Assembly (NCBI GenBank): GCA_015058875.1
Contig: SVBN01000010.1
Span: forward strand, 1 to 55,278
Length of the DNA stretch: 55,278 bases
Reading direction: 5' to 3'
Origin: Erysipelotrichaceae bacterium
GTDB taxonomy: Bacteria; Bacillota_I; Bacilli_A; Erysipelotrichales; Erysipelotrichaceae
Shown here: piece after piece, positions 1-55,278 of the stretch
Layout of the letters: each line of letters begins with the position of its first letter
Position numbering within the stretch: the stretch's first letter is position 1
The notes under the pieces: model-generated
Database searches by the model: none
Told to the model about the DNA's origin: nothing
The model's input: the letters and a program-made list of their open reading frames with translations, nothing else
Position numbers and translations under genes: made by a program

Positions 1-121
1 CTATACCCCTGTGTTTATCCGTAGTCGAGCGGATAGGTCATAAGCTATATCTTAACCGGATCAGCCGCTCGGTCATATCGGAGTACGACAATACAAATAT
101 GTATTAATACAGGCGGTGTCA

Positions 122-153
122 TGGTCAGATCACGGGGACTCGAACCCGTTGAC
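122..153 (-). other. tRNA 3'-end-like remnant
   Basis: Read on the minus strand, the stretch gives a T-arm-like GGGTTCGAGTCCCC followed by GTGATCTGACCA, which looks like a T-loop, acceptor half and CCA. I found no matching 5' acceptor strand, D-arm or anticodon arm within 75 bases, and the T stem pairs only with an 8-base loop, so it is not an intact tRNA. A truncated tRNA 3' end is what integrative elements leave at an attachment site. Chance resemblance cannot be excluded. Confidence 0.3.
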
Positions 154-203
154 GGCAGCTGTGGCAGTCATTATTTTGAGATCAGAGAAGGAAGGAGATC
201 ATT

Positions 204-443
204 ATGAAAACTATTATCGGACTGAATAAGAATCAATTCTACAAGGCGAAAGACTATGTGAACGGAATGCCTTCACCCGGCGGATACCTCTATACCGTTG
301 AGGTTACCAAGGACAAGGTAAGATTCATCGCTTTAGAAGAGCCGAAGCTCGACAATGAGAAGCATGGAGTATTTGCGGTCAGTCATGAGGACTTCTGCAA
401 TGTTGTCGAAGCTCAGGTATTCAATACTATGCGGAAGAACTGA
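204..443 (+). CDS. hypothetical small protein of mobile-element region
   Basis: A 79-residue protein that I do not recognise. The start is well supported: a GAAGGAG ribosome binding site lies about seven bases before the ATG. The protein is soluble, with no membrane segment, signal peptide or cysteine cluster; its centre (GGYLYTVEVTKDKVRFIALE) reads as two beta strands joined by a turn. It lies with the next gene between the window edge and tRNA-Val(GAC), in a stretch that looks like the end of an integrated element. No function can be assigned. Confidence 0.6.
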   Translation: MKTIIGLNKNQFYKAKDYVNGMPSPGGYLYTVEVTKDKVRFIALEEPKLDNEKHGVFAVSHEDFCNVVEAQVFNTMRKN

Positions 444-592
444 CAGAGGCTTTTTGATTTTTGCGAGTGGTCAGACAGCTACCCCGGCATAGGTATGCAT
501 TGCCGTGTATACCCCCGGGTGAGTCGAACAGCTGGAGATCATACGGAAGAGCCGCCACCAAGGGAACGACCGGAAGAAGGAGAAGAAAAGAA

Positions 593-1000
593 ATGAAACA
601 GATTGATTGCCCCATGACCTATGAGCATGTGCTCAGGTACATGGAAGCCGCTGGGCTGAAGAATACAGACCGGGCAGATGCACTGATCCTGTCCAAGATA
701 GCAGAACAGGCATACGCTGAAGGCATTGATTACGGCATCAGGCAGCTGAAGAAAGAACTGCTCAGGACAATGTACCAGCTGAGGGCGAACGACACAGCAC
801 AGCAGAGCTATGAGGCTGACAGCATGGATGAGGATGACCGGATGACTGAAGCCGTAGAGACAGCGCTGGAAGGCTTCCCGGAAGATATCCTGAGCGAGAG
901 GCTGGATGTGCTCATGAGCGGAGTGCTGGACTATGGTCAGGCAGAATACCGGACAGGATACTTCAGCGGCATCGCTGATCTGATCCTTCAGACCTTTTGA
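593..1000 (+). CDS. hypothetical protein, mobile-element region
   Basis: A 135-residue, acidic, mostly helical protein with no recognised domain. The frame is open back to a TTG at 461, but the ATG at 593 has a purine-rich GAAGAAGGAGAAG site just upstream and gives a natural N-terminus (MKQIDCPMTYEHVLRYMEAA). The C-terminal half (residues 75-135) carries many Asp/Glu and a YGQAEYRTGYFSGIADLI helix. It is followed within 25 bases by an intrinsic terminator, so it probably ends the transcript that starts at the 204-443 gene. Likely accessory cargo of an integrated element. Confidence 0.6.
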   Translation: MKQIDCPMTYEHVLRYMEAAGLKNTDRADALILSKIAEQAYAEGIDYGIRQLKKELLRTMYQLRANDTAQQSYEADSMDEDDRMTEAVETALEGFPEDILSERLDVLMSGVLDYGQAEYRTGYFSGIADLILQTF

Positions 1001-1021
1001 AAGCTCGACACAGATATACAG

Positions 1022-1048
1022 ACCGCAGTGGAATCTCTGCGGTTTTTA
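1022..1048 (+). terminator. intrinsic terminator
   Basis: Stem ACCGCAG / CTGCGGT (1022-1028 with 1037-1043) followed by a run of T. It closes the 593-1000 gene. Confidence 0.7.
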
Positions 1049-1101
1049 TGTGTCGGACACAGGGGCGAAAATGAGCGGAAAATGCAGAAATTTCGACCGA
1101 C

Positions 1102-1123
1102 TCACGCCAAATTCACGCCAAAC
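1102..1123. repeat. 11-bp tandem repeat near tRNA-Val
   Basis: TCACGCCAAAT is followed directly by TCACGCCAAAC. The pair lies about 80 bases beyond the 3' end of tRNA-Val(GAC), past its terminator. The same order (tRNA, terminator, 11-bp tandem repeat) is seen at 43886-44030 next to an integrase gene, so these are probably integrase arm-type binding sites or an element terminus. Confidence 0.5.
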
Positions 1124-1172
1124 TGCCCGGAAACAGGTACTTTCAGGCATAAAATGCAGAGGACAAAAGCAT

Positions 1173-1202
1173 TAAAAAACCGCATGTTTATGCGGTTTTT
1201 AC
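1173..1202 (-). terminator. terminator of tRNA-Val
   Basis: Stem AAAAACCGCA / TGCGGTTTTT (1175-1184 with 1191-1200). Its symmetry would let it act in both directions. On the minus strand it directly follows the tRNA-Val 3' end. Confidence 0.75.
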
Positions 1203-1204
1203 AA

Positions 1205-1280
1205 TGGTGAGCGCTAAGGGACTCGAACCCATGACCCCTTCCACGTCAAGGAAGTGCTCTCCCAACTGAGCTAAGCACTC
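1205..1280 (-). tRNA. tRNA-Val(GAC)
   Basis: Complete cloverleaf on the minus strand: acceptor GAGTGCT / AGCGCTC, anticodon stem CTTCC / GGAAG around loop TTGACGT (anticodon GAC), T-loop TTCGAGT, and an encoded discriminator A plus CCA. It is a second valine tRNA; tRNA-Val(TAC) is in the cluster at 33244. Its 3' side abuts the element-like region 1-1200. Confidence 0.95.
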
Positions 1281-1329
1281 ATGTGCTTAACTATATTAAC
1301 ACAATCAGAATGAAATGGAAAGAGTGAAT

Positions 1330-1361
1330 TGAAAAAGAGGGAAGAAATGGGCTTCCCTCTT
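1330..1361 (-). terminator. terminator of the citrate operon
   Basis: On the minus strand, stem AAGAGGGAAG / CTTCCCTCTT (1335-1344 with 1352-1361) is followed by TTTTTC, 20 bases after the stop of the citrate transporter gene. Confidence 0.8.
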
Positions 1362-1381
1362 CCTGTGATATTTTGAATCAA

Positions 1382-2755
1382 TCAGAGCGGCATAATGCCG
1401 AGGATGATGGCGAAGATCATGCAGATGATGGAGAATGCCCATACATACAGGAAGCTCGCCTTGATGTGGTCCTTGATGTCAACATCCGCAAGACCGACAC
1501 CGAGCAGTGTAGCAGGTACCATCGGTGAGATGAATGTAGCGCAGTTGCGGCATACAACCATTGCTACAGCGATCGGGAGCGCTTCGACACCGAAACCCTG
1601 ACCGATACCGATCATGACCGGCAGCATTCCATAGAAGTAAGAGTCTGTATCGAATGCCAGAGCCAGCGGAACGGAGAGGATACCGATAACGAGCGGCAGG
1701 TGCTTGCCGAGTGCAGCCGGCAGGATCATCTTGATGATGTCGGACATGCATGTGACAACGGACGGAATAGTTGTATCTCCGACAGAAACTGTCTTAACCA
1801 GGATACCCATCAGGACAGCCGCAGCCATCAGAGTGGAGCACATGGTAAGAGCAGGTCCTGCATGTGAGTTGATAATCTTTTTCTGCATCTTTGCGCCGGG
1901 GTAGTTAACCAGCAGGGCAATGACGACACCGCACATGAACGGAACATAGCTCGGGAAGACATCCCAGATCAGCATTGCGATAACCGCAATTGTGAGCAGG
2001 AGGTTGAACAGGAACAGATGCGGACGTGCAAGCGCCGGATCGCTGCCCTGTGCTTCGGCAGAGTCGCTTTCCTCTTCATCATCTCCGCCTTCTCTTGCAA
2101 GTTTGCCGTCAAGACCGGCACCTCTTGCCTTTTCCTGGACACCGGCAAGGAATGCGTGTGCCAGAGCAAGAATGACACCGAAGATCTGAATCGGAAGCAG
2201 TGTGTTCCAGAGTTTGCCTGCTTCCATACCGAGGACGGAAGCAGCTCTCATTGTCGGACCTGCCCAGGGCATCAGGTTCAGAACACCCATAGCGAGGACT
2301 GCGATTCTGAGAAGCGTGGTTTTGCGCATGTGCATCTTCTTGTATACCGGTAACATAGCCGGAACAACGATACAGAATGTGGAAGCGCCGCCGCCGTCAA
2401 GGTGACCGATCAGAGCGATGACTGCTGTCATCATAGCAACACCGATGACATTGTCACCAACCAGAGTCATCAGCTTGCCGATAATGACATCGAACATGCC
2501 CGCATCGGTCATGATACCGAAGTACAGAACCGAGAAGACGAACAGTGCAGCTGTCGGACCGGTGGAGCTGAAGCCTGATTTGATCAGGGCAGCGAGATTG
2601 TCAAAGCTGTAGTATCCTCCGACGACCAGGATCAGACCCAGGATCGAAGGGAAGAGAATGAAGGCAATACTCGGAAGTGTAAGGCTCTTGAAGAGCGTTA
2701 CAACAATCGCGATAATGCACAAAAAGCCTAAAAGACCAACGATTGTCTGTGACAT
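1382..2755 (-). CDS. CitMHS-family citrate transporter
   Basis: A 457-residue integral membrane protein of the CitMHS family (citrate-metal:proton symporters), expected to bring citrate, usually complexed with a divalent metal, across the cytoplasmic membrane. About a dozen hydrophobic segments span it, and the family-typical GHLDGGGASTFCIVVPAMLP lies near residues 117-136. A charged cytoplasmic loop (about residues 215-245, rich in Glu, Asp and Ser) separates the halves. It is the last gene of the citDEF operon, 40 bases after citF, so citrate entry and cleavage are co-expressed. An AAGGGG site precedes the ATG. The metal preference cannot be read from sequence. Confidence 0.88.
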   Translation of the reverse strand: MSQTIVGLLGFLCIIAIVVTLFKSLTLPSIAFILFPSILGLILVVGGYYSFDNLAALIKSGFSSTGPTAALFVFSVLYFGIMTDAGMFDVIIGKLMTLVGDNVIGVAMMTAVIALIGHLDGGGASTFCIVVPAMLPVYKKMHMRKTTLLRIAVLAMGVLNLMPWAGPTMRAASVLGMEAGKLWNTLLPIQIFGVILALAHAFLAGVQEKARGAGLDGKLAREGGDDEEESDSAEAQGSDPALARPHLFLFNLLLTIAVIAMLIWDVFPSYVPFMCGVVIALLVNYPGAKMQKKIINSHAGPALTMCSTLMAAAVLMGILVKTVSVGDTTIPSVVTCMSDIIKMILPAALGKHLPLVIGILSVPLALAFDTDSYFYGMLPVMIGIGQGFGVEALPIAVAMVVCRNCATFISPMVPATLLGVGLADVDIKDHIKASFLYVWAFSIICMIFAIILGIMPL

Positions 2756-2795
2756 TTTTCAGTTTTTCCCCTTTTGTTATCCCAAATGTTTTGAA

Positions 2796-4352
2796 TCAGA
2801 GTGTGTAAGGCTTAATCTTTTTGACAACGTCCAGAATTGTTCCGTCACGTGCTTCAAGAACTGCAACCACCTGATCTTCCCATTCCAGATCATCGGGTCT
2901 GCCTACGAGGCTGTAGGCCTTTTCTTTCAGTTCTTCGATTGTGACATGAGGAACGCCTGCTTCATCAAGGCACTTGATCAGATCCTGACGGAGCGGATTG
3001 ACTGCGATGCCGTAATCTGTAACAAGTACATCTACGCAGTCGCCCGGAGTGGTAACTGTTACGACATGTTCGCAGACAGTAGCCATTCTACCGCGGACCA
3101 GAGGAGTGACGATGATGCAGCACTTGCTGCCGGCAGCTGTGTCAGGATGTCCGCCCGGAGCGCCTCTCAGCACACCGTCGGAACCTGTCAGGACGTTGAC
3201 GTTGAAGTCAGTGTCGATTTCCAGTGCGGCAAGTACAACGAAGTCAAGTTTATTGACAAACGCACCTTTGTTTGCAGGGTTTGCATACTGGGATGCGCTC
3301 ATCTCAAAGTGATTGGGTGTCTGGTTGATGCTGTTGACAGCGTCGAGGTCAAAGTCCTGAACATCGATGACTTTGCCGACTTTGCCCTTCTTCAGCAGTT
3401 CAACCATCGGACCGCAGATACCGCCGATTGCCCAGCCCATTTTGATGTTCTTTTCATCCATCATCTTTTCGATGAACAGGTTGGCCGCCAGGGAAGGTCC
3501 GCCGACACCTGTCTGGAAGGAGAATCCATCTTTGAAGTACGGTGTAGCCGCGACGACTCTTGCGACATCTTCCGCCATCTTCAGATCACGCGGGTTCTGG
3601 GAAATGCGGGCTGCAGCAGAAGCGATCTTCTTCGGGTTGCCGATGGAATCAACAACGACAACAGCGTCGACATCGATTGCTTCAACGCTTGCAGGCATGT
3701 TCGGGAAGTCAACCAGGCAGTCGGTTACGACAACAACATGATCCGCATATTTAGCGTCTGTCATTGCATAGCCCATGCTTCCGCAGTTGGACTTTCCGCC
3801 GATACCGCGGCAGTTGCCGACACAGTCACTGGTCGGAGCTGCGACGAATGCGATATCAATATGGACTTCACCGGCTTCGATCGCTCTCGGACGTCCGCCG
3901 TGGGAACGGATAATTGCCGGAGTCTTCAGCTTTCCTGCGGAAACCACTTCACCCATGCGTCCGCGGATACCGGAAGTCTGAATACCGATGACTTTACCCT
4001 GCTCGATATAGTCTGCGATCGGATCATGCGCGGAACCGAGGCTGGTTGCGGCGATGGTCAGATCTTCGAGGCCGAGTTCTTCGATGGCAGCCTTCATAAC
4101 CATGTTGACTACGAAGTCGCCGTCTCTCAGATGGTGGTGGAAGCTGAAGGTCATGCCGCTCTTTGCGCCGCACTGTCTCAGTGCATCCGCCAGCGAAGCA
4201 ACGATCTTGGATTCCTGAGGCTGTTCATATCTTCTGGTCTTCGGACCGGCTTTCTGAACATATTTGCCATCCATGTAGTTTTTGCCCTGATATACTTCCT
4301 TGCCGTTGACAAGGAGGTAATCCGGAATATCTCTTCCTACTGCGTTCTTCAT
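2796..4352 (-). CDS. citF: citrate lyase alpha subunit (citrate:acetyl-ACP transferase)
   Basis: A 518-residue CitF, full length. In the citrate lyase complex it moves the acyl group, exchanging acetyl for citryl on the thioester of the CitD acyl carrier protein. The sequence is colinear with the family, including the N-terminal LPDYLLVNGKEVY-like segment (here IPDYLLVNGKEVY), the SFHHHLRDGDFVVNMVM block and the glycine-rich GVGGPSLAANLF typical of the CoA-transferase fold. Its ATG overlaps the citE stop (ATGA), so the two are translationally coupled. It sits in citD-citE-citF-transporter order. It needs the CitD prosthetic group for activity, whose synthesis genes are not in the window. Confidence 0.95.
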   Translation of the reverse strand: MKNAVGRDIPDYLLVNGKEVYQGKNYMDGKYVQKAGPKTRRYEQPQESKIVASLADALRQCGAKSGMTFSFHHHLRDGDFVVNMVMKAAIEELGLEDLTIAATSLGSAHDPIADYIEQGKVIGIQTSGIRGRMGEVVSAGKLKTPAIIRSHGGRPRAIEAGEVHIDIAFVAAPTSDCVGNCRGIGGKSNCGSMGYAMTDAKYADHVVVVTDCLVDFPNMPASVEAIDVDAVVVVDSIGNPKKIASAAARISQNPRDLKMAEDVARVVAATPYFKDGFSFQTGVGGPSLAANLFIEKMMDEKNIKMGWAIGGICGPMVELLKKGKVGKVIDVQDFDLDAVNSINQTPNHFEMSASQYANPANKGAFVNKLDFVVLAALEIDTDFNVNVLTGSDGVLRGAPGGHPDTAAGSKCCIIVTPLVRGRMATVCEHVVTVTTPGDCVDVLVTDYGIAVNPLRQDLIKCLDEAGVPHVTIEELKEKAYSLVGRPDDLEWEDQVVAVLEARDGTILDVVKKIKPYTL

Positions 4353-5263
4353 ACAAGATCACCCTCATACATTCCATAAGCTCTTGCCAGACGCAGAGTT
4401 CTTTCTGCGCTCGGCAGGAAAGCGATGTCGATCATCTTGCCGTCGACTGTGAATACGCCGAGACCCTTGTCTGCATTTTCGCGTACGGCACGGACGATCT
4501 TTTCAGCCTGAATAACTTCCTTCTCTGTCGGAGCATATACTTCGTGAACGAACCGGATCTGTTTCGGGTTGATCAGGCTCTTTCCGTCAAAGCCCATTGC
4601 CTTGTTCTGGAGAACTTCAGCCTGGAAGCCTTCTTCATCATCAAGATTTGTAAAGACGGTATCGAAGCACTGAATGCCTGCAGCTCTTGCGGCTACCAGC
4701 ATCTGGCCTCTTGCGTACAGCATATCTACGCCGTCCGGCTGCGGTACTGTCTGCATGCACTTGCGGAAGTCACCGCCGGAGATTGCAACACCGAACATTC
4801 TGGGGGATGCGGAGCAGATCTCATAGGCGTTGATGATACCCTTCGGGCTTTCCAGCGCAGCCATCAGCAATGTTCTGCCTACTTCAACGCCGAATTCCTT
4901 TTCAGCTTCTTCCGTTGCCTTTTCGACAGTGCGGACATCCTCAGCGCTTTCGCACTTTGCGATACGGATTCCGTCGGCACCTGCAGCTACGCAGACACGG
5001 ATGTCTTCCTGCCAGTGCGGTGTATCAAGGCCGTTGATACGGACGATGACTTCTGTATCGCCGTAGTCGATTGTCTTGAGGGCGTGATACAGTGAGAATC
5101 TCGCGGCATCCTTCTGGTTTTCTGCAACTGCATCTTCAAGGTCAAGCATGATGCTGTCACAGCCGTAGATGTAAGCGTCCTTGAACAGGCCCGGTTTCTG
5201 GGCGTTCATGAACATCATGGTTCGTCTGAGTCTGAACCGTTCTGGTTTCGGTCTCGGGATCAT
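4349..5263 (-). CDS. citE: citrate lyase beta subunit (citryl-ACP lyase)
   Basis: A 304-residue CitE of the HpcH/HpaI aldolase fold; it splits citryl-ACP to oxaloacetate and acetyl-ACP. Seen: RRTMMFMNAQ near the N-terminus, LDLEDAVAENQKDAAR with the acidic Mg2+-binding residues near 46-50, RINGLDTPHWQEDI, and the C-terminal GKSLINPKQI segment. I chose the ATG at 5263 rather than an in-frame ATG six codons upstream because it overlaps the citD stop as ATGA and has GGGGAGGTG at proper spacing. It overlaps citF by four bases in the same way. Confidence 0.95.
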   Translation of the reverse strand: MIPRPKPERFRLRRTMMFMNAQKPGLFKDAYIYGCDSIMLDLEDAVAENQKDAARFSLYHALKTIDYGDTEVIVRINGLDTPHWQEDIRVCVAAGADGIRIAKCESAEDVRTVEKATEEAEKEFGVEVGRTLLMAALESPKGIINAYEICSASPRMFGVAISGGDFRKCMQTVPQPDGVDMLYARGQMLVAARAAGIQCFDTVFTNLDDEEGFQAEVLQNKAMGFDGKSLINPKQIRFVHEVYAPTEKEVIQAEKIVRAVRENADKGLGVFTVDGKMIDIAFLPSAERTLRLARAYGMYEGDLV

Positions 5264-5562
5264 CTGATTACACCTCCCCACGGAAGATTCTTTGCGGATG
5301 CGTCACAGCTGCGGAATACTGCGCATTCCACGCGTGCTGCAATTGTGCAGTCAAGAGCTCCCTTATCCACTACGGTAACTCTGGCGTCGTTGACTTCCAG
5401 ACGGTCAAGAGTTTCCAGTACTTTTTCCTTGATCTGTCTTCCGTACTGGTTCATGACACTGCTGGAAAGCTCAAGTTCGATTTTGCCGTTTCCGGGTTCA
5501 ACCGTAACCTGAACGTCGCTGGATTCCAGCGTACCGGCTACTGCCGGCTTCAAGATTTTCAT
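5260..5562 (-). CDS. citD: citrate lyase acyl carrier protein (gamma subunit)
   Basis: A 100-residue CitD. Ser14 in the segment PAVAGTLESSD is the family site for the 2'-(5''-phosphoribosyl)-3'-dephospho-CoA arm that carries the acyl group. DKGALDCTIAARVECA in the C-terminal half is also family-typical. The start at 5562 (MKILKPAVAG) is preceded by AAAAGGAGATC; an upstream in-frame ATG at 5595 lacks this support. It is first in the operon and reads away from the lysR gene. citC (ligase), citX and citG, which normally accompany it, are absent from this window. Confidence 0.93.
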   Translation of the reverse strand: MKILKPAVAGTLESSDVQVTVEPGNGKIELELSSSVMNQYGRQIKEKVLETLDRLEVNDARVTVVDKGALDCTIAARVECAVFRSCDASAKNLPWGGVIR

Positions 5563-5672
5563 AGTGAAGATCTCCTTTTCTATTAATAACATCATAGGGT
5601 GAAAACGGTTACAATTCCAATACTAATGTAGTTAACTGTACATAAAAACAAACTTATGAGTTTTATTCTTTT

Positions 5673-5690
5673 CATTAGTTAAAACTAATG
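5673..5690. promoter_or_regulatory. palindromic operator in the lysR-citD intergenic region
   Basis: CATTAGTT-AA-AACTAATG has perfect 8-base arms. It contains a T-N11-A LysR box and fills exactly the spacer between a -35-like TTTTCA (5669) and the -10 of the lysR gene (5692-5697). A related half-site, ACTAATGTAGTTA, lies at about 5622-5634 on the citD side. The layout suggests autorepression of lysR and activation of citD from the same site. Confidence 0.6.
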
Positions 5691-5697
5691 GTATATT
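5689..5697 (+). promoter_or_regulatory. extended -10 of lysR, leaderless layout
   Basis: TGG-TATATT. The hexamer ends six bases before the ATG at 5704, which places the expected transcription start on the A of the start codon. There is no ribosome binding site. The same layout occurs at 7261-7269 and 26534-26542. Confidence 0.5.
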
Positions 5698-5703
5698 TTG
5701 GTC

Positions 5704-6621
5704 ATGAATATCAAACAGGCGTTATATCTGAAAACAATTGCGGAAGAAGGATCCATTACGATGGCATCCCGGAAGCTTTATATTTCACAGCCTTCGCTCA
5801 GCCAGACATTGAAGCAGGTGGAAGAGGATCTCGGGGTTGTTATTTTCGACCGTTCCGTCACACCGAACCAGATCACATACGCCGGCAGGATTGTCCTGGA
5901 AGCCGCCGATGCACTGATTGCGTCCCAGAATCTTCTGGAAGAAAAACTGAAGCGCCTGAAAGACGGGGAAGCGGGTCATATACGTCTGGGCATCAGCGTC
6001 CAGCGCAGCATGCAGATCATTCCCTTTATCCTGCCGGAATTTCTGAAAAAATATTCGTATGTCACGGTGGAACTGACGGAAGAGGGAAGCGGTCTGCTGG
6101 AAGAAATGCTGATGAATGACCGCCTGGATATCGCGCTCGCCGCAACCGAACCGGTCAGCCCTCTGCTGAAATATGAACTGATTGAACAGGAAACCATCGG
6201 TATTCTTGCCGGCAAAAATACGGAGCTTGCAAAGCGTCATGCTTCGGGGCCGGTGACGGTTATGGATGTGAAGAACGAGAAGTTCGTATCGCTGAAGCAG
6301 GGACACAGCGTACGCATCATTCAGGACAGGATGTTCCATAATTACGGTATTTCTCCGGAGATTGTCATTGAAACCGATTCGTTTGAGGTTGCCCGCCGCT
6401 CGGTGCTTGAAGCGGGCCTGTGCATGTTTATGTCCGATATCTTCGTGGATCAGTATGCCGAAGAAAAGGGAAGGTTCTTCCCTCTGCAGGATTATGAAAA
6501 CAAGCGCCATTTCTATGCCTGCATGAAAAGGGAGATGCCGGTGCCTGCCTATCTCAGGGATCTGATAGGATTCGCCAGGGATTATCTGAAAAAAGACAAT
6601 GAAAAAACCGGTCGGCAATGA
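5704..6621 (+). CDS. LysR-type transcriptional regulator (likely citrate regulator)
   Basis: A 305-residue LTTR. The N-terminal winged helix (residues 1-60: ALYLKTIAEEGSITMASRKL, then QPSLSQTLKQVEEDLGVVIF) is canonical and is followed by a linker helix and a periplasmic-binding-protein-like effector domain to the end. It is divergent from citDEF with a shared 140-base intergenic region holding a LysR-type palindrome, so control of citrate lyase and transport is the natural inference; the effector may be citrate. The ATG at 5704 has no ribosome binding site, but a -10 box lies just where a leaderless mRNA would start. A TTG two codons upstream is possible but less likely. Confidence 0.88.
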   Translation: MNIKQALYLKTIAEEGSITMASRKLYISQPSLSQTLKQVEEDLGVVIFDRSVTPNQITYAGRIVLEAADALIASQNLLEEKLKRLKDGEAGHIRLGISVQRSMQIIPFILPEFLKKYSYVTVELTEEGSGLLEEMLMNDRLDIALAATEPVSPLLKYELIEQETIGILAGKNTELAKRHASGPVTVMDVKNEKFVSLKQGHSVRIIQDRMFHNYGISPEIVIETDSFEVARRSVLEAGLCMFMSDIFVDQYAEEKGRFFPLQDYENKRHFYACMKREMPVPAYLRDLIGFARDYLKKDNEKTGRQ

Positions 6622-6637
6622 TGCAGGCCGGTTTTCA
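6602..6637. terminator. bidirectional terminator between lysR and gpx
   Basis: Stem AAAACCGG (6604-6611) with CCGGTTTT (6628-6635). The 5' arm lies inside the lysR coding end, so the stop codon is in the loop. It also serves the convergent peroxidase gene. Confidence 0.7.
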
Positions 6638-6651
6638 AACGGTACGGATGA

Positions 6652-7191
6652 TCAGAGAAGGGAGCGGACGCAGGCTTCAACCTCTGCCATGTCGGCTGTC
6701 GGTTCAAATCTTGCGACGACATTGCCCTGACGGTCCACAACGAACTTTGTGAAATTCCATTTGATATCCGGATTGTTTCTGAAATCCGGATCGATCTTTG
6801 CAAGGTGCTGATCCATGAACGCCGCCTTGTCTCCGGTGAAGCCTTCGAAGCCTTTCTGTTCCTTCAGGAATGTGAACAGCGGAAGTGCGTTCTCACCGTT
6901 GACGTCGCTTTTTTTCATCTGGTCGAACTGCGTATTATAGTTCAGCGTGCAGAATTCATGAACCTCTTCATCGCTTCCGGGTGTCTGGGCACCGAACTGG
7001 TTGCACGGAACATCGACTACTTCAAATCCGGAAACATGCAGTTCTTCATACATCTTTTCAATCGGAGCATAGTGAGGCGTGAAGCCGCATCCCGTTGCGG
7101 TGTTGACAACCATGACAACCTTGCCTTCAAAACTGCTCATCGGTACTGTTTCACCATTGCGCTTTGTGACGCTGTAATCATAAAATCCCAT
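6652..7191 (-). CDS. glutathione peroxidase-family thiol peroxidase
   Basis: A 179-residue Cys-type GPx homologue (BtuE/BsaA group) that reduces hydroperoxides in the cytosol. Peroxidatic Cys35 lies in NTATGCGFTPHY, with Gln65 in CNQFG and Trp145 in WNFTKF completing the catalytic set; Cys81 in EFCTLNY is at the resolving position used by thioredoxin-dependent members. It therefore likely uses thioredoxin rather than glutathione (family knowledge, not shown here). A strong AAGGAG site precedes the ATG. It is transcribed alone, divergent from the flavin reductase gene. Confidence 0.93.
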   Translation of the reverse strand: MGFYDYSVTKRNGETVPMSSFEGKVVMVVNTATGCGFTPHYAPIEKMYEELHVSGFEVVDVPCNQFGAQTPGSDEEVHEFCTLNYNTQFDQMKKSDVNGENALPLFTFLKEQKGFEGFTGDKAAFMDQHLAKIDPDFRNNPDIKWNFTKFVVDRQGNVVARFEPTADMAEVEACVRSLL

Positions 7192-7260
7192 ATTATTGTT
7201 TCTCCTTTTCTGTCATCATATTTGACTGTGGTATTGCCTGCAAGCATACTGACCGGAATG

Positions 7261-7269
7261 TGCTATAGT
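7261..7269 (+). promoter_or_regulatory. extended -10, leaderless layout
   Basis: TGC-TATAGT. It ends six bases before the ATG at 7276, and no ribosome binding site is present. No good -35 is seen at 17 bases, which fits an extended -10 promoter. Confidence 0.5.
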
Positions 7270-7275
7270 TGTTCC

Positions 7276-7893
7276 ATGAAAATACTGATGATCTGCGGAA
7301 CGCCGGATGAATACGGCACCGTACGAATGACAGCAGAGTATCTGAAGGCCGGCCTGGAACAGCACGGGCTGGAAACGGAGATGTATCAGGTCCGTGATGA
7401 TGTACAGGGGTGCACTGCCTGCGGGAAATGCTATAAAACATCCAGATGCGCAATCGAAGATGATGTGAATATGATCGCCGGGAAAATGGCGGAAGCCGGC
7501 GGACTCATCGCCGTGACACCGGTCGTTTACGGCAGGGCGTCCGGGAAAACGGTTCTGTTTCTGGAACGTCTGTTCCGCAGCAATCCCGAAGTGTTCAGCG
7601 CAAAACCGGCTGCCGCAGTGCCGGTCATGCGGCGCAGAGGAAAAGAACAGGCGTACGAACAGCTGCTGGATCTGTTCGCACAGGGCAATATGCTCGTGCT
7701 GACCTCAGCCTCCCATTTTGTCATTGCCGGAACAGCATCCCCGCAATCCGGATCTGATGAAGGGGAAAACAGGAACCGGAAGCTGCTTGTTGAACAGATG
7801 AGCTATGTGCTTCAGTGCATCAGAGCCGGAAAAGAAAAAGGCCTTCCTGAACCGGAAGAGAAACCGGAGAAAGACCTCAGTTATTACCGATGA
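7276..7893 (+). CDS. NADPH-dependent FMN reductase / flavodoxin-fold oxidoreductase
   Basis: A 205-residue flavodoxin-like protein of the multimeric flavodoxin WrbA / iron-sulfur flavoprotein type. The N-terminus MKILMICGTPDEYGTVRMTA binds the FMN phosphate, and CTACGKCYKTSRC (about residues 45-57) is the Cys cluster typical of this group. The segment AVTPVVYGRASGKTVLFLERL matches the second FMN-binding loop. The physiological electron acceptor is unknown. The upstream open frame is not coding; the ATG at 7276 lacks a ribosome binding site but follows an extended -10 by six bases. A hairpin terminator starts at the stop codon. Confidence 0.82.
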   Translation: MKILMICGTPDEYGTVRMTAEYLKAGLEQHGLETEMYQVRDDVQGCTACGKCYKTSRCAIEDDVNMIAGKMAEAGGLIAVTPVVYGRASGKTVLFLERLFRSNPEVFSAKPAAAVPVMRRRGKEQAYEQLLDLFAQGNMLVLTSASHFVIAGTASPQSGSDEGENRNRKLLVEQMSYVLQCIRAGKEKGLPEPEEKPEKDLSYYR

Positions 7894-7916
7894 CACCGGG
7901 AGACCGGTGTTTTATT
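7893..7916 (+). terminator. intrinsic terminator
   Basis: Stem ACACCGG (7893-7899) with CCGGTGT (7904-7910), then TTTATT. It begins at the last base of the reductase stop codon. Confidence 0.7.
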
Positions 7917-9147
7917 CTGCCTCCCGCGCATTGATTTTTCTGTATACGGTAAAGATGCAGACAATGCACAGCACCTGCATGATGCCGATACCGGTCAGAA
8001 CGATGTTGTAGGACTGCGTTGCGTCATACAGCAGACCGATGACGGTACCGGAGAATGCGCCGATGATTGATCCGACGAAGTTCAGAACCGGATATACCTT
8101 GCTGTAATTCTGCGGCCCGAAGAGGTCCGATCCGATCAGCGCGATGCCGATGGAGGAGTTCGCAGCAGTGAAGTTGTACATGAACGCACCCGCCTGCATC
8201 GGCAGAACAGCGGAAGAGACGATCAGAAGCGCACAGGCGATTCCGGCCAGCCCCGCTACGGTCATGATGGTTTTGGGACTTCCGATTCTGTCCGCGACGG
8301 TTCCGTAGATCAGCTTGCAGACAACACTGCCGGCCATGGAGACGGATAAGAGCAGGGCGCCGACGTCCGACGAGAATCCTTTGGATTCCGCCAGGGTCGG
8401 GAAGTGCTGGGTCATCTGTGCGGCGATGCATACCATTCCGGTATAGGCTGCCGCAAGGAAGAATTCCGCGGAGATAAAGCTGAAGGAAATCGGGCGCCCG
8501 GTTACCAGATGTCCCGGATTCTCTTTCAGATGCTGTTCATATTCTTCCTGACCATACGCTTTCATGCCGGAATCCTGCGGCCGCAGACTGATCGGCAGAA
8601 GCAGGGCAGGCAGATTGAACAGGACGATGGACAGTGCGACAGCAAGGTATCCGGTGCGCCATCCGGAGGCCTGGATGACCTTTGTGAATACCGGCGACAG
8701 GAACAGTCCCGGAACTGCGCTGAAGGTCATGGCAATGCTGGTAAATGTACCGTGCGCCTTGCGGAACCAGTTGTTGATCAGCATCGTTACCAGAACGAAA
8801 TTGCCCAGTCCCATGCCGAAGCCGCGGAAGGCGCTCAGAATATAGATCAGCGCAAGCGACGGACACAGGGAGAACAGCGCCGTGGATCCTGCCATCAGAA
8901 GCGTTGCCGCAAATATGACAGGCTTCATCGTTTTCGGCTTCAGAATCTTCGGAACAAGCATTCCCCCGAATGAATTGACCAGAGAAAGAATGGTGCTGGT
9001 CAGCGCGACGGCGCCCCGGCCGACGCCGAGATCATTTGCGACCGGTGAGTAGAACAGACCGGCTGTGCCGAAACATACGCCGAGTGAACTGGCAGCCATG
9101 CCGCAGGCGGCGATCAGGACCATCCAGTATTTGCTTTGCATCTTCAT
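7912..9147 (-). CDS. MFS transporter
   Basis: A 411-residue major facilitator with about 12 membrane segments in two halves, separated by a cytoplasmic loop near residues 190-220 (KAYGQEEYEQHLKENPGHL). The loop-2/3-type signature is weak, but loop 8/9 shows YGTVADRIGSPK, the G-x-x-x-D-R-x-G pattern of the family. The overall look is that of the oxalate/formate and monocarboxylate MFS groups. The substrate cannot be told. An AAGGGG site precedes the ATG. It is transcribed alone, convergent with the reductase gene. Confidence 0.82.
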   Translation of the reverse strand: MKMQSKYWMVLIAACGMAASSLGVCFGTAGLFYSPVANDLGVGRGAVALTSTILSLVNSFGGMLVPKILKPKTMKPVIFAATLLMAGSTALFSLCPSLALIYILSAFRGFGMGLGNFVLVTMLINNWFRKAHGTFTSIAMTFSAVPGLFLSPVFTKVIQASGWRTGYLAVALSIVLFNLPALLLPISLRPQDSGMKAYGQEEYEQHLKENPGHLVTGRPISFSFISAEFFLAAAYTGMVCIAAQMTQHFPTLAESKGFSSDVGALLLSVSMAGSVVCKLIYGTVADRIGSPKTIMTVAGLAGIACALLIVSSAVLPMQAGAFMYNFTAANSSIGIALIGSDLFGPQNYSKVYPVLNFVGSIIGAFSGTVIGLLYDATQSYNIVLTGIGIMQVLCIVCIFTVYRKINAREAE

Positions 9148-9190
9148 AGAATTAACCCCTTGTTACAGTTTCATTTTATATGACGGCAGG

Positions 9191-9227
9191 AAAAAGAAAA
9201 GAAGCGATCTCCGGAAGGAGACCGCTT
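9191..9227 (-). terminator. terminator of the purine permease gene
   Basis: On the minus strand, stem AAGCGGTCTCC / GGAGATCGCTT (11 bp with one G-T-type mismatch) around a TTCC loop, then CTTTTCTTTTT. Confidence 0.85.
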
Positions 9228-9240
9228 TGGTACTTAAGTG

Positions 9241-10608
9241 TCAGATCAGGAAGTATTTCAGTACGAACAGTACAGCGAGAATGTACATAAGTACCGACAT
9301 GTCTTCTGTTCTCTTTGTGAGCAGGTGCAGAACAACATAGGAGATGATGCCGAATGCGATACCATCGGAAATGCTGTAAGCGAAGCCCATCATTGTGATG
9401 CAGATGAAGCACGGGATTGCATCTGTCATATCTGTCCAGTCAATGTCCTTAATCTGCTGCATCATCAGGAAGCCGACAACGATCAGCGCCGGTGCTGTCG
9501 CAAAGGAAGGAATTGTCAGGAAGAGCGGGGAGAGGAACAGAGCAGCCAGGAACAGGACGCCTGTGACGCAGCTGACCATACCTGTACGTCCGCCTTCGGA
9601 AATACCGGAAGAAGATTCAACGAATGTTGTGATTGTGGATGTACCGAGCGCTGCACCGACTGTTGTACCGATGGCGTCTGCGAGCAGTACGCCTCTGATA
9701 CCGGGGAGTCTGCCTTCTTCATCCAGCATGTTTGCCTTGGATGCGCATCCGATAACTGTTCCCAGTGTATCGAAGATATCAACGAACAGGAATGCGAACA
9801 TCATGACCAGGAAATCTCCGAAGTGGCTGCCGATGAAGCCGAAGTCAAACTTGAACATCGTGGAAGCCATGGAAGCAGGTGCGGAAACGATTGCGGTAGG
9901 AATGACGGAATAGAAGCCGAGCTCCGGATTCGGTACATACAGACCTGTCAGCTGGCAGATAATGCCGAGCAGCCATGTGATCAGGATACCGAACAGCATG
10001 TAGCCCTTGACACCCTTGATCAGCATATATGCTGTTACGACAACGCCGATCAGTGCAAGAACGACTGTAATGCCTTCCGTAAAGAATGTTCCGTTGGCGA
10101 GGGCACCCTTGAAGGAATACAGGCCGACCAGTGTGGCGCCGTCAACGATGATGTGCGCGTTCTGGCAGCCGATGAATGCGATGAACAGACCGATACCGCA
10201 GGATACGGCGACTTTCAGTGTTTTCGGGATGGCGTTGAAGATCGCCTCACGGACATTGGTGACGGACAGGACAATGAAGATCAGACCTTCGCAGAGGACC
10301 GCAGTCAGAGCGACCGGCCAGTCGTAGCCCATGGATCCGCAGATCGTGTAGGCGAAGTATGCATTCAGACCAAGTCCGGCAGACAGTGCGAACGGCTTGT
10401 TGGAAAGCAGTGCCATGGCGAAGCAGGCAATTGCCGATGCGACTGCAGTAGCAGTGAATACTGCACCGCTGTCCATTCCGGAAGCACTCAGAATGCTTGG
10501 GTTCACGGCCAGAATATAAACCATGGTCATGAATGTTGTGAGACCGGCCATTACCTCTGTACGGGTATTGGTGCCGTTCTCCTTAAACTTAAACAGGTTT
10601 TCGAACAT
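9241..10608 (-). CDS. NCS2/AzgA-family guanine-hypoxanthine permease
   Basis: A 455-residue purine permease (PbuG/PbuO type) with about 12-14 membrane spans. Family motifs seen include FENLFKFKENGTNTRTEVMAG at the N-terminus, the MVYILAVNPSILSASGMD segment, GLGLNAYFAYT, and FLFVDIFDTLGTVIGCASKA. It should import guanine and/or hypoxanthine with protons. The identification is backed by its leader, which contains a guanine-class purine riboswitch followed by a terminator hairpin; excess guanine would shut the gene off. An AAGGGGAAC site precedes the ATG. Confidence 0.94.
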   Translation of the reverse strand: MFENLFKFKENGTNTRTEVMAGLTTFMTMVYILAVNPSILSASGMDSGAVFTATAVASAIACFAMALLSNKPFALSAGLGLNAYFAYTICGSMGYDWPVALTAVLCEGLIFIVLSVTNVREAIFNAIPKTLKVAVSCGIGLFIAFIGCQNAHIIVDGATLVGLYSFKGALANGTFFTEGITVVLALIGVVVTAYMLIKGVKGYMLFGILITWLLGIICQLTGLYVPNPELGFYSVIPTAIVSAPASMASTMFKFDFGFIGSHFGDFLVMMFAFLFVDIFDTLGTVIGCASKANMLDEEGRLPGIRGVLLADAIGTTVGAALGTSTITTFVESSSGISEGGRTGMVSCVTGVLFLAALFLSPLFLTIPSFATAPALIVVGFLMMQQIKDIDWTDMTDAIPCFICITMMGFAYSISDGIAFGIISYVVLHLLTKRTEDMSVLMYILAVLFVLKYFLI

Positions 10609-10634
10609 GATAGTTCCCCTTTCTTTTTATCCAC

Positions 10635-10683
10635 GGATCATAAAATATAAAATCCCCTGTACCTATCCCTTTGCATACAGGAG
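10635..10683 (-). terminator. riboswitch-controlled terminator
   Basis: On the minus strand, stem CTCCTGTA / TACAGGGG (10683-10676 with 10661-10654, one G-T pair), then ATTTTATATTTT. It lies between the purine aptamer and the permease start, as expected for an expression platform. Confidence 0.65.
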
Positions 10684-10699
10684 ACGATCGCGCATAAAG

Positions 10700-10775
10700 T
10701 ACGATCGTAGTCTGACTGTTAAGGCAGTCAGGTAGAGACATTCCCGCCAGATCCGGGAACTTATACGATACGTGG
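10700..10775 (-). promoter_or_regulatory. purine riboswitch, guanine class
   Basis: The minus strand shows the three-way-junction aptamer: P1 ATCGTA / TACGAT, P2 TTCCCG / CGGGAA with loop GATCTGG (consensus GATATGG), J2/3 GTCTCTACC, P3 CTGACTG / CAGTCAG with loop CCTTAA, and J3/1 GACTAC. The C in GACTAC is the specificity base of guanine sensors (adenine sensors have U). A TATAAT box on the minus strand at 10785-10790 would start transcription just before the aptamer. The 3' P1 strand is part of GTACGATCGTAC, itself palindromic and repeated as GCGATCG downstream, which may form the alternative pairing. Confidence 0.9.
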
Positions 10776-10928
10776 ATACATGTTATTATAGGCGGAAAAC
10801 CTTTTTTGAAAAGGGAAAAAAACGATGTAAATGATTACATTTATGTGTTTTTCCGACTTCTTAAGCTTGTGGGAGCCAATGCGGCAGGATCCACATATAA
10901 TAAATATGGAAAGAAAAGGAACAGGCAT

Positions 10929-11861
10929 ATGAAAAAGACAATACTGGCAGGAACCTATACGGAAAAAGGCAGCAGGGGAATTTACGCATTCGGGTTTGAT
11001 AACGGCAGGGCGGAAGAGTCCCGTTTATTTGCGGAGCTGAAGGATCCGAAATATATCAGTGTGCACAACGGACTGGTCGCTTCCGTCGGAACGTTTGACG
11101 GCGGCAGCGGTGCGGCGGTTCTGGACGCAGACGGACATATTCTGGATCGGAGCGTTTTTGAAAAGACGCCTTCCTGCTATATTACCTGGCACGGCAATCG
11201 TCTGTACTGTGCGAATTATCATGAAGGGCATTTCAATGTCCTGGAATTTGACGGAGAAAAACTGCATCATATCCGTACCGTTGAGATCCGGGAAAAGGCC
11301 GGATGCCATCAGGTGATTGCAACTGAGGACAGAATTTACGTGCCGTGTCTGTTTCTGGACTGCGTAAAAATGTATGATCACAATCTGAATCCGGCGGGAG
11401 AAATCCGGTTTGCGGAAGGAACGGGTCCCAGGCACGGCGTGATTGCAAAGCAGGGCACAGTGATGTATCTGGTATCCGAACTGAGCAATGAACTGTTTGA
11501 GATCCGGATCAGCGATCATCAGATCATGAGACAGATCAGTGTTCTGCCGGAAGGAAAGACGCATCTGAAGGATACGGCTGCCATCCGGCTCAGTGAAGAT
11601 GAGACAAAAATCTATATCTCCACAAGGACGCTGGATATTATCACCGTCGTCGATGCGGAAACATTTGAAGTGCTTCAGATTGTACCGTGCGGCGGCAGCC
11701 ATCCCCGTGATATTTACCGGTGCGGAAACTATCTGCTCAGCGCCAACCGGTTTACAGACAATATCTGCGTGTTTGCGCTGAATCCCGACGGGACCATCGG
11801 GGAAAAGACCGGTGAGACAGCAGTAATCCAGGCAGTCTCCCTGGATGAACTGGAGGGATAA
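10929..11861 (+). CDS. lactonase-family beta-propeller protein (YbhE/Pgl-like)
   Basis: A 310-residue seven-bladed propeller of the 6-phosphogluconolactonase (YbhE) family, which hydrolyses the lactone in the oxidative pentose phosphate route in some bacteria. Repeating blade strands run through the whole protein, with the family-typical GPRHGVI (around residue 160) and SHPRDIY (around 259). Because the family also contains isomerases and carboxy-lactonizing enzymes, the substrate is not certain. The ATG at 10929 has GAAAAGGAAC upstream; the longer frame from 10806 contains the promoter (TATAAT near 10896) and is not coding. The next gene starts immediately after its stop. Confidence 0.82.
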   Translation: MKKTILAGTYTEKGSRGIYAFGFDNGRAEESRLFAELKDPKYISVHNGLVASVGTFDGGSGAAVLDADGHILDRSVFEKTPSCYITWHGNRLYCANYHEGHFNVLEFDGEKLHHIRTVEIREKAGCHQVIATEDRIYVPCLFLDCVKMYDHNLNPAGEIRFAEGTGPRHGVIAKQGTVMYLVSELSNELFEIRISDHQIMRQISVLPEGKTHLKDTAAIRLSEDETKIYISTRTLDIITVVDAETFEVLQIVPCGGSHPRDIYRCGNYLLSANRFTDNICVFALNPDGTIGEKTGETAVIQAVSLDELEG

Positions 11862-12203
11862 ATGGAAGTCATCAATGTATACAGCCGGTATTATGCCGGA
11901 GAGTGTCTCCGCCATGAGCGGCTGTATCACGGCGTCATGGTGAATCTGGAATACGGATATGAACCGGGATACAGCACCTATTCGGTGCATGTGGTGTTCT
12001 TCCCGCATGAGGACGAGGAGGATTACGCGATCACTTATGACTGCGACGCATACAGCATTCTTCTGGAGGGGAAGGGAAGACGGACAAGAAAAAAGGAACC
12101 GGCACTGCTGGAAGAAATGAGAAAGACTGCCGATATGCTGGCGGATCATCTCGAAGGAACAATCTTCTGGGAGAGACCGCTGAGGGAAGCGAGACTCGGA
12201 TAA
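11862..12203 (+). CDS. hypothetical protein in the lactonase operon
   Basis: A 113-residue soluble protein that I do not recognise. Its ATG follows the lactonase stop directly (TAAATG), with GGAGGGAT as ribosome binding site inside the upstream gene, so the two are coupled. It has an aromatic-rich N-terminal half (repeated Tyr and His), a beta-like middle (VHVVFFPHEDEEDYAITYDC) and a basic-then-acidic helical C-terminus. A strong terminator follows. No function assigned. Confidence 0.7.
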   Translation: MEVINVYSRYYAGECLRHERLYHGVMVNLEYGYEPGYSTYSVHVVFFPHEDEEDYAITYDCDAYSILLEGKGRRTRKKEPALLEEMRKTADMLADHLEGTIFWERPLREARLG

Positions 12204-12205
12204 GC

Positions 12206-12238
12206 AAAAGGTCAGAACCGCATGGGCTCTGACCTTTT
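12206..12238. terminator. bidirectional terminator
   Basis: Stem AAAAGGTCAGA (12206-12216) with TCTGACCTTTT (12228-12238). It serves the lactonase operon and the convergent repeat-protein gene. Confidence 0.85.
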
Positions 12239-12261
12239 AAGACTGTCTGTTTTCAGAAAGA

Positions 12262-13356
12262 TTATTTCTTTCCCATCAGGAGGCTTGCCAGTGAAAGCAG
12301 GGATCCGAGATCGCCTGAAGACTGGGAGCTCTGTGCCTGGGAGGCCGTATTGTTTCCGAAGCTGAAGACCTGACCGGCGCCGTTATTCTGGGCTGCAGTC
12401 TGCTGGGAAGCGGTCTGCGCCGGTTTTGCCTGTCCGCTTAATGCGCCGAGCAGGGAACCGAGTCCGCCGGTCTGCTGTGCCTGGGCTGTCTGGGTCTGTG
12501 TGCCGTTCAGGGAGTTCATCATCTGTTCCATCTGTTTTGCATTCAGCGTGATGTTCTGCTTTGCCTGTGCCTGGGTAATCTGTACCGTGCCGGAGCCGAG
12601 CATCATCATGATCTGCGCCAGCTGCAGCCCGGTAAGCGTAACGGTCTGCTTGGAGGAAGTGTAAACCTTGCCGCCGAGCTGGGCGATCATCTGCTTCAGC
12701 TGTGTCTGGTTCAGCGTGACTTCCTGTTTTGCCTGGGACTGTGTGATCTTCAGCTGCTCTTTTGTGAACATCTGCATGATCTGTGCCAGCTGCATGCCTG
12801 ACAGAGTTACGGATGCTGCGGAAGGCACAGCCTGTGCGGTCTGTGTCTGCTGGGTATTTCCGGACAGCGCACCGAGCAGGGAACCGAGTCCGCCGGTCTG
12901 CTGTGTCTGGGTCTGGGCAGTCTGCTGGCCTCCGCCGAGCAGTGAACCGAGCAGTCCGAGACCGGAATTTGCGGATGCGGAAGAAGTGCTGTTTGAAGAA
13001 CCGAGCATGTTCATGACCGCAATGACATCATTGGCGTCCAGCTTGCCGTCAAGCAGCGCGCCGATGCCGGAAGCACGGGTCGCCTCGTCTGCCTTTGCGC
13101 CGGTGAATCCGCCGGTCAGCTTCATCAGGTTGGCGGCGTCGATCTGTCCGTCGGCGCCGAGGTACAGCTTCATGACATTGTTTTCGGAAACCTGTTTTGC
13201 AATGCCGGAAATCTCGGCGTCGCTCAGTTTCTCGTCATTCAGGATGCTGCGGACGACTGTTTCGGTGTTGCCGCCGAGCATCTCATTCATTCTGGAAGGA
13301 TCTTCGGCCAGAGTATCCAGGACTTTTGTGACTTCATTATTTTTGTTTTCGCTCAT
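12262..13356 (-). CDS. Gln-rich repeat protein of unknown function
   Basis: A 364-residue protein with no signal peptide and almost no aromatic residues. The N-terminal 110 residues are helical, with two Asp-rich loops that resemble dockerin or EF-hand-like calcium loops (GADGQIDAANLM, DGKLDANDVIAVM). The rest is low complexity: GLGSLLGALSG occurs twice in Gln/Thr linkers, related GLGLLGSLLGGG and DLGSLLSLASLL once each, and a central block has four units starting VTLSGMQLAQIM, VTLNQTQLKQMI, VTLTGLQLAQIM and ITLNAKQMEQMM, spaced 26-30 residues apart. Each unit is a short strand plus an amphipathic Met/Gln helix. Single gene with an AGGAG site, about ten bases before the ATG. I cannot name a family. 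Confidence 0.75.
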   Translation of the reverse strand: MSENKNNEVTKVLDTLAEDPSRMNEMLGGNTETVVRSILNDEKLSDAEISGIAKQVSENNVMKLYLGADGQIDAANLMKLTGGFTGAKADEATRASGIGALLDGKLDANDVIAVMNMLGSSNSTSSASANSGLGLLGSLLGGGQQTAQTQTQQTGGLGSLLGALSGNTQQTQTAQAVPSAASVTLSGMQLAQIMQMFTKEQLKITQSQAKQEVTLNQTQLKQMIAQLGGKVYTSSKQTVTLTGLQLAQIMMMLGSGTVQITQAQAKQNITLNAKQMEQMMNSLNGTQTQTAQAQQTGGLGSLLGALSGQAKPAQTASQQTAAQNNGAGQVFSFGNNTASQAQSSQSSGDLGSLLSLASLLMGKK

Positions 13357-13495
13357 CTTTTATTTTCTCCTATGAATTCTGTTACATTCATTTTGACACC
13401 CAAAGGGCGGAAAGTCGAGATTTTCCTGCGTATCACATTGGAATCAGTTGTCCCTTCAGCATACAATAAGTGCAGAAAAATAAGAGGTGAACAAT

Positions 13496-15763
13496 ATGAC
13501 TGATATGCTTGCACGCTATAAGGCTGCTGAGAAGCTTGTGCCGTGGAATGTGAAGCACGCCGTACTGAACGGCATGCCGAAGGTACAGCCGCTGGATGAC
13601 GCGCATTTCTTTTACAATCTCGAACAGCGGGAAGGTGAGGAAGTTTTCACGGTATTCCGCAAAGTGAATACGGACGACGGTACGGAAGAGGATCTGTTTG
13701 ACCATGCAAAGCTCTGTGCGCATCTGGAAACAGAACACCTGCCGTTTTCCAAATGCAGTGTGAAGGACGGAAAGGTCTGCTTTGCATATGAGGAATATGA
13801 CTGGGAATATGATCCGGAAACAGATGAACTGACAAAGAAACAGTATCATCAGGAAAAAGATACCGTTGTTTCTCCGGACGGCACAAAGGAAGTGTTTGTG
13901 CGTGCGTATAATCTCTGGCTGAGGGATCTTGAAACCGGAAAGGAAACACAGCTTTCCTATGATGGTGAAAAGGATTTTGCGTACGGCAAGTGTGCGGAAT
14001 ACAGCGGCTATATCACCGACCGTGTCAAGGGAAAGCCGGAGGTTCCGGGGGTGCTGTGGGCACCGGATTCGCGTCACTTCCTGACGTATAAAACAGATCA
14101 GAGAAATGTGCCGGAGCTGTTTATCATCCAGTCCTATGATGAAGAGACAAGGGAAAGCATCCGTCCCCGTCTGCATACCTATAAATGCTCATTCCCGGAG
14201 GATGAAGATGTTCCGCTGGCATATTACTATACGGGCGATGCGGAAACGGGAAGCCTGACAAAAGTGAACATGTCCCCCCAGCCCTGCGGCGGAGGACTGT
14301 TTTCCGAGCACTACGGCGCGGCGAAATGGCTGGATGACAGCAGCGCTGTCTTTACCACCCATATTACAAGAGGAAACAAGACCGCTTCCTTTGTCATCAT
14401 CAGCGCCGAAGGGCAGGCACATACCGTGCTCAGCGAGACCAGCGATACGGCGATGAATGTCAGAACGCACGGAAATCTGGACGGCTTCAATGACTACTGC
14501 GCCAGCAATTTCCTGAGTGATGATCGGAAAACGGTTGTATGGCAGAGCGAACGGGATGATCTGGCGGGGCTGTTCCGCTATGATGCGGAGACGGGAAAAC
14601 TTCTGAATAAAATGACGCCGGATGACTGCGAGGTCGGGGAGCTGATTTATAAAGATGACGAGGCGCGGAAGGTCTGGTTCTATGCAAGCAATCTTTCCTG
14701 CACCAGCGATCCGTATTATCAGCTGGTCTGCAGTGTGAATTATGACGGCAGTGATTTTAAGATTCTGACGCCCGAGGACGGCATGCACAGGGCGTGCGTT
14801 GTGAACGGAATGATCGCGGACACATGGAGCCGGGTGGATGAACCCCCGGTTACGGTATTGAGAAAAACAGACGGCACATTTGTGCGTGAGCTTGTGAAGG
14901 CAGATGTTTCCGATCTGATGACAAGAGGCTACGTGATGCCGGAGCGCTTCAGCGTTACCGGCAGCGACGGCGTGACAAAGCTGTACGGCATTCTGGTAAG
15001 ACCGGCAGACTTTGATGAGACAAAGAGCTATCCGTTTATCGACTATATTTACGGCGGCATGCAGTGCTATAACGTGCCGAAGGCATTTGCGTATAATGCC
15101 GCAATCGAAGGCAGGGAGATCATGGGCGGTCTGGAAGAATTTGCCCAGCTCGGATTTGCGGGCATCATTCTGGACGGTCTGGGAACACCGGGCAGAGGAA
15201 AGAAGCTGCACAACATCAGCTATGAAAACATTCACGGCTGTGCCGGTCTGAAAGATCATGTATACGTGCTGCCGCAGCTGAAGGAAAAGTTCCCGTTCCT
15301 GGATCTGGACAGAGCAGGCATGTGGGGCAATTCCGGCGGCGGATGCGCGACGTCAAGAGCGATGCTCGAGTATCCGGATGTGTACAAAGTCGGTGTTTCC
15401 TCAGCGGGCAACCACGATCAGAGAATGTACAACAACCAGTGGACGGAAACATATTACGGACTCTATAACCGTGAGATTTATCTGCAGGGCGACAATACGG
15501 CACTGGCAAAGAATCTGAAGGGGAAGCTGTATATCGTACACGGGGCAATGGATGACAATGTTGCCATGTCCCAGTCGATCCGGCTGATTGACGCACTGAT
15601 TAAGGAAGATAAGGATTTCGACTTCCTGATCCTGCCGAGAACCAACCATAACGTTCCGGCAAATCCGTATTTTATCCGCAGAAAGCTGGACTACTTCGTA
15701 AAGCATCTGCTGAAAGAAGAAGTTCCGGATTACCGCTTTGAACTGCCTGAGGATGTGAAATGA
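13496..15763 (+). CDS. S9-family prolyl oligopeptidase / dipeptidyl peptidase
   Basis: A 755-residue serine peptidase of the DPP IV-like S9 group. Residues 1 to about 490 form the beta-propeller; the C-terminal alpha/beta hydrolase holds the triad Ser613 (GNSGGG), Asp686 (GAMDDNV) and His718 (RTNHNV). There is no signal peptide, so it acts in the cytosol, probably trimming oligopeptides, perhaps after proline. The ATG at 13496 is preceded by AGAGGTGA; a GTG at 13487 lies within that site. The next gene begins at its stop (ATGA overlap), so both belong to one transcript. Confidence 0.9.
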   Translation: MTDMLARYKAAEKLVPWNVKHAVLNGMPKVQPLDDAHFFYNLEQREGEEVFTVFRKVNTDDGTEEDLFDHAKLCAHLETEHLPFSKCSVKDGKVCFAYEEYDWEYDPETDELTKKQYHQEKDTVVSPDGTKEVFVRAYNLWLRDLETGKETQLSYDGEKDFAYGKCAEYSGYITDRVKGKPEVPGVLWAPDSRHFLTYKTDQRNVPELFIIQSYDEETRESIRPRLHTYKCSFPEDEDVPLAYYYTGDAETGSLTKVNMSPQPCGGGLFSEHYGAAKWLDDSSAVFTTHITRGNKTASFVIISAEGQAHTVLSETSDTAMNVRTHGNLDGFNDYCASNFLSDDRKTVVWQSERDDLAGLFRYDAETGKLLNKMTPDDCEVGELIYKDDEARKVWFYASNLSCTSDPYYQLVCSVNYDGSDFKILTPEDGMHRACVVNGMIADTWSRVDEPPVTVLRKTDGTFVRELVKADVSDLMTRGYVMPERFSVTGSDGVTKLYGILVRPADFDETKSYPFIDYIYGGMQCYNVPKAFAYNAAIEGREIMGGLEEFAQLGFAGIILDGLGTPGRGKKLHNISYENIHGCAGLKDHVYVLPQLKEKFPFLDLDRAGMWGNSGGGCATSRAMLEYPDVYKVGVSSAGNHDQRMYNNQWTETYYGLYNREIYLQGDNTALAKNLKGKLYIVHGAMDDNVAMSQSIRLIDALIKEDKDFDFLILPRTNHNVPANPYFIRRKLDYFVKHLLKEEVPDYRFELPEDVK

Positions 15764-17166
15764 ACCGGATTACCGAAGGGAACCGGATTCTTGCGGAATC
15801 GCTGATCCGGTCCGTCATGAAAGATTATGACGCAAAAGGTCTTGCGGCATGCATCATTGATCATGACGGCAATACGCAGTATGAGATCTTCCGGGGATAC
15901 CGGAATGAAGAGACAAAGGAAGAGGTGAACGGAGATACGATCTTCGGACTGGCTTCCGTTACCAAGTCATTTACCGCGCTGGCTGTCATGCGCCTTGCGG
16001 AGGCAGGCATCATCTCATTGGATACGCCTTTGTCTGAATACATTCCCGAATTTACCAACCGGAATACAGACCCGGTGCTGGTAAAGCATCTGCTGTATCA
16101 TGCCGGAGGATTTGTGCCCCAGCCCAGGATTGTTGTAGATCAGGTCGCGGAATCGCTTGGGTTGAGGGAAGAAACGGACGGAGACCTCGCTTACAATCTG
16201 AAGCTTGCGGAGGAAGGCGCGCGGCTTGTGGCGGAGCGGCTGGATTCCCTGAGTTTCACAAACCGGGGACTGCACGGAAAACCGGGAGAATACATGAGCT
16301 ACTGCAATGACGGTTTCGGCCTGCTTTCGGAAATCATCCGCAGATACGGCGGATATCCCTCTTATGCGGAATATCTCAATGAAGAGATTCTGAAGCCGCT
16401 CGGCATGACACGGTCCTTCTGTGATTTTGTCCGCCCCGCACAGGATGAAAACGCATCGGTGCTGTATGAGAAAAAGGACGGCGTGATGCATGCGCACCGC
16501 AATTATCACGACAATGCATTTGTGCTCAACGGCGGCGGAGCGATGAAATCCACCCTGAACGATCTGAAAAAGTATCTCTGCATGTATCTGAATGAAGGAA
16601 AATCGGGAAATGACCGGCTGCTCAGTGCAAGCGGAATCCGTGAGATGATCCGGGGCAGAATTCCGTATACAAACCACAGCATGTACTGCTATGGACTGTA
16701 CAGCTCACTGCTTGACAGGATGGAAGTGATCGGACACGGCGGCAGCCTGCCGGGCGTTTCTTCCAATATTGCCTTCACATATGACAACGACTGTGCGGTG
16801 ATTGTTCTGTGCAATACTTCCGGAGTTCCGGTGAGCGTCATATCCGATGCGCTGATACGGATGTATGCCGGCACAGCGCCGGTGATTCCGCGAACTGTTC
16901 ATGAACAGGATTGGCCGGAAGAACTGCGGCGGGCGGCAGCCGGAGCCTACGCTTCCGGAGAAGGCACGGCGTTTGAAATTATCGCAAAAGAAAACGGAAA
17001 GCTGCATGTAAAAGATGAGAACGGTGAAAAACAGCTGGTCATGACCGGCATGAAAACAGCAGTTGTCAGGAATCTGTATTCCGATACGGAGCTGAAGCCG
17101 GTGTTTGACAGGAGTGATCACCTGATCGGCATGATGTACGGAAGCCGCATTATTCCGAGGGTATAA
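15760..17166 (+). CDS. serine hydrolase, class C beta-lactamase / DD-peptidase fold
   Basis: A 468-residue member of the beta-lactamase-related family (AmpC/EstB/D-aminopeptidase-like). Ser66-Val-Thr-Lys69 is the S-x-x-K motif, Tyr181-Cys-Asn183 the Y-x-N motif and HGG (in GHGGSLPG, about residue 327) stands for KTG. A C-terminal domain of about 100 residues follows. No signal peptide is seen, so a peptidoglycan or antibiotic role is unlikely; peptide or ester hydrolysis is more plausible, in keeping with the coupled S9 peptidase. The start overlaps the upstream stop by four bases. Confidence 0.85.
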   Translation: MNRITEGNRILAESLIRSVMKDYDAKGLAACIIDHDGNTQYEIFRGYRNEETKEEVNGDTIFGLASVTKSFTALAVMRLAEAGIISLDTPLSEYIPEFTNRNTDPVLVKHLLYHAGGFVPQPRIVVDQVAESLGLREETDGDLAYNLKLAEEGARLVAERLDSLSFTNRGLHGKPGEYMSYCNDGFGLLSEIIRRYGGYPSYAEYLNEEILKPLGMTRSFCDFVRPAQDENASVLYEKKDGVMHAHRNYHDNAFVLNGGGAMKSTLNDLKKYLCMYLNEGKSGNDRLLSASGIREMIRGRIPYTNHSMYCYGLYSSLLDRMEVIGHGGSLPGVSSNIAFTYDNDCAVIVLCNTSGVPVSVISDALIRMYAGTAPVIPRTVHEQDWPEELRRAAAGAYASGEGTAFEIIAKENGKLHVKDENGEKQLVMTGMKTAVVRNLYSDTELKPVFDRSDHLIGMMYGSRIIPRV

Positions 17167-17168
17167 AA

Positions 17169-17195
17169 AAGCAGATTCAGTAATCAAATCTGCCT
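17169..17195. terminator. possible weak bidirectional terminator
   Basis: Stem GCAGATT (17171-17177) with AATCTGC (17187-17193) between convergent genes. The flanking T runs are poor on the plus strand; on the minus strand TTTTTTATA follows. Confidence 0.45.
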
Positions 17196-18097
17196 TCATT
17201 CTTCTCTTCCAATGCTTTGACTGCATGAAAGGTATATTCGCTGTACGGTACGGATATGCCTTTTTCTGCGGCTTTATCCATCAATACGCCGAGAAACATA
17301 TCCACTTCCGTTTTTTGTTTCCGGTCCAGGTCCTGCAGGGTGGAAAGCCTGCCGTTTTTCTTCCAGTTTCCGTAGCTGACTTTTTCAATATGAATTCCAT
17401 ATGCCTCTGCTGTTTTCAGAACTTCAGAAGCCAGCGCATCGCGCAGCCATCCGACATGTCCGCTGTCTTCATAGGCTCCGGTTCCGACATTCAGCACAGC
17501 CTGAGGCAGGTTGGCGGAAATGTTCAATGCAAATTTATGCCACTGGTCTTTCCGGATATCTTCGGAAATGTGAAACGGGATGTCCGTTCCGGCAAACAGC
17601 TGTTCCAGGGCGTGCAGCGCTTCCTTCTGATCGTATTCCCCGCATTCTCCCGCCCAGATGCCGAAAGCGGACGCGGGATTGTATGTGATCCTGCCGTTCA
17701 GGTTCTGTGAACTGACACGGATCAGGGAATATATGATCTGTGATGCAGGAATGACTTCCGCCAGGATTTCCTCACTGTCGATCCCGTTGAGCAGACTCAG
17801 AACGACGGTATGGCTGTCCGCGATTGTACGCACGCTTTCAAGCACGGAAGGCAGTGCGCTGTATTTGACAGAGATCAGCACAAGATCGGCACCGTTTGCT
17901 TCTTCCGGGGTGCATACTGCGGGATGATACTGTACTTCATTGATGATCAGACCGTTTGTTTCCAGACGTTTTCTGCGTTCGCCTTCCGCGATAAAGCAGC
18001 ACCGGATATTTCCTGATTCCGTCAGCGGATACAGGCCGTGATATACATAGGCGCCGATCGCGCCGGCACCGATAATGACAATTGTTCTGATCTGCAT
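17177..18097 (-). CDS. ketopantoate reductase (PanE/ApbA) family protein
   Basis: A 306-residue NADPH-dependent reductase. GAGAIGAYV near residue 10 is the Rossmann dinucleotide loop, ISVKYSALPSVLESV and LLNGIDSEEIL match the family, and DQWHKFALNISANLPQAVLN carries the catalytic Lys region. Family members reduce 2-dehydropantoate to pantoate for CoA synthesis, but many paralogues act on other 2-oxo acids, so the exact role is open. The start at 18097 has GGAGGTG upstream and a minus-strand TATAAT about 30 bases away. It is monocistronic. Confidence 0.83.
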   Translation of the reverse strand: MQIRTIVIIGAGAIGAYVYHGLYPLTESGNIRCCFIAEGERRKRLETNGLIINEVQYHPAVCTPEEANGADLVLISVKYSALPSVLESVRTIADSHTVVLSLLNGIDSEEILAEVIPASQIIYSLIRVSSQNLNGRITYNPASAFGIWAGECGEYDQKEALHALEQLFAGTDIPFHISEDIRKDQWHKFALNISANLPQAVLNVGTGAYEDSGHVGWLRDALASEVLKTAEAYGIHIEKVSYGNWKKNGRLSTLQDLDRKQKTEVDMFLGVLMDKAAEKGISVPYSEYTFHAVKALEEKNEGRFDY

Positions 18098-18149
18098 GAT
18101 GCACCTCCGTTTCTGTGAAAAATTATATAAGAAAACCAAGGCAGTTTCA

Positions 18150-18178
18150 TTGCGGATGAACTTTCTCCTTACTATAAT
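18150..18178 (+). promoter_or_regulatory. sigma-A-type promoter of the MATE gene
   Basis: TTGCGG (18150-18155), 17-base spacer, TATAAT (18173-18178), 31 bases before the ATG of the MATE pump gene. Confidence 0.65.
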
Positions 18179-18208
18179 GCTTTCGTTGACTTTCGGGGGA
18201 AAAGGCAT

Positions 18209-19552
18209 ATGAGCACAGTTGTTTCGAGGAATCTGATGACGGAAGGGGATTACCGCAGGGTAATCATCCGTTTTGCCATACCTGTATTTATCGGAAACCT
18301 GTTTCAGCAGTTTTATAACACTGCCGATTCCCTGATTGTCGGGAATCTGCTCGGACCGAATGCGCTTGCGGCAGTGACCTCGACCGGTTCGCTGATCTAT
18401 CTGCTGATCGGTTTCTTCATGGGGTTTTCCACCGGTGCAGGCATTATCATTGCCAGAAGAATCGGAGCCGGGGACAGAGAACTGACATCGAGGGCGGTGC
18501 ATACCGATGCCGCGATGGGACTGATCTTCAGTCTGATCATGACGGGAGTCGGTGTTTTATGCTCGCCGCTGTTTCTGAAATGGATGGGAACGCCGGCGGA
18601 AGTCATGAGCGATGCGGCGCTGTATCTGCGGATTTATTTCGGCGGATCTTCAGCCCTGATTATGTACAATACCTTTGTCGGCATCCTGCAGGCAAGCGGC
18701 GACAGCCGTCATCCACTGTATTATCTGATCTGCAGTTCCCTGATCAATATTGTTCTGGATGTTCTGTTTATCGCCGTATTTCATATGGGCGTGGACGGTG
18801 CGGCACTTGCAACAGTAATCTCGGAAGTGATCAGCGCATTGCTTGTCATGCGCAGACTGATGATCACGGATGAGTCCACCCATCTTTATCTGAACAGAAT
18901 CCGGGTCCATATGGAGGATCTCAGAGAGATTGTCCGGTACGGTCTTCCGACTGCCGTGCAGGCATGCATGATCGATATCGGAAATATTGCGGTGCAGTCC
19001 TATATCAATTCGTTCGGCAGGCTTGCCATGGCCGGAATCGGTGCCTATCAGCGTGTGGAGGGATTTTCCTTCCTGCCGGTAAATGCGTTCTCAATGGCGC
19101 TTTCCACATTTGTTTCCCAGAATCTCGGCGCCGGAAAGAAAGACCGGATGCGTCAGGGCATCCGCTTCGGAATCCTCGGCTGCATCATTATGATTGAAGC
19201 GGTCGGCGTTCTGCTGTATCTGTTCGCGCCGGTAATGATCCGGGCATTCAATCAGGATCCGGATGTGATTGCGTTCGGGAGCGGCAGGGCACATGTCTGC
19301 TCGCTGTTCTTCTTCCTGCTGGGATTCTCACATGTGACATCCGCAGTCATGCGCGGCGTCGGCAGACCCAAGGCACCGATGTTTGTGATGCTGATATGCT
19401 GGTGTGCAGTCAGAGTTACCGTTCTGTTTACGGTCGGGCGTGTGTTCCATAATATATATCTGACCCACTGGCTGTATCCGCTGACCTGGTTCCTATCTTC
19501 GGCGGTGTACCTGATTTATATGAAGCGGCTCAGATCGGAAGGAGTGCTGTAA
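18209..19552 (+). CDS. MATE-family efflux transporter
   Basis: A 447-residue multidrug and toxin extrusion protein with 12 predicted membrane segments in two pseudo-symmetric halves. Family features seen are the N-terminal FAIPVFIGNLFQQFYNTADS segment (about residues 23-42), GASTGAG-like GFSTGAGIIIARRIGAGD, and GRLAMAGIGAYQRVEGF at the start of the second half. It exports organic cations or other compounds by Na+ or H+ exchange; substrates are unknown. GGGGGAAAAGG precedes the ATG. A second, distinct MATE gene lies at 30643. Confidence 0.9.
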   Translation: MSTVVSRNLMTEGDYRRVIIRFAIPVFIGNLFQQFYNTADSLIVGNLLGPNALAAVTSTGSLIYLLIGFFMGFSTGAGIIIARRIGAGDRELTSRAVHTDAAMGLIFSLIMTGVGVLCSPLFLKWMGTPAEVMSDAALYLRIYFGGSSALIMYNTFVGILQASGDSRHPLYYLICSSLINIVLDVLFIAVFHMGVDGAALATVISEVISALLVMRRLMITDESTHLYLNRIRVHMEDLREIVRYGLPTAVQACMIDIGNIAVQSYINSFGRLAMAGIGAYQRVEGFSFLPVNAFSMALSTFVSQNLGAGKKDRMRQGIRFGILGCIIMIEAVGVLLYLFAPVMIRAFNQDPDVIAFGSGRAHVCSLFFFLLGFSHVTSAVMRGVGRPKAPMFVMLICWCAVRVTVLFTVGRVFHNIYLTHWLYPLTWFLSSAVYLIYMKRLRSEGVL

Positions 19553-19619
19553 CAGGCATTCTTTTCTTATCCCGGAAATATGAATTTGCTGTTATGATGA
19601 TTTCAAAGGATGAAATCAT

Positions 19620-21362
19620 ATGAAATACAGAACACTGAAACTTGAACTCCGTTATGCGCCGGAAAGATTAAACCGGACCTTTTATGTCACGGAAGATATA
19701 CCGCTTTCCAGACTTGCTTCGGCAATTCTTTCTTCCGTCAAGGCAGACGGCGGCCATCTGTTTGAATTCATTGCACAGAATAAAGACAGCTACGGTCTTT
19801 CCTATGGGGAACCGGATTATCTGCTGTCAGAAGGAACCCTGGAGGATCTGGGAGAACGCTTCCGTTTTATCTATGACTTCGGAGACGGCTGGGAATTTGA
19901 CTGCCGGCTGCTGAAACGGGAGAAGGAGATTTATTCCGATAAAGATATTCTTTTTGCGGAAGGAAAGGGACTCGGCATCTGGGAAGATGACATACAGACA
20001 TTCTTTGCATATCTTTCCGGTGAGGCGGCCCCGGATATGACAGCGGACACTGAAGATGATGACGCCGGATTTTATATGCCGGAGAATCTTCCTATGGAAA
20101 AACTGAGTGATTTTGATCAGCCGCTGGATCCTGAAACCGAGCAGAACAGGATTGACGACGGGGCGTTTTCGCTGATCGAAGCGGATGAAGATGATGACGA
20201 AGATGAAGACGACGATGATTTCTATGATCCCGATGACGGAATCTGGGCAGTGTACAGCGATCTCGTGGATGATGCCCTCGGAGCATATGACGATCACGGA
20301 GAAGGCTGGCTTGCCGCGTACCGGGAGTTTAAAAATGTATGTGAAACGCTGAAACAGGAAAACCGTCTTCCCGACAATTTCAGCGATCTGGTGGATATCG
20401 AAGGCGGCGATTACTGCGGCGTATCCTTTATTACCGACAACCTGCCGGATGATCTGGCGGAAGCAGAAAGATATGAGGAATGCCTTGATATCATACATGA
20501 ACTGAAGGGGATGTTCTTCTTTGAAGATGAGGAACTGAACAACCTGAATCTGTCGGAATACCGCTGCCTTGTGAAAGCGCAAGGTGCTGCGGATGCATTG
20601 GCATTTGCAGAAGCCTGGATACGGCAGATGCCGAACAGCTGGCCGGCAAAATCGTGCTATGTAAACGGTATGGCCAGGGCGAAAAAAATGAAGGATGCGG
20701 AAGCGTTCCTGAAAAAGGAACTGACGGATGATCTGGAATGCAATGCGGAAACATATGGTTTCTTCATGGCTGCGGAAGACTTCTATGCCGTCAGGGGGAA
20801 TAAAGCAAAAGCCAGAAAACTTCATGAAATGATCGAGGAAGAAGACCGGCGTCAGGAAGAAGAAATGATGCGTGACTTCGATGATGAGTGGGATGATGAT
20901 GAAGACCCGGACGATGAAATCGATGCGAGCCGGTCGCACCGGGATCTGTATCATCTGATCTGCATCTTCAAAAACAGTCCGGATGATGAGTCCTATACCA
21001 TGGCGGCATTGAGCGCCGCAAAGCTTGCATATGAAGACCGGAAGCTCTGCTTTATCGCAAATGATTTTGATAAAAAAGGAAGGCTTCAGCTGGAAACCAT
21101 GGACTATGACGGGGAGAAGTTTCTGATCGCCTATTCCATGGAGGAGATTGCACCGGATGAATTCAACACGGTACTTCTTTATGCGGACAGCGTCATTGAT
21201 AACCTGAAGGAAAGCCGGTTCGGAGGACTCTGCATTGATCCTGACGAAACCGGGGCACTTTTGGTTCCGACGGATATGCTGATACAGATGCGGGACCTCC
21301 TTGAGACGAATGATCCGGAAGGTCTTTATGAAGATGACGATGATGATGAACTGAATTTCTGA
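19620..21362 (+). CDS. PRiA4-ORF3-like / SseB-like fusion protein
   Basis: A 580-residue acidic protein. Residues 1 to about 110 match the plasmid pRiA4b ORF-3-like domain, including its hallmark FIYDFGDGWEFDCRL. A long linker follows (about 130-205) with a run of Asp/Glu, then helical pairs resembling TPR-type repeats (about 215-430), another acidic stretch, and a C-terminal part (about 440-565) that looks like an SseB N-terminal domain (YDGEKFLIAYSMEEI, GGLCIDPDETGALLVPTDML). The function is unknown. It is monocistronic, with AAAGGA before the ATG. The domain order is unusual; the SseB and TPR calls are by eye. Confidence 0.7.
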   Translation: MKYRTLKLELRYAPERLNRTFYVTEDIPLSRLASAILSSVKADGGHLFEFIAQNKDSYGLSYGEPDYLLSEGTLEDLGERFRFIYDFGDGWEFDCRLLKREKEIYSDKDILFAEGKGLGIWEDDIQTFFAYLSGEAAPDMTADTEDDDAGFYMPENLPMEKLSDFDQPLDPETEQNRIDDGAFSLIEADEDDDEDEDDDDFYDPDDGIWAVYSDLVDDALGAYDDHGEGWLAAYREFKNVCETLKQENRLPDNFSDLVDIEGGDYCGVSFITDNLPDDLAEAERYEECLDIIHELKGMFFFEDEELNNLNLSEYRCLVKAQGAADALAFAEAWIRQMPNSWPAKSCYVNGMARAKKMKDAEAFLKKELTDDLECNAETYGFFMAAEDFYAVRGNKAKARKLHEMIEEEDRRQEEEMMRDFDDEWDDDEDPDDEIDASRSHRDLYHLICIFKNSPDDESYTMAALSAAKLAYEDRKLCFIANDFDKKGRLQLETMDYDGEKFLIAYSMEEIAPDEFNTVLLYADSVIDNLKESRFGGLCIDPDETGALLVPTDMLIQMRDLLETNDPEGLYEDDDDDELNF

Positions 21363-21367
21363 TCATA

Positions 21368-21402
21368 AAAAATGGAATCTCCGCAGGCCGGGATTCCGTT
21401 TT
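21368..21402. terminator. bidirectional terminator
   Basis: Stem GGAATC (21374-21379) with GATTCC (21392-21397). On the minus strand ATTTTTTATG follows, serving the nitroreductase gene; on the plus strand GTTTT follows. Confidence 0.65.
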
Positions 21403-21428
21403 GGTTTATGGTGCTGCGATGCCGGATG

Positions 21429-21950
21429 TCAGATTCTGAAGACCCGGCCGTCTTTCCGGGGGAGATCGGGATTGATCTCATAATCCCTGTATCCGAGAAT
21501 GCAGTTGCCGATGCCTTCGTATTCCTCTTCAATCCCCAGGCGTTTCAGCAGGGCAATGCCTTCCTCATCTTCGAAGGTTTCCTTGGCCCGGTGGATCCAG
21601 CAGGCATCCACGCCCAGGGCATGAGCCGCATTGAGCAGATTGCCCATGACGAGCGAACCGTCATATACGCGGTTTCCATATGCTTTCGGAGCCAGAACAA
21701 CCAGAACGGTCTGCGCATTGTAGAACGGATCCGGACGCTTTTTTGCGTCGTATTTTGCGTTCACTCTGCTGAGCAGGTCACGGGTCTCCTTATCTGTGAC
21801 CGCAAGTATTATGGAATTCTGGGTGTTGTTTGCACTCGGTGCACACAATCCTGCTTCAATGATCTGATCGATCAGTTCCGCAGGAACCGGATCGCTTTTA
21901 TACTTCTTGCAGGAGCGTCTTGTTTTCAATGTCTGAATTGTCTCGTTCAT
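21429..21950 (-). CDS. nitroreductase-family FMN oxidoreductase
   Basis: A 173-residue compact nitroreductase. RRSCKKYKSDPVP near residues 11-23 is the FMN-phosphate site; APSANNTQNSIILAV, GSLVMGNLLNAAHALGVDACWI and the C-terminal GNCILGYRDYE are typical. It is expected to be a dimer that uses NAD(P)H to reduce nitro compounds or quinones. The short length fits the minimal nitroreductase group. A GGAAGGTAAC site precedes the ATG. It is monocistronic. Confidence 0.9.
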   Translation of the reverse strand: MNETIQTLKTRRSCKKYKSDPVPAELIDQIIEAGLCAPSANNTQNSIILAVTDKETRDLLSRVNAKYDAKKRPDPFYNAQTVLVVLAPKAYGNRVYDGSLVMGNLLNAAHALGVDACWIHRAKETFEDEEGIALLKRLGIEEEYEGIGNCILGYRDYEINPDLPRKDGRVFRI

Positions 21951-22094
21951 ACCGTTACCTTCCTTTATCCATCATTATTATGCATGATTTCTTCCGCGTC
22001 ATCCGATCTGCTTTACGGACAGTCCTGCGGTATTTTCTGACAGACAGAAGCTGCCTGAATCATATCTGCAAAACCATCCGCAGTTCCGATATAG

Positions 22095-23561
<1,467 letters not shown>

Positions 23562-23564
23562 TCG

Positions 23565-23600
23565 TATAATAGGATGGCAGGGAAACCTGCCGTCTTTTTC
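23565..23600 (+). promoter_or_regulatory. -10 box and 5' hairpin of the DUF3842 gene
   Basis: TATAAT at 23565-23570 would start transcription at about 23577, exactly at the base of the hairpin GGCAG-GGAAAC-CTGCC, which is followed by GTCTTTTTC. The hairpin is either a 5'-terminal stem-loop of this mRNA or the terminator of the upstream glucosidase gene, or both. Confidence 0.5.
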
Positions 23601-23610
23601 GGAGGTACCT

Positions 23611-24027
23611 ATGAATATTCTTGTCATTGACGCCCAGGGAGGCGGGATCGGCAGACAGCTTGTCGCATCTTTGAAGGAGCACTGCCCGGATCATACAATC
23701 TATGCGGTCGGGACTAACAGCGCGGCGACATCCGCCATGCTGAAAGCAGGGGCGGATCAGGCGGCGACCGGAGAAAACTCAGTTGTCACGGCATGCCGGA
23801 GAGCCGATGTGATTGTCGGACCGGTCGGCATTGTGATTGCAGATGCGATGCTCGGTGAAATCACTCCGAAGATGGCGAAAGCAGTCGGACAGAGTGACGC
23901 GAAGCTGATTCTGATTCCGTTCCGGCATGCTTCCCATGTAATTGTCGGCATCCCCGATTATAATGTCGGCCGGCTGGTGGAAGCGGCAGTTCAGGAAGTG
24001 CTGCAGGCTGTTGAGCGCAATGCTTGA
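23611..24027 (+). CDS. DUF3842 family protein
   Basis: A 138-residue protein of the DUF3842 family, common in Bacillota and of unknown function. The N-terminus NILVIDAQGGGIGRQLV is a Rossmann-like nucleotide-binding start, and GPVGIVIADAMLGEITPKMA is the conserved centre. It is small, soluble and Ala/Val-rich. A GGAGGT site lies six bases before the ATG, and its own -10 box sits in the short gap after the glucosidase gene. Confidence 0.85.
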   Translation: MNILVIDAQGGGIGRQLVASLKEHCPDHTIYAVGTNSAATSAMLKAGADQAATGENSVVTACRRADVIVGPVGIVIADAMLGEITPKMAKAVGQSDAKLILIPFRHASHVIVGIPDYNVGRLVEAAVQEVLQAVERNA

Positions 24028-24058
24028 CACAGATGCCGCAGGTTTCGGAAAATAAGAA

Positions 24059-24126
24059 TGCGCAGAAGCGCAGTGATTATGCTGAAGCATGAACTCATCT
24101 GATGATGAAGAGAATACCCGAAGGTA
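24059..24126 (+). other. cluster of small hairpins in the larC leader
   Basis: Four consecutive short stem-loops with 4-base loops: TGCGC-AGAA-GCGCA (one C-G stem longer, 24059-24072), ATGC-TGAA-GCAT (24079-24090), CATC-TGAT-GATG (24096-24107), ATACC-CGAA-GGTAT (24114-24127). They lie between DUF3842 and larC. They may be a structured leader RNA; I cannot match a known riboswitch class. Confidence 0.3.
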
Positions 24127-24176
24127 TGTTGATCTGTTTTGATCATGCATGCCTTTTTGTTAAGAAGGAGAATACG

Positions 24177-25478
24177 ATGAAAACACTGTATCTTGACTGC
24201 AGTATGGGCGCTGCCGGCGATATGCTGACAGGGGCGCTTCTGGAACTGCTGGACGACCGCGAAGCATTTATCAGGGAACTGAATGAAACGGGTATTCCTG
24301 ATGTGGAATTCTCTGCGCAGGAATCCGTAAAATGCGGAGTCACCGGAACGCATATTCACGTAAAGGTGCACGGGGAAGAGGAAGATGAGCATATGCATGA
24401 TCATCATCATGATGAACACGAACATCATGACCACGACCATGATGAGCATCATCACCATGATCATGAACATGAGGAACATGAACATCATCACGATCATGAA
24501 CATGAGCACCATCATGGCCACAGTCATTCCCATAATTCCATGCACGGAATTGAACATATTGTGAATGACCATATGAACATCCCGGAAAAGGTCAGAAAGG
24601 ATGTGCTGGCGGTTTACCGTCTGATTGCCGAAGCAGAGAGTCAGGTACACGGCATGCCGGTGGAAGAGATTCATTTCCATGAAGTCGGAACCATGGATGC
24701 GGTTGCGGATGTGACGGCGGTATGCATGCTGATGGACAGAATCGCTCCGGATCAGATCATTGCTTCGCCGGTGCATGTCGGCAGCGGAACAGTCCGCTGT
24801 GCGCACGGTATTCTTCCCGTGCCTGCTCCGGCGACGGCGCTGATTCTGAAGGATGTTCCGATCTACGGCGGTCAGATCAAAAGCGAACTGTGCACGCCGA
24901 CCGGTGCAGCACTGCTGAAGCATTTTGTATCCAGGTTCGAAAGCATGCCGGTGCTGAAAATTCAGAAAGTCGGATACGGCATGGGGAAAAAGGACTTCCC
25001 GCAGGCAAACTGTGTGCGGGCAATTCTCGGAGAAGGAGCAGATGACAGGGATCTGGTGCTGGAGCTTTCCTGCAATGTCGATGATATGACGGCGGAAGAA
25101 ATTGCCTTTGCTCAGGAGATGCTGATGGAAGCAGGCGCAAGAGATGTCTACACCATTGCCATCGGAATGAAAAAGGGAAGGCCGGGAACACTGATCCGGG
25201 TGATCTGTACGCCGGATCAGCGGGATATGCTGGTTGAAAAGATCTTCAAATATACAACCACACTCGGCGTCCGTCAGGCGGAAACAAGACGCTTCATTCT
25301 CCGGCGCGGATTGGAAACACTGGATACGGAATACGGTCCGGTGCGGCTGAAAAAGAGCTCCGGATACGGAACAGTACGGGAAAAGCTGGAATATGAGGAT
25401 CTCAGCAGGATTGCCAGAGAACAGGATCTCAGCATTTATCAGGTCAGGGAACTGGTAAAGAAAGCACAGAAAATTTAG
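24177..25478 (+). CDS. larC: nickel pincer cofactor biosynthesis protein LarC
   Basis: A 433-residue LarC, which inserts nickel into the pincer cofactor of lactate racemase in a CTP-dependent reaction. The N-terminus MKTLYLDCSMGAAGDMLTGA, FHEVGTMDAVADV and the C-terminal LSCNVDDMTAEE and GMKKGRPGTLI blocks match the family. In Lactiplantibacillus larC is split in two frames; here it is one continuous gene. Residues 72-123 hold 29 His interleaved with Asp/Glu, a probable nickel store. larA, larB and larE are not in the window. AAGAAGGAG precedes the ATG; the longer open frame from 24102 is leader. Confidence 0.93.
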   Translation: MKTLYLDCSMGAAGDMLTGALLELLDDREAFIRELNETGIPDVEFSAQESVKCGVTGTHIHVKVHGEEEDEHMHDHHHDEHEHHDHDHDEHHHHDHEHEEHEHHHDHEHEHHHGHSHSHNSMHGIEHIVNDHMNIPEKVRKDVLAVYRLIAEAESQVHGMPVEEIHFHEVGTMDAVADVTAVCMLMDRIAPDQIIASPVHVGSGTVRCAHGILPVPAPATALILKDVPIYGGQIKSELCTPTGAALLKHFVSRFESMPVLKIQKVGYGMGKKDFPQANCVRAILGEGADDRDLVLELSCNVDDMTAEEIAFAQEMLMEAGARDVYTIAIGMKKGRPGTLIRVICTPDQRDMLVEKIFKYTTTLGVRQAETRRFILRRGLETLDTEYGPVRLKKSSGYGTVREKLEYEDLSRIAREQDLSIYQVRELVKKAQKI

Positions 25479-25486
25479 CAAAAATC

Positions 25487-25515
25487 AGGAATCCGGGAAA
25501 TCCGGTTCCTTTTTG
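25487..25515 (+). terminator. terminator of larC
   Basis: Stem AGGAA-T-CCGG with CCGG-TTCCT (25487-25510), one bulged T, then TTTTT. Confidence 0.8.
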
Positions 25516-25567
25516 CATGTATAATTGAATCAGAAAATCACAGAAACAAAAAAGGAGAAAATTGATC

Positions 25568-26470
25568 ATGAAAAGCTATATCGGTATTGATCTCGGCGGA
25601 ACAAATGTGCGTGTTGCCAAGGTTGCGGAAGACGGAACCGTACTGGCGCAGGTAAAGGGTCCTTCCTATGGACAGGAAGGACCGGAAAAGGTTATGGCAA
25701 ACCTCAAGGAGATGGTCCGTGAAATCCCCGACTGGAGAAAGTGCAGCGGCATCGGCGTCGGCGTGCCTGGCCCGGTGAACACGGAAGAAGGAACCATGGT
25801 TCTTTCCACAAACCTGCCGGGATTTACCGGTTATCCGATGGCGGCGGAACTGTCCAGAGAATTCGGCATGCCTGCATATGTGGATAATGACGCAAATGTT
25901 GCCGGACTGGCGGAAGCACTGGTCGGTGCGGGCAAAGGATTGAAGACCGTATTCTATGTCACGATTTCCACCGGTATCGGCGGTGTGCTGGTGGTGGACG
26001 GAAAGACCGTATCCGGTAAGCACGGCTTCGGCGGTGAAATTGCCAATATCATCATTGACCGCGACAGGGAAAAGGTGAACTATCTGAATGTCGGTGCCAT
26101 CGAGAATGAAGCAAGCGGCACGGCAATTACCCGCAAGGGAAAGGCAGCCCTTCCCGACAAAGAAATCCTGCATGCCGGCAATGTGCTCGATCTTGCTGCG
26201 GCAGGTGATGAAAAGGCTAAGGAAATCGTCGACTGCATGACAAAGGATCTCGGCCAGCTGTTTGCGACAATCGCATGTGTCTGTGATCCGGATATGTTTG
26301 TGCTCGGCGGCGGCATGATGAAGTCTGCAGACAAGTTCCTGCCGGCAGTCGTTGCAAACTTCCGGGCAATGTCCCATGAAGCTGTGCATGACACACCGTT
26401 TGTTATTGCCGAACTGGAAGAGCCGGGAATCGTCGGTGCGGCGATGCTGCCGGTCAGCCATGGCGAATAA
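25568..26470 (+). CDS. ROK-family sugar kinase (probable glucokinase)
   Basis: A 300-residue ROK protein. GIDLGGTNVRVAKV is the ATP phosphate loop, GVGVPGPVN and VDNDANVAGLAEA (with the catalytic Asp) follow, and ISTGIGGVLVVDG is the second phosphate motif. It would phosphorylate glucose or a similar hexose in the cytosol. The usual ROK zinc motif C-x-C-G-x-x-G-C-x-E is missing: the region after GFGGEIANI reads LNVGAIENEASG. There is no helix-turn-helix, so it is an enzyme and not a repressor. The ATG at 25568 has AAAGGAG ten bases away. Confidence 0.85.
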   Translation: MKSYIGIDLGGTNVRVAKVAEDGTVLAQVKGPSYGQEGPEKVMANLKEMVREIPDWRKCSGIGVGVPGPVNTEEGTMVLSTNLPGFTGYPMAAELSREFGMPAYVDNDANVAGLAEALVGAGKGLKTVFYVTISTGIGGVLVVDGKTVSGKHGFGGEIANIIIDRDREKVNYLNVGAIENEASGTAITRKGKAALPDKEILHAGNVLDLAAAGDEKAKEIVDCMTKDLGQLFATIACVCDPDMFVLGGGMMKSADKFLPAVVANFRAMSHEAVHDTPFVIAELEEPGIVGAAMLPVSHGE

Positions 26471-26495
26471 GAACAGAAACAGAATGAGCTGATAC

Positions 26496-26526
26496 AGCGG
26501 GGGAGTGAACATCCTCCGCTTTTTTC
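26496..26526 (+). terminator. terminator of the ROK kinase gene
   Basis: Stem AGCGGGGGA (26496-26504) with TCCTCCGCT (26512-26520), one G-T pair, then TTTTTT. Confidence 0.85.
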
Positions 26527-26533
26527 CGGATAA

Positions 26534-26542
26534 TGGTAAGAT
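26534..26542 (+). promoter_or_regulatory. extended -10, leaderless layout
   Basis: TGG-TAAGAT ends six bases before the ATG at 26549. There is no ribosome binding site and no -35; the upstream bases belong to the terminator at 26496-26526. Confidence 0.45.
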
Positions 26543-26548
26543 ATCGGT

Positions 26549-27376
26549 ATGATAAAAAAAATACTGATACCCGCTGCGGCAGCCGCTGCCGTAACTGCCG
26601 CGGGTCTTCCGAACGGAAGGATTGACGTTACATATTATGAAATCGGGTCGCCGAAGCTGAAAGCAAAGCTCCGCCTTGTGATCCTTGCGGATCTGCATGA
26701 TGAGGATTACGGGAAACAGATGGAACAGCTGACGGAAAAGATCATTCCTTTGAATCCGGATATGATCATGATACCCGGAGATCTCTGCGAAGAGAAAAAG
26801 AATGACGAGCACTCCATGTGTCTGCTGAACAGACTGAAGGCTTACCCGGTCTTCTATTCCACCGGAAATCATGAAGAGCACCGCCCGGATCTGCCGGACC
26901 TGCTTTCAAAGATCCGTGCCTCCGGGGCGCATGTTCCGGAAACGGAAGCGGAATGCATCGAGATGAAAGGCAATGAGCTGGAAATCCTGTCGCTGCCGTG
27001 TCTGAAGAAGGAATATGACTATATTCCGGAAGACGTAAACCGGCGGTTTCATACGGACAGATACCGGATCATGCTGTCACACCGCCCGAGCTGGATTGAT
27101 CTGTATAACAGCACGGAATGCGATCTGATTCTCAGCGGACATGCCCATGGCGGCCAATGGAGAATTCCGGCACTGCACCGGGGACTGATCGCACCTTCTG
27201 CCGGGTTTTTCCCGAAGTATACGGAAGGCGTGCATGAACTGAACGGCAAAAAGATGGTAATCAGCCGCGGGCTGACAAAGAAGACGCACGGCGTCATCAG
27301 ACTGTACAACAATCCGGAGATTGTTGTGCTTGATCTGATACCGGAGGTGAACAATGCTGAAGAAACTGCCGCCTGA
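26549..27376 (+). CDS. metallophosphoesterase (YkuE/YaeI-like)
   Basis: A 275-residue calcineurin-type phosphoesterase with an N-terminal hydrophobic segment (residues 4-20, mostly Ala) that may anchor or export it. The metal-binding series is complete: Asp48-Leu-His50, Gly-Asp78, Gly-Asn107-His108-Glu, SHRPSW and GHAHGGQWRIP. YkuE/YaeI relatives act at the membrane on phospholipid-type or UDP-linked substrates; the substrate here is unknown. It is first of five overlapping genes (to 29425). It has no ribosome binding site but a -10 box in leaderless position. Confidence 0.85.
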   Translation: MIKKILIPAAAAAAVTAAGLPNGRIDVTYYEIGSPKLKAKLRLVILADLHDEDYGKQMEQLTEKIIPLNPDMIMIPGDLCEEKKNDEHSMCLLNRLKAYPVFYSTGNHEEHRPDLPDLLSKIRASGAHVPETEAECIEMKGNELEILSLPCLKKEYDYIPEDVNRRFHTDRYRIMLSHRPSWIDLYNSTECDLILSGHAHGGQWRIPALHRGLIAPSAGFFPKYTEGVHELNGKKMVISRGLTKKTHGVIRLYNNPEIVVLDLIPEVNNAEETAA

Positions 27377-27803
27377 AGAAAAAGCATATGAAGCTTTCTC
27401 GGCAATCGGCGATCAGAGGATCACAATGTCTGAATACAGTGCAGAGGTGAAATCTTCCGACGGTTCAAAGACCTATACCGTTGAGTGGGACGGAAACAGA
27501 TATACTTCAGATGACAATGCGACATTCTGGCAGGGCTATCCCGGATATCCGGTGATTGCCGTACTGATGAAGCAGGGCAGGCTCAGCTGTAATGAGGCGG
27601 TGTGCGAAAAGATGAAGGGCATTCCATGGAAACAGCTGAATGACATGCATAAGAGAAACTACGCGGAAGCGGTGAGGGATGTTCTGGACGGTCTGAAGGC
27701 ACAGGGCGTTGGGACGGATGATATCACTGCCCTTGCCGAAACGGTAAACAATGAACTGAAGATGCTTGATATTGAAACAGGAAGAAAGAGAAAGAAGAAA
27801 TGA
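27354..27803 (+). CDS. hypothetical protein
   Basis: A 149-residue soluble protein I do not recognise. It overlaps the phosphoesterase gene by 23 bases, with GGAGGTG before its ATG inside that gene, and overlaps the patatin gene by four, so it is translationally coupled on both sides. It has a beta-like N-terminal half (SDGSKTYTVEWDGNRYTS), a GYPGYPVIAVLM centre and a basic tail ending in several Lys/Arg. The tight coupling suggests it works with its neighbours. Confidence 0.75.
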   Translation: MLKKLPPEEKAYEAFSAIGDQRITMSEYSAEVKSSDGSKTYTVEWDGNRYTSDDNATFWQGYPGYPVIAVLMKQGRLSCNEAVCEKMKGIPWKQLNDMHKRNYAEAVRDVLDGLKAQGVGTDDITALAETVNNELKMLDIETGRKRKKK

Positions 27804-28663
27804 AATACGGACTGGTGCTTGAGGGCGGCGCGATGCGCGGCCTGTTTACAGCCGGGATTCTGGATGTATTTACTGCGGAAGGAATCACATTTGACGGAGC
27901 CGTCGGCGTATCAGCCGGAGCGGTTTTCGGCTGCAACTTCAAATCCGGACAATTGGGCCGTACACTGCGCTACAATCTGCGCTTTGCCAGGGATCCGCGG
28001 TACTGCAGTTTTGCCTCGCTGCTTCTGACCGGAGATCTTTACGGCGCGGATTTCTGTTATGACGCTATTCCGCACCATCTGGATATCTTTGATGAATATG
28101 CTTTTGCCCGGAATCCGATGCAGTTCTATATCGTATGCACGGATGTGCATACCGGGAAGCCGGTTTATCATCTGTGCTCTGACGGTGAAGAGAGGGATAT
28201 GAAATATATGCAGGGAAGTGCGTCCATGCCGGTCGCATCCCGGGCGGTCAGCGTCGACGGACTGGAACTCCTCGACGGCGGGATCAGCGACAGCATTCCT
28301 CTGAAATTCATGGAGTCGGAAGGATATGAGAAGAACATTGTGATACTGACGCAGCCTGCATCCTACAGGAAACAGCCGCAGAAAGGTCTGCCGCTGATGA
28401 AGAAGGCACTGAAGAAGTATCCGGAAATCATTCGTGATATGGAAGTACGGCATGATGCATATAACGCCCAGGCGGAATATGTCGCGCAGCGGGAACAGGA
28501 GGGCGCCGTGCTTGTGCTGCGTCCGGATGAGCCGCTCGGCATCGGCAGGATCACGCATGACCGCGATGCACTGCGTGAGGCATATATGACAGGAAGAAAT
28601 AAAGCAATACAGGAACTGGATCATATCCGGGCATTCCTGAAGGAGGTAGAAGGACATGATTGA
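27800..28663 (+). CDS. patatin-like phospholipase
   Basis: A 287-residue patatin of the bacterial YjjU group. LEGGAMRGLFTAGIL is the oxyanion-hole loop, GVSAG holds the nucleophile Ser (about residue 39) and LLDGGISDSIPL holds the Asp of the Ser-Asp dyad (about residue 158). It has no signal peptide, so it probably acts on cytosolic-face membrane lipids. It is coupled by ATGA to the gene before it and by an eight-base overlap to the acetyltransferase gene after it. Lipid substrate unknown. Confidence 0.9.
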   Translation: MKYGLVLEGGAMRGLFTAGILDVFTAEGITFDGAVGVSAGAVFGCNFKSGQLGRTLRYNLRFARDPRYCSFASLLLTGDLYGADFCYDAIPHHLDIFDEYAFARNPMQFYIVCTDVHTGKPVYHLCSDGEERDMKYMQGSASMPVASRAVSVDGLELLDGGISDSIPLKFMESEGYEKNIVILTQPASYRKQPQKGLPLMKKALKKYPEIIRDMEVRHDAYNAQAEYVAQREQEGAVLVLRPDEPLGIGRITHDRDALREAYMTGRNKAIQELDHIRAFLKEVEGHD

Positions 28664-28931
28664 TATCAGACTGGAAGAAAACAGAAACCGTGCGGCAGCT
28701 TATGACGGAGAGAAAGAAGCGGGAGAATGCACATATCAGGTACGGGATGGGAAATGGGTCATTGATCATACCTTTACGGATCCTGCTTACGGCGGTCAGG
28801 GGATTGCCGGAAAAATGGTGCAGTGCATAGCGGAGGCAGCACAGGAAAAGAATGTGATTATTGTTCCGGTATGTTCTTATGCCGCACATTGGTTTTCCAA
28901 ACATCCGGAATACCGGACAGAACAGATATGA
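28656..28931 (+). CDS. small GNAT-type N-acetyltransferase (YjdJ-like)
   Basis: A 91-residue minimal GNAT protein. HTFTDPAYGGQGIAGKMVQ is motif A with the acetyl-CoA loop (Gln/Gly-x-Gly-x-Ala pattern), and CSYAAHWFSKHPEY is the typical C-terminal end of the YjdJ/YidJ group. It is much shorter than a standard GNAT, as expected for this subfamily. An AAGGAGG site sits inside the patatin gene. Substrate unknown. Confidence 0.88.
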   Translation: MIDIRLEENRNRAAAYDGEKEAGECTYQVRDGKWVIDHTFTDPAYGGQGIAGKMVQCIAEAAQEKNVIIVPVCSYAAHWFSKHPEYRTEQI

Positions 28932-29425
28932 AGCGTGAGGAAGTACTGAAGCTTCTTGAAAACGCAGGCATTGCATATGAACTTGCGGAGCATCCTGCGG
29001 TATATACGATGGAGGAAATGCACAGGCTGAATCTGCCGAAGGAAAGTTCAGTCGCCCGGAATCTGTTTCTCCGGGATGATAAAAAAAGAAATTATTATCT
29101 GGTTGTCATGCATCCGGAACATGAAACGGATCTGAAGACGCTGCGCGCGATCATTGGGTCAAGACCTCTGTCATTTGCCTCGGAAGCAGATCTGATGAAA
29201 TATCTGAAGCTGGAAAAAGGGTCCGTTACTCCGCTCGGGGTACTGAATGATACGGAGCATAAAGTGTCCGTGAGAATCGATGATGCATTCAGAGGGGAAG
29301 AGATCGGAATCCATCCGGATACCAATACCGCAACGCTCTGGCTGATGTGCGATCAGCTGAAAGAGTTTCTCGGACAGAACGGAACCGATACGGAATATAT
29401 TGCAATAAAAAACGGACAGGAATGA
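28928..29425 (+). CDS. YbaK/ProX-domain aminoacyl-tRNA deacylase
   Basis: A 165-residue protein of the prolyl-tRNA editing family, which removes wrongly attached amino acids from tRNA. LAEHPAVYTMEEMHRL, AVARNLFL-like SVARNLFLRDDKKRNYYLVV and GSVTPLGVLNDTEHKV are the family blocks; the last surrounds the active-site pocket. The length and insert pattern resemble PrdX/ProXp-ala proteins, which edit Ala-tRNA(Pro), though the specificity is not certain. The start overlaps the acetyltransferase stop (ATGA). It is last in the operon. Confidence 0.88.
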   Translation: MKREEVLKLLENAGIAYELAEHPAVYTMEEMHRLNLPKESSVARNLFLRDDKKRNYYLVVMHPEHETDLKTLRAIIGSRPLSFASEADLMKYLKLEKGSVTPLGVLNDTEHKVSVRIDDAFRGEEIGIHPDTNTATLWLMCDQLKEFLGQNGTDTEYIAIKNGQE

Positions 29426-29437
29426 TTCCTATCCGTT
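29405..29437 (-). terminator. terminator overlapping both convergent stop codons
   Basis: Stem AACGGA-C-AGGAAT (29411-29423) with ATTCCT-A-TCCGTT (29425-29437). On the minus strand TTTTTTATT follows, so it terminates alr. It contains the stop codons of alr and of the deacylase gene. The plus strand has no T run. Confidence 0.75.
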
Positions 29438-30538
29438 GACACTGCTCTTGGTCAGGCGTTCGTTGGCTTCCTCAGCCCGTTCGCCGTTTTTAATGTAGAT
29501 TCTTGTGACTCTTCCGCTGATCAGACAGATGATCTCATAGGGGATCGTATTCAGTTCTTCTGCCATCTGCTGCAGAGGGATATGCTTTCCGAAGATTTCC
29601 ACCAGTGATCCTTCCGGTCTGCTTTCCGGCAGTTTCAGCATGACCTGGTCCATGCATACGCGGCCGACCACTTCCGCCATGACATTATCAACCAGAACCT
29701 TCCTGCCCTGATTTGCCCGGATGAATCCGTCCGCATATCCGATCGGTGCCGTCGCAATCAGTTCATCCCCGGAAGTGACATATGTGCTTCCGTATCCGAC
29801 CGGTTCTCCCGGACCGAGCTGTTTGACCATGAAAATTTTTGTATACAGTCCCAGCGCCGGCTTCAGACGGTCGGTAACGGAAGAATATCCGTACATGGAA
29901 ATACCGACTCTGCAGGCATTGCTGAGAGGATCACGGAACCACAGGGAAGCATCGGAGTTGTCGCAGTGGATCCAGCGGAACGGATAATCCATTGCTTTCA
30001 CTGCGGCTTCGAAGCGCTCAAACTGCTTCTGGGTCATATCGCGGTCGGTATCCGCCTTGGCGAAATGGGTGAAGATGCCGTCCAGACTGCAGCCTCTCAG
30101 CATAAGCAGTCCCTTTGCTTTTTTCAGCTCTTCAATATCGCGGAAGCCGATCCGGTTCATGCCGGTTTCCACTTTCAGGTGGACTCTGAGACCATTGCAG
30201 TTCCTGCTGGTAACTCCCTTGACCCATTTTGTGGAATAGGCTGTGGCACTGATATTGTTCTGAATCATGATGTCAATATCCGCCGGGTCTGTTGCCCCGA
30301 GGATGAGCAGTTCCTTTTTATATCCCTGATTTCTCAGCATCATTGCTTCGTCCAGGGATGATACGGCAATCATATCGGCGCCGGCTTCCATAACGGTTCT
30401 GGCTACCTGGATATCACCGCAGCCGTAGGCGTCAGCCTTCAGTACCGCGATGATCTTTTTCCGGCAGTGATTTTTAATGGCTTTTATGTTGTCTGCGATC
30501 GCATCAAGATCGATTTCCATCCATGTCTGTCTGTACAT
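29429..30538 (-). CDS. alr: alanine racemase
   Basis: A 369-residue PLP enzyme that makes D-alanine for peptidoglycan. Lys34 in AVLKADAYGCG binds PLP; HLKVETGMNRIGF, the RVGISMYGY phosphate-binding strand and the catalytic Tyr in PIGYADGF are all present. The longer frame starting at 30568 begins upstream of a -10 box (TATTAT on the minus strand), so the ATG at 30538, with AAAAGGAAAAAG before it, is the real start. It is monocistronic; its 3' end is three bases from the convergent deacylase gene. Confidence 0.95.
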   Translation of the reverse strand: MYRQTWMEIDLDAIADNIKAIKNHCRKKIIAVLKADAYGCGDIQVARTVMEAGADMIAVSSLDEAMMLRNQGYKKELLILGATDPADIDIMIQNNISATAYSTKWVKGVTSRNCNGLRVHLKVETGMNRIGFRDIEELKKAKGLLMLRGCSLDGIFTHFAKADTDRDMTQKQFERFEAAVKAMDYPFRWIHCDNSDASLWFRDPLSNACRVGISMYGYSSVTDRLKPALGLYTKIFMVKQLGPGEPVGYGSTYVTSGDELIATAPIGYADGFIRANQGRKVLVDNVMAEVVGRVCMDQVMLKLPESRPEGSLVEIFGKHIPLQQMAEELNTIPYEIICLISGRVTRIYIKNGERAEEANERLTKSSVNG

Positions 30539-30642
30539 TTTCTTTTTCCTTTTATATATAATACGCATTTAAGTATAGCACAGCCCGTCTTTTCAAAGCG
30601 GCGGCTTTGTACTAGAATTCCCGTCGGGGGATTGGAAACAGT

Positions 30643-31974
30643 ATGAGTGAAATGAGGTTTACCGAAGGAAAGATCCTGAAACCGATGATCAGCTTTACCA
30701 TTCCGGTATTGCTGGCAATGTGCCTTCAGGCAGCATATGGCGCAGTGGATCTGCTGGTTGTGGGAAGATTCGCTTCGCCGGCAGATGTGTCGGCTGTATC
30801 AACCGGATCACAGCTGATGCAGACACTGACCGGATTGATTACGGGACTTGCCATGGGGATGACAATCATTCTGGGACAGGAGATCGGCAGAAACCGTTCC
30901 GGGGAAGCCGGGAAAACACTCGGCGCGGGCATAGTGATGTTTGCGGCAGTCAGTGTGCTTCTGACAGCAGGCGTTGTTTTGCTGGGAAGATTCCTTGCCG
31001 GTATTCTGAATGCACCGCCGGAAGCGTTTGATAAAACCGTTTCCTATATCCGTATCTGCGGAGGAGGGGCATTCTTCATTGTTGCGTTCAATCTGATCTG
31101 CAGTGTGTTCCGCGGCATCGGTAATTCAAAGCTGCCGCTGTATTCTGTGGCAATTGCATGTGCCGCGAATATTATCGGTGATCTTGTCCTTGTTTCGGTA
31201 TTCCATCTCGGCGCATCCGGTGCGGCACTGGCCACGGTCGGTGCACAGGCGCTGTCCATGCTGATATCGGGATTCATGATCCGGAAGTCAGGTCTTCCGT
31301 TTATGTTTCAAAAGAACTATATCCGCCGTGATCTTTCCCGGATGAAGCGGATCTTCCGGCTCGGACTGCCGATTGCCCTGCAGGACCTGCTGGTCGGAAT
31401 CTCGTTTATGGTCATCCTTTCCATTGTCAATTCGCTCGGCGTCACTGCGTCTGCCGGCGTCGGCGTTGCAGAAAAGGTGTGCGCATTTATCATGCTGGTT
31501 CCTTCCGCTTTCTCACAGGCGATATCGGCAATCGTTGCGCAGAATTACGGCGCGGGAAAGATGGAGAGGGCATGGAAGTCTCTGAAGTACGGAATTGCCG
31601 TGTCATTCTCATTCGGTGTCGTAATGTTCTGGATCTCTTTCTTCCATGGAGATCTGCTCAGCAGCATCTTTGCAAAAGATGCGGAGGTCATTGCGGCAGG
31701 ACATTCCTATCTGAAGGCTTATGCGATTGACTGCCTTCTGACGGCGGTCTTCTTCTGCTTCAGCGGCTTTTACAACGGTATCGGCAGAACCAGATTCAAT
31801 ATGATTCAGTCGGTCACCGGAGCATTCCTGGTCCGCATCCCGGTCTCATTCTTTATGAGCAGAATCAGACCGGTCTCCCTGTTCCGGGTCGGACTGGCAA
31901 CGCCGTGTTCTTCATTTGTGCAGGTGATTCTCTGTCTGCTGTATATGAGAAAGATAAGAAAAGAGCTGAAATGA
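30643..31974 (+). CDS. MATE-family efflux transporter
   Basis: A 443-residue MATE protein, about 12 membrane segments in two halves. FTIPVLLAMCLQAAYGAVDLLVVGRF (N-terminal helix 1, first 26 residues after 15) and GLITGLAMGMTIILGQEIGR are typical of the DinF-like Bacillota branch. It differs clearly from the MATE protein at 18209, so the pair is not a recent duplication. The substrate is unknown. GTCGGGGGATTGG before the ATG is a modest ribosome binding site. Confidence 0.9.
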   Translation: MSEMRFTEGKILKPMISFTIPVLLAMCLQAAYGAVDLLVVGRFASPADVSAVSTGSQLMQTLTGLITGLAMGMTIILGQEIGRNRSGEAGKTLGAGIVMFAAVSVLLTAGVVLLGRFLAGILNAPPEAFDKTVSYIRICGGGAFFIVAFNLICSVFRGIGNSKLPLYSVAIACAANIIGDLVLVSVFHLGASGAALATVGAQALSMLISGFMIRKSGLPFMFQKNYIRRDLSRMKRIFRLGLPIALQDLLVGISFMVILSIVNSLGVTASAGVGVAEKVCAFIMLVPSAFSQAISAIVAQNYGAGKMERAWKSLKYGIAVSFSFGVVMFWISFFHGDLLSSIFAKDAEVIAAGHSYLKAYAIDCLLTAVFFCFSGFYNGIGRTRFNMIQSVTGAFLVRIPVSFFMSRIRPVSLFRVGLATPCSSFVQVILCLLYMRKIRKELK

Positions 31975-32005
31975 AAAAGGAATCTCAATCAAGGTAGAGA
32001 TTCCT
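31975..32005 (-). terminator. terminator overlapping the phosphatase stop codon
   Basis: Stem AGGAATCTC (31978-31986) with GAGATTCCT (31997-32005). The minus strand continues with TTTTTCATTTC. The stem contains the phosphatase stop codon and starts four bases after the MATE stop. Confidence 0.8.
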
Positions 32006-32776
32006 GAAACGCTCCAGACGGGTACGGTCCATGCCGTACTCCTGTTCCATATAATTCTCGAATGTACCGTATTTCTGAATGACCAGATCAATCGTCTGAT
32101 CTGCCACCATACGGGATACCCCGGCACCGGCGGTAAACCGGTACCTTGCCATACTGCTGTGTTTTACCAGCCAGCGGTATTTTTTCATTGCGGCATCAAT
32201 CCTGTCTTTGTAGTAGACATTTGTCAGCTCATAATCATCAAGAGCGGTTTTGCGGTCTGCCCCTAATGCCATCAGAATCAGAATCGCCGCAACACCGGTT
32301 CTGTCTTTTCCGGCTGCACAGTGGAAATACAGCGGCGTACGTTCTTCTTCAAGCAATGAGAACATTTTCCGGAATGCCGGGTTATTGAACGGCATGCAGT
32401 TATAGACATCATTGGTGACTGTGCCGCGGATCAGCCGGAAGAGAGTGACAAACTTATGGCTGATCTTTTCAATGGCACCCGGTGAAAAGTCGATTTCATT
32501 TCCATGCCGGTCTATGCTGGCACACTGGCGGAAGTATTCTGCTCCGGCAGGGATATATTCGGGGTTATGAGAACTTTCGCTCTCTGCCCGGAAGTCCATG
32601 ATGGTTTTTATGCCCATGGAATCCACTTTGCGGCGGTCGGATTCGCTGAGCTCGCAGAGAGCCGGTCCTCTCAGAATCAGCCCGTATTTAACATGCCTTC
32701 CTCCGGCAGCTTCATATCCGCCGAGATCACGGAAGTTCCTGATTGTTTCAAATGTGAGTTCATCTCCGGGTTTCAT
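31985..32776 (-). CDS. tyrosine-protein phosphatase (LipA/IphP-like)
   Basis: A 263-residue cysteine phosphatase of the IphP/LipA type. HCAAGKDRTG holds the catalytic Cys153 and Arg159 (C-x5-R), and NFRDLGGYEA near the N-terminus is the family block. Related enzymes act on phosphotyrosine or on phosphoinositides; the target here is unknown. I start it at the ATG at 32776 because AGGAG lies five bases before it; an ATG six codons upstream has no site. Monocistronic. Confidence 0.88.
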   Translation of the reverse strand: MKPGDELTFETIRNFRDLGGYEAAGGRHVKYGLILRGPALCELSESDRRKVDSMGIKTIMDFRAESESSHNPEYIPAGAEYFRQCASIDRHGNEIDFSPGAIEKISHKFVTLFRLIRGTVTNDVYNCMPFNNPAFRKMFSLLEEERTPLYFHCAAGKDRTGVAAILILMALGADRKTALDDYELTNVYYKDRIDAAMKKYRWLVKHSSMARYRFTAGAGVSRMVADQTIDLVIQKYGTFENYMEQEYGMDRTRLERFRNLYLD

Positions 32777-32821
32777 AGACACTCCTGCTTTCAATATCGT
32801 AACAGATATCCTGATGAATAA

Positions 32822-32848
32822 AATAAAAATCCGTATTTCTACGGATTT
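32822..32848 (-). terminator. terminator of the tRNA operon
   Basis: Stem AAATCCGTA (32827-32835) with TACGGATTT (32840-32848). The minus strand continues with TTATTT. It follows tRNA-Gly, the last tRNA of the cluster. Confidence 0.8.
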
Positions 32849-32853
32849 ATATA

Positions 32854-32927
32854 TGGAGCGAGTGAGGAGAATCGGACTCCCGTATGCAGCTTGGAAGGCT
32901 GCCGTTCTACCATTGAACTACACTCGC
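32854..32927 (-). tRNA. tRNA-Gly(TCC)
   Basis: Acceptor GCGAGTG / CACTCGC, anticodon stem GCAGC / GCTGC around CTTCCAA, T-loop TCCGATT, encoded TCCA 3' end. Last of five tRNAs transcribed leftward. Confidence 0.95.
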
Positions 32928-32939
32928 AGTTTAACAAAG

Positions 32940-33015
32940 TGGTGTCCCGGATGCGAATCGAACGCACGACCCACTGATTAAAAGTCAGTTGCTCTACCAC
33001 CTGAGCTACCAGGAC
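32940..33015 (-). tRNA. tRNA-Lys(TTT)
   Basis: Acceptor GTCCTGG / CCGGGAC, anticodon stem ACTGA / TCAGT around CTTTTAA, T-loop TTCGATT, encoded CCA. Confidence 0.95.
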
Positions 33016-33073
33016 ATTGGGTGGTGCTTTAATATATATAACATAGCTGTGCCGCACAGCTTTGTTTGTCCAA

Positions 33074-33158
33074 TGGTGGAGAAGGGCGGTTTCGAACCAC
33101 CGAACCCGGAGGGATCTGATTTACAGTCAGACGCGTTTAGCCACTTCGCTACTTCTCC
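33074..33158 (-). tRNA. tRNA-Tyr(GTA)
   Basis: 85 bases with the long variable arm of bacterial tRNA-Tyr. Anticodon stem TCTGA / TCAGA around CTGTAAA, T-loop TTCGAAA, encoded CCA. Confidence 0.95.
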
Positions 33159-33164
33159 ACAAAA

Positions 33165-33240
33165 TGGTGCCGACTATAGGAATCGAACCTACAACCTACT
33201 GATTACAAATCAGTTGCTCTGCCAATTGAGCTAAGTCGGC
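33165..33240 (-). tRNA. tRNA-Thr(TGT)
   Basis: Acceptor GCCGACT / AGTCGGC, anticodon stem ACTGA / TCAGT around TTTGTAA, T-loop TTCGATT, encoded CCA. Six bases from tRNA-Tyr. Confidence 0.95.
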
Positions 33241-33243
33241 AAA

Positions 33244-33319
33244 TGGTGGAGGTTAACGGGCTCGAACCGCTGACCCTCTGCTTGTAAGGCAGATGCTCTC
33301 CCAACTGAGCTAAACCTCC
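33244..33319 (-). tRNA. tRNA-Val(TAC)
   Basis: Acceptor GGAGGTT / AACCTCC, anticodon stem TCTGC / GCAGA around CTTACAA, T-loop TTCGAGC, encoded CCA. First of the five-tRNA operon. Confidence 0.95.
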
Positions 33320-33445
33320 ATTGCACTGAGTGCTTAGATAATATACCATAAGGTTTTTTTTGCGTCAACAAAAAGATAATCTTTTTTTGCGCGTCAGGTT
33401 TTCCTCTGAAAAATGGAATTATGTGAAAATAATGTGTCCGAATTG

Positions 33446-33474
33446 TTGACACAGATTGTTAGTTGAATTAAACT
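33446..33474 (+). promoter_or_regulatory. feo operon promoter
   Basis: TTGACA (33446-33451), 17-base spacer, TAAACT (33469-33474). The -10 lies within the first operator at 33458-33477. Confidence 0.6.
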
Positions 33475-33477
33475 AAC
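33458..33477. promoter_or_regulatory. DtxR/IdeR-like iron box 1
   Basis: GTTAGTT-GAATTA-AACTAAC, perfect 7-base arms with the TTAG...CTAA half-sites of DtxR-family metalloregulators. It overlaps the -10 of the feo promoter, which suggests iron-dependent repression. Confidence 0.65.
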
Positions 33478-33481
33478 TTTT

Positions 33482-33497
33482 GTTAGGTAACTCTAAC
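33482..33497. promoter_or_regulatory. DtxR/IdeR-like iron box 2
   Basis: GTTAG-GTAACT-CTAAC. Its centre is 22 bases (two helical turns) from that of box 1, so two repressor dimers could bind the same face of the DNA. Confidence 0.6.
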
Positions 33498-33527
33498 CGT
33501 ATATATCTTTATATAAAGGAGGATCAA

Positions 33528-33740
33528 ATGATGCCATTAACGTTTGCTTCACCGGGAAGTGTAAATACGATCAAACAGGTGAACGGAAACTCAGAAGTAA
33601 AAAAACATCTGGAGGATCTTGGATTTGTTGTCGGGGGTACAGTAACCGTTGTTTCAACAATCGGCGGAAATCTGATCGTCAATGTCAAGGAATCACGCAT
33701 TGCGATTGACCGCGGAATGGCAGCAAAGATTCTGGTTTAA
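33528..33740 (+). CDS. feoA: ferrous iron transport protein A (first copy)
   Basis: A 70-residue FeoA, an SH3-fold partner of FeoB. It has the family pattern LTFASPGSVNTIKQVNGNSEVKKHL, LGFVVGGTVTVVS and the C-terminal GMAAKILV. AAAGGAGG lies before two adjacent ATGs (33528, 33531); either may be used. It is first in the feoA-feoA-feoB operon, preceded by two DtxR-like boxes. Confidence 0.92.
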   Translation: MMPLTFASPGSVNTIKQVNGNSEVKKHLEDLGFVVGGTVTVVSTIGGNLIVNVKESRIAIDRGMAAKILV

Positions 33741-33750
33741 GGAGGAAAGC

Positions 33751-33972
33751 ATGAAAACACTCAGAGAGGCAGAAATCGGCAGCACTGTCAAAGTTGTAAA
33801 GCTGCACGGAGAGGGTGCCGTCAAGCGCAGAATTATGGATATGGGCATTACAAAGAATGTTGAAGTCTATGTCCGGAAAGTTGCTCCGCTCGGTGATCCG
33901 ATCGAAGTAACAGTCAGAGGCTATGAACTTTCCATCAGAAAAGCCGATGCTGAAATGATTGAAGTTGCATAA
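33751..33972 (+). CDS. feoA: ferrous iron transport protein A (second copy)
   Basis: A 73-residue FeoA with MKTLREAEIGSTVKVVKLHG, RRIMDMGITKNVEVYVRKVAPLGDP and the terminal ADAEMIEV, the classic FeoA layout. It differs strongly from the first copy, so the two FeoA domains are likely specialised rather than recent duplicates. GGAGG lies ten bases after the first gene's stop. It is expected to regulate FeoB's GTPase. Confidence 0.93.
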   Translation: MKTLREAEIGSTVKVVKLHGEGAVKRRIMDMGITKNVEVYVRKVAPLGDPIEVTVRGYELSIRKADAEMIEVA

Positions 33973-33997
33973 GGATATTTAGTAAGGAGATACACAT

Positions 33998-36418
33998 ATG
34001 GCTGAGAAAATTGTAATTGCTCTGGCCGGCAATCCGAACAGCGGTAAGTCCACACTGTTCAATGCCCTGACCGGATCGAACCAGTATGTCGGCAACTGGC
34101 CCGGCGTTACTGTTGAGAAAAAAGAAGGCAAGCTGAAGAAGCACGATGATGTTACGATCGAGGACCTTCCGGGTATTTATTCCCTTTCTCCGTATACACT
34201 GGAGGAAGTGGTATCCAGAAACTACCTGATCGGTGAAAAACCGGATGCGATTCTGAATATCGTCGACGGTACCAACCTGGAAAGAAACCTGTATCTGACA
34301 ACACAGCTGACAGAACTGGGGATTCCGGTTGTTGTAGCAGTGAACATGATGGACCTTGTCCGCAAGAACGGTGACTCCATTGACTTCAAGGCATTGGGCG
34401 AACGCCTCGGCTGCAAGGTTGTTGAGATTTCCGCTCTGAAGCAGGACGGTATTGAAGCCGCTGCGGAAGAAGCAGTGAAGGCCGCAAGATCCACAAAGAC
34501 AGTTCCGCTGCACAAGTTCAGCAGTTCCGTCGAAAAGGCACTGACCGAAATCGGCGATGTCATTTCCGGAAGTGTTGCGGAAGAACAGAAGAGATGGTAT
34601 GAAATCAAGCTCTTCGAACGTGATGACAAGGTCATCGCAAGACTTGCGCTGGACTCCGCAAAGAGCGCAAAGATTGAAGAGATCATCAAGGCATGCGAAA
34701 CAAGAGAAGACGATGACAGCGAAGCAATCATTACCAATGAGCGCTACACTGCAATCGCAGATATTCTGAAGGGCATCTACAAGAAGGCAAATGTCGGTGA
34801 AATGACAACATCCGACAAGATCGACCGTATCGTCACCAACAGATGGCTGGCACTGCCGATCTTCGCACTGGTTATGTGGTGCGTATACTTCTTCTCCATC
34901 ACAACAGTCGGTACAATGGCGACTGACTGGGTGAATGACGGCGTATTCGGAGACGGCTTCTATCTGTTCGGAAACGGACGTGAGGAATACTCCGAAGCAA
35001 TGAATGCATACTACGCAGAGAATGTATGGACGGATGAAGTGAAGACACTGGTTGCCGGTGCTGCCGAAGCAGGCATTACCGGTGCCGATGAAATCCTCGG
35101 TGCAATCGAAGATGAAGACTTCGAAGCATTCGATGAAGCCTACGGTTCTTATGGCGAAGAGCTTGATGATAAGATGGACGGACGCTTCAGCATCTCCGAA
35201 ATCGTTGATGCAGCGACCGGTGAAGATGCGGAAATGCCCGCAAACGAAGACTACGGAACATGGATTCCGAGTATTCCGGTCATGATTGAAGGACTTCTGG
35301 ATGCAGTCAACTGCAGCGAAGTTCTGAAGAGTCTGATTCTTGACGGTATCGTAGCCGGTGTCGGCGCGGTTCTCGGCTTCGTTCCTCAGATGCTCGTACT
35401 GTTTATCTTCCTGGCATTCCTGGAAGGCTGCGGCTACATGGCAAGAATTGCCTTCATCATGGACCGTATCTTCAGAAGATTCGGCCTGTCCGGAAAATCC
35501 TTTATTCCGATGCTGATCGGTACAGGATGCGGCGTTCCGGGCGTTATGGCTTCCAGAACGATTGAGAACGAAAGAGACCGTCGTATGACGATCATGACAA
35601 CAACATTCATCCCGTGCGGCGCAAAACTTCCGATCATTGCCCTGATTTCCGCTGCTCTGTTCAACGGATCGGCATGGGTCGCAACAAGCGCATACTTTAT
35701 CGGTATTGCCGCAATTGTTATCTCCGGTATCATCCTGAAGAAGACAAAGATGTTTGCCGGCGATCCCGCACCGTTCGTCATGGAACTTCCTGCTTATCAC
35801 TGGCCGACAATCGGCAGTATCCTGAGATCCATGTGGGAAAGAGGCTCCAGCTTCATCAAGAAGGCCGGAACAATCATCCTGCTGTCCTCCATCGTTATCT
35901 GGGCAGGTTCCGTGTTCGGCTGGACAGACGGTGCATTCGGATTCAACCCGGATATTGAACTGGAAGACAGCGTACTCGGTGCAATCGGAAATGCCGTGAA
36001 GTGGATCTTCGCTCCGCTTGGATTCGACAGCATTAAAGCTACAATCGCTACAGTCATGGGCCTGGTTGCGAAGGAAGAAGTTGTCGGCGTATTCGGTGTT
36101 CTCGACTTCGAAGGCATGACAAAGCTTGCCGGATTCTCATTCCTGGTATTCAACCTGCTGTGCGCTCCGTGCTTCGCAGCAATCGGTGCAATCAAGCGTG
36201 AAATGAACAACGCGAAATGGACATGGTTCGCAATCGCGTGGGAATGCGGATTCGCATATGCTGTATCACTGATGATCTACCAGTTCGGCAGACTGTTCAC
36301 CGGCGGAGGCTTCAGCATCTGGACAATCGCAGCTGTGGCTGTACTTGCGGCAATGATCTGGGGACTTGTACGTCCGTATCATGAAGCAGATAAGCTTGTC
36401 ATTTCGGCAGCTGACTGA
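33998..36418 (+). CDS. feoB: ferrous iron transport protein B
   Basis: An 806-residue FeoB, the Fe2+ permease of the inner membrane. The N-terminal G domain has GNPNSGKST (11-19), DLPG (56-59) and NMMD (116-119), followed by a helical domain and, from about residue 285, the membrane domain with two Gate motifs (around GCGYMARIAF and PCFAAIGAIKRE). A roughly 100-residue acidic insert (about 325-425) after the first membrane span is longer than in E. coli FeoB and rich in Asp/Glu; it would face outward and might attract metal. AAGGAG precedes the ATG. Confidence 0.96.
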   Translation: MAEKIVIALAGNPNSGKSTLFNALTGSNQYVGNWPGVTVEKKEGKLKKHDDVTIEDLPGIYSLSPYTLEEVVSRNYLIGEKPDAILNIVDGTNLERNLYLTTQLTELGIPVVVAVNMMDLVRKNGDSIDFKALGERLGCKVVEISALKQDGIEAAAEEAVKAARSTKTVPLHKFSSSVEKALTEIGDVISGSVAEEQKRWYEIKLFERDDKVIARLALDSAKSAKIEEIIKACETREDDDSEAIITNERYTAIADILKGIYKKANVGEMTTSDKIDRIVTNRWLALPIFALVMWCVYFFSITTVGTMATDWVNDGVFGDGFYLFGNGREEYSEAMNAYYAENVWTDEVKTLVAGAAEAGITGADEILGAIEDEDFEAFDEAYGSYGEELDDKMDGRFSISEIVDAATGEDAEMPANEDYGTWIPSIPVMIEGLLDAVNCSEVLKSLILDGIVAGVGAVLGFVPQMLVLFIFLAFLEGCGYMARIAFIMDRIFRRFGLSGKSFIPMLIGTGCGVPGVMASRTIENERDRRMTIMTTTFIPCGAKLPIIALISAALFNGSAWVATSAYFIGIAAIVISGIILKKTKMFAGDPAPFVMELPAYHWPTIGSILRSMWERGSSFIKKAGTIILLSSIVIWAGSVFGWTDGAFGFNPDIELEDSVLGAIGNAVKWIFAPLGFDSIKATIATVMGLVAKEEVVGVFGVLDFEGMTKLAGFSFLVFNLLCAPCFAAIGAIKREMNNAKWTWFAIAWECGFAYAVSLMIYQFGRLFTGGGFSIWTIAAVAVLAAMIWGLVRPYHEADKLVISAAD

Positions 36419-36441
36419 TTGAAATCAGATGAATTGTACAG

Positions 36442-36466
36442 AGGATACCGCTGCGGTATCCTTTGT
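36442..36466 (+). terminator. hairpin between feoB and the HMA gene
   Basis: Stem AGGATACCG (36442-36450) with CGGTATCCT (36454-36462), then TTGTTT. The weak T run suggests partial termination, letting some transcription into the HMA gene. Confidence 0.6.
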
Positions 36467-36480
36467 TTCAGGAGGGAAAT

Positions 36481-36861
36481 ATGAATCTTCCAACATTATT
36501 GATTATTGCCGTCATTGCGGTGCTGGCCGGAATCGGCGTCAGGTCCATGTTCAAACGTGTGAATCAGGGATGCTGTACGGAACGTGATGACGACCATGTG
36601 GAAATGGTAAAGGTTTCCGATAAGAATAAAGCGCATTATCCGCATGAAGCCGTGCTGGATGTGGACGGCATGACCTGCAGCCACTGCGCGGCACGCGTGG
36701 AGAATGCATTGAACAGTCTGGACGGCGTCTGGGCAAAAATAGATCTCAGTCAGAAGACTGCGGATGTCCGGATGAAGACAAAGCTGGAAGACAGCACGCT
36801 GCGGAAGGCTGTGAATGATCTCGGACCTTACACGGTAATGAAAATCAGCTGGATCAGCTGA
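36481..36861 (+). CDS. FeoB-associated membrane anchor fused to an HMA metal-binding domain
   Basis: A 126-residue protein. Residues 1-22 are one membrane span (NLPTLLIIAVIAVLAGIGV), followed by RSMFKRVNQGCC, which resembles the small Cys-rich FeoB-associated proteins found after feoB. Residues 57-126 are a heavy-metal-associated domain with GMTCSHCAARVENAL, the C-x-x-C metal site. It lies 62 bases after feoB with its own AGGAGGG site. A membrane-tethered metallochaperone that passes Fe2+ or Cu+ at the inner face is a reasonable inference; the metal is not established. Confidence 0.8.
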   Translation: MNLPTLLIIAVIAVLAGIGVRSMFKRVNQGCCTERDDDHVEMVKVSDKNKAHYPHEAVLDVDGMTCSHCAARVENALNSLDGVWAKIDLSQKTADVRMKTKLEDSTLRKAVNDLGPYTVMKISWIS

Positions 36862-36868
36862 GCATCAG

Positions 36869-36896
36869 GCGCATGTGCAGACATGCGCTTTTGTTT
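36869..36896 (+). terminator. terminator of the feo operon
   Basis: Stem GCGCATGT (36869-36876) with ACATGCGC (36881-36888) around GCAG, then TTTTGTTT. Confidence 0.88.
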
Positions 36897-36972
36897 GACT
36901 ATCACTGTTCTGTCACTTAGAATGAACAGGAATGAGATGCAAAGCTTCATATTTAATAAGGGGGTATGAAAC

Positions 36973-38478
36973 ATGGTGAGACGCGCAGGCATTTTAATGC
37001 CGATTACTTCTCTGCCTTCAGAATACGGTGTCGGAACACTCGGACAGGCTGCCTATGATTTTGTTGATTTCCTGGAAAAGGCAGGACAGAGCTGCTGGCA
37101 GATTCTGCCGATCGGACCGACCGGTTACGGAGATTCTCCGTATCAGTCCTATTCCAGCTTCGCCGGCAATCCGTATATGATCGATCTGGATCTGCTGGCG
37201 GAAGACGGTCTGCTTGATGAAGAGGATTACGCTGATGAGGACTGGGGAGAAGATCCCGCAAAAGTGGATTACGGTCTTCTGTATAATAAGCGGTTTGCGG
37301 TTCTGAGAAAGGCTGCCGACCGGCTGGCCGCAAAGGCTCCGAAGGATTACCTGGAATTCCTGAATGCAGAGAAAGACTGGCTCCATGATTATGCATTCTT
37401 CATGGCAGTCAAGACAGATCTCAAGGGAAAACCCTGGAGATCCTGGCCGCAGGAGCTGCAGGACAAGAATCCGGAAGCGATGATGAAGACACGGGGAAAG
37501 CTGTTTGACGATATCGCTTTCTGGGCACGTGTGCAGTATCTGTTCTTCCGGCAGTACAAAGCGCTGAAAAAGTATGCAAATGAGAAGGGCATCAAGATTA
37601 TCGGCGATCTGCCGATCTATGTCGCTTCCGACAGCATTGATGCCTGGTCATTCCGTGATCAGTTCCAGCTGGATGAAAAGGGAAGTCCGAAGGCTGTGGC
37701 AGGATGCCCGCCGGATGCATTCTCGGCGGACGGACAGCTGTGGGGCAATCCGCTCTATGACTGGGAGAAGATGAAGAAGGACGATTATAAGTGGTGGACA
37801 TCCAGAATTGAGCACCAGATGCGCTTCTATGACATTCTGAGGCTGGACCACTTCCGCGGATTCTCAACCTATTATGCAATTCCGGCAAAGGACACGACCG
37901 CAAAGAACGGCGTATGGCACAGAGGCCCGGGAATTGAATTCTTCAAAACCATTGAAAAGAAGCTCGGCAAACTGGAACTGATTGCCGAGGATCTGGGAGA
38001 TCTTTCACCGGATGTCTTTGAACTGCTGGATCAGACCGGCTATCCGGGCATGAAGGTGCTGGAATTCGCATTTGACGGTGAAGGCTCCGATTATCTGCCG
38101 CACAACTACGGAAAGAACTGTGTTGTCTATGCCGGAACGCACGATAACGATACAGTTCTCGGCTGGCTGAAGAGTGCTTCCGCATCCGTGCGTAAAAAAG
38201 CGGTTGATTACTTCCATATGGACACAAAGGAAGGCTGGAACTGGGGCATGATCCGCGGTGCATATGCAAGCACTGCCGAACTGGCGATTGTACAGGCACA
38301 GGATATCATCGGTCTGGGCAGTGAAGGCAGAATCAATACACCGGCAACCGCCAGCGGAAACTGGACATGGAGATGTGAAGACGGTGCTCTGACAGACGCA
38401 ATGGCAGAACGGCTGCTGAAGCTTGCGAAGCTGTACAACCGCAATGCGCCGGAACGGAAAAAAACAGAACAGAAATAA
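36973..38478 (+). CDS. malQ: 4-alpha-glucanotransferase
   Basis: A 501-residue GH77 amylomaltase, which transfers maltosyl units between alpha-1,4-glucans. RRAGILMPITSLPSEYGVGT, SPYQSYSSFAGNPYMID, DLPIYVASDS, RLDHFRGF (nucleophile Asp), LIAEDLGD (acid/base Glu) and AGTHDNDT (third acidic residue) are all in family order. It is full length. GGGGGTATG-type site before the ATG and a strong terminator after the stop; monocistronic. It serves cytosolic glycogen or maltodextrin use. Confidence 0.95.
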   Translation: MVRRAGILMPITSLPSEYGVGTLGQAAYDFVDFLEKAGQSCWQILPIGPTGYGDSPYQSYSSFAGNPYMIDLDLLAEDGLLDEEDYADEDWGEDPAKVDYGLLYNKRFAVLRKAADRLAAKAPKDYLEFLNAEKDWLHDYAFFMAVKTDLKGKPWRSWPQELQDKNPEAMMKTRGKLFDDIAFWARVQYLFFRQYKALKKYANEKGIKIIGDLPIYVASDSIDAWSFRDQFQLDEKGSPKAVAGCPPDAFSADGQLWGNPLYDWEKMKKDDYKWWTSRIEHQMRFYDILRLDHFRGFSTYYAIPAKDTTAKNGVWHRGPGIEFFKTIEKKLGKLELIAEDLGDLSPDVFELLDQTGYPGMKVLEFAFDGEGSDYLPHNYGKNCVVYAGTHDNDTVLGWLKSASASVRKKAVDYFHMDTKEGWNWGMIRGAYASTAELAIVQAQDIIGLGSEGRINTPATASGNWTWRCEDGALTDAMAERLLKLAKLYNRNAPERKKTEQK

Positions 38479-38502
38479 AATCATGGGAAACCATGATTTT
38501 TC
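38477..38502 (+). terminator. terminator of malQ
   Basis: Stem AAAATCATGG (38477-38486) with CCATGATTTT (38491-38500) around GAAA. The 5' arm starts at the end of the stop codon. Confidence 0.85.
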
Positions 38503-38563
38503 TGTATGTGAATTGTCTTGAGAAGTGATTCATTATATTGTTTTGGTGAGGACTGAAGAAACT

Positions 38564-39583
38564 ATGAGCAGAGTGCTGATTCTGCATACCGGCGGAACAA
38601 TCGGTATGACAAAAACAGATAAGGGATACCGGCCGGACGGGGCATATTTCCGCAGGGCTGTTTCGGAAATGGATTCACTGAAGGCTCCGGAGATGCCGGA
38701 ATGGGATCTGCTGGAAACGGATCCGCTGCTGGATTCCAGCCGCATGAAGGCGGAAGAGTGGAACCGGATCGGAAATGTGATTGCCGAAAACTATGAGTCA
38801 TATGACGGCTTTGTCATTCTGCACGGTACAGATACGATGGCCTATACTGCTTCGGCACTGTCATTCATGCTGAAAAATCTGAACAAGCCGGTGATTCTGA
38901 CCGGCTCGCAGATTCCTCTGTGCGAAGTCCGCAGTGACGGACGCGACAATCTGATCACATCGATGATGATTGCCGGAGCGGGGAAAGTGCGTGAAGTCTG
39001 CATTTATTTCGGCGGTCTTCTGCTGAGAGGAAACCGGGCGACAAAGGATTCCGCAGACGGCATGCAGGCATTCCGTTCTCCGAACTGCCCGCCGCTGGCC
39101 ACAGCCGGGATTGCCATCCAGTATCAGGAAGCGTCTTATCCGAGTGTACGTTCCGGCAGATTTGAATGCATTCCGTTTTCCAATGTGCCGATCGGTGTCA
39201 TTAAGGTGTTCCCGGGAATCCGGTTCGATCTGTTTGAGCCGATTATCACTTCCCAGCTGAAAGGCGTCGTTGTGGAAGCGTTCGGTTCCGGAAATGTCCC
39301 GGATGAGGGAGAAGTGCTTCTGCCGATCCTGGAAAAGGCAAAGAGCAGCGGTACGGTGATCGTTGTCTGCTCGCAGTGTCCGCAGTCCACAGTCAATATG
39401 TCCGCTTATGAAGCCGGCAGTATTCTGAAAAAGGCGGGTGCTGTCAGCGGGATGGATATGACGACGGAAGCGGCGGTCGCAAAGCTATATTATCTGTTCA
39501 GCATCTATGATGATCCCGAACAGATCAAGTTCAATATGGAACGGAATATCCGCGGCGAACTGACCCGCAGCGAAGATATCTGA
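38564..39583 (+). CDS. ansA: type I (cytosolic) L-asparaginase
   Basis: A 339-residue asparaginase that turns asparagine into aspartate and ammonia. HTGGTIGMT near residues 8-16 holds the first catalytic Thr; GFVILHGTDTMAYTASALSFM holds the second Thr-Asp pair; ILTGSQIPL and the following Arg-Ser-Asp-Gly segment are typical. No signal peptide, so the cytosolic AnsA type. I chose the ATG at 38564 because upstream codons overlap a -10 box (TATATT at 38534); GTGAGGACTGAAGA is the ribosome binding region. Monocistronic. Confidence 0.94.
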   Translation: MSRVLILHTGGTIGMTKTDKGYRPDGAYFRRAVSEMDSLKAPEMPEWDLLETDPLLDSSRMKAEEWNRIGNVIAENYESYDGFVILHGTDTMAYTASALSFMLKNLNKPVILTGSQIPLCEVRSDGRDNLITSMMIAGAGKVREVCIYFGGLLLRGNRATKDSADGMQAFRSPNCPPLATAGIAIQYQEASYPSVRSGRFECIPFSNVPIGVIKVFPGIRFDLFEPIITSQLKGVVVEAFGSGNVPDEGEVLLPILEKAKSSGTVIVVCSQCPQSTVNMSAYEAGSILKKAGAVSGMDMTTEAAVAKLYYLFSIYDDPEQIKFNMERNIRGELTRSEDI

Positions 39584-39589
39584 AATCAG

Positions 39590-39617
39590 AAAAAACCGGT
39601 TTGCATGACCGGTTTTT
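39590..39617. terminator. bidirectional terminator
   Basis: Stem AAAAACCGGT (39591-39600) with ACCGGTTTTT (39608-39617). It is shared by ansA and the convergent phosphodiesterase gene, whose stop codon begins at its edge. Confidence 0.85.
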
Positions 39618-40159
39618 CAGAACTGAACTTTCATGTATTCGCTGTGCTTTTCGTTATAGATGGTAAATGACGCCTCATCCAGAACGGCATAGGTCTTCGG
39701 ATGATTTCCTTTCGGCAGAGCGACGGATCCCGGGTTCAGCAGGAACATGTCCTCAGAGCGGAGTACGGTCGGAATATGCGTGTGTCCGGACAGGAAGATC
39801 TCTCCTTTCTCCATCTTCGGCAGATGCTCCGGAGAATAAATATGCCCGTGGCTGACAACGGTCCTTCTGCCGTTCAGAAAGAGAATCTGATAATCGGCAG
39901 TGATCGGGAATTCCAGAACCATCTGGTCTACTTCACTGTCACAGTTGCCTCTGACCGCAATGATTCTGTCCCAGAGGGAATTCATTACGGGAATCACTTC
40001 TTTCGGCGCATAATCTTCCGGAAGATCGTTGCGCGGACCGTGGTACAGGATGTCTCCCAGACACAGAATGGCATCGCATTCATGACGTTCAAACGCTTCT
40101 TTTACAAGACGGGCTCCGCCGAGGGAACCGTGAATATCGGAAACAACAAGGTATTTCAT
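39617..40159 (-). CDS. YfcE/MJ0936-family phosphodiesterase
   Basis: A 180-residue metallophosphodiesterase. VSDIHGS (metal site 1), LGDILYHGPRN, AVRGNCD, VSHGHIY and SGHTHIP are the complete set of metal-binding motifs of the YfcE group. These enzymes hydrolyse artificial phosphodiesters; the natural substrate is unknown. AGGAGG precedes the ATG. Monocistronic and divergent from coaBC. Confidence 0.92.
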   Translation of the reverse strand: MKYLVVSDIHGSLGGARLVKEAFERHECDAILCLGDILYHGPRNDLPEDYAPKEVIPVMNSLWDRIIAVRGNCDSEVDQMVLEFPITADYQILFLNGRRTVVSHGHIYSPEHLPKMEKGEIFLSGHTHIPTVLRSEDMFLLNPGSVALPKGNHPKTYAVLDEASFTIYNEKHSEYMKVQF

Positions 40160-40211
40160 ATGTGAAACCTCCTGATGTGAATCATAGCAGATATTCCGGC
40201 ATATGCAATCA

Positions 40212-40220
40212 TGGTATAAT
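40212..40220 (+). promoter_or_regulatory. extended -10 of the coaBC operon
   Basis: TGG-TATAAT, about 40 bases before the coaBC ribosome binding site. Confidence 0.55.
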
Positions 40221-40266
40221 TTCAGCGCGGATCATAATAGAAAAGTGATGAACTGAGGTGAATATA

Positions 40267-41481
40267 ATGGCAGAAAACAAATGTATTCTTGTAGGTGTGA
40301 CCGGCGGGATTGCGGCATATAAAATCTGTTCGCTGGTTTCTTCTCTGAAGAAAAAGGGACATGAAGTGCATGTGCTGATGACGAAAGCGGCTCAGGAATT
40401 TGTCACGCCGCTGACATTCCAGACGCTGAGCGCTCAGAAGGTGATTACGGATATGTTTACGGTTGATTACATACCCGAAGTACACCATGTATCGCTGGCA
40501 AAGAAGGCGGATCTGTTTGTCATTGCCCCGGCAAGTGCGGATATTATTGCAAAGATAGCCAATGGGATTGCGGATGACATGCTGACAACGACATTCCTGG
40601 CAAGCACCTGTCCGAAACTGATTGTGCCGGCAATGAATGTCAATATGCTGGAAAATCCGGTAACGCAGGACAATATCGCAAAATGCAGACACTACGGCAT
40701 GGAAGTGATGGACAGCGCCGACGGATACCTGGCATGCGGTGATATCGGAAAAGGCAGAATGCCGGAACCGCAGGATATTGAAGATAAGATCCATGAGATG
40801 CTGCAGGAAGACAAATTCCTGAAGGGGAAGAAAGTCCTGATTACGGCAGGACCGACCCAGGAAGCATTGGATCCGGTCCGTTTCCTGACCAATCACAGTT
40901 CGGGCAAGATGGGTTACTCGCTGGCAAGAGCCGCCAGAAACGCCGGGGCCGAAGTTACGGTTGTGGCAGGCGTGAACAGCCTGGCGGATATCAATGGAGT
41001 AAAAACCGTGCATGTCGTATCTGCGGAAGATATGTATCAGGCGGTCATGGCACGGGCAGAGGATGCGGATGTGATGATTCTGTCGGCAGCGGTGGCGGAT
41101 TACCGTCCGAAAGAAGTCGCCGACAACAAGATGCACAAGAAAGACGGAGATCTGTCTATTGAGCTGGAGCGGACAAAGGACATCCTGGCCTCACTCGGAA
41201 AGCAGAAGAAAGAAGGCCAGGTGCTGATCGGCTTTACCATGGAAACAGAGAACCTGATCGACCGTGCCCGGGAAAAAATGGCAAAGAAGAACTGCGATTA
41301 TATGATTGCAAACAATCTGAAGGTGGAAGGCGCCGGTTTCCAGGTGGATACCAATGTTGTGACAATCATCTCCGCACGCGGGGATGACGACAGCTATCTG
41401 GGACTGCTTTCCAAGGATGATACTGCAGTGGAGATTATCAGACATTGTCTGAAGGAGAAGACGGATGCTTTTAACAATTGA
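40267..41481 (+). CDS. coaBC: bifunctional phosphopantothenoylcysteine decarboxylase / phosphopantothenate-cysteine ligase
   Basis: A 404-residue Dfp/CoaBC, steps 2 and 3 from phosphopantothenate to CoA. The N-terminal CoaC flavoprotein shows GVTGGIAAYKICSLV, the active-site His in VHHVSLAKKAD, PAMNVNMLENP and the lid Cys in GYLACGDIGKGRMPEP. The C-terminal CoaB ligase shows ITAGPTQEALDPVRFLTN, SSGKMGYSLA and AAVADYRPKEVADNKMHK. GAGGTGAAT lies before the ATG at 40267. It overlaps coaX by 17 bases, joining steps 1 to 3 in one transcript. Confidence 0.96.
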   Translation: MAENKCILVGVTGGIAAYKICSLVSSLKKKGHEVHVLMTKAAQEFVTPLTFQTLSAQKVITDMFTVDYIPEVHHVSLAKKADLFVIAPASADIIAKIANGIADDMLTTTFLASTCPKLIVPAMNVNMLENPVTQDNIAKCRHYGMEVMDSADGYLACGDIGKGRMPEPQDIEDKIHEMLQEDKFLKGKKVLITAGPTQEALDPVRFLTNHSSGKMGYSLARAARNAGAEVTVVAGVNSLADINGVKTVHVVSAEDMYQAVMARAEDADVMILSAAVADYRPKEVADNKMHKKDGDLSIELERTKDILASLGKQKKEGQVLIGFTMETENLIDRAREKMAKKNCDYMIANNLKVEGAGFQVDTNVVTIISARGDDDSYLGLLSKDDTAVEIIRHCLKEKTDAFNN

Positions 41482-42238
41482 TGTAGGCAACACCAATATC
41501 GCGATGGGCTTCATGGACGGGGATGAAGTGAAGGGAAGCTTCCGCATCACGACAAAAACACCCCGTACCAGCGATGAGTACGGAATGTGCTTCCGGACAT
41601 TCTTTCACTCCTGCAATGTGAAGGAAGAAGAGATTGAGGATGTCCTGATTTCCTCGGTCGTTCCGAAGATCATGTATTCCCTGACCAGTGCGGTGATCAA
41701 ATATATCGGCAAAAAACCGCTGATCATCAGCAGTGAAAGCGTAAAAGGAATCAAGGTGCATACCGATAATCCGAAAGAGGTCGGTGCCGACCGTCTGGTG
41801 GATGTTACTGCGGCATATTATACAAAGTTCCGTTCCTGCATTGTCGTCGACTTCGGGACTGCCACAACGTTCGATTATGTATCCAATGATGCGGTATTTG
41901 AATATACCGTGATTGCGCCGGGTATTGAAATCAGTGCCCATGCACTGACCGGACAGACCGCAAAGCTGCCGGAAATTGAAATTCAGAAGCCGGCTTCCGT
42001 GCTCGGAAGAAATACAATCTCCGGCATGCAGGCGGGTGTGGTCTACGGCTATATCGGTCTGGTGGAATATATTCTGAAACAGATGAAGCAGGAACTGAAT
42101 GATCCGGATGCCTATGTCATTGCGACCGGCGGTCTTGGAAAGGTGATTGCCGGTGAAACGGATCTGATCGATGAATATGATCCGAACATCGCCTACAAGG
42201 GAATGAACATCATTTACCGGCAGATGAAAGAACAGTAA
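41465..42238 (+). CDS. coaX: type III pantothenate kinase
   Basis: A 257-residue CoaX, which phosphorylates pantothenate, the first step of CoA synthesis. LTIDVGNTNIAMGF is the ATP phosphate loop, EVGADRLVDVTAAY and VVDFGTATTFDYV are the pantothenate and second phosphate motifs, and PGIEISAHALTGQTAKLP is also typical. Type III enzymes are not feedback inhibited by CoA. It overlaps coaBC, with GAAGGAGAAG before its ATG. Confidence 0.96.
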   Translation: MLLTIDVGNTNIAMGFMDGDEVKGSFRITTKTPRTSDEYGMCFRTFFHSCNVKEEEIEDVLISSVVPKIMYSLTSAVIKYIGKKPLIISSESVKGIKVHTDNPKEVGADRLVDVTAAYYTKFRSCIVVDFGTATTFDYVSNDAVFEYTVIAPGIEISAHALTGQTAKLPEIEIQKPASVLGRNTISGMQAGVVYGYIGLVEYILKQMKQELNDPDAYVIATGGLGKVIAGETDLIDEYDPNIAYKGMNIIYRQMKEQ

Positions 42239-42241
42239 GAA

Positions 42242-42279
42242 AAAGATGGTTCAGCGACTGCTGAACCATCTGTCTTTTT
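42242..42279. terminator. bidirectional terminator
   Basis: Stem AGATGGTTCAGC (42245-42256) with GCTGAACCATCT (42261-42272) around GACT, then GTCTTTTT. On the minus strand TTTTTCTTAC follows, serving the convergent gene. Confidence 0.9.
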
Positions 42280-42282
42280 GGC

Positions 42283-43188
42283 TTATTCCCAGAGAATATC
42301 CGGATAGACGCCTTCGTCTTTCATTGCCTGGATTCTGGCAACGACTTCCGGCTTGTCTTCCTGATATGTGACGCCGAACCAGCGGTCTTTGCTGGAGAGA
42401 ACCTTGACTTTGCATACACCGTCAGCGACAAGCTGTCCGACTGCTGTCGGGATAACATGCTCGCACTTCATCGGATTTTCTGCCAGTCCCTTCGGCAGGA
42501 AGTCTGCAAACAGACCCTGGCATTCTTCGAAGATTTTCGGTGTGAAGCCCCAGAAGTTCATGGATACGAGTGTATCATCATCGAGCGGTACCCATTCACC
42601 GTCTTTTTCATAGACAGCATGGCCGTCTTTTCTGGCAATCTTCTGGATTTCAACAATGTGCGAGAGGCATCCGTCTTCTGTTTCGCATACGCCTCTTGTG
42701 ACTGTACCGTTGTCGGTCAGTGTGTTTGTGCACTTGTATCCGACCATTGCATAGTTGTCATCGGATACTTCCTCGGACAGGAACTTATAGATGACCTTAT
42801 AGGCATCCTTGCCGTAGAAGTCATCTGCGTTGATGATGGCGAACGGTCCGTCAACAACGTCTCTGCATGCGAGCAGCGCATGAGTTGTTCCCCAGGGCTT
42901 GACGCGTCCTTCCGGGATTTCGATTCCTTCCGGAATATCGGTCATATCCTGATATGCGAATGCGACTTCCATTCCTTTGGAAATGCGGTCTGTCAGAGCC
43001 TTGCGGAAAAGCTCCTCGTGTTCGCGGCGGATGATCAGGACAACCTTTTCAAATCCTGCTTCATGCGCATCAAAAATAGAGAATTCGATAATAGGCTCTC
43101 CGTGGCTACCTACTCCGTCGATCTGTTTCATTCCCCCGTAGCGGCTTCCCATGCCGGCAGCGAGAATTACAAGAACCGGTTTTTTCAT
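42283..43188 (-). CDS. sugar-1-phosphate nucleotidyltransferase-type protein
   Basis: A 301-residue NTP-transferase fold protein. LVILAAGMGSRYGGMKQID is the nucleotide-binding and catalytic Arg/Lys loop, PWGTTHALLACRDVVDGPFAIINADDFYG holds the metal-binding Asp, and KPEVVARIQAM closes the fold. It resembles UTP-glucose-1-phosphate uridylyltransferases, but the internal substitutions leave the sugar undefined. The nearest good site (AAAGGAG) is 16 bases from the ATG at 43188, a longer gap than usual, so a non-ATG start slightly upstream is possible. Divergent from maf. Confidence 0.82.
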   Translation of the reverse strand: MKKPVLVILAAGMGSRYGGMKQIDGVGSHGEPIIEFSIFDAHEAGFEKVVLIIRREHEELFRKALTDRISKGMEVAFAYQDMTDIPEGIEIPEGRVKPWGTTHALLACRDVVDGPFAIINADDFYGKDAYKVIYKFLSEEVSDDNYAMVGYKCTNTLTDNGTVTRGVCETEDGCLSHIVEIQKIARKDGHAVYEKDGEWVPLDDDTLVSMNFWGFTPKIFEECQGLFADFLPKGLAENPMKCEHVIPTAVGQLVADGVCKVKVLSSKDRWFGVTYQEDKPEVVARIQAMKDEGVYPDILWE

Positions 43189-43284
43189 AATAAGATGATT
43201 ATTTCTCCTTTCGATCTCTGTAAAGATTATAGCATTCCTTTGATCTCTTTTTGCGTATAATAAGCAGGGAGAAAAAGAAGAGAT

Positions 43285-43848
43285 ATGAAAAAACTGATAC
43301 TTGCAAGCCAGTCTCCGAGAAGAAAGGAGCTGCTGGAAAAATGCGGCCATCCGTTTCAAGTTGAAGCTGCGGATATTGATGAAACGATCGATCAGAGCAA
43401 AGATCTGACAGAAGAGATCAAACGCCTGTCGTTCCGGAAGGCAGAGCATGTGCTGAGACAGCATGGTGATGCGGTTGTGGTCGGATCGGATACCATTGTG
43501 ACAATTGACGGGAAGGTGCTCGGCAAGCCTGCGGATGAGAAAGAAGCAGAAGAAATGCTGAGGGAACTGTCCGGGAGAACTCATCAGGTGATTACCGGTC
43601 TATGCATCCTCAGCAGAAACAGAATCTTCCTGGACGCCAGCGTCAATGATGTTGTGTTTGCGGAAATGACGGAAGAAGAAATCCGGAAGTATGTCGAAAC
43701 AGGGGAACCGATGGATAAGGCGGGAGCCTATGCAATCCAGGGGATTGCGTCCAGGTATATTACCGGCATTCACGGAGACTATTATGCAATCATGGGACTG
43801 CCTCTGTGCATGGCATATGAAGAACTGAAAAATCTTGATCAATATTGA
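43285..43848 (+). CDS. maf: Maf-family nucleoside triphosphate pyrophosphatase
   Basis: A 187-residue Maf protein, which removes non-canonical nucleotides such as dTTP/UTP analogues. LILASQSPRRKELLEKCG (N-terminal SxRR loop), VGSDTIVTIDGKVLGKP (metal-binding Asp) and GAYAIQGIASRYITGIHGDYYAIMGLP are family blocks. TATAAT lies at 43256-43261 and GGGAGAAAAAGAAGAG before the ATG. Monocistronic. It ends 37 bases before tRNA-Thr(GGT). Confidence 0.94.
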   Translation: MKKLILASQSPRRKELLEKCGHPFQVEAADIDETIDQSKDLTEEIKRLSFRKAEHVLRQHGDAVVVGSDTIVTIDGKVLGKPADEKEAEEMLRELSGRTHQVITGLCILSRNRIFLDASVNDVVFAEMTEEEIRKYVETGEPMDKAGAYAIQGIASRYITGIHGDYYAIMGLPLCMAYEELKNLDQY

Positions 43849-43885
43849 TTTTACTGCCCATCTTGATATATGATATATGGGCTGA

Positions 43886-43959
43886 GCCGCTTTAGTATAG
43901 TGGAAATACACATCCATGGTAAGGATGAGCGGGCAGTTCAATTCTGCCAAGCGGCACCA
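43886..43959 (+). tRNA. tRNA-Thr(GGT), host of an integrated element
   Basis: Acceptor GCCGCTT / AAGCGGC, anticodon stem CATCC / GGATG around ATGGTAA, T-loop TTCAATT, encoded ACCA. Its 3' end faces an integrase gene 110 bases away, the classic tRNA integration layout. Confidence 0.93.
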
Positions 43960-43967
43960 TCAGACAG

Positions 43968-43993
43968 AAAACCGCATAAATATGCGGTTTTTT
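43968..43993 (+). terminator. terminator of tRNA-Thr
   Basis: Stem AAAACCGCATA (43968-43978) with TATGCGGTTTT (43981-43991). The core AAAACCGCAT...ATGCGGTTTT is nearly identical to the terminator at 1175-1200 beside tRNA-Val(GAC). Confidence 0.8.
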
Positions 43994-44008
43994 CAATGTC
44001 ATAAATCG

Positions 44009-44030
44009 AATAGTTAGCAAATAGTTAGCA
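44009..44030. repeat. 11-bp tandem repeat near int
   Basis: AATAGTTAGCA twice in direct contact, between the tRNA-Thr terminator and the integrase gene. Probably integrase arm-type binding sites or the element end; it mirrors the pair at 1102-1123. Confidence 0.5.
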
Positions 44031-44067
44031 CTTTTCCCAAATTCATCATTCTGAAGTTGTCATATAA

Positions 44068-45126
44068 TTATTTCTTCTTCTCTTTTACAAGGCTGTTTAA
44101 AGCTGCCAGTGAAGCAGACTGTTTATTATCGAAAATGTGTGCGTAGCGTTCCATGGTGACCTTCGGAGAGGCATGACCGATACGTTTTGATATCTCCGGA
44201 ACCGGTACGCCTGCATTCCACAGCATCGAAACATGGCTGTGCCGGAGATCATGGATACGCATATGCTGCAGACCGGCTGCCTTAAGATCGTTTTGGAAAT
44301 GAACATCAATTTTGGTAAGGCTGATCGGTGTCGCATCTCCAAACAAGTATTTGCCTGGACGTCTTTTCAGATACATGAGTTTACTCTTGGTGTCATCATC
44401 CAGGGGCACCCATCTTGAATTACCTGTTTTTGTCGTTTTTACAGAAGATTCATACCTTCGCATTGATTTGTAAATATGTACCTGTGCTCCGTCGAAATCT
44501 TCCTTCAGCAGGCTTCTGGCCTCACCTTTTCTGGCACCGGACATATAAAGAAACTGAAAGAAGATCTTCAGTACTTCGTCCGTTTCAGCATCCTGCAGCT
44601 TACAGAATTCATCGTAATTGATTATTACCATCTCATTGTAATCGTCCAACTGCTTTGGAAATGATTTCAGTACTTTGCAGTTATCAGGAATATCATAGTT
44701 TTCCCAGGCAAATTTACCCACCTGCTTCACATAGCCAATAATGTCATTTTTAGTCTGTGTTTTTAGCGAGTCACCGTTCTTCTTTTTTGCGGTTTCCAGT
44801 TTTATCCTCCATTTCTGCAAGACGCTTTTTGTGATCTTCTTCATCGGTTTATCCCAAAGTTCTCCGGCATATGTTTTCAAACGCTGCCTGCGGGTTTCTG
44901 TTGTGGTCTGGTTAGCTCTATTCGCAAGCGACATCAGTTCAAAAACGGCTCCAAAAGTCGTGTCGTTTCCAGCATATGATTCATGTTTATGACTGATTTC
45001 CCAGTTTCTGGCATCATCTGCTGAATTAAATCCCTTTTTTATAACAAATTTCAGGGTGCCATCATCTTTTCTGACATAATATCTTGCCTGCCATTTGCCG
45101 GTTTTCCTATCCTTTTTTACTGACAT
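44068..45126 (-). CDS. int: tyrosine-type site-specific integrase
   Basis: A 352-residue phage-type integrase. An AP2-like arm-binding N-terminus (KKDRKTGKWQARYYVRKDDG, with KGF-N-S-ADDA) is followed by a core-binding SAM-like domain and the catalytic domain with Arg199 (GARKGEA), His292-x-x-Arg295, His318 and Tyr328. I start it at 45126, after GGAGG; the longer frame runs into the upstream regulator, which it overlaps by 20 bases. It reads toward tRNA-Thr(GGT), the likely attachment site. It would insert and excise the element. Confidence 0.93.
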   Translation of the reverse strand: MSVKKDRKTGKWQARYYVRKDDGTLKFVIKKGFNSADDARNWEISHKHESYAGNDTTFGAVFELMSLANRANQTTTETRRQRLKTYAGELWDKPMKKITKSVLQKWRIKLETAKKKNGDSLKTQTKNDIIGYVKQVGKFAWENYDIPDNCKVLKSFPKQLDDYNEMVIINYDEFCKLQDAETDEVLKIFFQFLYMSGARKGEARSLLKEDFDGAQVHIYKSMRRYESSVKTTKTGNSRWVPLDDDTKSKLMYLKRRPGKYLFGDATPISLTKIDVHFQNDLKAAGLQHMRIHDLRHSHVSMLWNAGVPVPEISKRIGHASPKVTMERYAHIFDNKQSASLAALNSLVKEKKK

Positions 45127-45739
45127 AGAAATCCTCCGGATGAGGGATAGGTTTATCCGGCTGACTGATAACTTTGAATCTCTCATCAACGCGGATCGTT
45201 TTTCCTTGAACTTCAGTATACTCGATTTCAACTTCTGTTTTTGCAGCCACAATCAATAATCGCTGTATTTCAGAGGAAAGTAAGTGTAAATAGTATTTAT
45301 ACTGAGCTTCATTTAATCTTTGTATCTCAACATATAACGGTGTGCTTGACAAGAATTGTTCCAAATCTGCCTTATTAATAAAGTCAAAGGATTGCAGATT
45401 ATCTACAGCTTTCTTTCTGTCTAAATACTTTTGGTAAGTCAGGTCAGACGTCTCTGCTGAACGTATGGTCTTTTCACGCGGTCTGTCCACATATTTTATT
45501 TGGCTTCCTCTGAATATATCTGGATCCAGGTCAAGAATTTCCCCGATATCTTCAAGAGCAGAAAGTGAAATTTCCCTATTTCTTTTATATCTGCGAAGAG
45601 ATGTCATTTCTGCCTGTTTTGTGATGTTATTCTTTTTTGCGATTTGTAATGCCAGTTCATTAAGACTCATTCCTCTGTCTGACAGTTTTTCTTCAAGTAT
45701 TTCCGGATTGAACGGAACGCTCTTTTTAACATTGGCCAT
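45107..45739 (-). CDS. HTH transcriptional regulator (element repressor candidate)
   Basis: A 210-residue protein. The N-terminus (residues 14-75: EEKLSDRGMSLNELALQIAK then EMTSLRRYKRNREISLSALE) is an XRE-type helix-turn-helix; the C-terminal part is helical with no peptidase motif, so it is not a LexA/CI-type self-cleaving repressor. It is co-transcribed with int and divergent from a small Cro-like gene across a 130-base region with an 18-bp palindrome. This is the position of the Stl master repressor in Gram-positive phage satellites. AAGGAGG precedes the ATG. Confidence 0.75.
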   Translation of the reverse strand: MANVKKSVPFNPEILEEKLSDRGMSLNELALQIAKKNNITKQAEMTSLRRYKRNREISLSALEDIGEILDLDPDIFRGSQIKYVDRPREKTIRSAETSDLTYQKYLDRKKAVDNLQSFDFINKADLEQFLSSTPLYVEIQRLNEAQYKYYLHLLSSEIQRLLIVAAKTEVEIEYTEVQGKTIRVDERFKVISQPDKPIPHPEDFYVSKKG

Positions 45740-45802
45740 AGTGTATTCCTCCTTCTGCGGGGTAGTGTCGTTAATTACGGTTAAAACTGCTATCTTGCAG
45801 AC

Positions 45803-45820
45803 AGTAGCAATAATGCTACT
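45803..45820. promoter_or_regulatory. palindromic operator between the divergent regulators
   Basis: AGTAGCA-ATAA-TGCTACT, perfect 7-base arms, midway between the repressor (45739) and Cro-like (45870) starts. Expected to bind one or both regulators. Confidence 0.6.
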
Positions 45821-45869
45821 ATCAATAATATAAACACCAACAATAAATATGGCAAGGAGGAAACATAAA

Positions 45870-46064
45870 ATGGCAAATCAAATTATAAGAGATGCCTTGC
45901 ATGAAGAAGACATCAGGTATTGGGAACTCGCCGATGCCTTGAAAATCCATCCAGGTACTCTTTCAGCAAGATTAAGGCATGACCTTCCGGAGACAGAGGT
46001 CCAGCACTTGCTGAATCTGATCAGAAACATTCGAAAAGAAAAAGAAAGTGAGGAAATTGAATGA
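45870..46064 (+). CDS. small Cro-like HTH protein
   Basis: A 64-residue DNA-binding protein: RYWELADALKIHPGTLSARLRHDLPETEVQHLLNLI is an XRE-type helix-turn-helix covering nearly the whole chain. The ATG at 45870 is chosen because AAGGAGGAAAC lies eight bases before it. It is first of the rightward genes of the element, divergent from the repressor. Its stop overlaps the next start (ATGA). Confidence 0.8.
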   Translation: MANQIIRDALHEEDIRYWELADALKIHPGTLSARLRHDLPETEVQHLLNLIRNIRKEKESEEIE

Positions 46065-46309
46065 AGTGTCATACAAATCAGGAAAAAGCAAAAGTATTGT
46101 CACAGTCTGTACTGCGTGTAAAGGATCTGAAGATTCTGCTTGACTGCGGCAGTAACAGAGCGTCGGAAACGGCCCAGCATTACAGAGAATGGTTCACAGA
46201 AAAATATGGATTTGCGCCGTATGACGGTCAGATTGACACGTCAGAGTTCATCATCTTTGCGAGAATTCCTGAAAAGAGAATTCTGAAATACGCAGAAATG
46301 AATTACTGA
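46061..46309 (+). CDS. small putative DNA-binding protein (excisionase-like position)
   Basis: An 82-residue protein. LRVKDLKILLDCGSNRASETAQHYREW reads as a MerR/Xis-like winged-helix start, but the match is weak. It is coupled to the Cro-like gene by ATGA and followed by the 9-bp repeat array and the Rep gene. In satellites this place is held by xis or a small regulator. Function inferred only from place and size. Confidence 0.5.
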   Translation: MKCHTNQEKAKVLSQSVLRVKDLKILLDCGSNRASETAQHYREWFTEKYGFAPYDGQIDTSEFIIFARIPEKRILKYAEMNY

Positions 46310-46316
46310 AACCGCT

Positions 46317-46413
46317 CAGTTGCGTAAGTTCCGTAAGTTTTATCACACCCCCCGGGGTGCTATATAAAAACCCGCGGAACTTACGCAACTTACGGAACTT
46401 GCGGAACTTATAA
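46317..46413. repeat. 9-bp iteron array with inverted halves
   Basis: Right half: AACTTACGC, AACTTACGG, AACTTGCGG, AACTTATAA start at 46378, 46387, 46396 and 46405, exactly nine bases apart. Left half holds the inverse, AGTT at 46318, AAGTT at 46326 and 46335, also nine apart. GTTGCGTAAGTTCCG (46319-46333) and CGGAACTTACGCAAC (46375-46389) form a perfect 15-bp inverted repeat around a GC-rich CACCCCCCGGGGTG core. The last unit contains the TATAAT (46409-46414) of the Rep gene. Likely Rep binding sites: a replication origin, an autoregulatory operator, or both. Confidence 0.7.
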
Positions 46414-46448
46414 TGCGTGCATCATGTGCACCTGTTAAGGAGGATATT

Positions 46449-47510
46449 TTGACTATTACATTACCAAAGCATTCTGATTTAAAAGCAGGATCGTGCTGTG
46501 ACGATCTGATCCCCGGCTTTCTTCCTTCCGGAATAATTCTGCTTTACGGCAGTGAAAAATCCGGAAAATCTTTCTTTGCCACACAACTGGCTTACGCCAT
46601 CTCTTCTGGCGAATCTTTCCTAGAGTTCAGTAATGGAGTGCCAAGAAAGGTACTCTATTTTGGATTGGATGATAAAGATTCAAGTCTGTTTGACCGGTTC
46701 AATCAGTTCAATGAAGAATACTGTGTTGTCTACAATTATCGTCTTTTCACAGAACATCTGCTGAAAATACAGGGGAATGCCTATCGAAACTGTCCGCTGA
46801 TCACAATGGATTCCTTTGTCAACCTGATTAAAGTGATTATCCATGACACAGAATTCAGACCGGATCTGATAATCATTGATACTTTTACAAAGATCAGAGA
46901 CTATCGGCGGGAACATGATTATGACTCTGAGGTCAACGAGATTCAGAAACTAAGGAGTCTCACGACTCAGGGAATATCAGTGCTGCTGGTATCTCACAAG
47001 CGAAAAACAGCGGATACATATATCGGCAGCGCTGGTACCGGTGCCGAACCAGATGCACTGATCAACTTCACTTCGGAAACAAACGAAGTGAAGAAAATCA
47101 ACATCGTTTCCAATGCAATGGCACCGGTGGAACTGGCATTCAAAGTTAATTACGAAACTGGTGTGCTGCAAAGAATACAGTCTTTCACGGAAGAGACTAT
47201 AGATAAGGACCTGATTTCCGTTATTACCTATCTATTTGCGCAGCCGAAAAAACAGTTTGCCGGCACGATGCAGGAACTGGCTTTCCTGCCACGAAACGGC
47301 ACCGGAAATCGCACTGCAGAAAGTCTGGGAAAACTCATCAGGAAAATGAATGATTACCTGGCATCGGAGAACATAGCTGTTGTCATGAATATTAGGGTAG
47401 GAAAAAAGAAGATTCTGACAATGAAAGCATATGATTACACTCCTTCTGCAGATGAGGTACGGTTGGACAGTCAGATCATGATAGAAGAATACAAGGCGAA
47501 GGATCGATGA
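46449..47510 (+). CDS. RecA-like/AAA ATPase, putative Rep protein of the element
   Basis: A 353-residue P-loop ATPase of the RepA/RegA (hexameric helicase) type. Walker A GSEKSGKS at 34-41, FGLDDKD after strand 2, Walker B LIIID at 140-144 and VLLVSHKRK, a sensor-type strand, follow in order; residues 250-353 form a basic C-terminal part. The TTG at 46449 is chosen because GTTAAGGAGG lies five bases before it; an in-frame ATG at 46413 overlaps the -10 box. It directly follows the iteron array and precedes a second array, as expected for an element replication initiator. Confidence 0.72.
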   Translation: MTITLPKHSDLKAGSCCDDLIPGFLPSGIILLYGSEKSGKSFFATQLAYAISSGESFLEFSNGVPRKVLYFGLDDKDSSLFDRFNQFNEEYCVVYNYRLFTEHLLKIQGNAYRNCPLITMDSFVNLIKVIIHDTEFRPDLIIIDTFTKIRDYRREHDYDSEVNEIQKLRSLTTQGISVLLVSHKRKTADTYIGSAGTGAEPDALINFTSETNEVKKINIVSNAMAPVELAFKVNYETGVLQRIQSFTEETIDKDLISVITYLFAQPKKQFAGTMQELAFLPRNGTGNRTAESLGKLIRKMNDYLASENIAVVMNIRVGKKKILTMKAYDYTPSADEVRLDSQIMIEEYKAKDR

Positions 47511-47728
47511 TAACAGAGCCTCATACCACCCAAAATGGAGAGAATCTCATGATTACTTAAACTATGAGAGGATAATTCTGATAAACAGCATGTTTCCTGA
47601 AATCATCCGCAGATCCAACATGAAAAATGATTATTTTTAAATATAGCAGGATAAGGGGTTTTGCCCGACAAAACCCCTATGGGAATAACAGCCCAACGGG
47701 CAGTTTAATGATAGCAAAGCCATTTTAT

Positions 47729-47796
47729 TGTCTGACAGTTGTATGACATCTGTCAGACATTTGCATATACGGCTGTCCGACTTGTGTCCGACATGG
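47729..47796. repeat. 11-bp phased repeat array (TGTCNGACA)
   Basis: TGTCTGACA, TGTATGACA, TGTCAGACA, a degenerate TGCATATAC, TGTCCGACT and TGTCCGACA start at 47729, 47740, 47751, 47762, 47774 and 47785: a period of 11 bases with a single 12. One unit per helical turn puts all sites on one face of the DNA. The first and third units form a 10-bp inverted repeat (TGTCTGACAG / CTGTCAGACA). Confidence 0.65.
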
Positions 47797-47800
47797 TTTT

Positions 47801-47818
47801 GGGGCAAATTGCCCCATA
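47801..47818. repeat. 18-bp direct repeat with palindrome, left copy
   Basis: GGGGCAAATTGCCCCATA. GGGGCAA-A-TTGCCCC is a perfect palindrome. An identical 18-bp copy lies at 51627-51644, so the two bracket module A of the sigma/ABC locus plus the 45-residue ORF. Confidence 0.75.
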
Positions 47819-47881
47819 TTCAAAAGACAAATCGATTGTGCAACCGATTTGTCTATGATCAGCAAACTAAATTGTGCTTAC

Positions 47882-49114
47882 CTATATGCTCAGCTTTTTA
47901 TATATTCTCAAAGTCAGCAGAAAATATACAGGAATTCCAATCATTTCGAATAATGTCATGGCTCTTTCTGTCGCAACAGCGATTGTCCCGACACTCAAGA
48001 ATGACAGTGAGTGAATAGCATAATAGAAACTACATTGAAGCATCAATCCACAGGAAGGCAGAAGCGTGATGATCCAGTCGGTGATCCCCGAACCGAAGAA
48101 TGTATCCAGCAGTATTGGCATAAATAGTCCCAGCAGAGAAATGCCGATCGCCTTTGCAGAAGTATGGATTGAAGCGGAAAGCATCATGGTAAAAAGTACT
48201 GAAGACACTGTGCAGATATATCCGGCAATAGCCATGTATTTCATAAGCTGACCGATTGTCCAAGGTTCAAAAGCAAACAGAGAAAGATAAGTTTGAATAT
48301 CGGAATTCAGTGCTGTTGTTCCATAAAACCATCGGGCCATCAAAAAGAATACTGCTGCGCTGAATACATACAAAACACTCACAATGATCAGTACAGAAGC
48401 ACATTTAACCAAAGCAAGCTTTGTCATACCATTTTTTGTACATCGCTGGATATCATCCGCGCCGGTCTGGTAATCAATCGAGAATACCGGCGCTGCCAGG
48501 ATCACGCCGCAGACCATGACCATAAACAATACAAGAAGTTCATAATCGAGTACATTGGAACTGAAGTACGGATAACACTGCAGCGGTGTCCGTGTGCTCT
48601 GGTACATCTTTGCGGCTTCTTTGCGGACCGGTTCAGGCCGGTTCTCCTGTTCCATAAGTGTGTTCAGCCGATTGAAACGAACAGTCTCAAACTGTTTCAA
48701 ATCCTCTTCCGTCAGTTCTTCCAGTCCTTTTGGTATTCCTGTTTTCGGATCTGCGTATGCCTCCCTTAGCATGTGCAGGAGACGGTAGTAAGGACCGATC
48801 CTGCTGCTGTAGACACCATCCGGAAGATCCTCCGGAGAACTGACATGATATTCTTCAAGAACCGTATTATATTCATTCAGACCTTCTGCCAGCAGATCGG
48901 GCGTCACCTCACCTGTAACATTTCCATGTATTTCCCGCAGCTGTGCCAGCGCGGCATAGCCTTTCAGAAGAACAGGCTGACCGTTTTCCAGAATCATACA
49001 TGATTCATACGTGACAGGAAGATACGAAAGAATGAAGTTGAATATGACGGCAGCTCCGATAATGATCAGGTTGGCCGGTGTTTTCAGCATCTTTTTTAGT
49101 TCCAGCCTCAGCAT
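47882..49114 (-). CDS. ABC-2 type permease, module A
   Basis: A 410-residue membrane protein. The N-terminal span (residues 12-32) is followed by a large extracytoplasmic domain (about 33-190, with no Cys), then five or six more spans to the C-terminus, the layout of ABC-2/YxlG-type permeases. It overlaps the ATPase gene by seven bases. It is last of the sigma - membrane protein - ATPase - permease operon. What it exports is unknown. The module B permease (51665) has the same size and layout but low residue identity by eye. Confidence 0.8.
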   Translation of the reverse strand: MLRLELKKMLKTPANLIIIGAAVIFNFILSYLPVTYESCMILENGQPVLLKGYAALAQLREIHGNVTGEVTPDLLAEGLNEYNTVLEEYHVSSPEDLPDGVYSSRIGPYYRLLHMLREAYADPKTGIPKGLEELTEEDLKQFETVRFNRLNTLMEQENRPEPVRKEAAKMYQSTRTPLQCYPYFSSNVLDYELLVLFMVMVCGVILAAPVFSIDYQTGADDIQRCTKNGMTKLALVKCASVLIIVSVLYVFSAAVFFLMARWFYGTTALNSDIQTYLSLFAFEPWTIGQLMKYMAIAGYICTVSSVLFTMMLSASIHTSAKAIGISLLGLFMPILLDTFFGSGITDWIITLLPSCGLMLQCSFYYAIHSLSFLSVGTIAVATERAMTLFEMIGIPVYFLLTLRIYKKLSI

Positions 49115-49992
49115 GACTCTCTTCCCCCTTCCTCAGGGAACATATGAAGGTAATAATCTTCCAGATGCGGGACACATGTTTTTGCCTCCGAAAATGGATT
49201 ATGATCACTCAGATACCGGAGTTCCAGCATATTGTTTCCGAGATTGCGGATATTGACGATGCGGACTGCACCTTCATAATGATGAAGTTCATCCACTCTG
49301 ATCATTGCAGTGAAAACACGGTTATGCATCTTTTCGGACAATTCCTCTGATGAACCATCCGCAATGATCCTGCCATCTTTCATAATAACGATCCGTGAAG
49401 CCATGTATTCTACATCCGGTACGATATGCGTTGAGATCAGAACGATCTTATCCTGTGCGAATTCAGAGATCAGATTGCGGAAACGGATCCGCTCTCCAGG
49501 ATCCAGACCGGAAGTCGGCTCATCAAGCAAGAGGACTTCCGGGTCGTTCAGCAGTGCCTGAGCAATACCAACCCGGCGTTTCATACCGCCTGACAGTTTC
49601 CGGATCTGTTTCTTTTCCACTTCTTTCAATGTCATACGCTCCAGAAGTTCATTGATCTTCTTTCGCGCGTCAGCAGAAGGAATCCCCTTCAGAGCTGACA
49701 TGTATTCCAGATAGTCCCGCACCGTGAACTCTGGGTAAAAACCGAATTCCTGAGGCAGATATCCGAAAATCGAACGATATGACTCCTGCAATACATCAAT
49801 TGGGATTCCGTCATAGCATACTTGTCCGGCATCTGGTTTCAGGATTCCGGCAATCATACGCATCAATGTTGTCTTTCCCGCACCGTTGGCACCAAGAAGG
49901 CCCCATACACCGGGCGACAGTTCCAGGCAAACATCATTAACAGCGATCTTGTCTTTGTAATTCTTCGAGATATGATCCAATAACAGTTCCAT
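49108..49992 (-). CDS. ABC transporter ATPase, module A
   Basis: A 294-residue ATPase. Walker A GANGAGKTT (about 34-42), Q-loop LPQEFGF, signature LSGGM, Walker B VLLLDEPTSGLDP and switch His in STHIV are all present. A C-terminal extension of about 70 residues after the nucleotide-binding domain (NRVFTAMIRVDELHHYEG onwards) is absent from the module B ATPase. With the permease it should form an exporter. It lies one base after the membrane-protein gene. Confidence 0.93.
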   Translation of the reverse strand: MELLLDHISKNYKDKIAVNDVCLELSPGVWGLLGANGAGKTTLMRMIAGILKPDAGQVCYDGIPIDVLQESYRSIFGYLPQEFGFYPEFTVRDYLEYMSALKGIPSADARKKINELLERMTLKEVEKKQIRKLSGGMKRRVGIAQALLNDPEVLLLDEPTSGLDPGERIRFRNLISEFAQDKIVLISTHIVPDVEYMASRIVIMKDGRIIADGSSEELSEKMHNRVFTAMIRVDELHHYEGAVRIVNIRNLGNNMLELRYLSDHNPFSEAKTCVPHLEDYYLHMFPEEGGRESC

Positions 49993-49993
49993 T

Positions 49994-50758
49994 TCAATCC
50001 TCCTGTATCTGTATCAACGGCAGGTGGCAAATGCGTATATGAAGTTCAGCAAGCAATATTCCGATGCATATCACACATATCAATACCGACCACCCTCCGG
50101 CAGGTGCGGGTAGGAAGTGCCTGAAGACTGTGTGAACGATAAGCAGAATTGTACTGGTCAAAAGTGTTATGACTCTGCTGTCCCGGTTCGGAAACAACTT
50201 ATGCCCCGCAAGCAGCAGACATACAGCTGTCAGATGTGCTGTACTGACAGTCAGGATAATCGCCTGGGGATCCATGATTTTCTTCAGTATGATTGCTGTA
50301 CATAAAGTGCCAAGGATGATCACACTTCCGACAGCAGAAACCAGCAGATGCAGAGCATAATATCTTTCCGAGGAGATACAGGAAGCCATTTCCAGTTCTT
50401 CCATACAATATGCTTTGGATCTCTTTCCTGACAGTACAGTTCCCGTTGCGGTCAGTACGGAGATAATCTTCAGAAAGAGCACTGCAGAATAGTTTTCCGC
50501 CAGTTCATACACAAATGCCGCTTTTACAAACAGTACAATGAGGAACGCGGTTACCAGATACAGACTGAGCCTTCTATATCCATATGTTCTGAATACAGTA
50601 CTCAGGTAATCATGCATCGTACTCACTGTATGCGTTGTCCGTTTCCTGATTTCCGGCTGCATCTCTGCTTTCAGGGCAGAAACTTTTGCCGGATCAATAA
50701 CCGGTTCTTCGGCAAACAGACCGTATAATCTTTGTTCAATTTGATTTTCAGGCATCAT
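49994..50758 (-). CDS. membrane protein next to ECF sigma, module A (anti-sigma candidate)
   Basis: A 254-residue protein: residues 1-65 are cytoplasmic and charged, followed by six membrane spans. It overlaps the sigma gene by 11 bases, just as in module B. The segment CMEELEMASCISSERYYALHLL matches GMEELEAASRFSLRFVRIVRMF of the module B protein in place and pattern, so the two are homologous. Next to an ECF sigma, a membrane protein with a cytoplasmic N-terminus is normally the anti-sigma factor. No zinc anti-sigma motif (HxxxCxxC) is seen. Start ATG ATG at 50758/50755 after AAAGGAG. Confidence 0.65.
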   Translation of the reverse strand: MMPENQIEQRLYGLFAEEPVIDPAKVSALKAEMQPEIRKRTTHTVSTMHDYLSTVFRTYGYRRLSLYLVTAFLIVLFVKAAFVYELAENYSAVLFLKIISVLTATGTVLSGKRSKAYCMEELEMASCISSERYYALHLLVSAVGSVIILGTLCTAIILKKIMDPQAIILTVSTAHLTAVCLLLAGHKLFPNRDSRVITLLTSTILLIVHTVFRHFLPAPAGGWSVLICVICIGILLAELHIRICHLPLIQIQED

Positions 50759-51269
50759 TCTTATACTCCTTTCTGATTTTATTGACTGCTCTCCGCAGTC
50801 TGGACTGTGCAGTTCTCATCGAGACACCTGTCGCTTCAGCGATCTCCTGCAGTGACATCTGCTGACCATATCTCAAGAGGATCGCTTCCCTCAGATCATC
50901 TGGAAGCGTATGGATCAGGGAAATAAGCTCATCATCTTTGAATCGGTATACCGTTTCTGCCAGCACAGCCTCATGCGTAAGCGGATCCAGCGGCACAGTA
51001 TCTATATGTTTTTTTCTGTAGATATCGATGCAGGTGTTCTTGGTAATCTGGTAAATATATGGTTTGAAGTGAAATGAACGGGTGATCCTTTTGATATGTC
51101 TAACCACCTTGATCATTACTTCCTGTGTGGCATCTTCCGCTTCTTCCCTGGATGACAAGTGCCATATACAGTATTTCAATATTTGTGGATAGTAGCGTTC
51201 CAATAGCTCATCGAGCGCTTTTGAATCACCATCCAGGATCTTTTGAACGAGTATTTCATCAGGCACCAT
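50748..51269 (-). CDS. ECF-type RNA polymerase sigma factor, module A
   Basis: A 173-residue sigma-70 family ECF factor. Region 2 (about 20-85) shows LLERYYPQILKYCIWHLSSR and EEAEDATQEVMIKVVRHI, with -10 recognition in YIYQITKNTCIDIYRKK; region 4 (about 118-168) shows LPDDLREAILLRYGQQMSLQ and a helix-turn-helix VSMRTAQSRLRRAVNKI. It is first in its operon, so it probably controls it. GAAAGGAGG precedes the ATG. Confidence 0.92.
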   Translation of the reverse strand: MVPDEILVQKILDGDSKALDELLERYYPQILKYCIWHLSSREEAEDATQEVMIKVVRHIKRITRSFHFKPYIYQITKNTCIDIYRKKHIDTVPLDPLTHEAVLAETVYRFKDDELISLIHTLPDDLREAILLRYGQQMSLQEIAEATGVSMRTAQSRLRRAVNKIRKEYKNDA

Positions 51270-51303
51270 GTTCCATCCTCCTTTCTGCAGGCTTCACCTC
51301 ACA

Positions 51304-51359
51304 CTTATATAAACGTAAAAACAGCAGGAAATGATTTCCTGCTTGTAATAAAACGTAAA
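51304..51359 (-). promoter_or_regulatory. duplicated ACGTTTWTA element upstream of sigma A
   Basis: On the minus strand TTTACGTTTTATTACAAG and TTTACGTTTATATAAG flank the 10-bp hairpin at 51323-51343. A related AACGTTATATGTA lies upstream of sigma B (54731-54743). A shared promoter element of an autoregulated ECF factor is possible. Confidence 0.35.
51314..51343 (-). terminator. hairpin upstream of sigma A
   Basis: AGCAGGAAAT-G-ATTTCCTGCT, perfect arms (51323-51332, 51334-51343); TGTTTTTACG follows on the minus strand. It would terminate the 45-residue ORF transcript, or attenuate sigma A. Confidence 0.65.
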
Positions 51360-51476
51360 TCTTAAGAAATGAACTGTACTGACTTTCTTCCTTGACAGTG
51401 AATTGTAACTGGCACTAATCTTTTAGAATATTCGTCCCATCTTTCCCTATTCTTTTATAAGGAAGCGTACAACTTG

Positions 51477-51614
51477 TTACTTTGTTCCTTCGGCATAAAT
51501 TTCCACCTCTTCCGCAATATCTTCCGGATCCGGATCAGGGAACCCACTTTCAAAGTCAATGGAATCAATTACTCTCAAAAGGTCATTTTTTGAGAGGACG
51601 ATGTTTTCAGCCAT
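51477..51614 (-). CDS. 45-residue acidic small ORF between the modules
   Basis: A short open frame with a strong GGAGG six bases before its ATG. It starts MAENIVLSKNDLLRVIDSID, continues FESGFPDPDPEDIAEEVE and ends IYAEGTK. It has about 14 Asp/Glu against few Lys/Arg, no Cys and no membrane segment. It lies between the two sigma/ABC operons, inside the 18-bp repeat pair, with a hairpin terminator downstream. It could be an export substrate, a regulator of one module or a remnant. No family recognised. Confidence 0.5.
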   Translation of the reverse strand: MAENIVLSKNDLLRVIDSIDFESGFPDPDPEDIAEEVEIYAEGTK

Positions 51615-51626
51615 TTTTCCTCCTTC

Positions 51627-51644
51627 GGGGCAAATTGCCCCATA
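51627..51644. repeat. 18-bp direct repeat with palindrome, right copy
   Basis: GGGGCAAATTGCCCCATA, identical to 47801-47818, just after the module B terminator and before the 45-residue ORF start. Confidence 0.75.
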
Positions 51645-51645
51645 A

Positions 51646-51668
51646 AAAAACGCAGCAGTAAGTGTTAC
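51646..51668 (-). terminator. terminator of module B
   Basis: On the minus strand AGCA-G-GTAA / TTAC-TGCT (one bulged G) is followed by GCGTTTTTTT. The stem contains the stop codon of the permease gene. Confidence 0.75.
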
Positions 51669-52849
51669 CTGCTTTTTATCTGCGTTTTCTTATATGAAGC
51701 CATCAGCAATGCAGCAGATATGATGATGCAGGCACTGTAAAGCAGAACCGACGCTTCCACATTATTCATCGTTCCATACCGGAATGTATTGCGGAACGTT
51801 CCGGCATACAAAACCATCGTAGGCCGCAGCTGCCAGAGTTTTGATATGACGCCCAGCTTCCCGGGAATGCTGAATGTACCCACCAAAATACTGGCGGCGT
51901 GGATTGCCATCGTCGCAACCGCAGACTCTGTCAGCAGGGAAAGCAGTGTATTGGTCATGGCAAACAGTATGCCTGCCAATATTGCCAGCGCAATGTAAAT
52001 CAGCATCATGGTGCCGGCCGTAATATTCCACGGTGACACAGGAATCACATTCTGGATCAAGGCATTCCATCCGGCCGTTCCGTAAATGAAGAACATCTCT
52101 CCCAGGCACAGGCCGAGCAGAAGAACCGTCTCGGCCGCGGCAATCGTGCTCCCCGCAGCGATTTTCGCAATGCAGACCGGCAGCCGGCCGTTTCTGGAAG
52201 ACAGGATCATGGCATCTGTCCGCCAGGTTTTTTCGTCCGCGAAGATGCCGGCCAGCGCGACCGATATATTCAGAATCAGCGCCCAGCCGATGATGTACAG
52301 AATGCCCAGAACCCGCAGATATGCCAGGGCATATGAATAAACCATCGGTTTTTCCGTCCCGTCATAGATTTCAAGCCATGTATCCAGCTCTTCAGCGGAA
52401 GCGCCGAGTTCCGTGCTGTCATTGATGATGTCCTCCCGCATGGCGGCATGGAATTCATCCGAAGTGACGGCGGCTGCCTTTCCCCGGTCACGCACAACGC
52501 TGTACAGAAAATCATACAGTGCCGCTTTCCCGATCTGCCCGGCAGCATTCTGATACACTGCGCCCGGATCGTATGCCGCCAGCTTATCGAAAAACGCAGG
52601 GTTTCCCGCAATCTGCTGATCCATTTCAGCTTTGAAGCTTTCCAGGAAAGCATCATCCATCGGGCTTCCCGAAAGAGCTGTCAGGCGTGTTTCCTGTTCT
52701 TTCACATAGTCGCTGTGGCCGTCTGCGGACAGATTTGCCAGCCCTGTCAGGAGAACCAGCACGATACTGACGGCCATGGCTGCCCAGACCGATTTTTTTG
52801 CCAGGATCTTTCTGATCTCTGTTTTATATAGTAAAAAGATATTACTCAT
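51665..52849 (-). CDS. ABC-2 type permease, module B
   Basis: A 394-residue membrane protein with a first span near residues 22-40, an extracytoplasmic domain (about 41-180, rich in Asp/Glu/Ala) and five or six C-terminal spans. Same layout as the module A permease. It overlaps its ATPase gene by eight bases (seven in module A). The GC content looks higher than in module A. Substrate unknown. Confidence 0.8.
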   Translation of the reverse strand: MSNIFLLYKTEIRKILAKKSVWAAMAVSIVLVLLTGLANLSADGHSDYVKEQETRLTALSGSPMDDAFLESFKAEMDQQIAGNPAFFDKLAAYDPGAVYQNAAGQIGKAALYDFLYSVVRDRGKAAAVTSDEFHAAMREDIINDSTELGASAEELDTWLEIYDGTEKPMVYSYALAYLRVLGILYIIGWALILNISVALAGIFADEKTWRTDAMILSSRNGRLPVCIAKIAAGSTIAAAETVLLLGLCLGEMFFIYGTAGWNALIQNVIPVSPWNITAGTMMLIYIALAILAGILFAMTNTLLSLLTESAVATMAIHAASILVGTFSIPGKLGVISKLWQLRPTMVLYAGTFRNTFRYGTMNNVEASVLLYSACIIISAALLMASYKKTQIKSR

Positions 52850-53555
52850 CTTCTCCTCCGAATGTTTTCAGGTAAAAGGTTTCCAGGTCTCCCTGAATAT
52901 CTGCTGCCTGGCCGTCAAAAACAATGCTTCCGTCCTTCATCATCAGGATCCGGTCCGCGATGTGTTCCACATCGGACACGATATGCGTGGAAAGAATGAC
53001 AATCGCATCCCTGCCAAGATCCGCAATCAGATTCCGGAACCGCACTCTTTCCTTTGGATCCAGCCCGGCTGTCGGTTCATCCAGGATAAGGATTCTGGGC
53101 TCATTCAGTACTGCCTGCGCGATTCCCAGCCGCTGCTTCATGCCGCCCGAATACGTCTTGATCTTCTTGTCTGCTGCCTTTTCCAGGTTTACGGTCTGCA
53201 GCAGTTCTTCACATTTTCTTTTGGCCGCGCGCTTGTCAATTCCTTTCAGGGCGGCCATATACATCAGGAATTCCCTGCCTGTAAAATCCGGATAATAGCC
53301 GAAATCCTGCGGCAGATAACCCAGTGCATCCCGGTACAGTTCTTCCGACGCATTCAGGATATCGTTTTCTGTCCGGAAGCAGACCGTGCCGGCTGTCGGC
53401 CGCAAAATCCCGCAGATCATTCGCATAAGCGTCGTCTTGCCGGCGCCGTTTGCCCCGAGAAGCCCGGTTACCCCGGGATGTAAATCCAGGCTGACCTGCT
53501 TCACCGCGGTCGTGCCGGCATACTGTTTCGTCACATCCTCTAATATAAGTTCCAT
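52842..53555 (-). CDS. ABC transporter ATPase, module B
   Basis: A 237-residue ATPase with Walker A GANGAGKTT, LPQDFGY, signature YSGGM (first residue Tyr instead of Leu), Walker B ILILDEPTAGLDP and STHIV. It is colinear with the module A ATPase, with the near-identical GLLGANGAGKTTLMRMI, but stops after the core domain. It overlaps the membrane-protein gene by 16 bases. Confidence 0.93.
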   Translation of the reverse strand: MELILEDVTKQYAGTTAVKQVSLDLHPGVTGLLGANGAGKTTLMRMICGILRPTAGTVCFRTENDILNASEELYRDALGYLPQDFGYYPDFTGREFLMYMAALKGIDKRAAKRKCEELLQTVNLEKAADKKIKTYSGGMKQRLGIAQAVLNEPRILILDEPTAGLDPKERVRFRNLIADLGRDAIVILSTHIVSDVEHIADRILMMKDGSIVFDGQAADIQGDLETFYLKTFGGEDE

Positions 53556-54253
53556 GATAAATTCTCACTTTCTTTCACATACAGCAGGCATTCCCTGAGC
53601 ATTGCCCCAAGAAGCAGCGCAATCAGCAGGGGAATCATGAGGCCCGGCGCCTGCCCGGGCAGCTTCAGCTGTCTCAGCATATACGGCAGCAATCCGCTGA
53701 AAGCACATACTGCCAGTACACCGAAGATATTTTCTTTACCATGCCATTTCCTTGTGACAAGCATGGCGCCGTAGGTGCTGGCAAGATAGGGGAACACAAC
53801 CAGCATCAGCTGCTCCATCACCGGAACAGATGCCGCAGCCCGCAGGATGATGCCGACCGCCGCCAGCAGAACCATGCTGAAAACACCCAGGATAAACATG
53901 CGGACGATCCGGACAAACCGCAGGGAAAACCTGCTCGCTGCTTCCAGTTCTTCCATTCCGTACCGTTCGGACCGCGACAGGAGAGCCATCGGAACCAGCG
54001 CACACGCCGGAACAAACGAGACAATGACCCATACCATGTCCGGATCCTCTGCGCCGGCAACCATCCACAGCAGCGCTACCAGAATGATGCCGGCAAGGAT
54101 GCTTTTCAGCCCCATATACCGGAACTCTGTTCTGATGATGTCGGAAATCTGCAGTGAACGTTTTTCATATTTTCTGACAAAGTGTTTTTCCTTCTCTGTT
54201 TCCGGCAGTGCATACGCATTTTTCAGCATTTTCATGATCTCTTTATCGGTCAT
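53540..54253 (-). CDS. membrane protein next to ECF sigma, module B (anti-sigma candidate)
   Basis: A 237-residue protein: about 45 cytoplasmic residues, then six membrane spans, with GMEELEAASRFSLRFVRIVRMF between spans two and three as in the module A homologue. It overlaps the sigma gene by 11 bases, the same as in module A. Likely the anti-sigma factor or sensor. Its N-terminal cytoplasmic part (LKNAYALPETEKEKHFVRK) is helical and lacks a zinc motif. Confidence 0.65.
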   Translation of the reverse strand: MTDKEIMKMLKNAYALPETEKEKHFVRKYEKRSLQISDIIRTEFRYMGLKSILAGIILVALLWMVAGAEDPDMVWVIVSFVPACALVPMALLSRSERYGMEELEAASRFSLRFVRIVRMFILGVFSMVLLAAVGIILRAAASVPVMEQLMLVVFPYLASTYGAMLVTRKWHGKENIFGVLAVCAFSGLLPYMLRQLKLPGQAPGLMIPLLIALLLGAMLRECLLYVKESENLSWNLY

Positions 54254-54713
54254 CAGGATATTCGCCTCCCAGCAGTTTTCTTAATATTCCAAGCCCTTCC
54301 TTTAATCTCCTGTTAACTGAAAACCTTGACATTCCCATTACCTTCCCGATATCTGCAGCCGAAATATCATTTACATATCTCATGACGACAATCTCGCGGA
54401 GTTCCTCCGGCAGCTGCGCCAGCGCTTCCTCTACCGCAAGGCCGTCCAGCACATTCTCAGGCCCGGTGTTCCGGCAGGCCGGAAGCTCCGGATGTGCATC
54501 GATATCCAGTGCCGACGGCCGGCGGAATTCATCCATGCACAGGTTCCTGGCGATCGTATAGAGATATGCCATCTCTTTTCCTGTGTCCTCATAGGAGCGG
54601 CTCTGCCAGAACTTCAAAAAAGTCTCCTGCACAATATCTTCCGCCAGGGAGCTGTTTTTTGTTTTCATATAACAGTACCTGAGGAGCTTATCGTACTGTT
54701 CTTTCAGATCCAT
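54243..54713 (-). CDS. ECF-type RNA polymerase sigma factor, module B
   Basis: A 156-residue ECF sigma factor, shorter than its module A paralogue. Region 2: LLRYCYMKTKNSSLAEDIVQ and ETFLKFWQ, then YLYTIARNLCMDEFRR; region 4: LPEELREIVVMRYVNDISAA and MSRFSVNRRLKEGLGILRKLL. AAAGGAAC precedes the ATG. Upstream AACGTTATATGTA may be its promoter. Expected to drive module B and perhaps cross-talk with A. Confidence 0.92.
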   Translation of the reverse strand: MDLKEQYDKLLRYCYMKTKNSSLAEDIVQETFLKFWQSRSYEDTGKEMAYLYTIARNLCMDEFRRPSALDIDAHPELPACRNTGPENVLDGLAVEEALAQLPEELREIVVMRYVNDISAADIGKVMGMSRFSVNRRLKEGLGILRKLLGGEYPDDR

Positions 54714-54950
54714 GGATGTTCCTTTCTCTGTACATATAACGTTCTAACCGCCGGGTTTGTGCGGCAAAAACCGGAAAAACCATGACCTTCTTCCGGCAGA
54801 TCAGTTATTTAGCGTATCATAACGCCTGCGGCAGGATCCAAACACTGAAACTTCAGCGAAAAAAAAGATCACGGATATGCTGCGCATTTATACAATGTTA
54901 GAAATCTTGATGTCTGTGTATGTTTCTACACCCCTACAAATTGGAAGTTG

Positions 54951-55278
54951 TCATCCAGCATATTTGCCGAAGTCTGCAAGTAATTGGTTAACAAACTCTC
55001 TCAGATAAGTCTGATCGATCTCGTTTTCAAAGGTTATTTCTTGTGTATAACCAAAAGCGCTCTTGTTGTTCAGCCGTCCCATGACTCTTATATGACCACC
55101 TGTTCTTGCAATGAATTCGATGAAATTGTGAACGCTGTATGGCTCTTCCAATCTCGCTTCTCCTGTCAGTGTTTCATATATGTTCTTTAACTGTAACGCA
55201 AAATCAGCAATCCCTTGAACGCCGACATCTATAAATGTGTCCGCTGAATAGCCATAACTGGAAACCTTCACGCCAAGA
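54951..55278 (-). CDS. WapI-like immunity protein, partial (5' end outside the window)
   Basis: A C-terminal fragment of at least 108 residues. The frame stays open to the window edge, with a GTG at 55271 that is probably internal. The pattern VQGIADFALQLKNIYETLTGEARLEE, GGHIRVMGRLNNK and ENEIDQTYLREFVNQLL resembles the WapI family of immunity proteins, which protect against polymorphic contact toxins. No toxin gene is in view. The family call is from memory of its DQTYL and GHIRV-type motifs. Confidence 0.55.
   Translation of the reverse strand, partial: LGVKVSSYGYSADTFIDVGVQGIADFALQLKNIYETLTGEARLEEPYSVHNFIEFIARTGGHIRVMGRLNNKSAFGYTQEITFENEIDQTYLREFVNQLLADFGKYAG

Follow-up and report, generated by a model that had tools for sequence, protein, structure and literature searches.

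We report that the window, i.e. the whole stretch of 55,278 nucleotides analysed here, carries two neighbouring operons, referred to as A and B. Together they comprise eight open reading frames (ORFs), all on the minus strand, and in each operon the order is ECF sigma factor, membrane protein, ABC ATPase and putative permease. Their positions and strand agree with the earlier note on this DNA, which had described eight leftward genes, four per operon and in the same order:

54243..54713, minus strand: operon A ECF sigma factor, 156 aa (Pfam Sigma70_r2 53.2 bits, Sigma70_r4 46 bits)
53540..54253, minus strand: operon A membrane protein, 237 aa, approximately six hydrophobic segments; candidate anti-sigma factor/sensor (ORF, hydropathy)
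52842..53555, minus strand: operon A ABC ATPase, 237 aa (ABC_tran 118.9 bits)
51665..52849, minus strand: operon A putative permease, 394 aa (ABC2_membrane_2 25.0 bits, cut-off 27.2; located after the ATPase)
50748..51269, minus strand: operon B ECF sigma factor, 173 aa (Pfam Sigma70_r2 59.4 bits, Sigma70_r4_2 54 bits)
49994..50758, minus strand: operon B membrane protein, 254 aa; candidate anti-sigma factor/sensor (ORF, hydropathy)
49108..49992, minus strand: operon B ABC ATPase, 294 aa (ABC_tran 114.8 bits)
47882..49114, minus strand: operon B putative permease, 410 aa (ORF, hydropathy, 55% identity to the L060 permease)

Among the gene overlaps that had been said to match between the operons, those of the sigma and membrane genes (11 bp in both) and of the ATPase and permease genes (8 bp in A and 7 bp in B) do so, but the membrane/ATPase junctions differ, with an overlap of 16 bp in A and a 1-base gap in B. 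The motifs reported as shared, MEELE-x-AS in the membrane proteins and GLLGANGAGKTTLMRMI in the ATPases, are present in both operons. The proposed six-span topology is consistent with a Kyte-Doolittle scan, which gave approximately six hydrophobic segments in each membrane protein, the first following after ≈45 (A) or ≈60 (B) residues.

Protein families and similar systems

Both sigma factors are of the ECF type (TIGR02937, 72.3 bits for A and 101.1 bits for B against a cut-off of 42.9) and contain Pfam sigma-70 regions 2 and 4. The two ATPases match ABC_tran over the Pfam cut-off, with GANGAGKT and SGGMK visible in each. The assignment of the fourth genes as permeases is tentative: the A protein scored below the cut-off for its Pfam family, the B protein matched no Pfam family over cut-off, and no solved-structure relative of either was detected at E 0.1. 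The membrane proteins matched no NCBIfam family and did not reach the cut-off of any Pfam family; in particular, Pfam recognised no class I anti-sigma domain in either. Searches with PADLOC gave weighty matches for the two ATPases only (best mad3, 1.2e-32 and 1.5e-30), none for the membrane proteins and permeases, and one weak match to mad1 (8e-4) for sigma B; a role as a defence system was considered and set aside, the matches being taken as matches to the ATPase domain.

In Bacillus subtilis, the sigY-yxlCDEFG operon begins with an ECF sigma gene, after which come a small regulator gene and the genes for an ABC ATPase and its permease. The earlier note named it as the closest relative in design, and A and B do resemble it in having an ECF sigma, a putative regulator, an ABC ATPase and a putative permease. 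However, the two sigma factors reach 51.9 and 83.3 bits against the NCBIfam SigY equivalog, which has a cut-off of 194, and next to the sigma gene each operon has one multi-span membrane protein without family match. PMC10141391 lists sigY as linked to sublancin via SP-beta maintenance. By analogy, operons A and B also resemble the S. mutans LytTR systems SMU_433/434 and SMU_1070c/1069c, described in PMC6193735 as having a regulator gene followed by a transmembrane inhibitor, ABC genes that are likely cotranscribed, and positive autoregulation; in A and B the membrane protein would correspond to the inhibitor. The LytTR regulator is a DNA-binding protein acting at direct repeats, whereas in A and B an ECF sigma factor takes this place and has a promoter motif of its own. 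Moreover, the short and putative sigma-binding region of the membrane proteins would recall class II anti-sigma factors such as CnrY, and domains of <50 residues have been set aside as possible class II members (PMC7406223); the A and B proteins had no sequence match in Pfam or NCBIfam.

Relationship between operons A and B

The identity between A and B is 30% for the sigma factors, 25% for the membrane proteins, 53% for the ATPases and 24% for the permeases, and the similarity exceeds that of shuffled sequence in all four cases (z of 14.1, 5.9, 44.6 and 5.5, respectively). In the trees of the ATPase, sigma (11 rows) and permease, A and B each group with different relatives, and a sister relationship of A and B was rejected by AU tests (p-AU of 1.6e-60, 3.9e-6 and 1e-47, respectively); local duplication is therefore rejected.

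The earlier note had interpreted the operons as a duplicated, diverged pair, i.e. one operon that was duplicated locally in tandem and then diverged, and the identical gene order and strand, the 11-bp overlaps and the shared motifs speak for this. Against it, in addition to the trees, the 11-bp sigma/membrane overlap is present in L058, L060 and L069 as well, which makes it a family trait and therefore no sign of local duplication; the GC content differs (0.50-0.53 in operon A vs 0.44-0.47 in operon B); and operon A is a recent insertion, common to other species at >99% DNA identity and with an unoccupied site in genome G013 (see below). Placement of the sigma factors and ATPases in unrelated clades had been named in the note itself as the outcome that would count against duplication, and different clades are what we found, for the permeases too. 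As a local and recent event, duplication is refuted by the trees together with the unoccupied site, and we regard tandem duplication with later divergence as extremely improbable. A duplication before the clades split is possible and would simply represent the origin of the family. Operons A and B thus belong, without being sisters, to a module that is widespread in Bacillota (ECF sigma, membrane regulator, ABC exporter); they were probably acquired separately and are now adjacent.

Operon B is located in an integrase-bearing segment of lower GC content that adjoins a tRNA gene:

43886..43959, plus strand: tRNA-Thr(GGT), probable integration site of the operon B segment (ARAGORN)
44068..45252, minus strand: tyrosine integrase of the segment beside tRNA-Thr (Phage_integrase 64.2 bits; phrog_1 integrase)

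No unoccupied site and no element end was found for operon B, and a search for a second attachment site, covering the sequence to the right of the integrase gene start region, found the tRNA-Thr end repeated over no more than 13 bases. Neither membrane protein had a match at E 1e-5 in 72,556 plasmid records, and no relative of either permease was detected in viral contigs with a search that reaches close relatives only. The separate ancestry of A and B is shown by the data; the order of their arrival is something that we infer.

Operon A at a terminator hairpin

Comparison with near-identical copies and with the unoccupied site defined the transferred unit and its two junctions:

51666..54878, minus strand: transferred unit, comprising the whole of operon A, its promoter and half a terminator hairpin at each end (near-identical copies, unoccupied site)
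51651..51666, no strand assigned: left junction, where an arm and the loop of the target hairpin abut the end of operon A (sequence comparison)
54857..54885, no strand assigned: right junction, where the operon A unit, with its half hairpin, abuts the other arm of the target (sequence comparison)

The left end of the unit is ambiguous by two bases and the right end by one. Three other species of the same genus (G019, G020 and G084) have copies that are 99.4-99.8% identical to the unit and differ from it by 7, 18 and 17 bases, and the flanks of these copies are 92-97% identical among themselves. In a fourth species (G013, locus L057) the site is unoccupied: the left (157 bp, 93.6%) and right (63 bp, 96.8%) flank matches meet at a single base, L057:2891, which implies that the unit inserted cleanly and duplicated one base at most, the support on the right being limited to these 63 bp, 28 bases from the contig end. 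An unoccupied site for the source-type locus was found in G006. The shared block begins and ends in loops of terminator hairpins, and the point at which it was inserted also lies in such a loop.

Several features would be compatible with a metagenome-assembly chimera: the genome is a draft of 125 contigs, one of which makes up the entire window; operon A ends 400 bases short of the contig end, and the G013 contig stops nearby as well; and the near-identical copies of operon A are in related genomes, possibly from a shared sample. Both joints, however, return to the same base in G013, as two independent chimeric joins hardly would, and operon A differs from every other near-identical copy, and we therefore consider a chimera highly unlikely. 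Synonymous/non-synonymous changes among the near-identical copies (4/3, 7/9 and 12/6) indicate no clear constraint since transfer, while comparison with G066 (dN 0.14-0.23; dS 2.2 for one gene, undefined for the remaining three) indicates that the operon A genes are under constraint over that distance.

We regard the mode by which operon A moved as the most interesting part. Probably, an intact 3.2-kb block entered the loop of a resident terminator; in its source context this block would have been bounded by two terminator hairpins and cut at their loops. A more speculative extension, unlikely as it stands, is that terminator hairpins delimit a transposase-free mobile cassette, where a whole autoregulated operon is cut at its flanking terminator loops and spliced into a terminator loop of another species, with operons and their own regulation spreading together as one loop is joined to another, be it by a hairpin nuclease or in trans by a hairpin-targeting transposase. 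An alternative, conceivable though rather doubtful, is that an IS of the IS1182/IS1272 type, with hairpins as its targets, moved operon A and was later lost. IS1272 and TnSha1 (IS1182 family) insert at hairpins, often those of terminators, do not duplicate the target, and have carried a host gene between species (PMC5678879, PMC4923244); operon A is likewise inserted at a terminator stem-loop with at most one base duplicated, a transposase gene replaces its right hairpin in G020, and relatives of this transposase occur in G000 (one, 62% identical and with a stop) and G013 (86% identical). In contrast, the ORF list of the present genome has no transposase gene within the unit or directly beside operon A, both arms of the target hairpin are kept here where IS1272 removes the stem-loop, and G019 and G084, which carry operon A, have no match to the G020 transposase at E 1e-60. 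For operon A both unoccupied sites and a near-identical source context are available, and its loop-to-loop insertion prompts us to ask whether DNA the size of an operon can generally enter at intrinsic terminators without bringing a transposase along.

A possible circuit and its promoter motifs

In the working that we propose, the membrane protein would keep its own sigma factor inactive through a short N-terminal region until a membrane-borne signal, perhaps a peptide or another envelope-active compound, frees it; the sigma factor would then transcribe mainly or only its own operon, and the exporter would clear the compound and thereby switch the signal off. Anti-sigma action, signal, export, substrate and the insulation of each loop are all putative. 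Gene adjacency with overlap is the usual layout of sigma/anti-sigma pairs, and such is the arrangement in A, B and the three loci that share the 11-bp overlap; furthermore, the membrane gene is paired with a sigma gene in eight of nine newly found loci, flanked by sigma and ATPase genes. Both observations argue against an alternative in which the membrane protein lacks anti-sigma function and serves the exporter as a sensor or accessory subunit, the sigma factor being governed by its own transcription or by some other protein. We consider this alternative unlikely, but the membrane proteins have no recognised anti-sigma domain and only ≈45-60 residues ahead of the first hydrophobic segment, the ATPase relative in L073 is preceded by a response-regulator-like gene and one more gene (by eye), those in L067, L074 and L076 have no upstream sigma gene by BLAST, and a review (PMC8999054) lists ECF257 among the ECF groups without anti-sigma factor and with ABC transporters nearby. 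Separate acquisition of the two operons, operon A as a hairpin-loop insertion, and each operon as an insulated sigma/anti-sigma/exporter loop is the best joint explanation and, in our judgement, a reasonably probable one. The module would then be a compact, self-contained sensor-exporter with a membrane component that matched no family in the libraries searched.

An ECF-type promoter motif precedes each sigma gene:

54735..54763, minus strand: operon A motif CGCACA-N16-CGTTATA, 21 nt before the sigma start (also conserved ahead of related sigma genes)
51308..51336, minus strand: operon B motif AATCAT-N15-CGTTTATA, 38 nt before the sigma start (conserved upstream of relatives)

The autoregulation expected in the earlier note is thus supported as far as predicted promoter motifs go. 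The motifs differ in the -35 element, and each has one perfect match, its own site, in the 3.03-Mb genome. With one mismatch there are four further sites for A and two for B (reversed control patterns, 2 and 0), which leaves room for wider regulons. The perfect A pattern occurs at two places in 392 genomes of the phylum (reversed control, 4); as one is its own site and the other lies inside an opp-type coding sequence in G035, these were set aside as signs of a wider sigma A regulon. Scored on the same loci from which the motifs had been read, the B motif is present with no mismatch in G023 (L060) and with two in L069; among eight further loci the A motif was found in two by script and in one more with a 15-base spacer by eye, and five have neither motif. 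The promoter motifs follow the sigma tree; with two versions side by side and different motifs, insulation between paralogous ECF circuits becomes directly testable.

Gene content and ancestry of the two operons

An ORF check found the eight genes where the earlier note had placed them, all on the minus strand:

Operon A, minus strand: sigma factor 54713-54243, membrane protein 54253-53540, ATPase 53555-52842, permease 52849-51665
Operon B, minus strand: sigma factor 51269-50748, membrane protein 50758-49994, ATPase 49992-49108, permease 49114-47882
Separate from these eight, a small ORF (45 amino acids): 51477-51614, palindrome just upstream, no Pfam or PHROG family

Both sigma factors and both ATPases have clear Pfam assignments and permease A scores slightly below its family cut-off; permease B and the two membrane proteins matched no Pfam family above cut-off, and an NCBIfam search at E 1 returned no family for either permease or either membrane protein. 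The membrane proteins have approximately six hydrophobic segments after an N-terminal stretch of ~45 or ~60 residues. The matching gene overlaps reported earlier stand for sigma/membrane protein (11 bp in A and B) and ATPase/permease (8 bp in A, 7 bp in B), but not for membrane protein/ATPase, where 16 bp overlap in A and a one-base gap separates the genes in B. The 11-bp overlap is also present in the loci L058, L060 and L069 from compared genomes, while L068, L070, L072 and L078 have other sigma/membrane spacings.

The identity between A and B is 30% for sigma, 25% for the membrane protein, 53% for the ATPase and 24% for the permease. In the ATPase tree (22 rows), A groups with the compared genome G066 and a Saccharofermentans genome, then with L077 and L078, and B with G023 and an Oscillospiraceae genome; constraining A and B to one group is 136 log units worse (p-AU 1.6e-60). 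The two are also kept separate in the sigma (11 rows, p 3.9e-6) and permease (12 rows, p 1e-47) trees, and the GC content is 0.50-0.53 for operon A versus 0.44-0.47 for operon B. The operons had been read as a duplicated, diverged pair; they fall in different clades, and local tandem duplication as their source is rejected since all three trees separate them and GC differs too.

Arrival of operon A and the surroundings of operon B

This genome acquired operon A recently. In a DNA search covering 70 genomes from the genus, including that of the window, G019, G020 and G084 proved to carry A with 99-100% identity, and G066 a 70% version. Aligned across 3,200 bases, the window copy differs from the first three by 7, 18 and 17 bases, respectively (synonymous/non-synonymous coding differences 4/3, 12/6 and 7/9), and their genes flanking A share only 92-97% mutual identity. 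In these three genomes A is neighboured by glutamate racemase on one side and an acetyltransferase on the other; an M14 peptidase gene and a short gene that by eye appears glutaredoxin-like are also present. The same racemase/acetyltransferase locus in G006 has a plain terminator and lacks A.

G013 provides an A-free version of the window site: on the left, window 51510-51666 corresponds to 2735-2891 of its contig L057 (93.6%), and on the right, window 54878-54940 to 2891-2953 (96.8%), the contig ending 28 bases beyond. The matches join at a single base, L057 2891, with an ambiguity of two bases at the left insertion end and one at the right, and the target has no more than a single duplicated base. 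We take this comparison, with its short right flank in G013, as showing a clean insertion of A and no assembly artefact. An ORF with a match to the WapI-like immunity family (44.4 bits) lies at window 54951-55277, broken off at the contig end.

A was inserted at the loop of what in G013 is an uninterrupted terminator hairpin (-12.8 kcal/mol); in G019 the common block has each of its ends inside the loop of a terminator hairpin (-14.1 and -20.3 kcal/mol, plus strand). Of the window's non-coding positions, with gene spans listed by hand, 1.9% lie in the loop of a hairpin of this kind, defined by a perfect stem of at least 7 and a tract of A or T, and it is unlikely that three of three junctions fell in terminator loops by chance, in a test framed post hoc. 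Each G019 hairpin has one of its arms within the block and the other beyond it, and from this we infer that a G019-type locus would be the older context of A and the window site the recipient.

A rival reading has an insertion sequence such as IS1272, of the IS1182 family, as the candidate mover of A. In G020 (L014 7287-8876) a transposase gene (DDE_Tnp_1_6 and DUF772), which in our reading belongs under IS1182, occupies the place of A's right terminator hairpin seen in G019 and G084, an arrangement similar to the replacement of stem-loops by IS1272 reported in the available parts of PMC5678879 and PMC4923244. At the window site, however, both target hairpin arms are retained and no IS is present. 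G019 and G084 gave no match to this transposase at E 1e-60; relatives occur in G000 (62%, containing a stop) and G013 (86%). Available parts of the literature on hairpin insertion yielded no description of transposase-free insertion into terminator loops.

The segment with operon B carries a tyrosine integrase, a regulator and an AAA_25 ATPase and adjoins tRNA-Thr; ends of the element carrying B were looked for and not found. A 21-bp direct repeat (20/21 identical; window 47798-47818 and 51624-51644) brackets operon B and the small ORF, and its 15-base palindromic core, GGGGCAAATTGCCCC, has no further place in the genome at ≤1 mismatch. A close version of the small ORF is present in G013 (L057 2705-2839), where at the same tRNA-Thr site antitoxin-like and Doc-like genes, read by eye, replace the integrase/operon B segment (L057 1933-2720). 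Upstream of operon B, window 51448-51481 matches one hairpin arm and the loop of a terminator after the end of an integrase gene in G003 (L061 7207-7240), and may mark a further junction of the terminator-loop kind. Elsewhere in the genus, the DNA search matched B best in G023, over 600 bases of the ATPase gene (72%), with shorter stretches in further genomes; the G023 locus, L060, holds a related four-gene operon.

Module family, promoter motifs and proposed working

When 272 genomes from the family, that of the window among them, were searched with a profile of nine membrane proteins, 14 matched, a lower bound since G023 was missed despite having the operon. Eight of nine new loci have a sigma gene before the membrane gene and an ATPase gene after it, the next ORF matching permease A in three and having no assignment in five; the ninth locus gave no match. 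In the named collection, BLAST placed a sigma gene two genes before the ATPase in 7 of 18 loci inspected (L068, L069, L070, L072, L075, L077 and L078) from 80 kept by an ATPase scan; L071 ends upstream, and the membrane and permease ORFs of L072 have no BLAST assignment. In L073 (3003-5855) the two genes before an ATPase relative are, by eye, not those for sigma and a membrane protein but a response-regulator-like gene and one other.

Upstream of sigma A and its relatives lies CGCACA-N16-CGTTATA, with 0 mismatches in the window, L070 and L077, 1 in L058 and 2 in L068 and L075 (0/300 shuffles as good per locus, except 2/300 for L068; L078 had too little upstream DNA for scoring). The motif upstream of sigma B, AATCAT-N15-CGTTTATA, has 0 mismatches in the window and L060 and 2 in L069 (0/300 each); both motifs were derived from the sequences on which they were scored. 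The opposite clade's motif has at least 4 mismatches at every locus scored, and L072 has neither motif upstream. Among the eight later-found loci, the A motif is present with 2 mismatches in L194 and L196 (0/200 shuffles each); in L195 inspection by eye shows both of its halves 15 bases apart, which the fixed-spacing scan missed, and the other five loci have neither motif. This genome has one perfect site per motif, each at its own operon, and four (A) and two (B) one-mismatch sites (reversed controls 2 and 0). A search of 392 genomes from the phylum gave two places for the perfect A pattern, the second within coding sequence (reversed control four).

The membrane protein is likely an anti-sigma factor and sensor, to judge by where its gene lies and by the overlap with sigma. 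A membrane-borne compound would relieve inhibition of sigma, the freed sigma would activate its own operon, and export of the compound would end the signal. This design, predicted here from the genes, is similar to LytTR systems; according to the available part of PMC6193735, these have an autoregulating regulator held by an inhibitor in the membrane, and some of them have ABC genes downstream. The overall design is already known, and the modules are a variant by their unassigned membrane protein and by promoter motifs tracking the sigma tree. The available parts of the literature on ECF/ABC modules, which cover less than the full ECF classification, held no description of this module; for ECF257, nearby ABC transporters are mentioned (PMC8999054, in part). 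Elsewhere in the window, a purine riboswitch (68.4 bits; 10688-10788) lies upstream of an ORF that by eye is membrane-permease-like.
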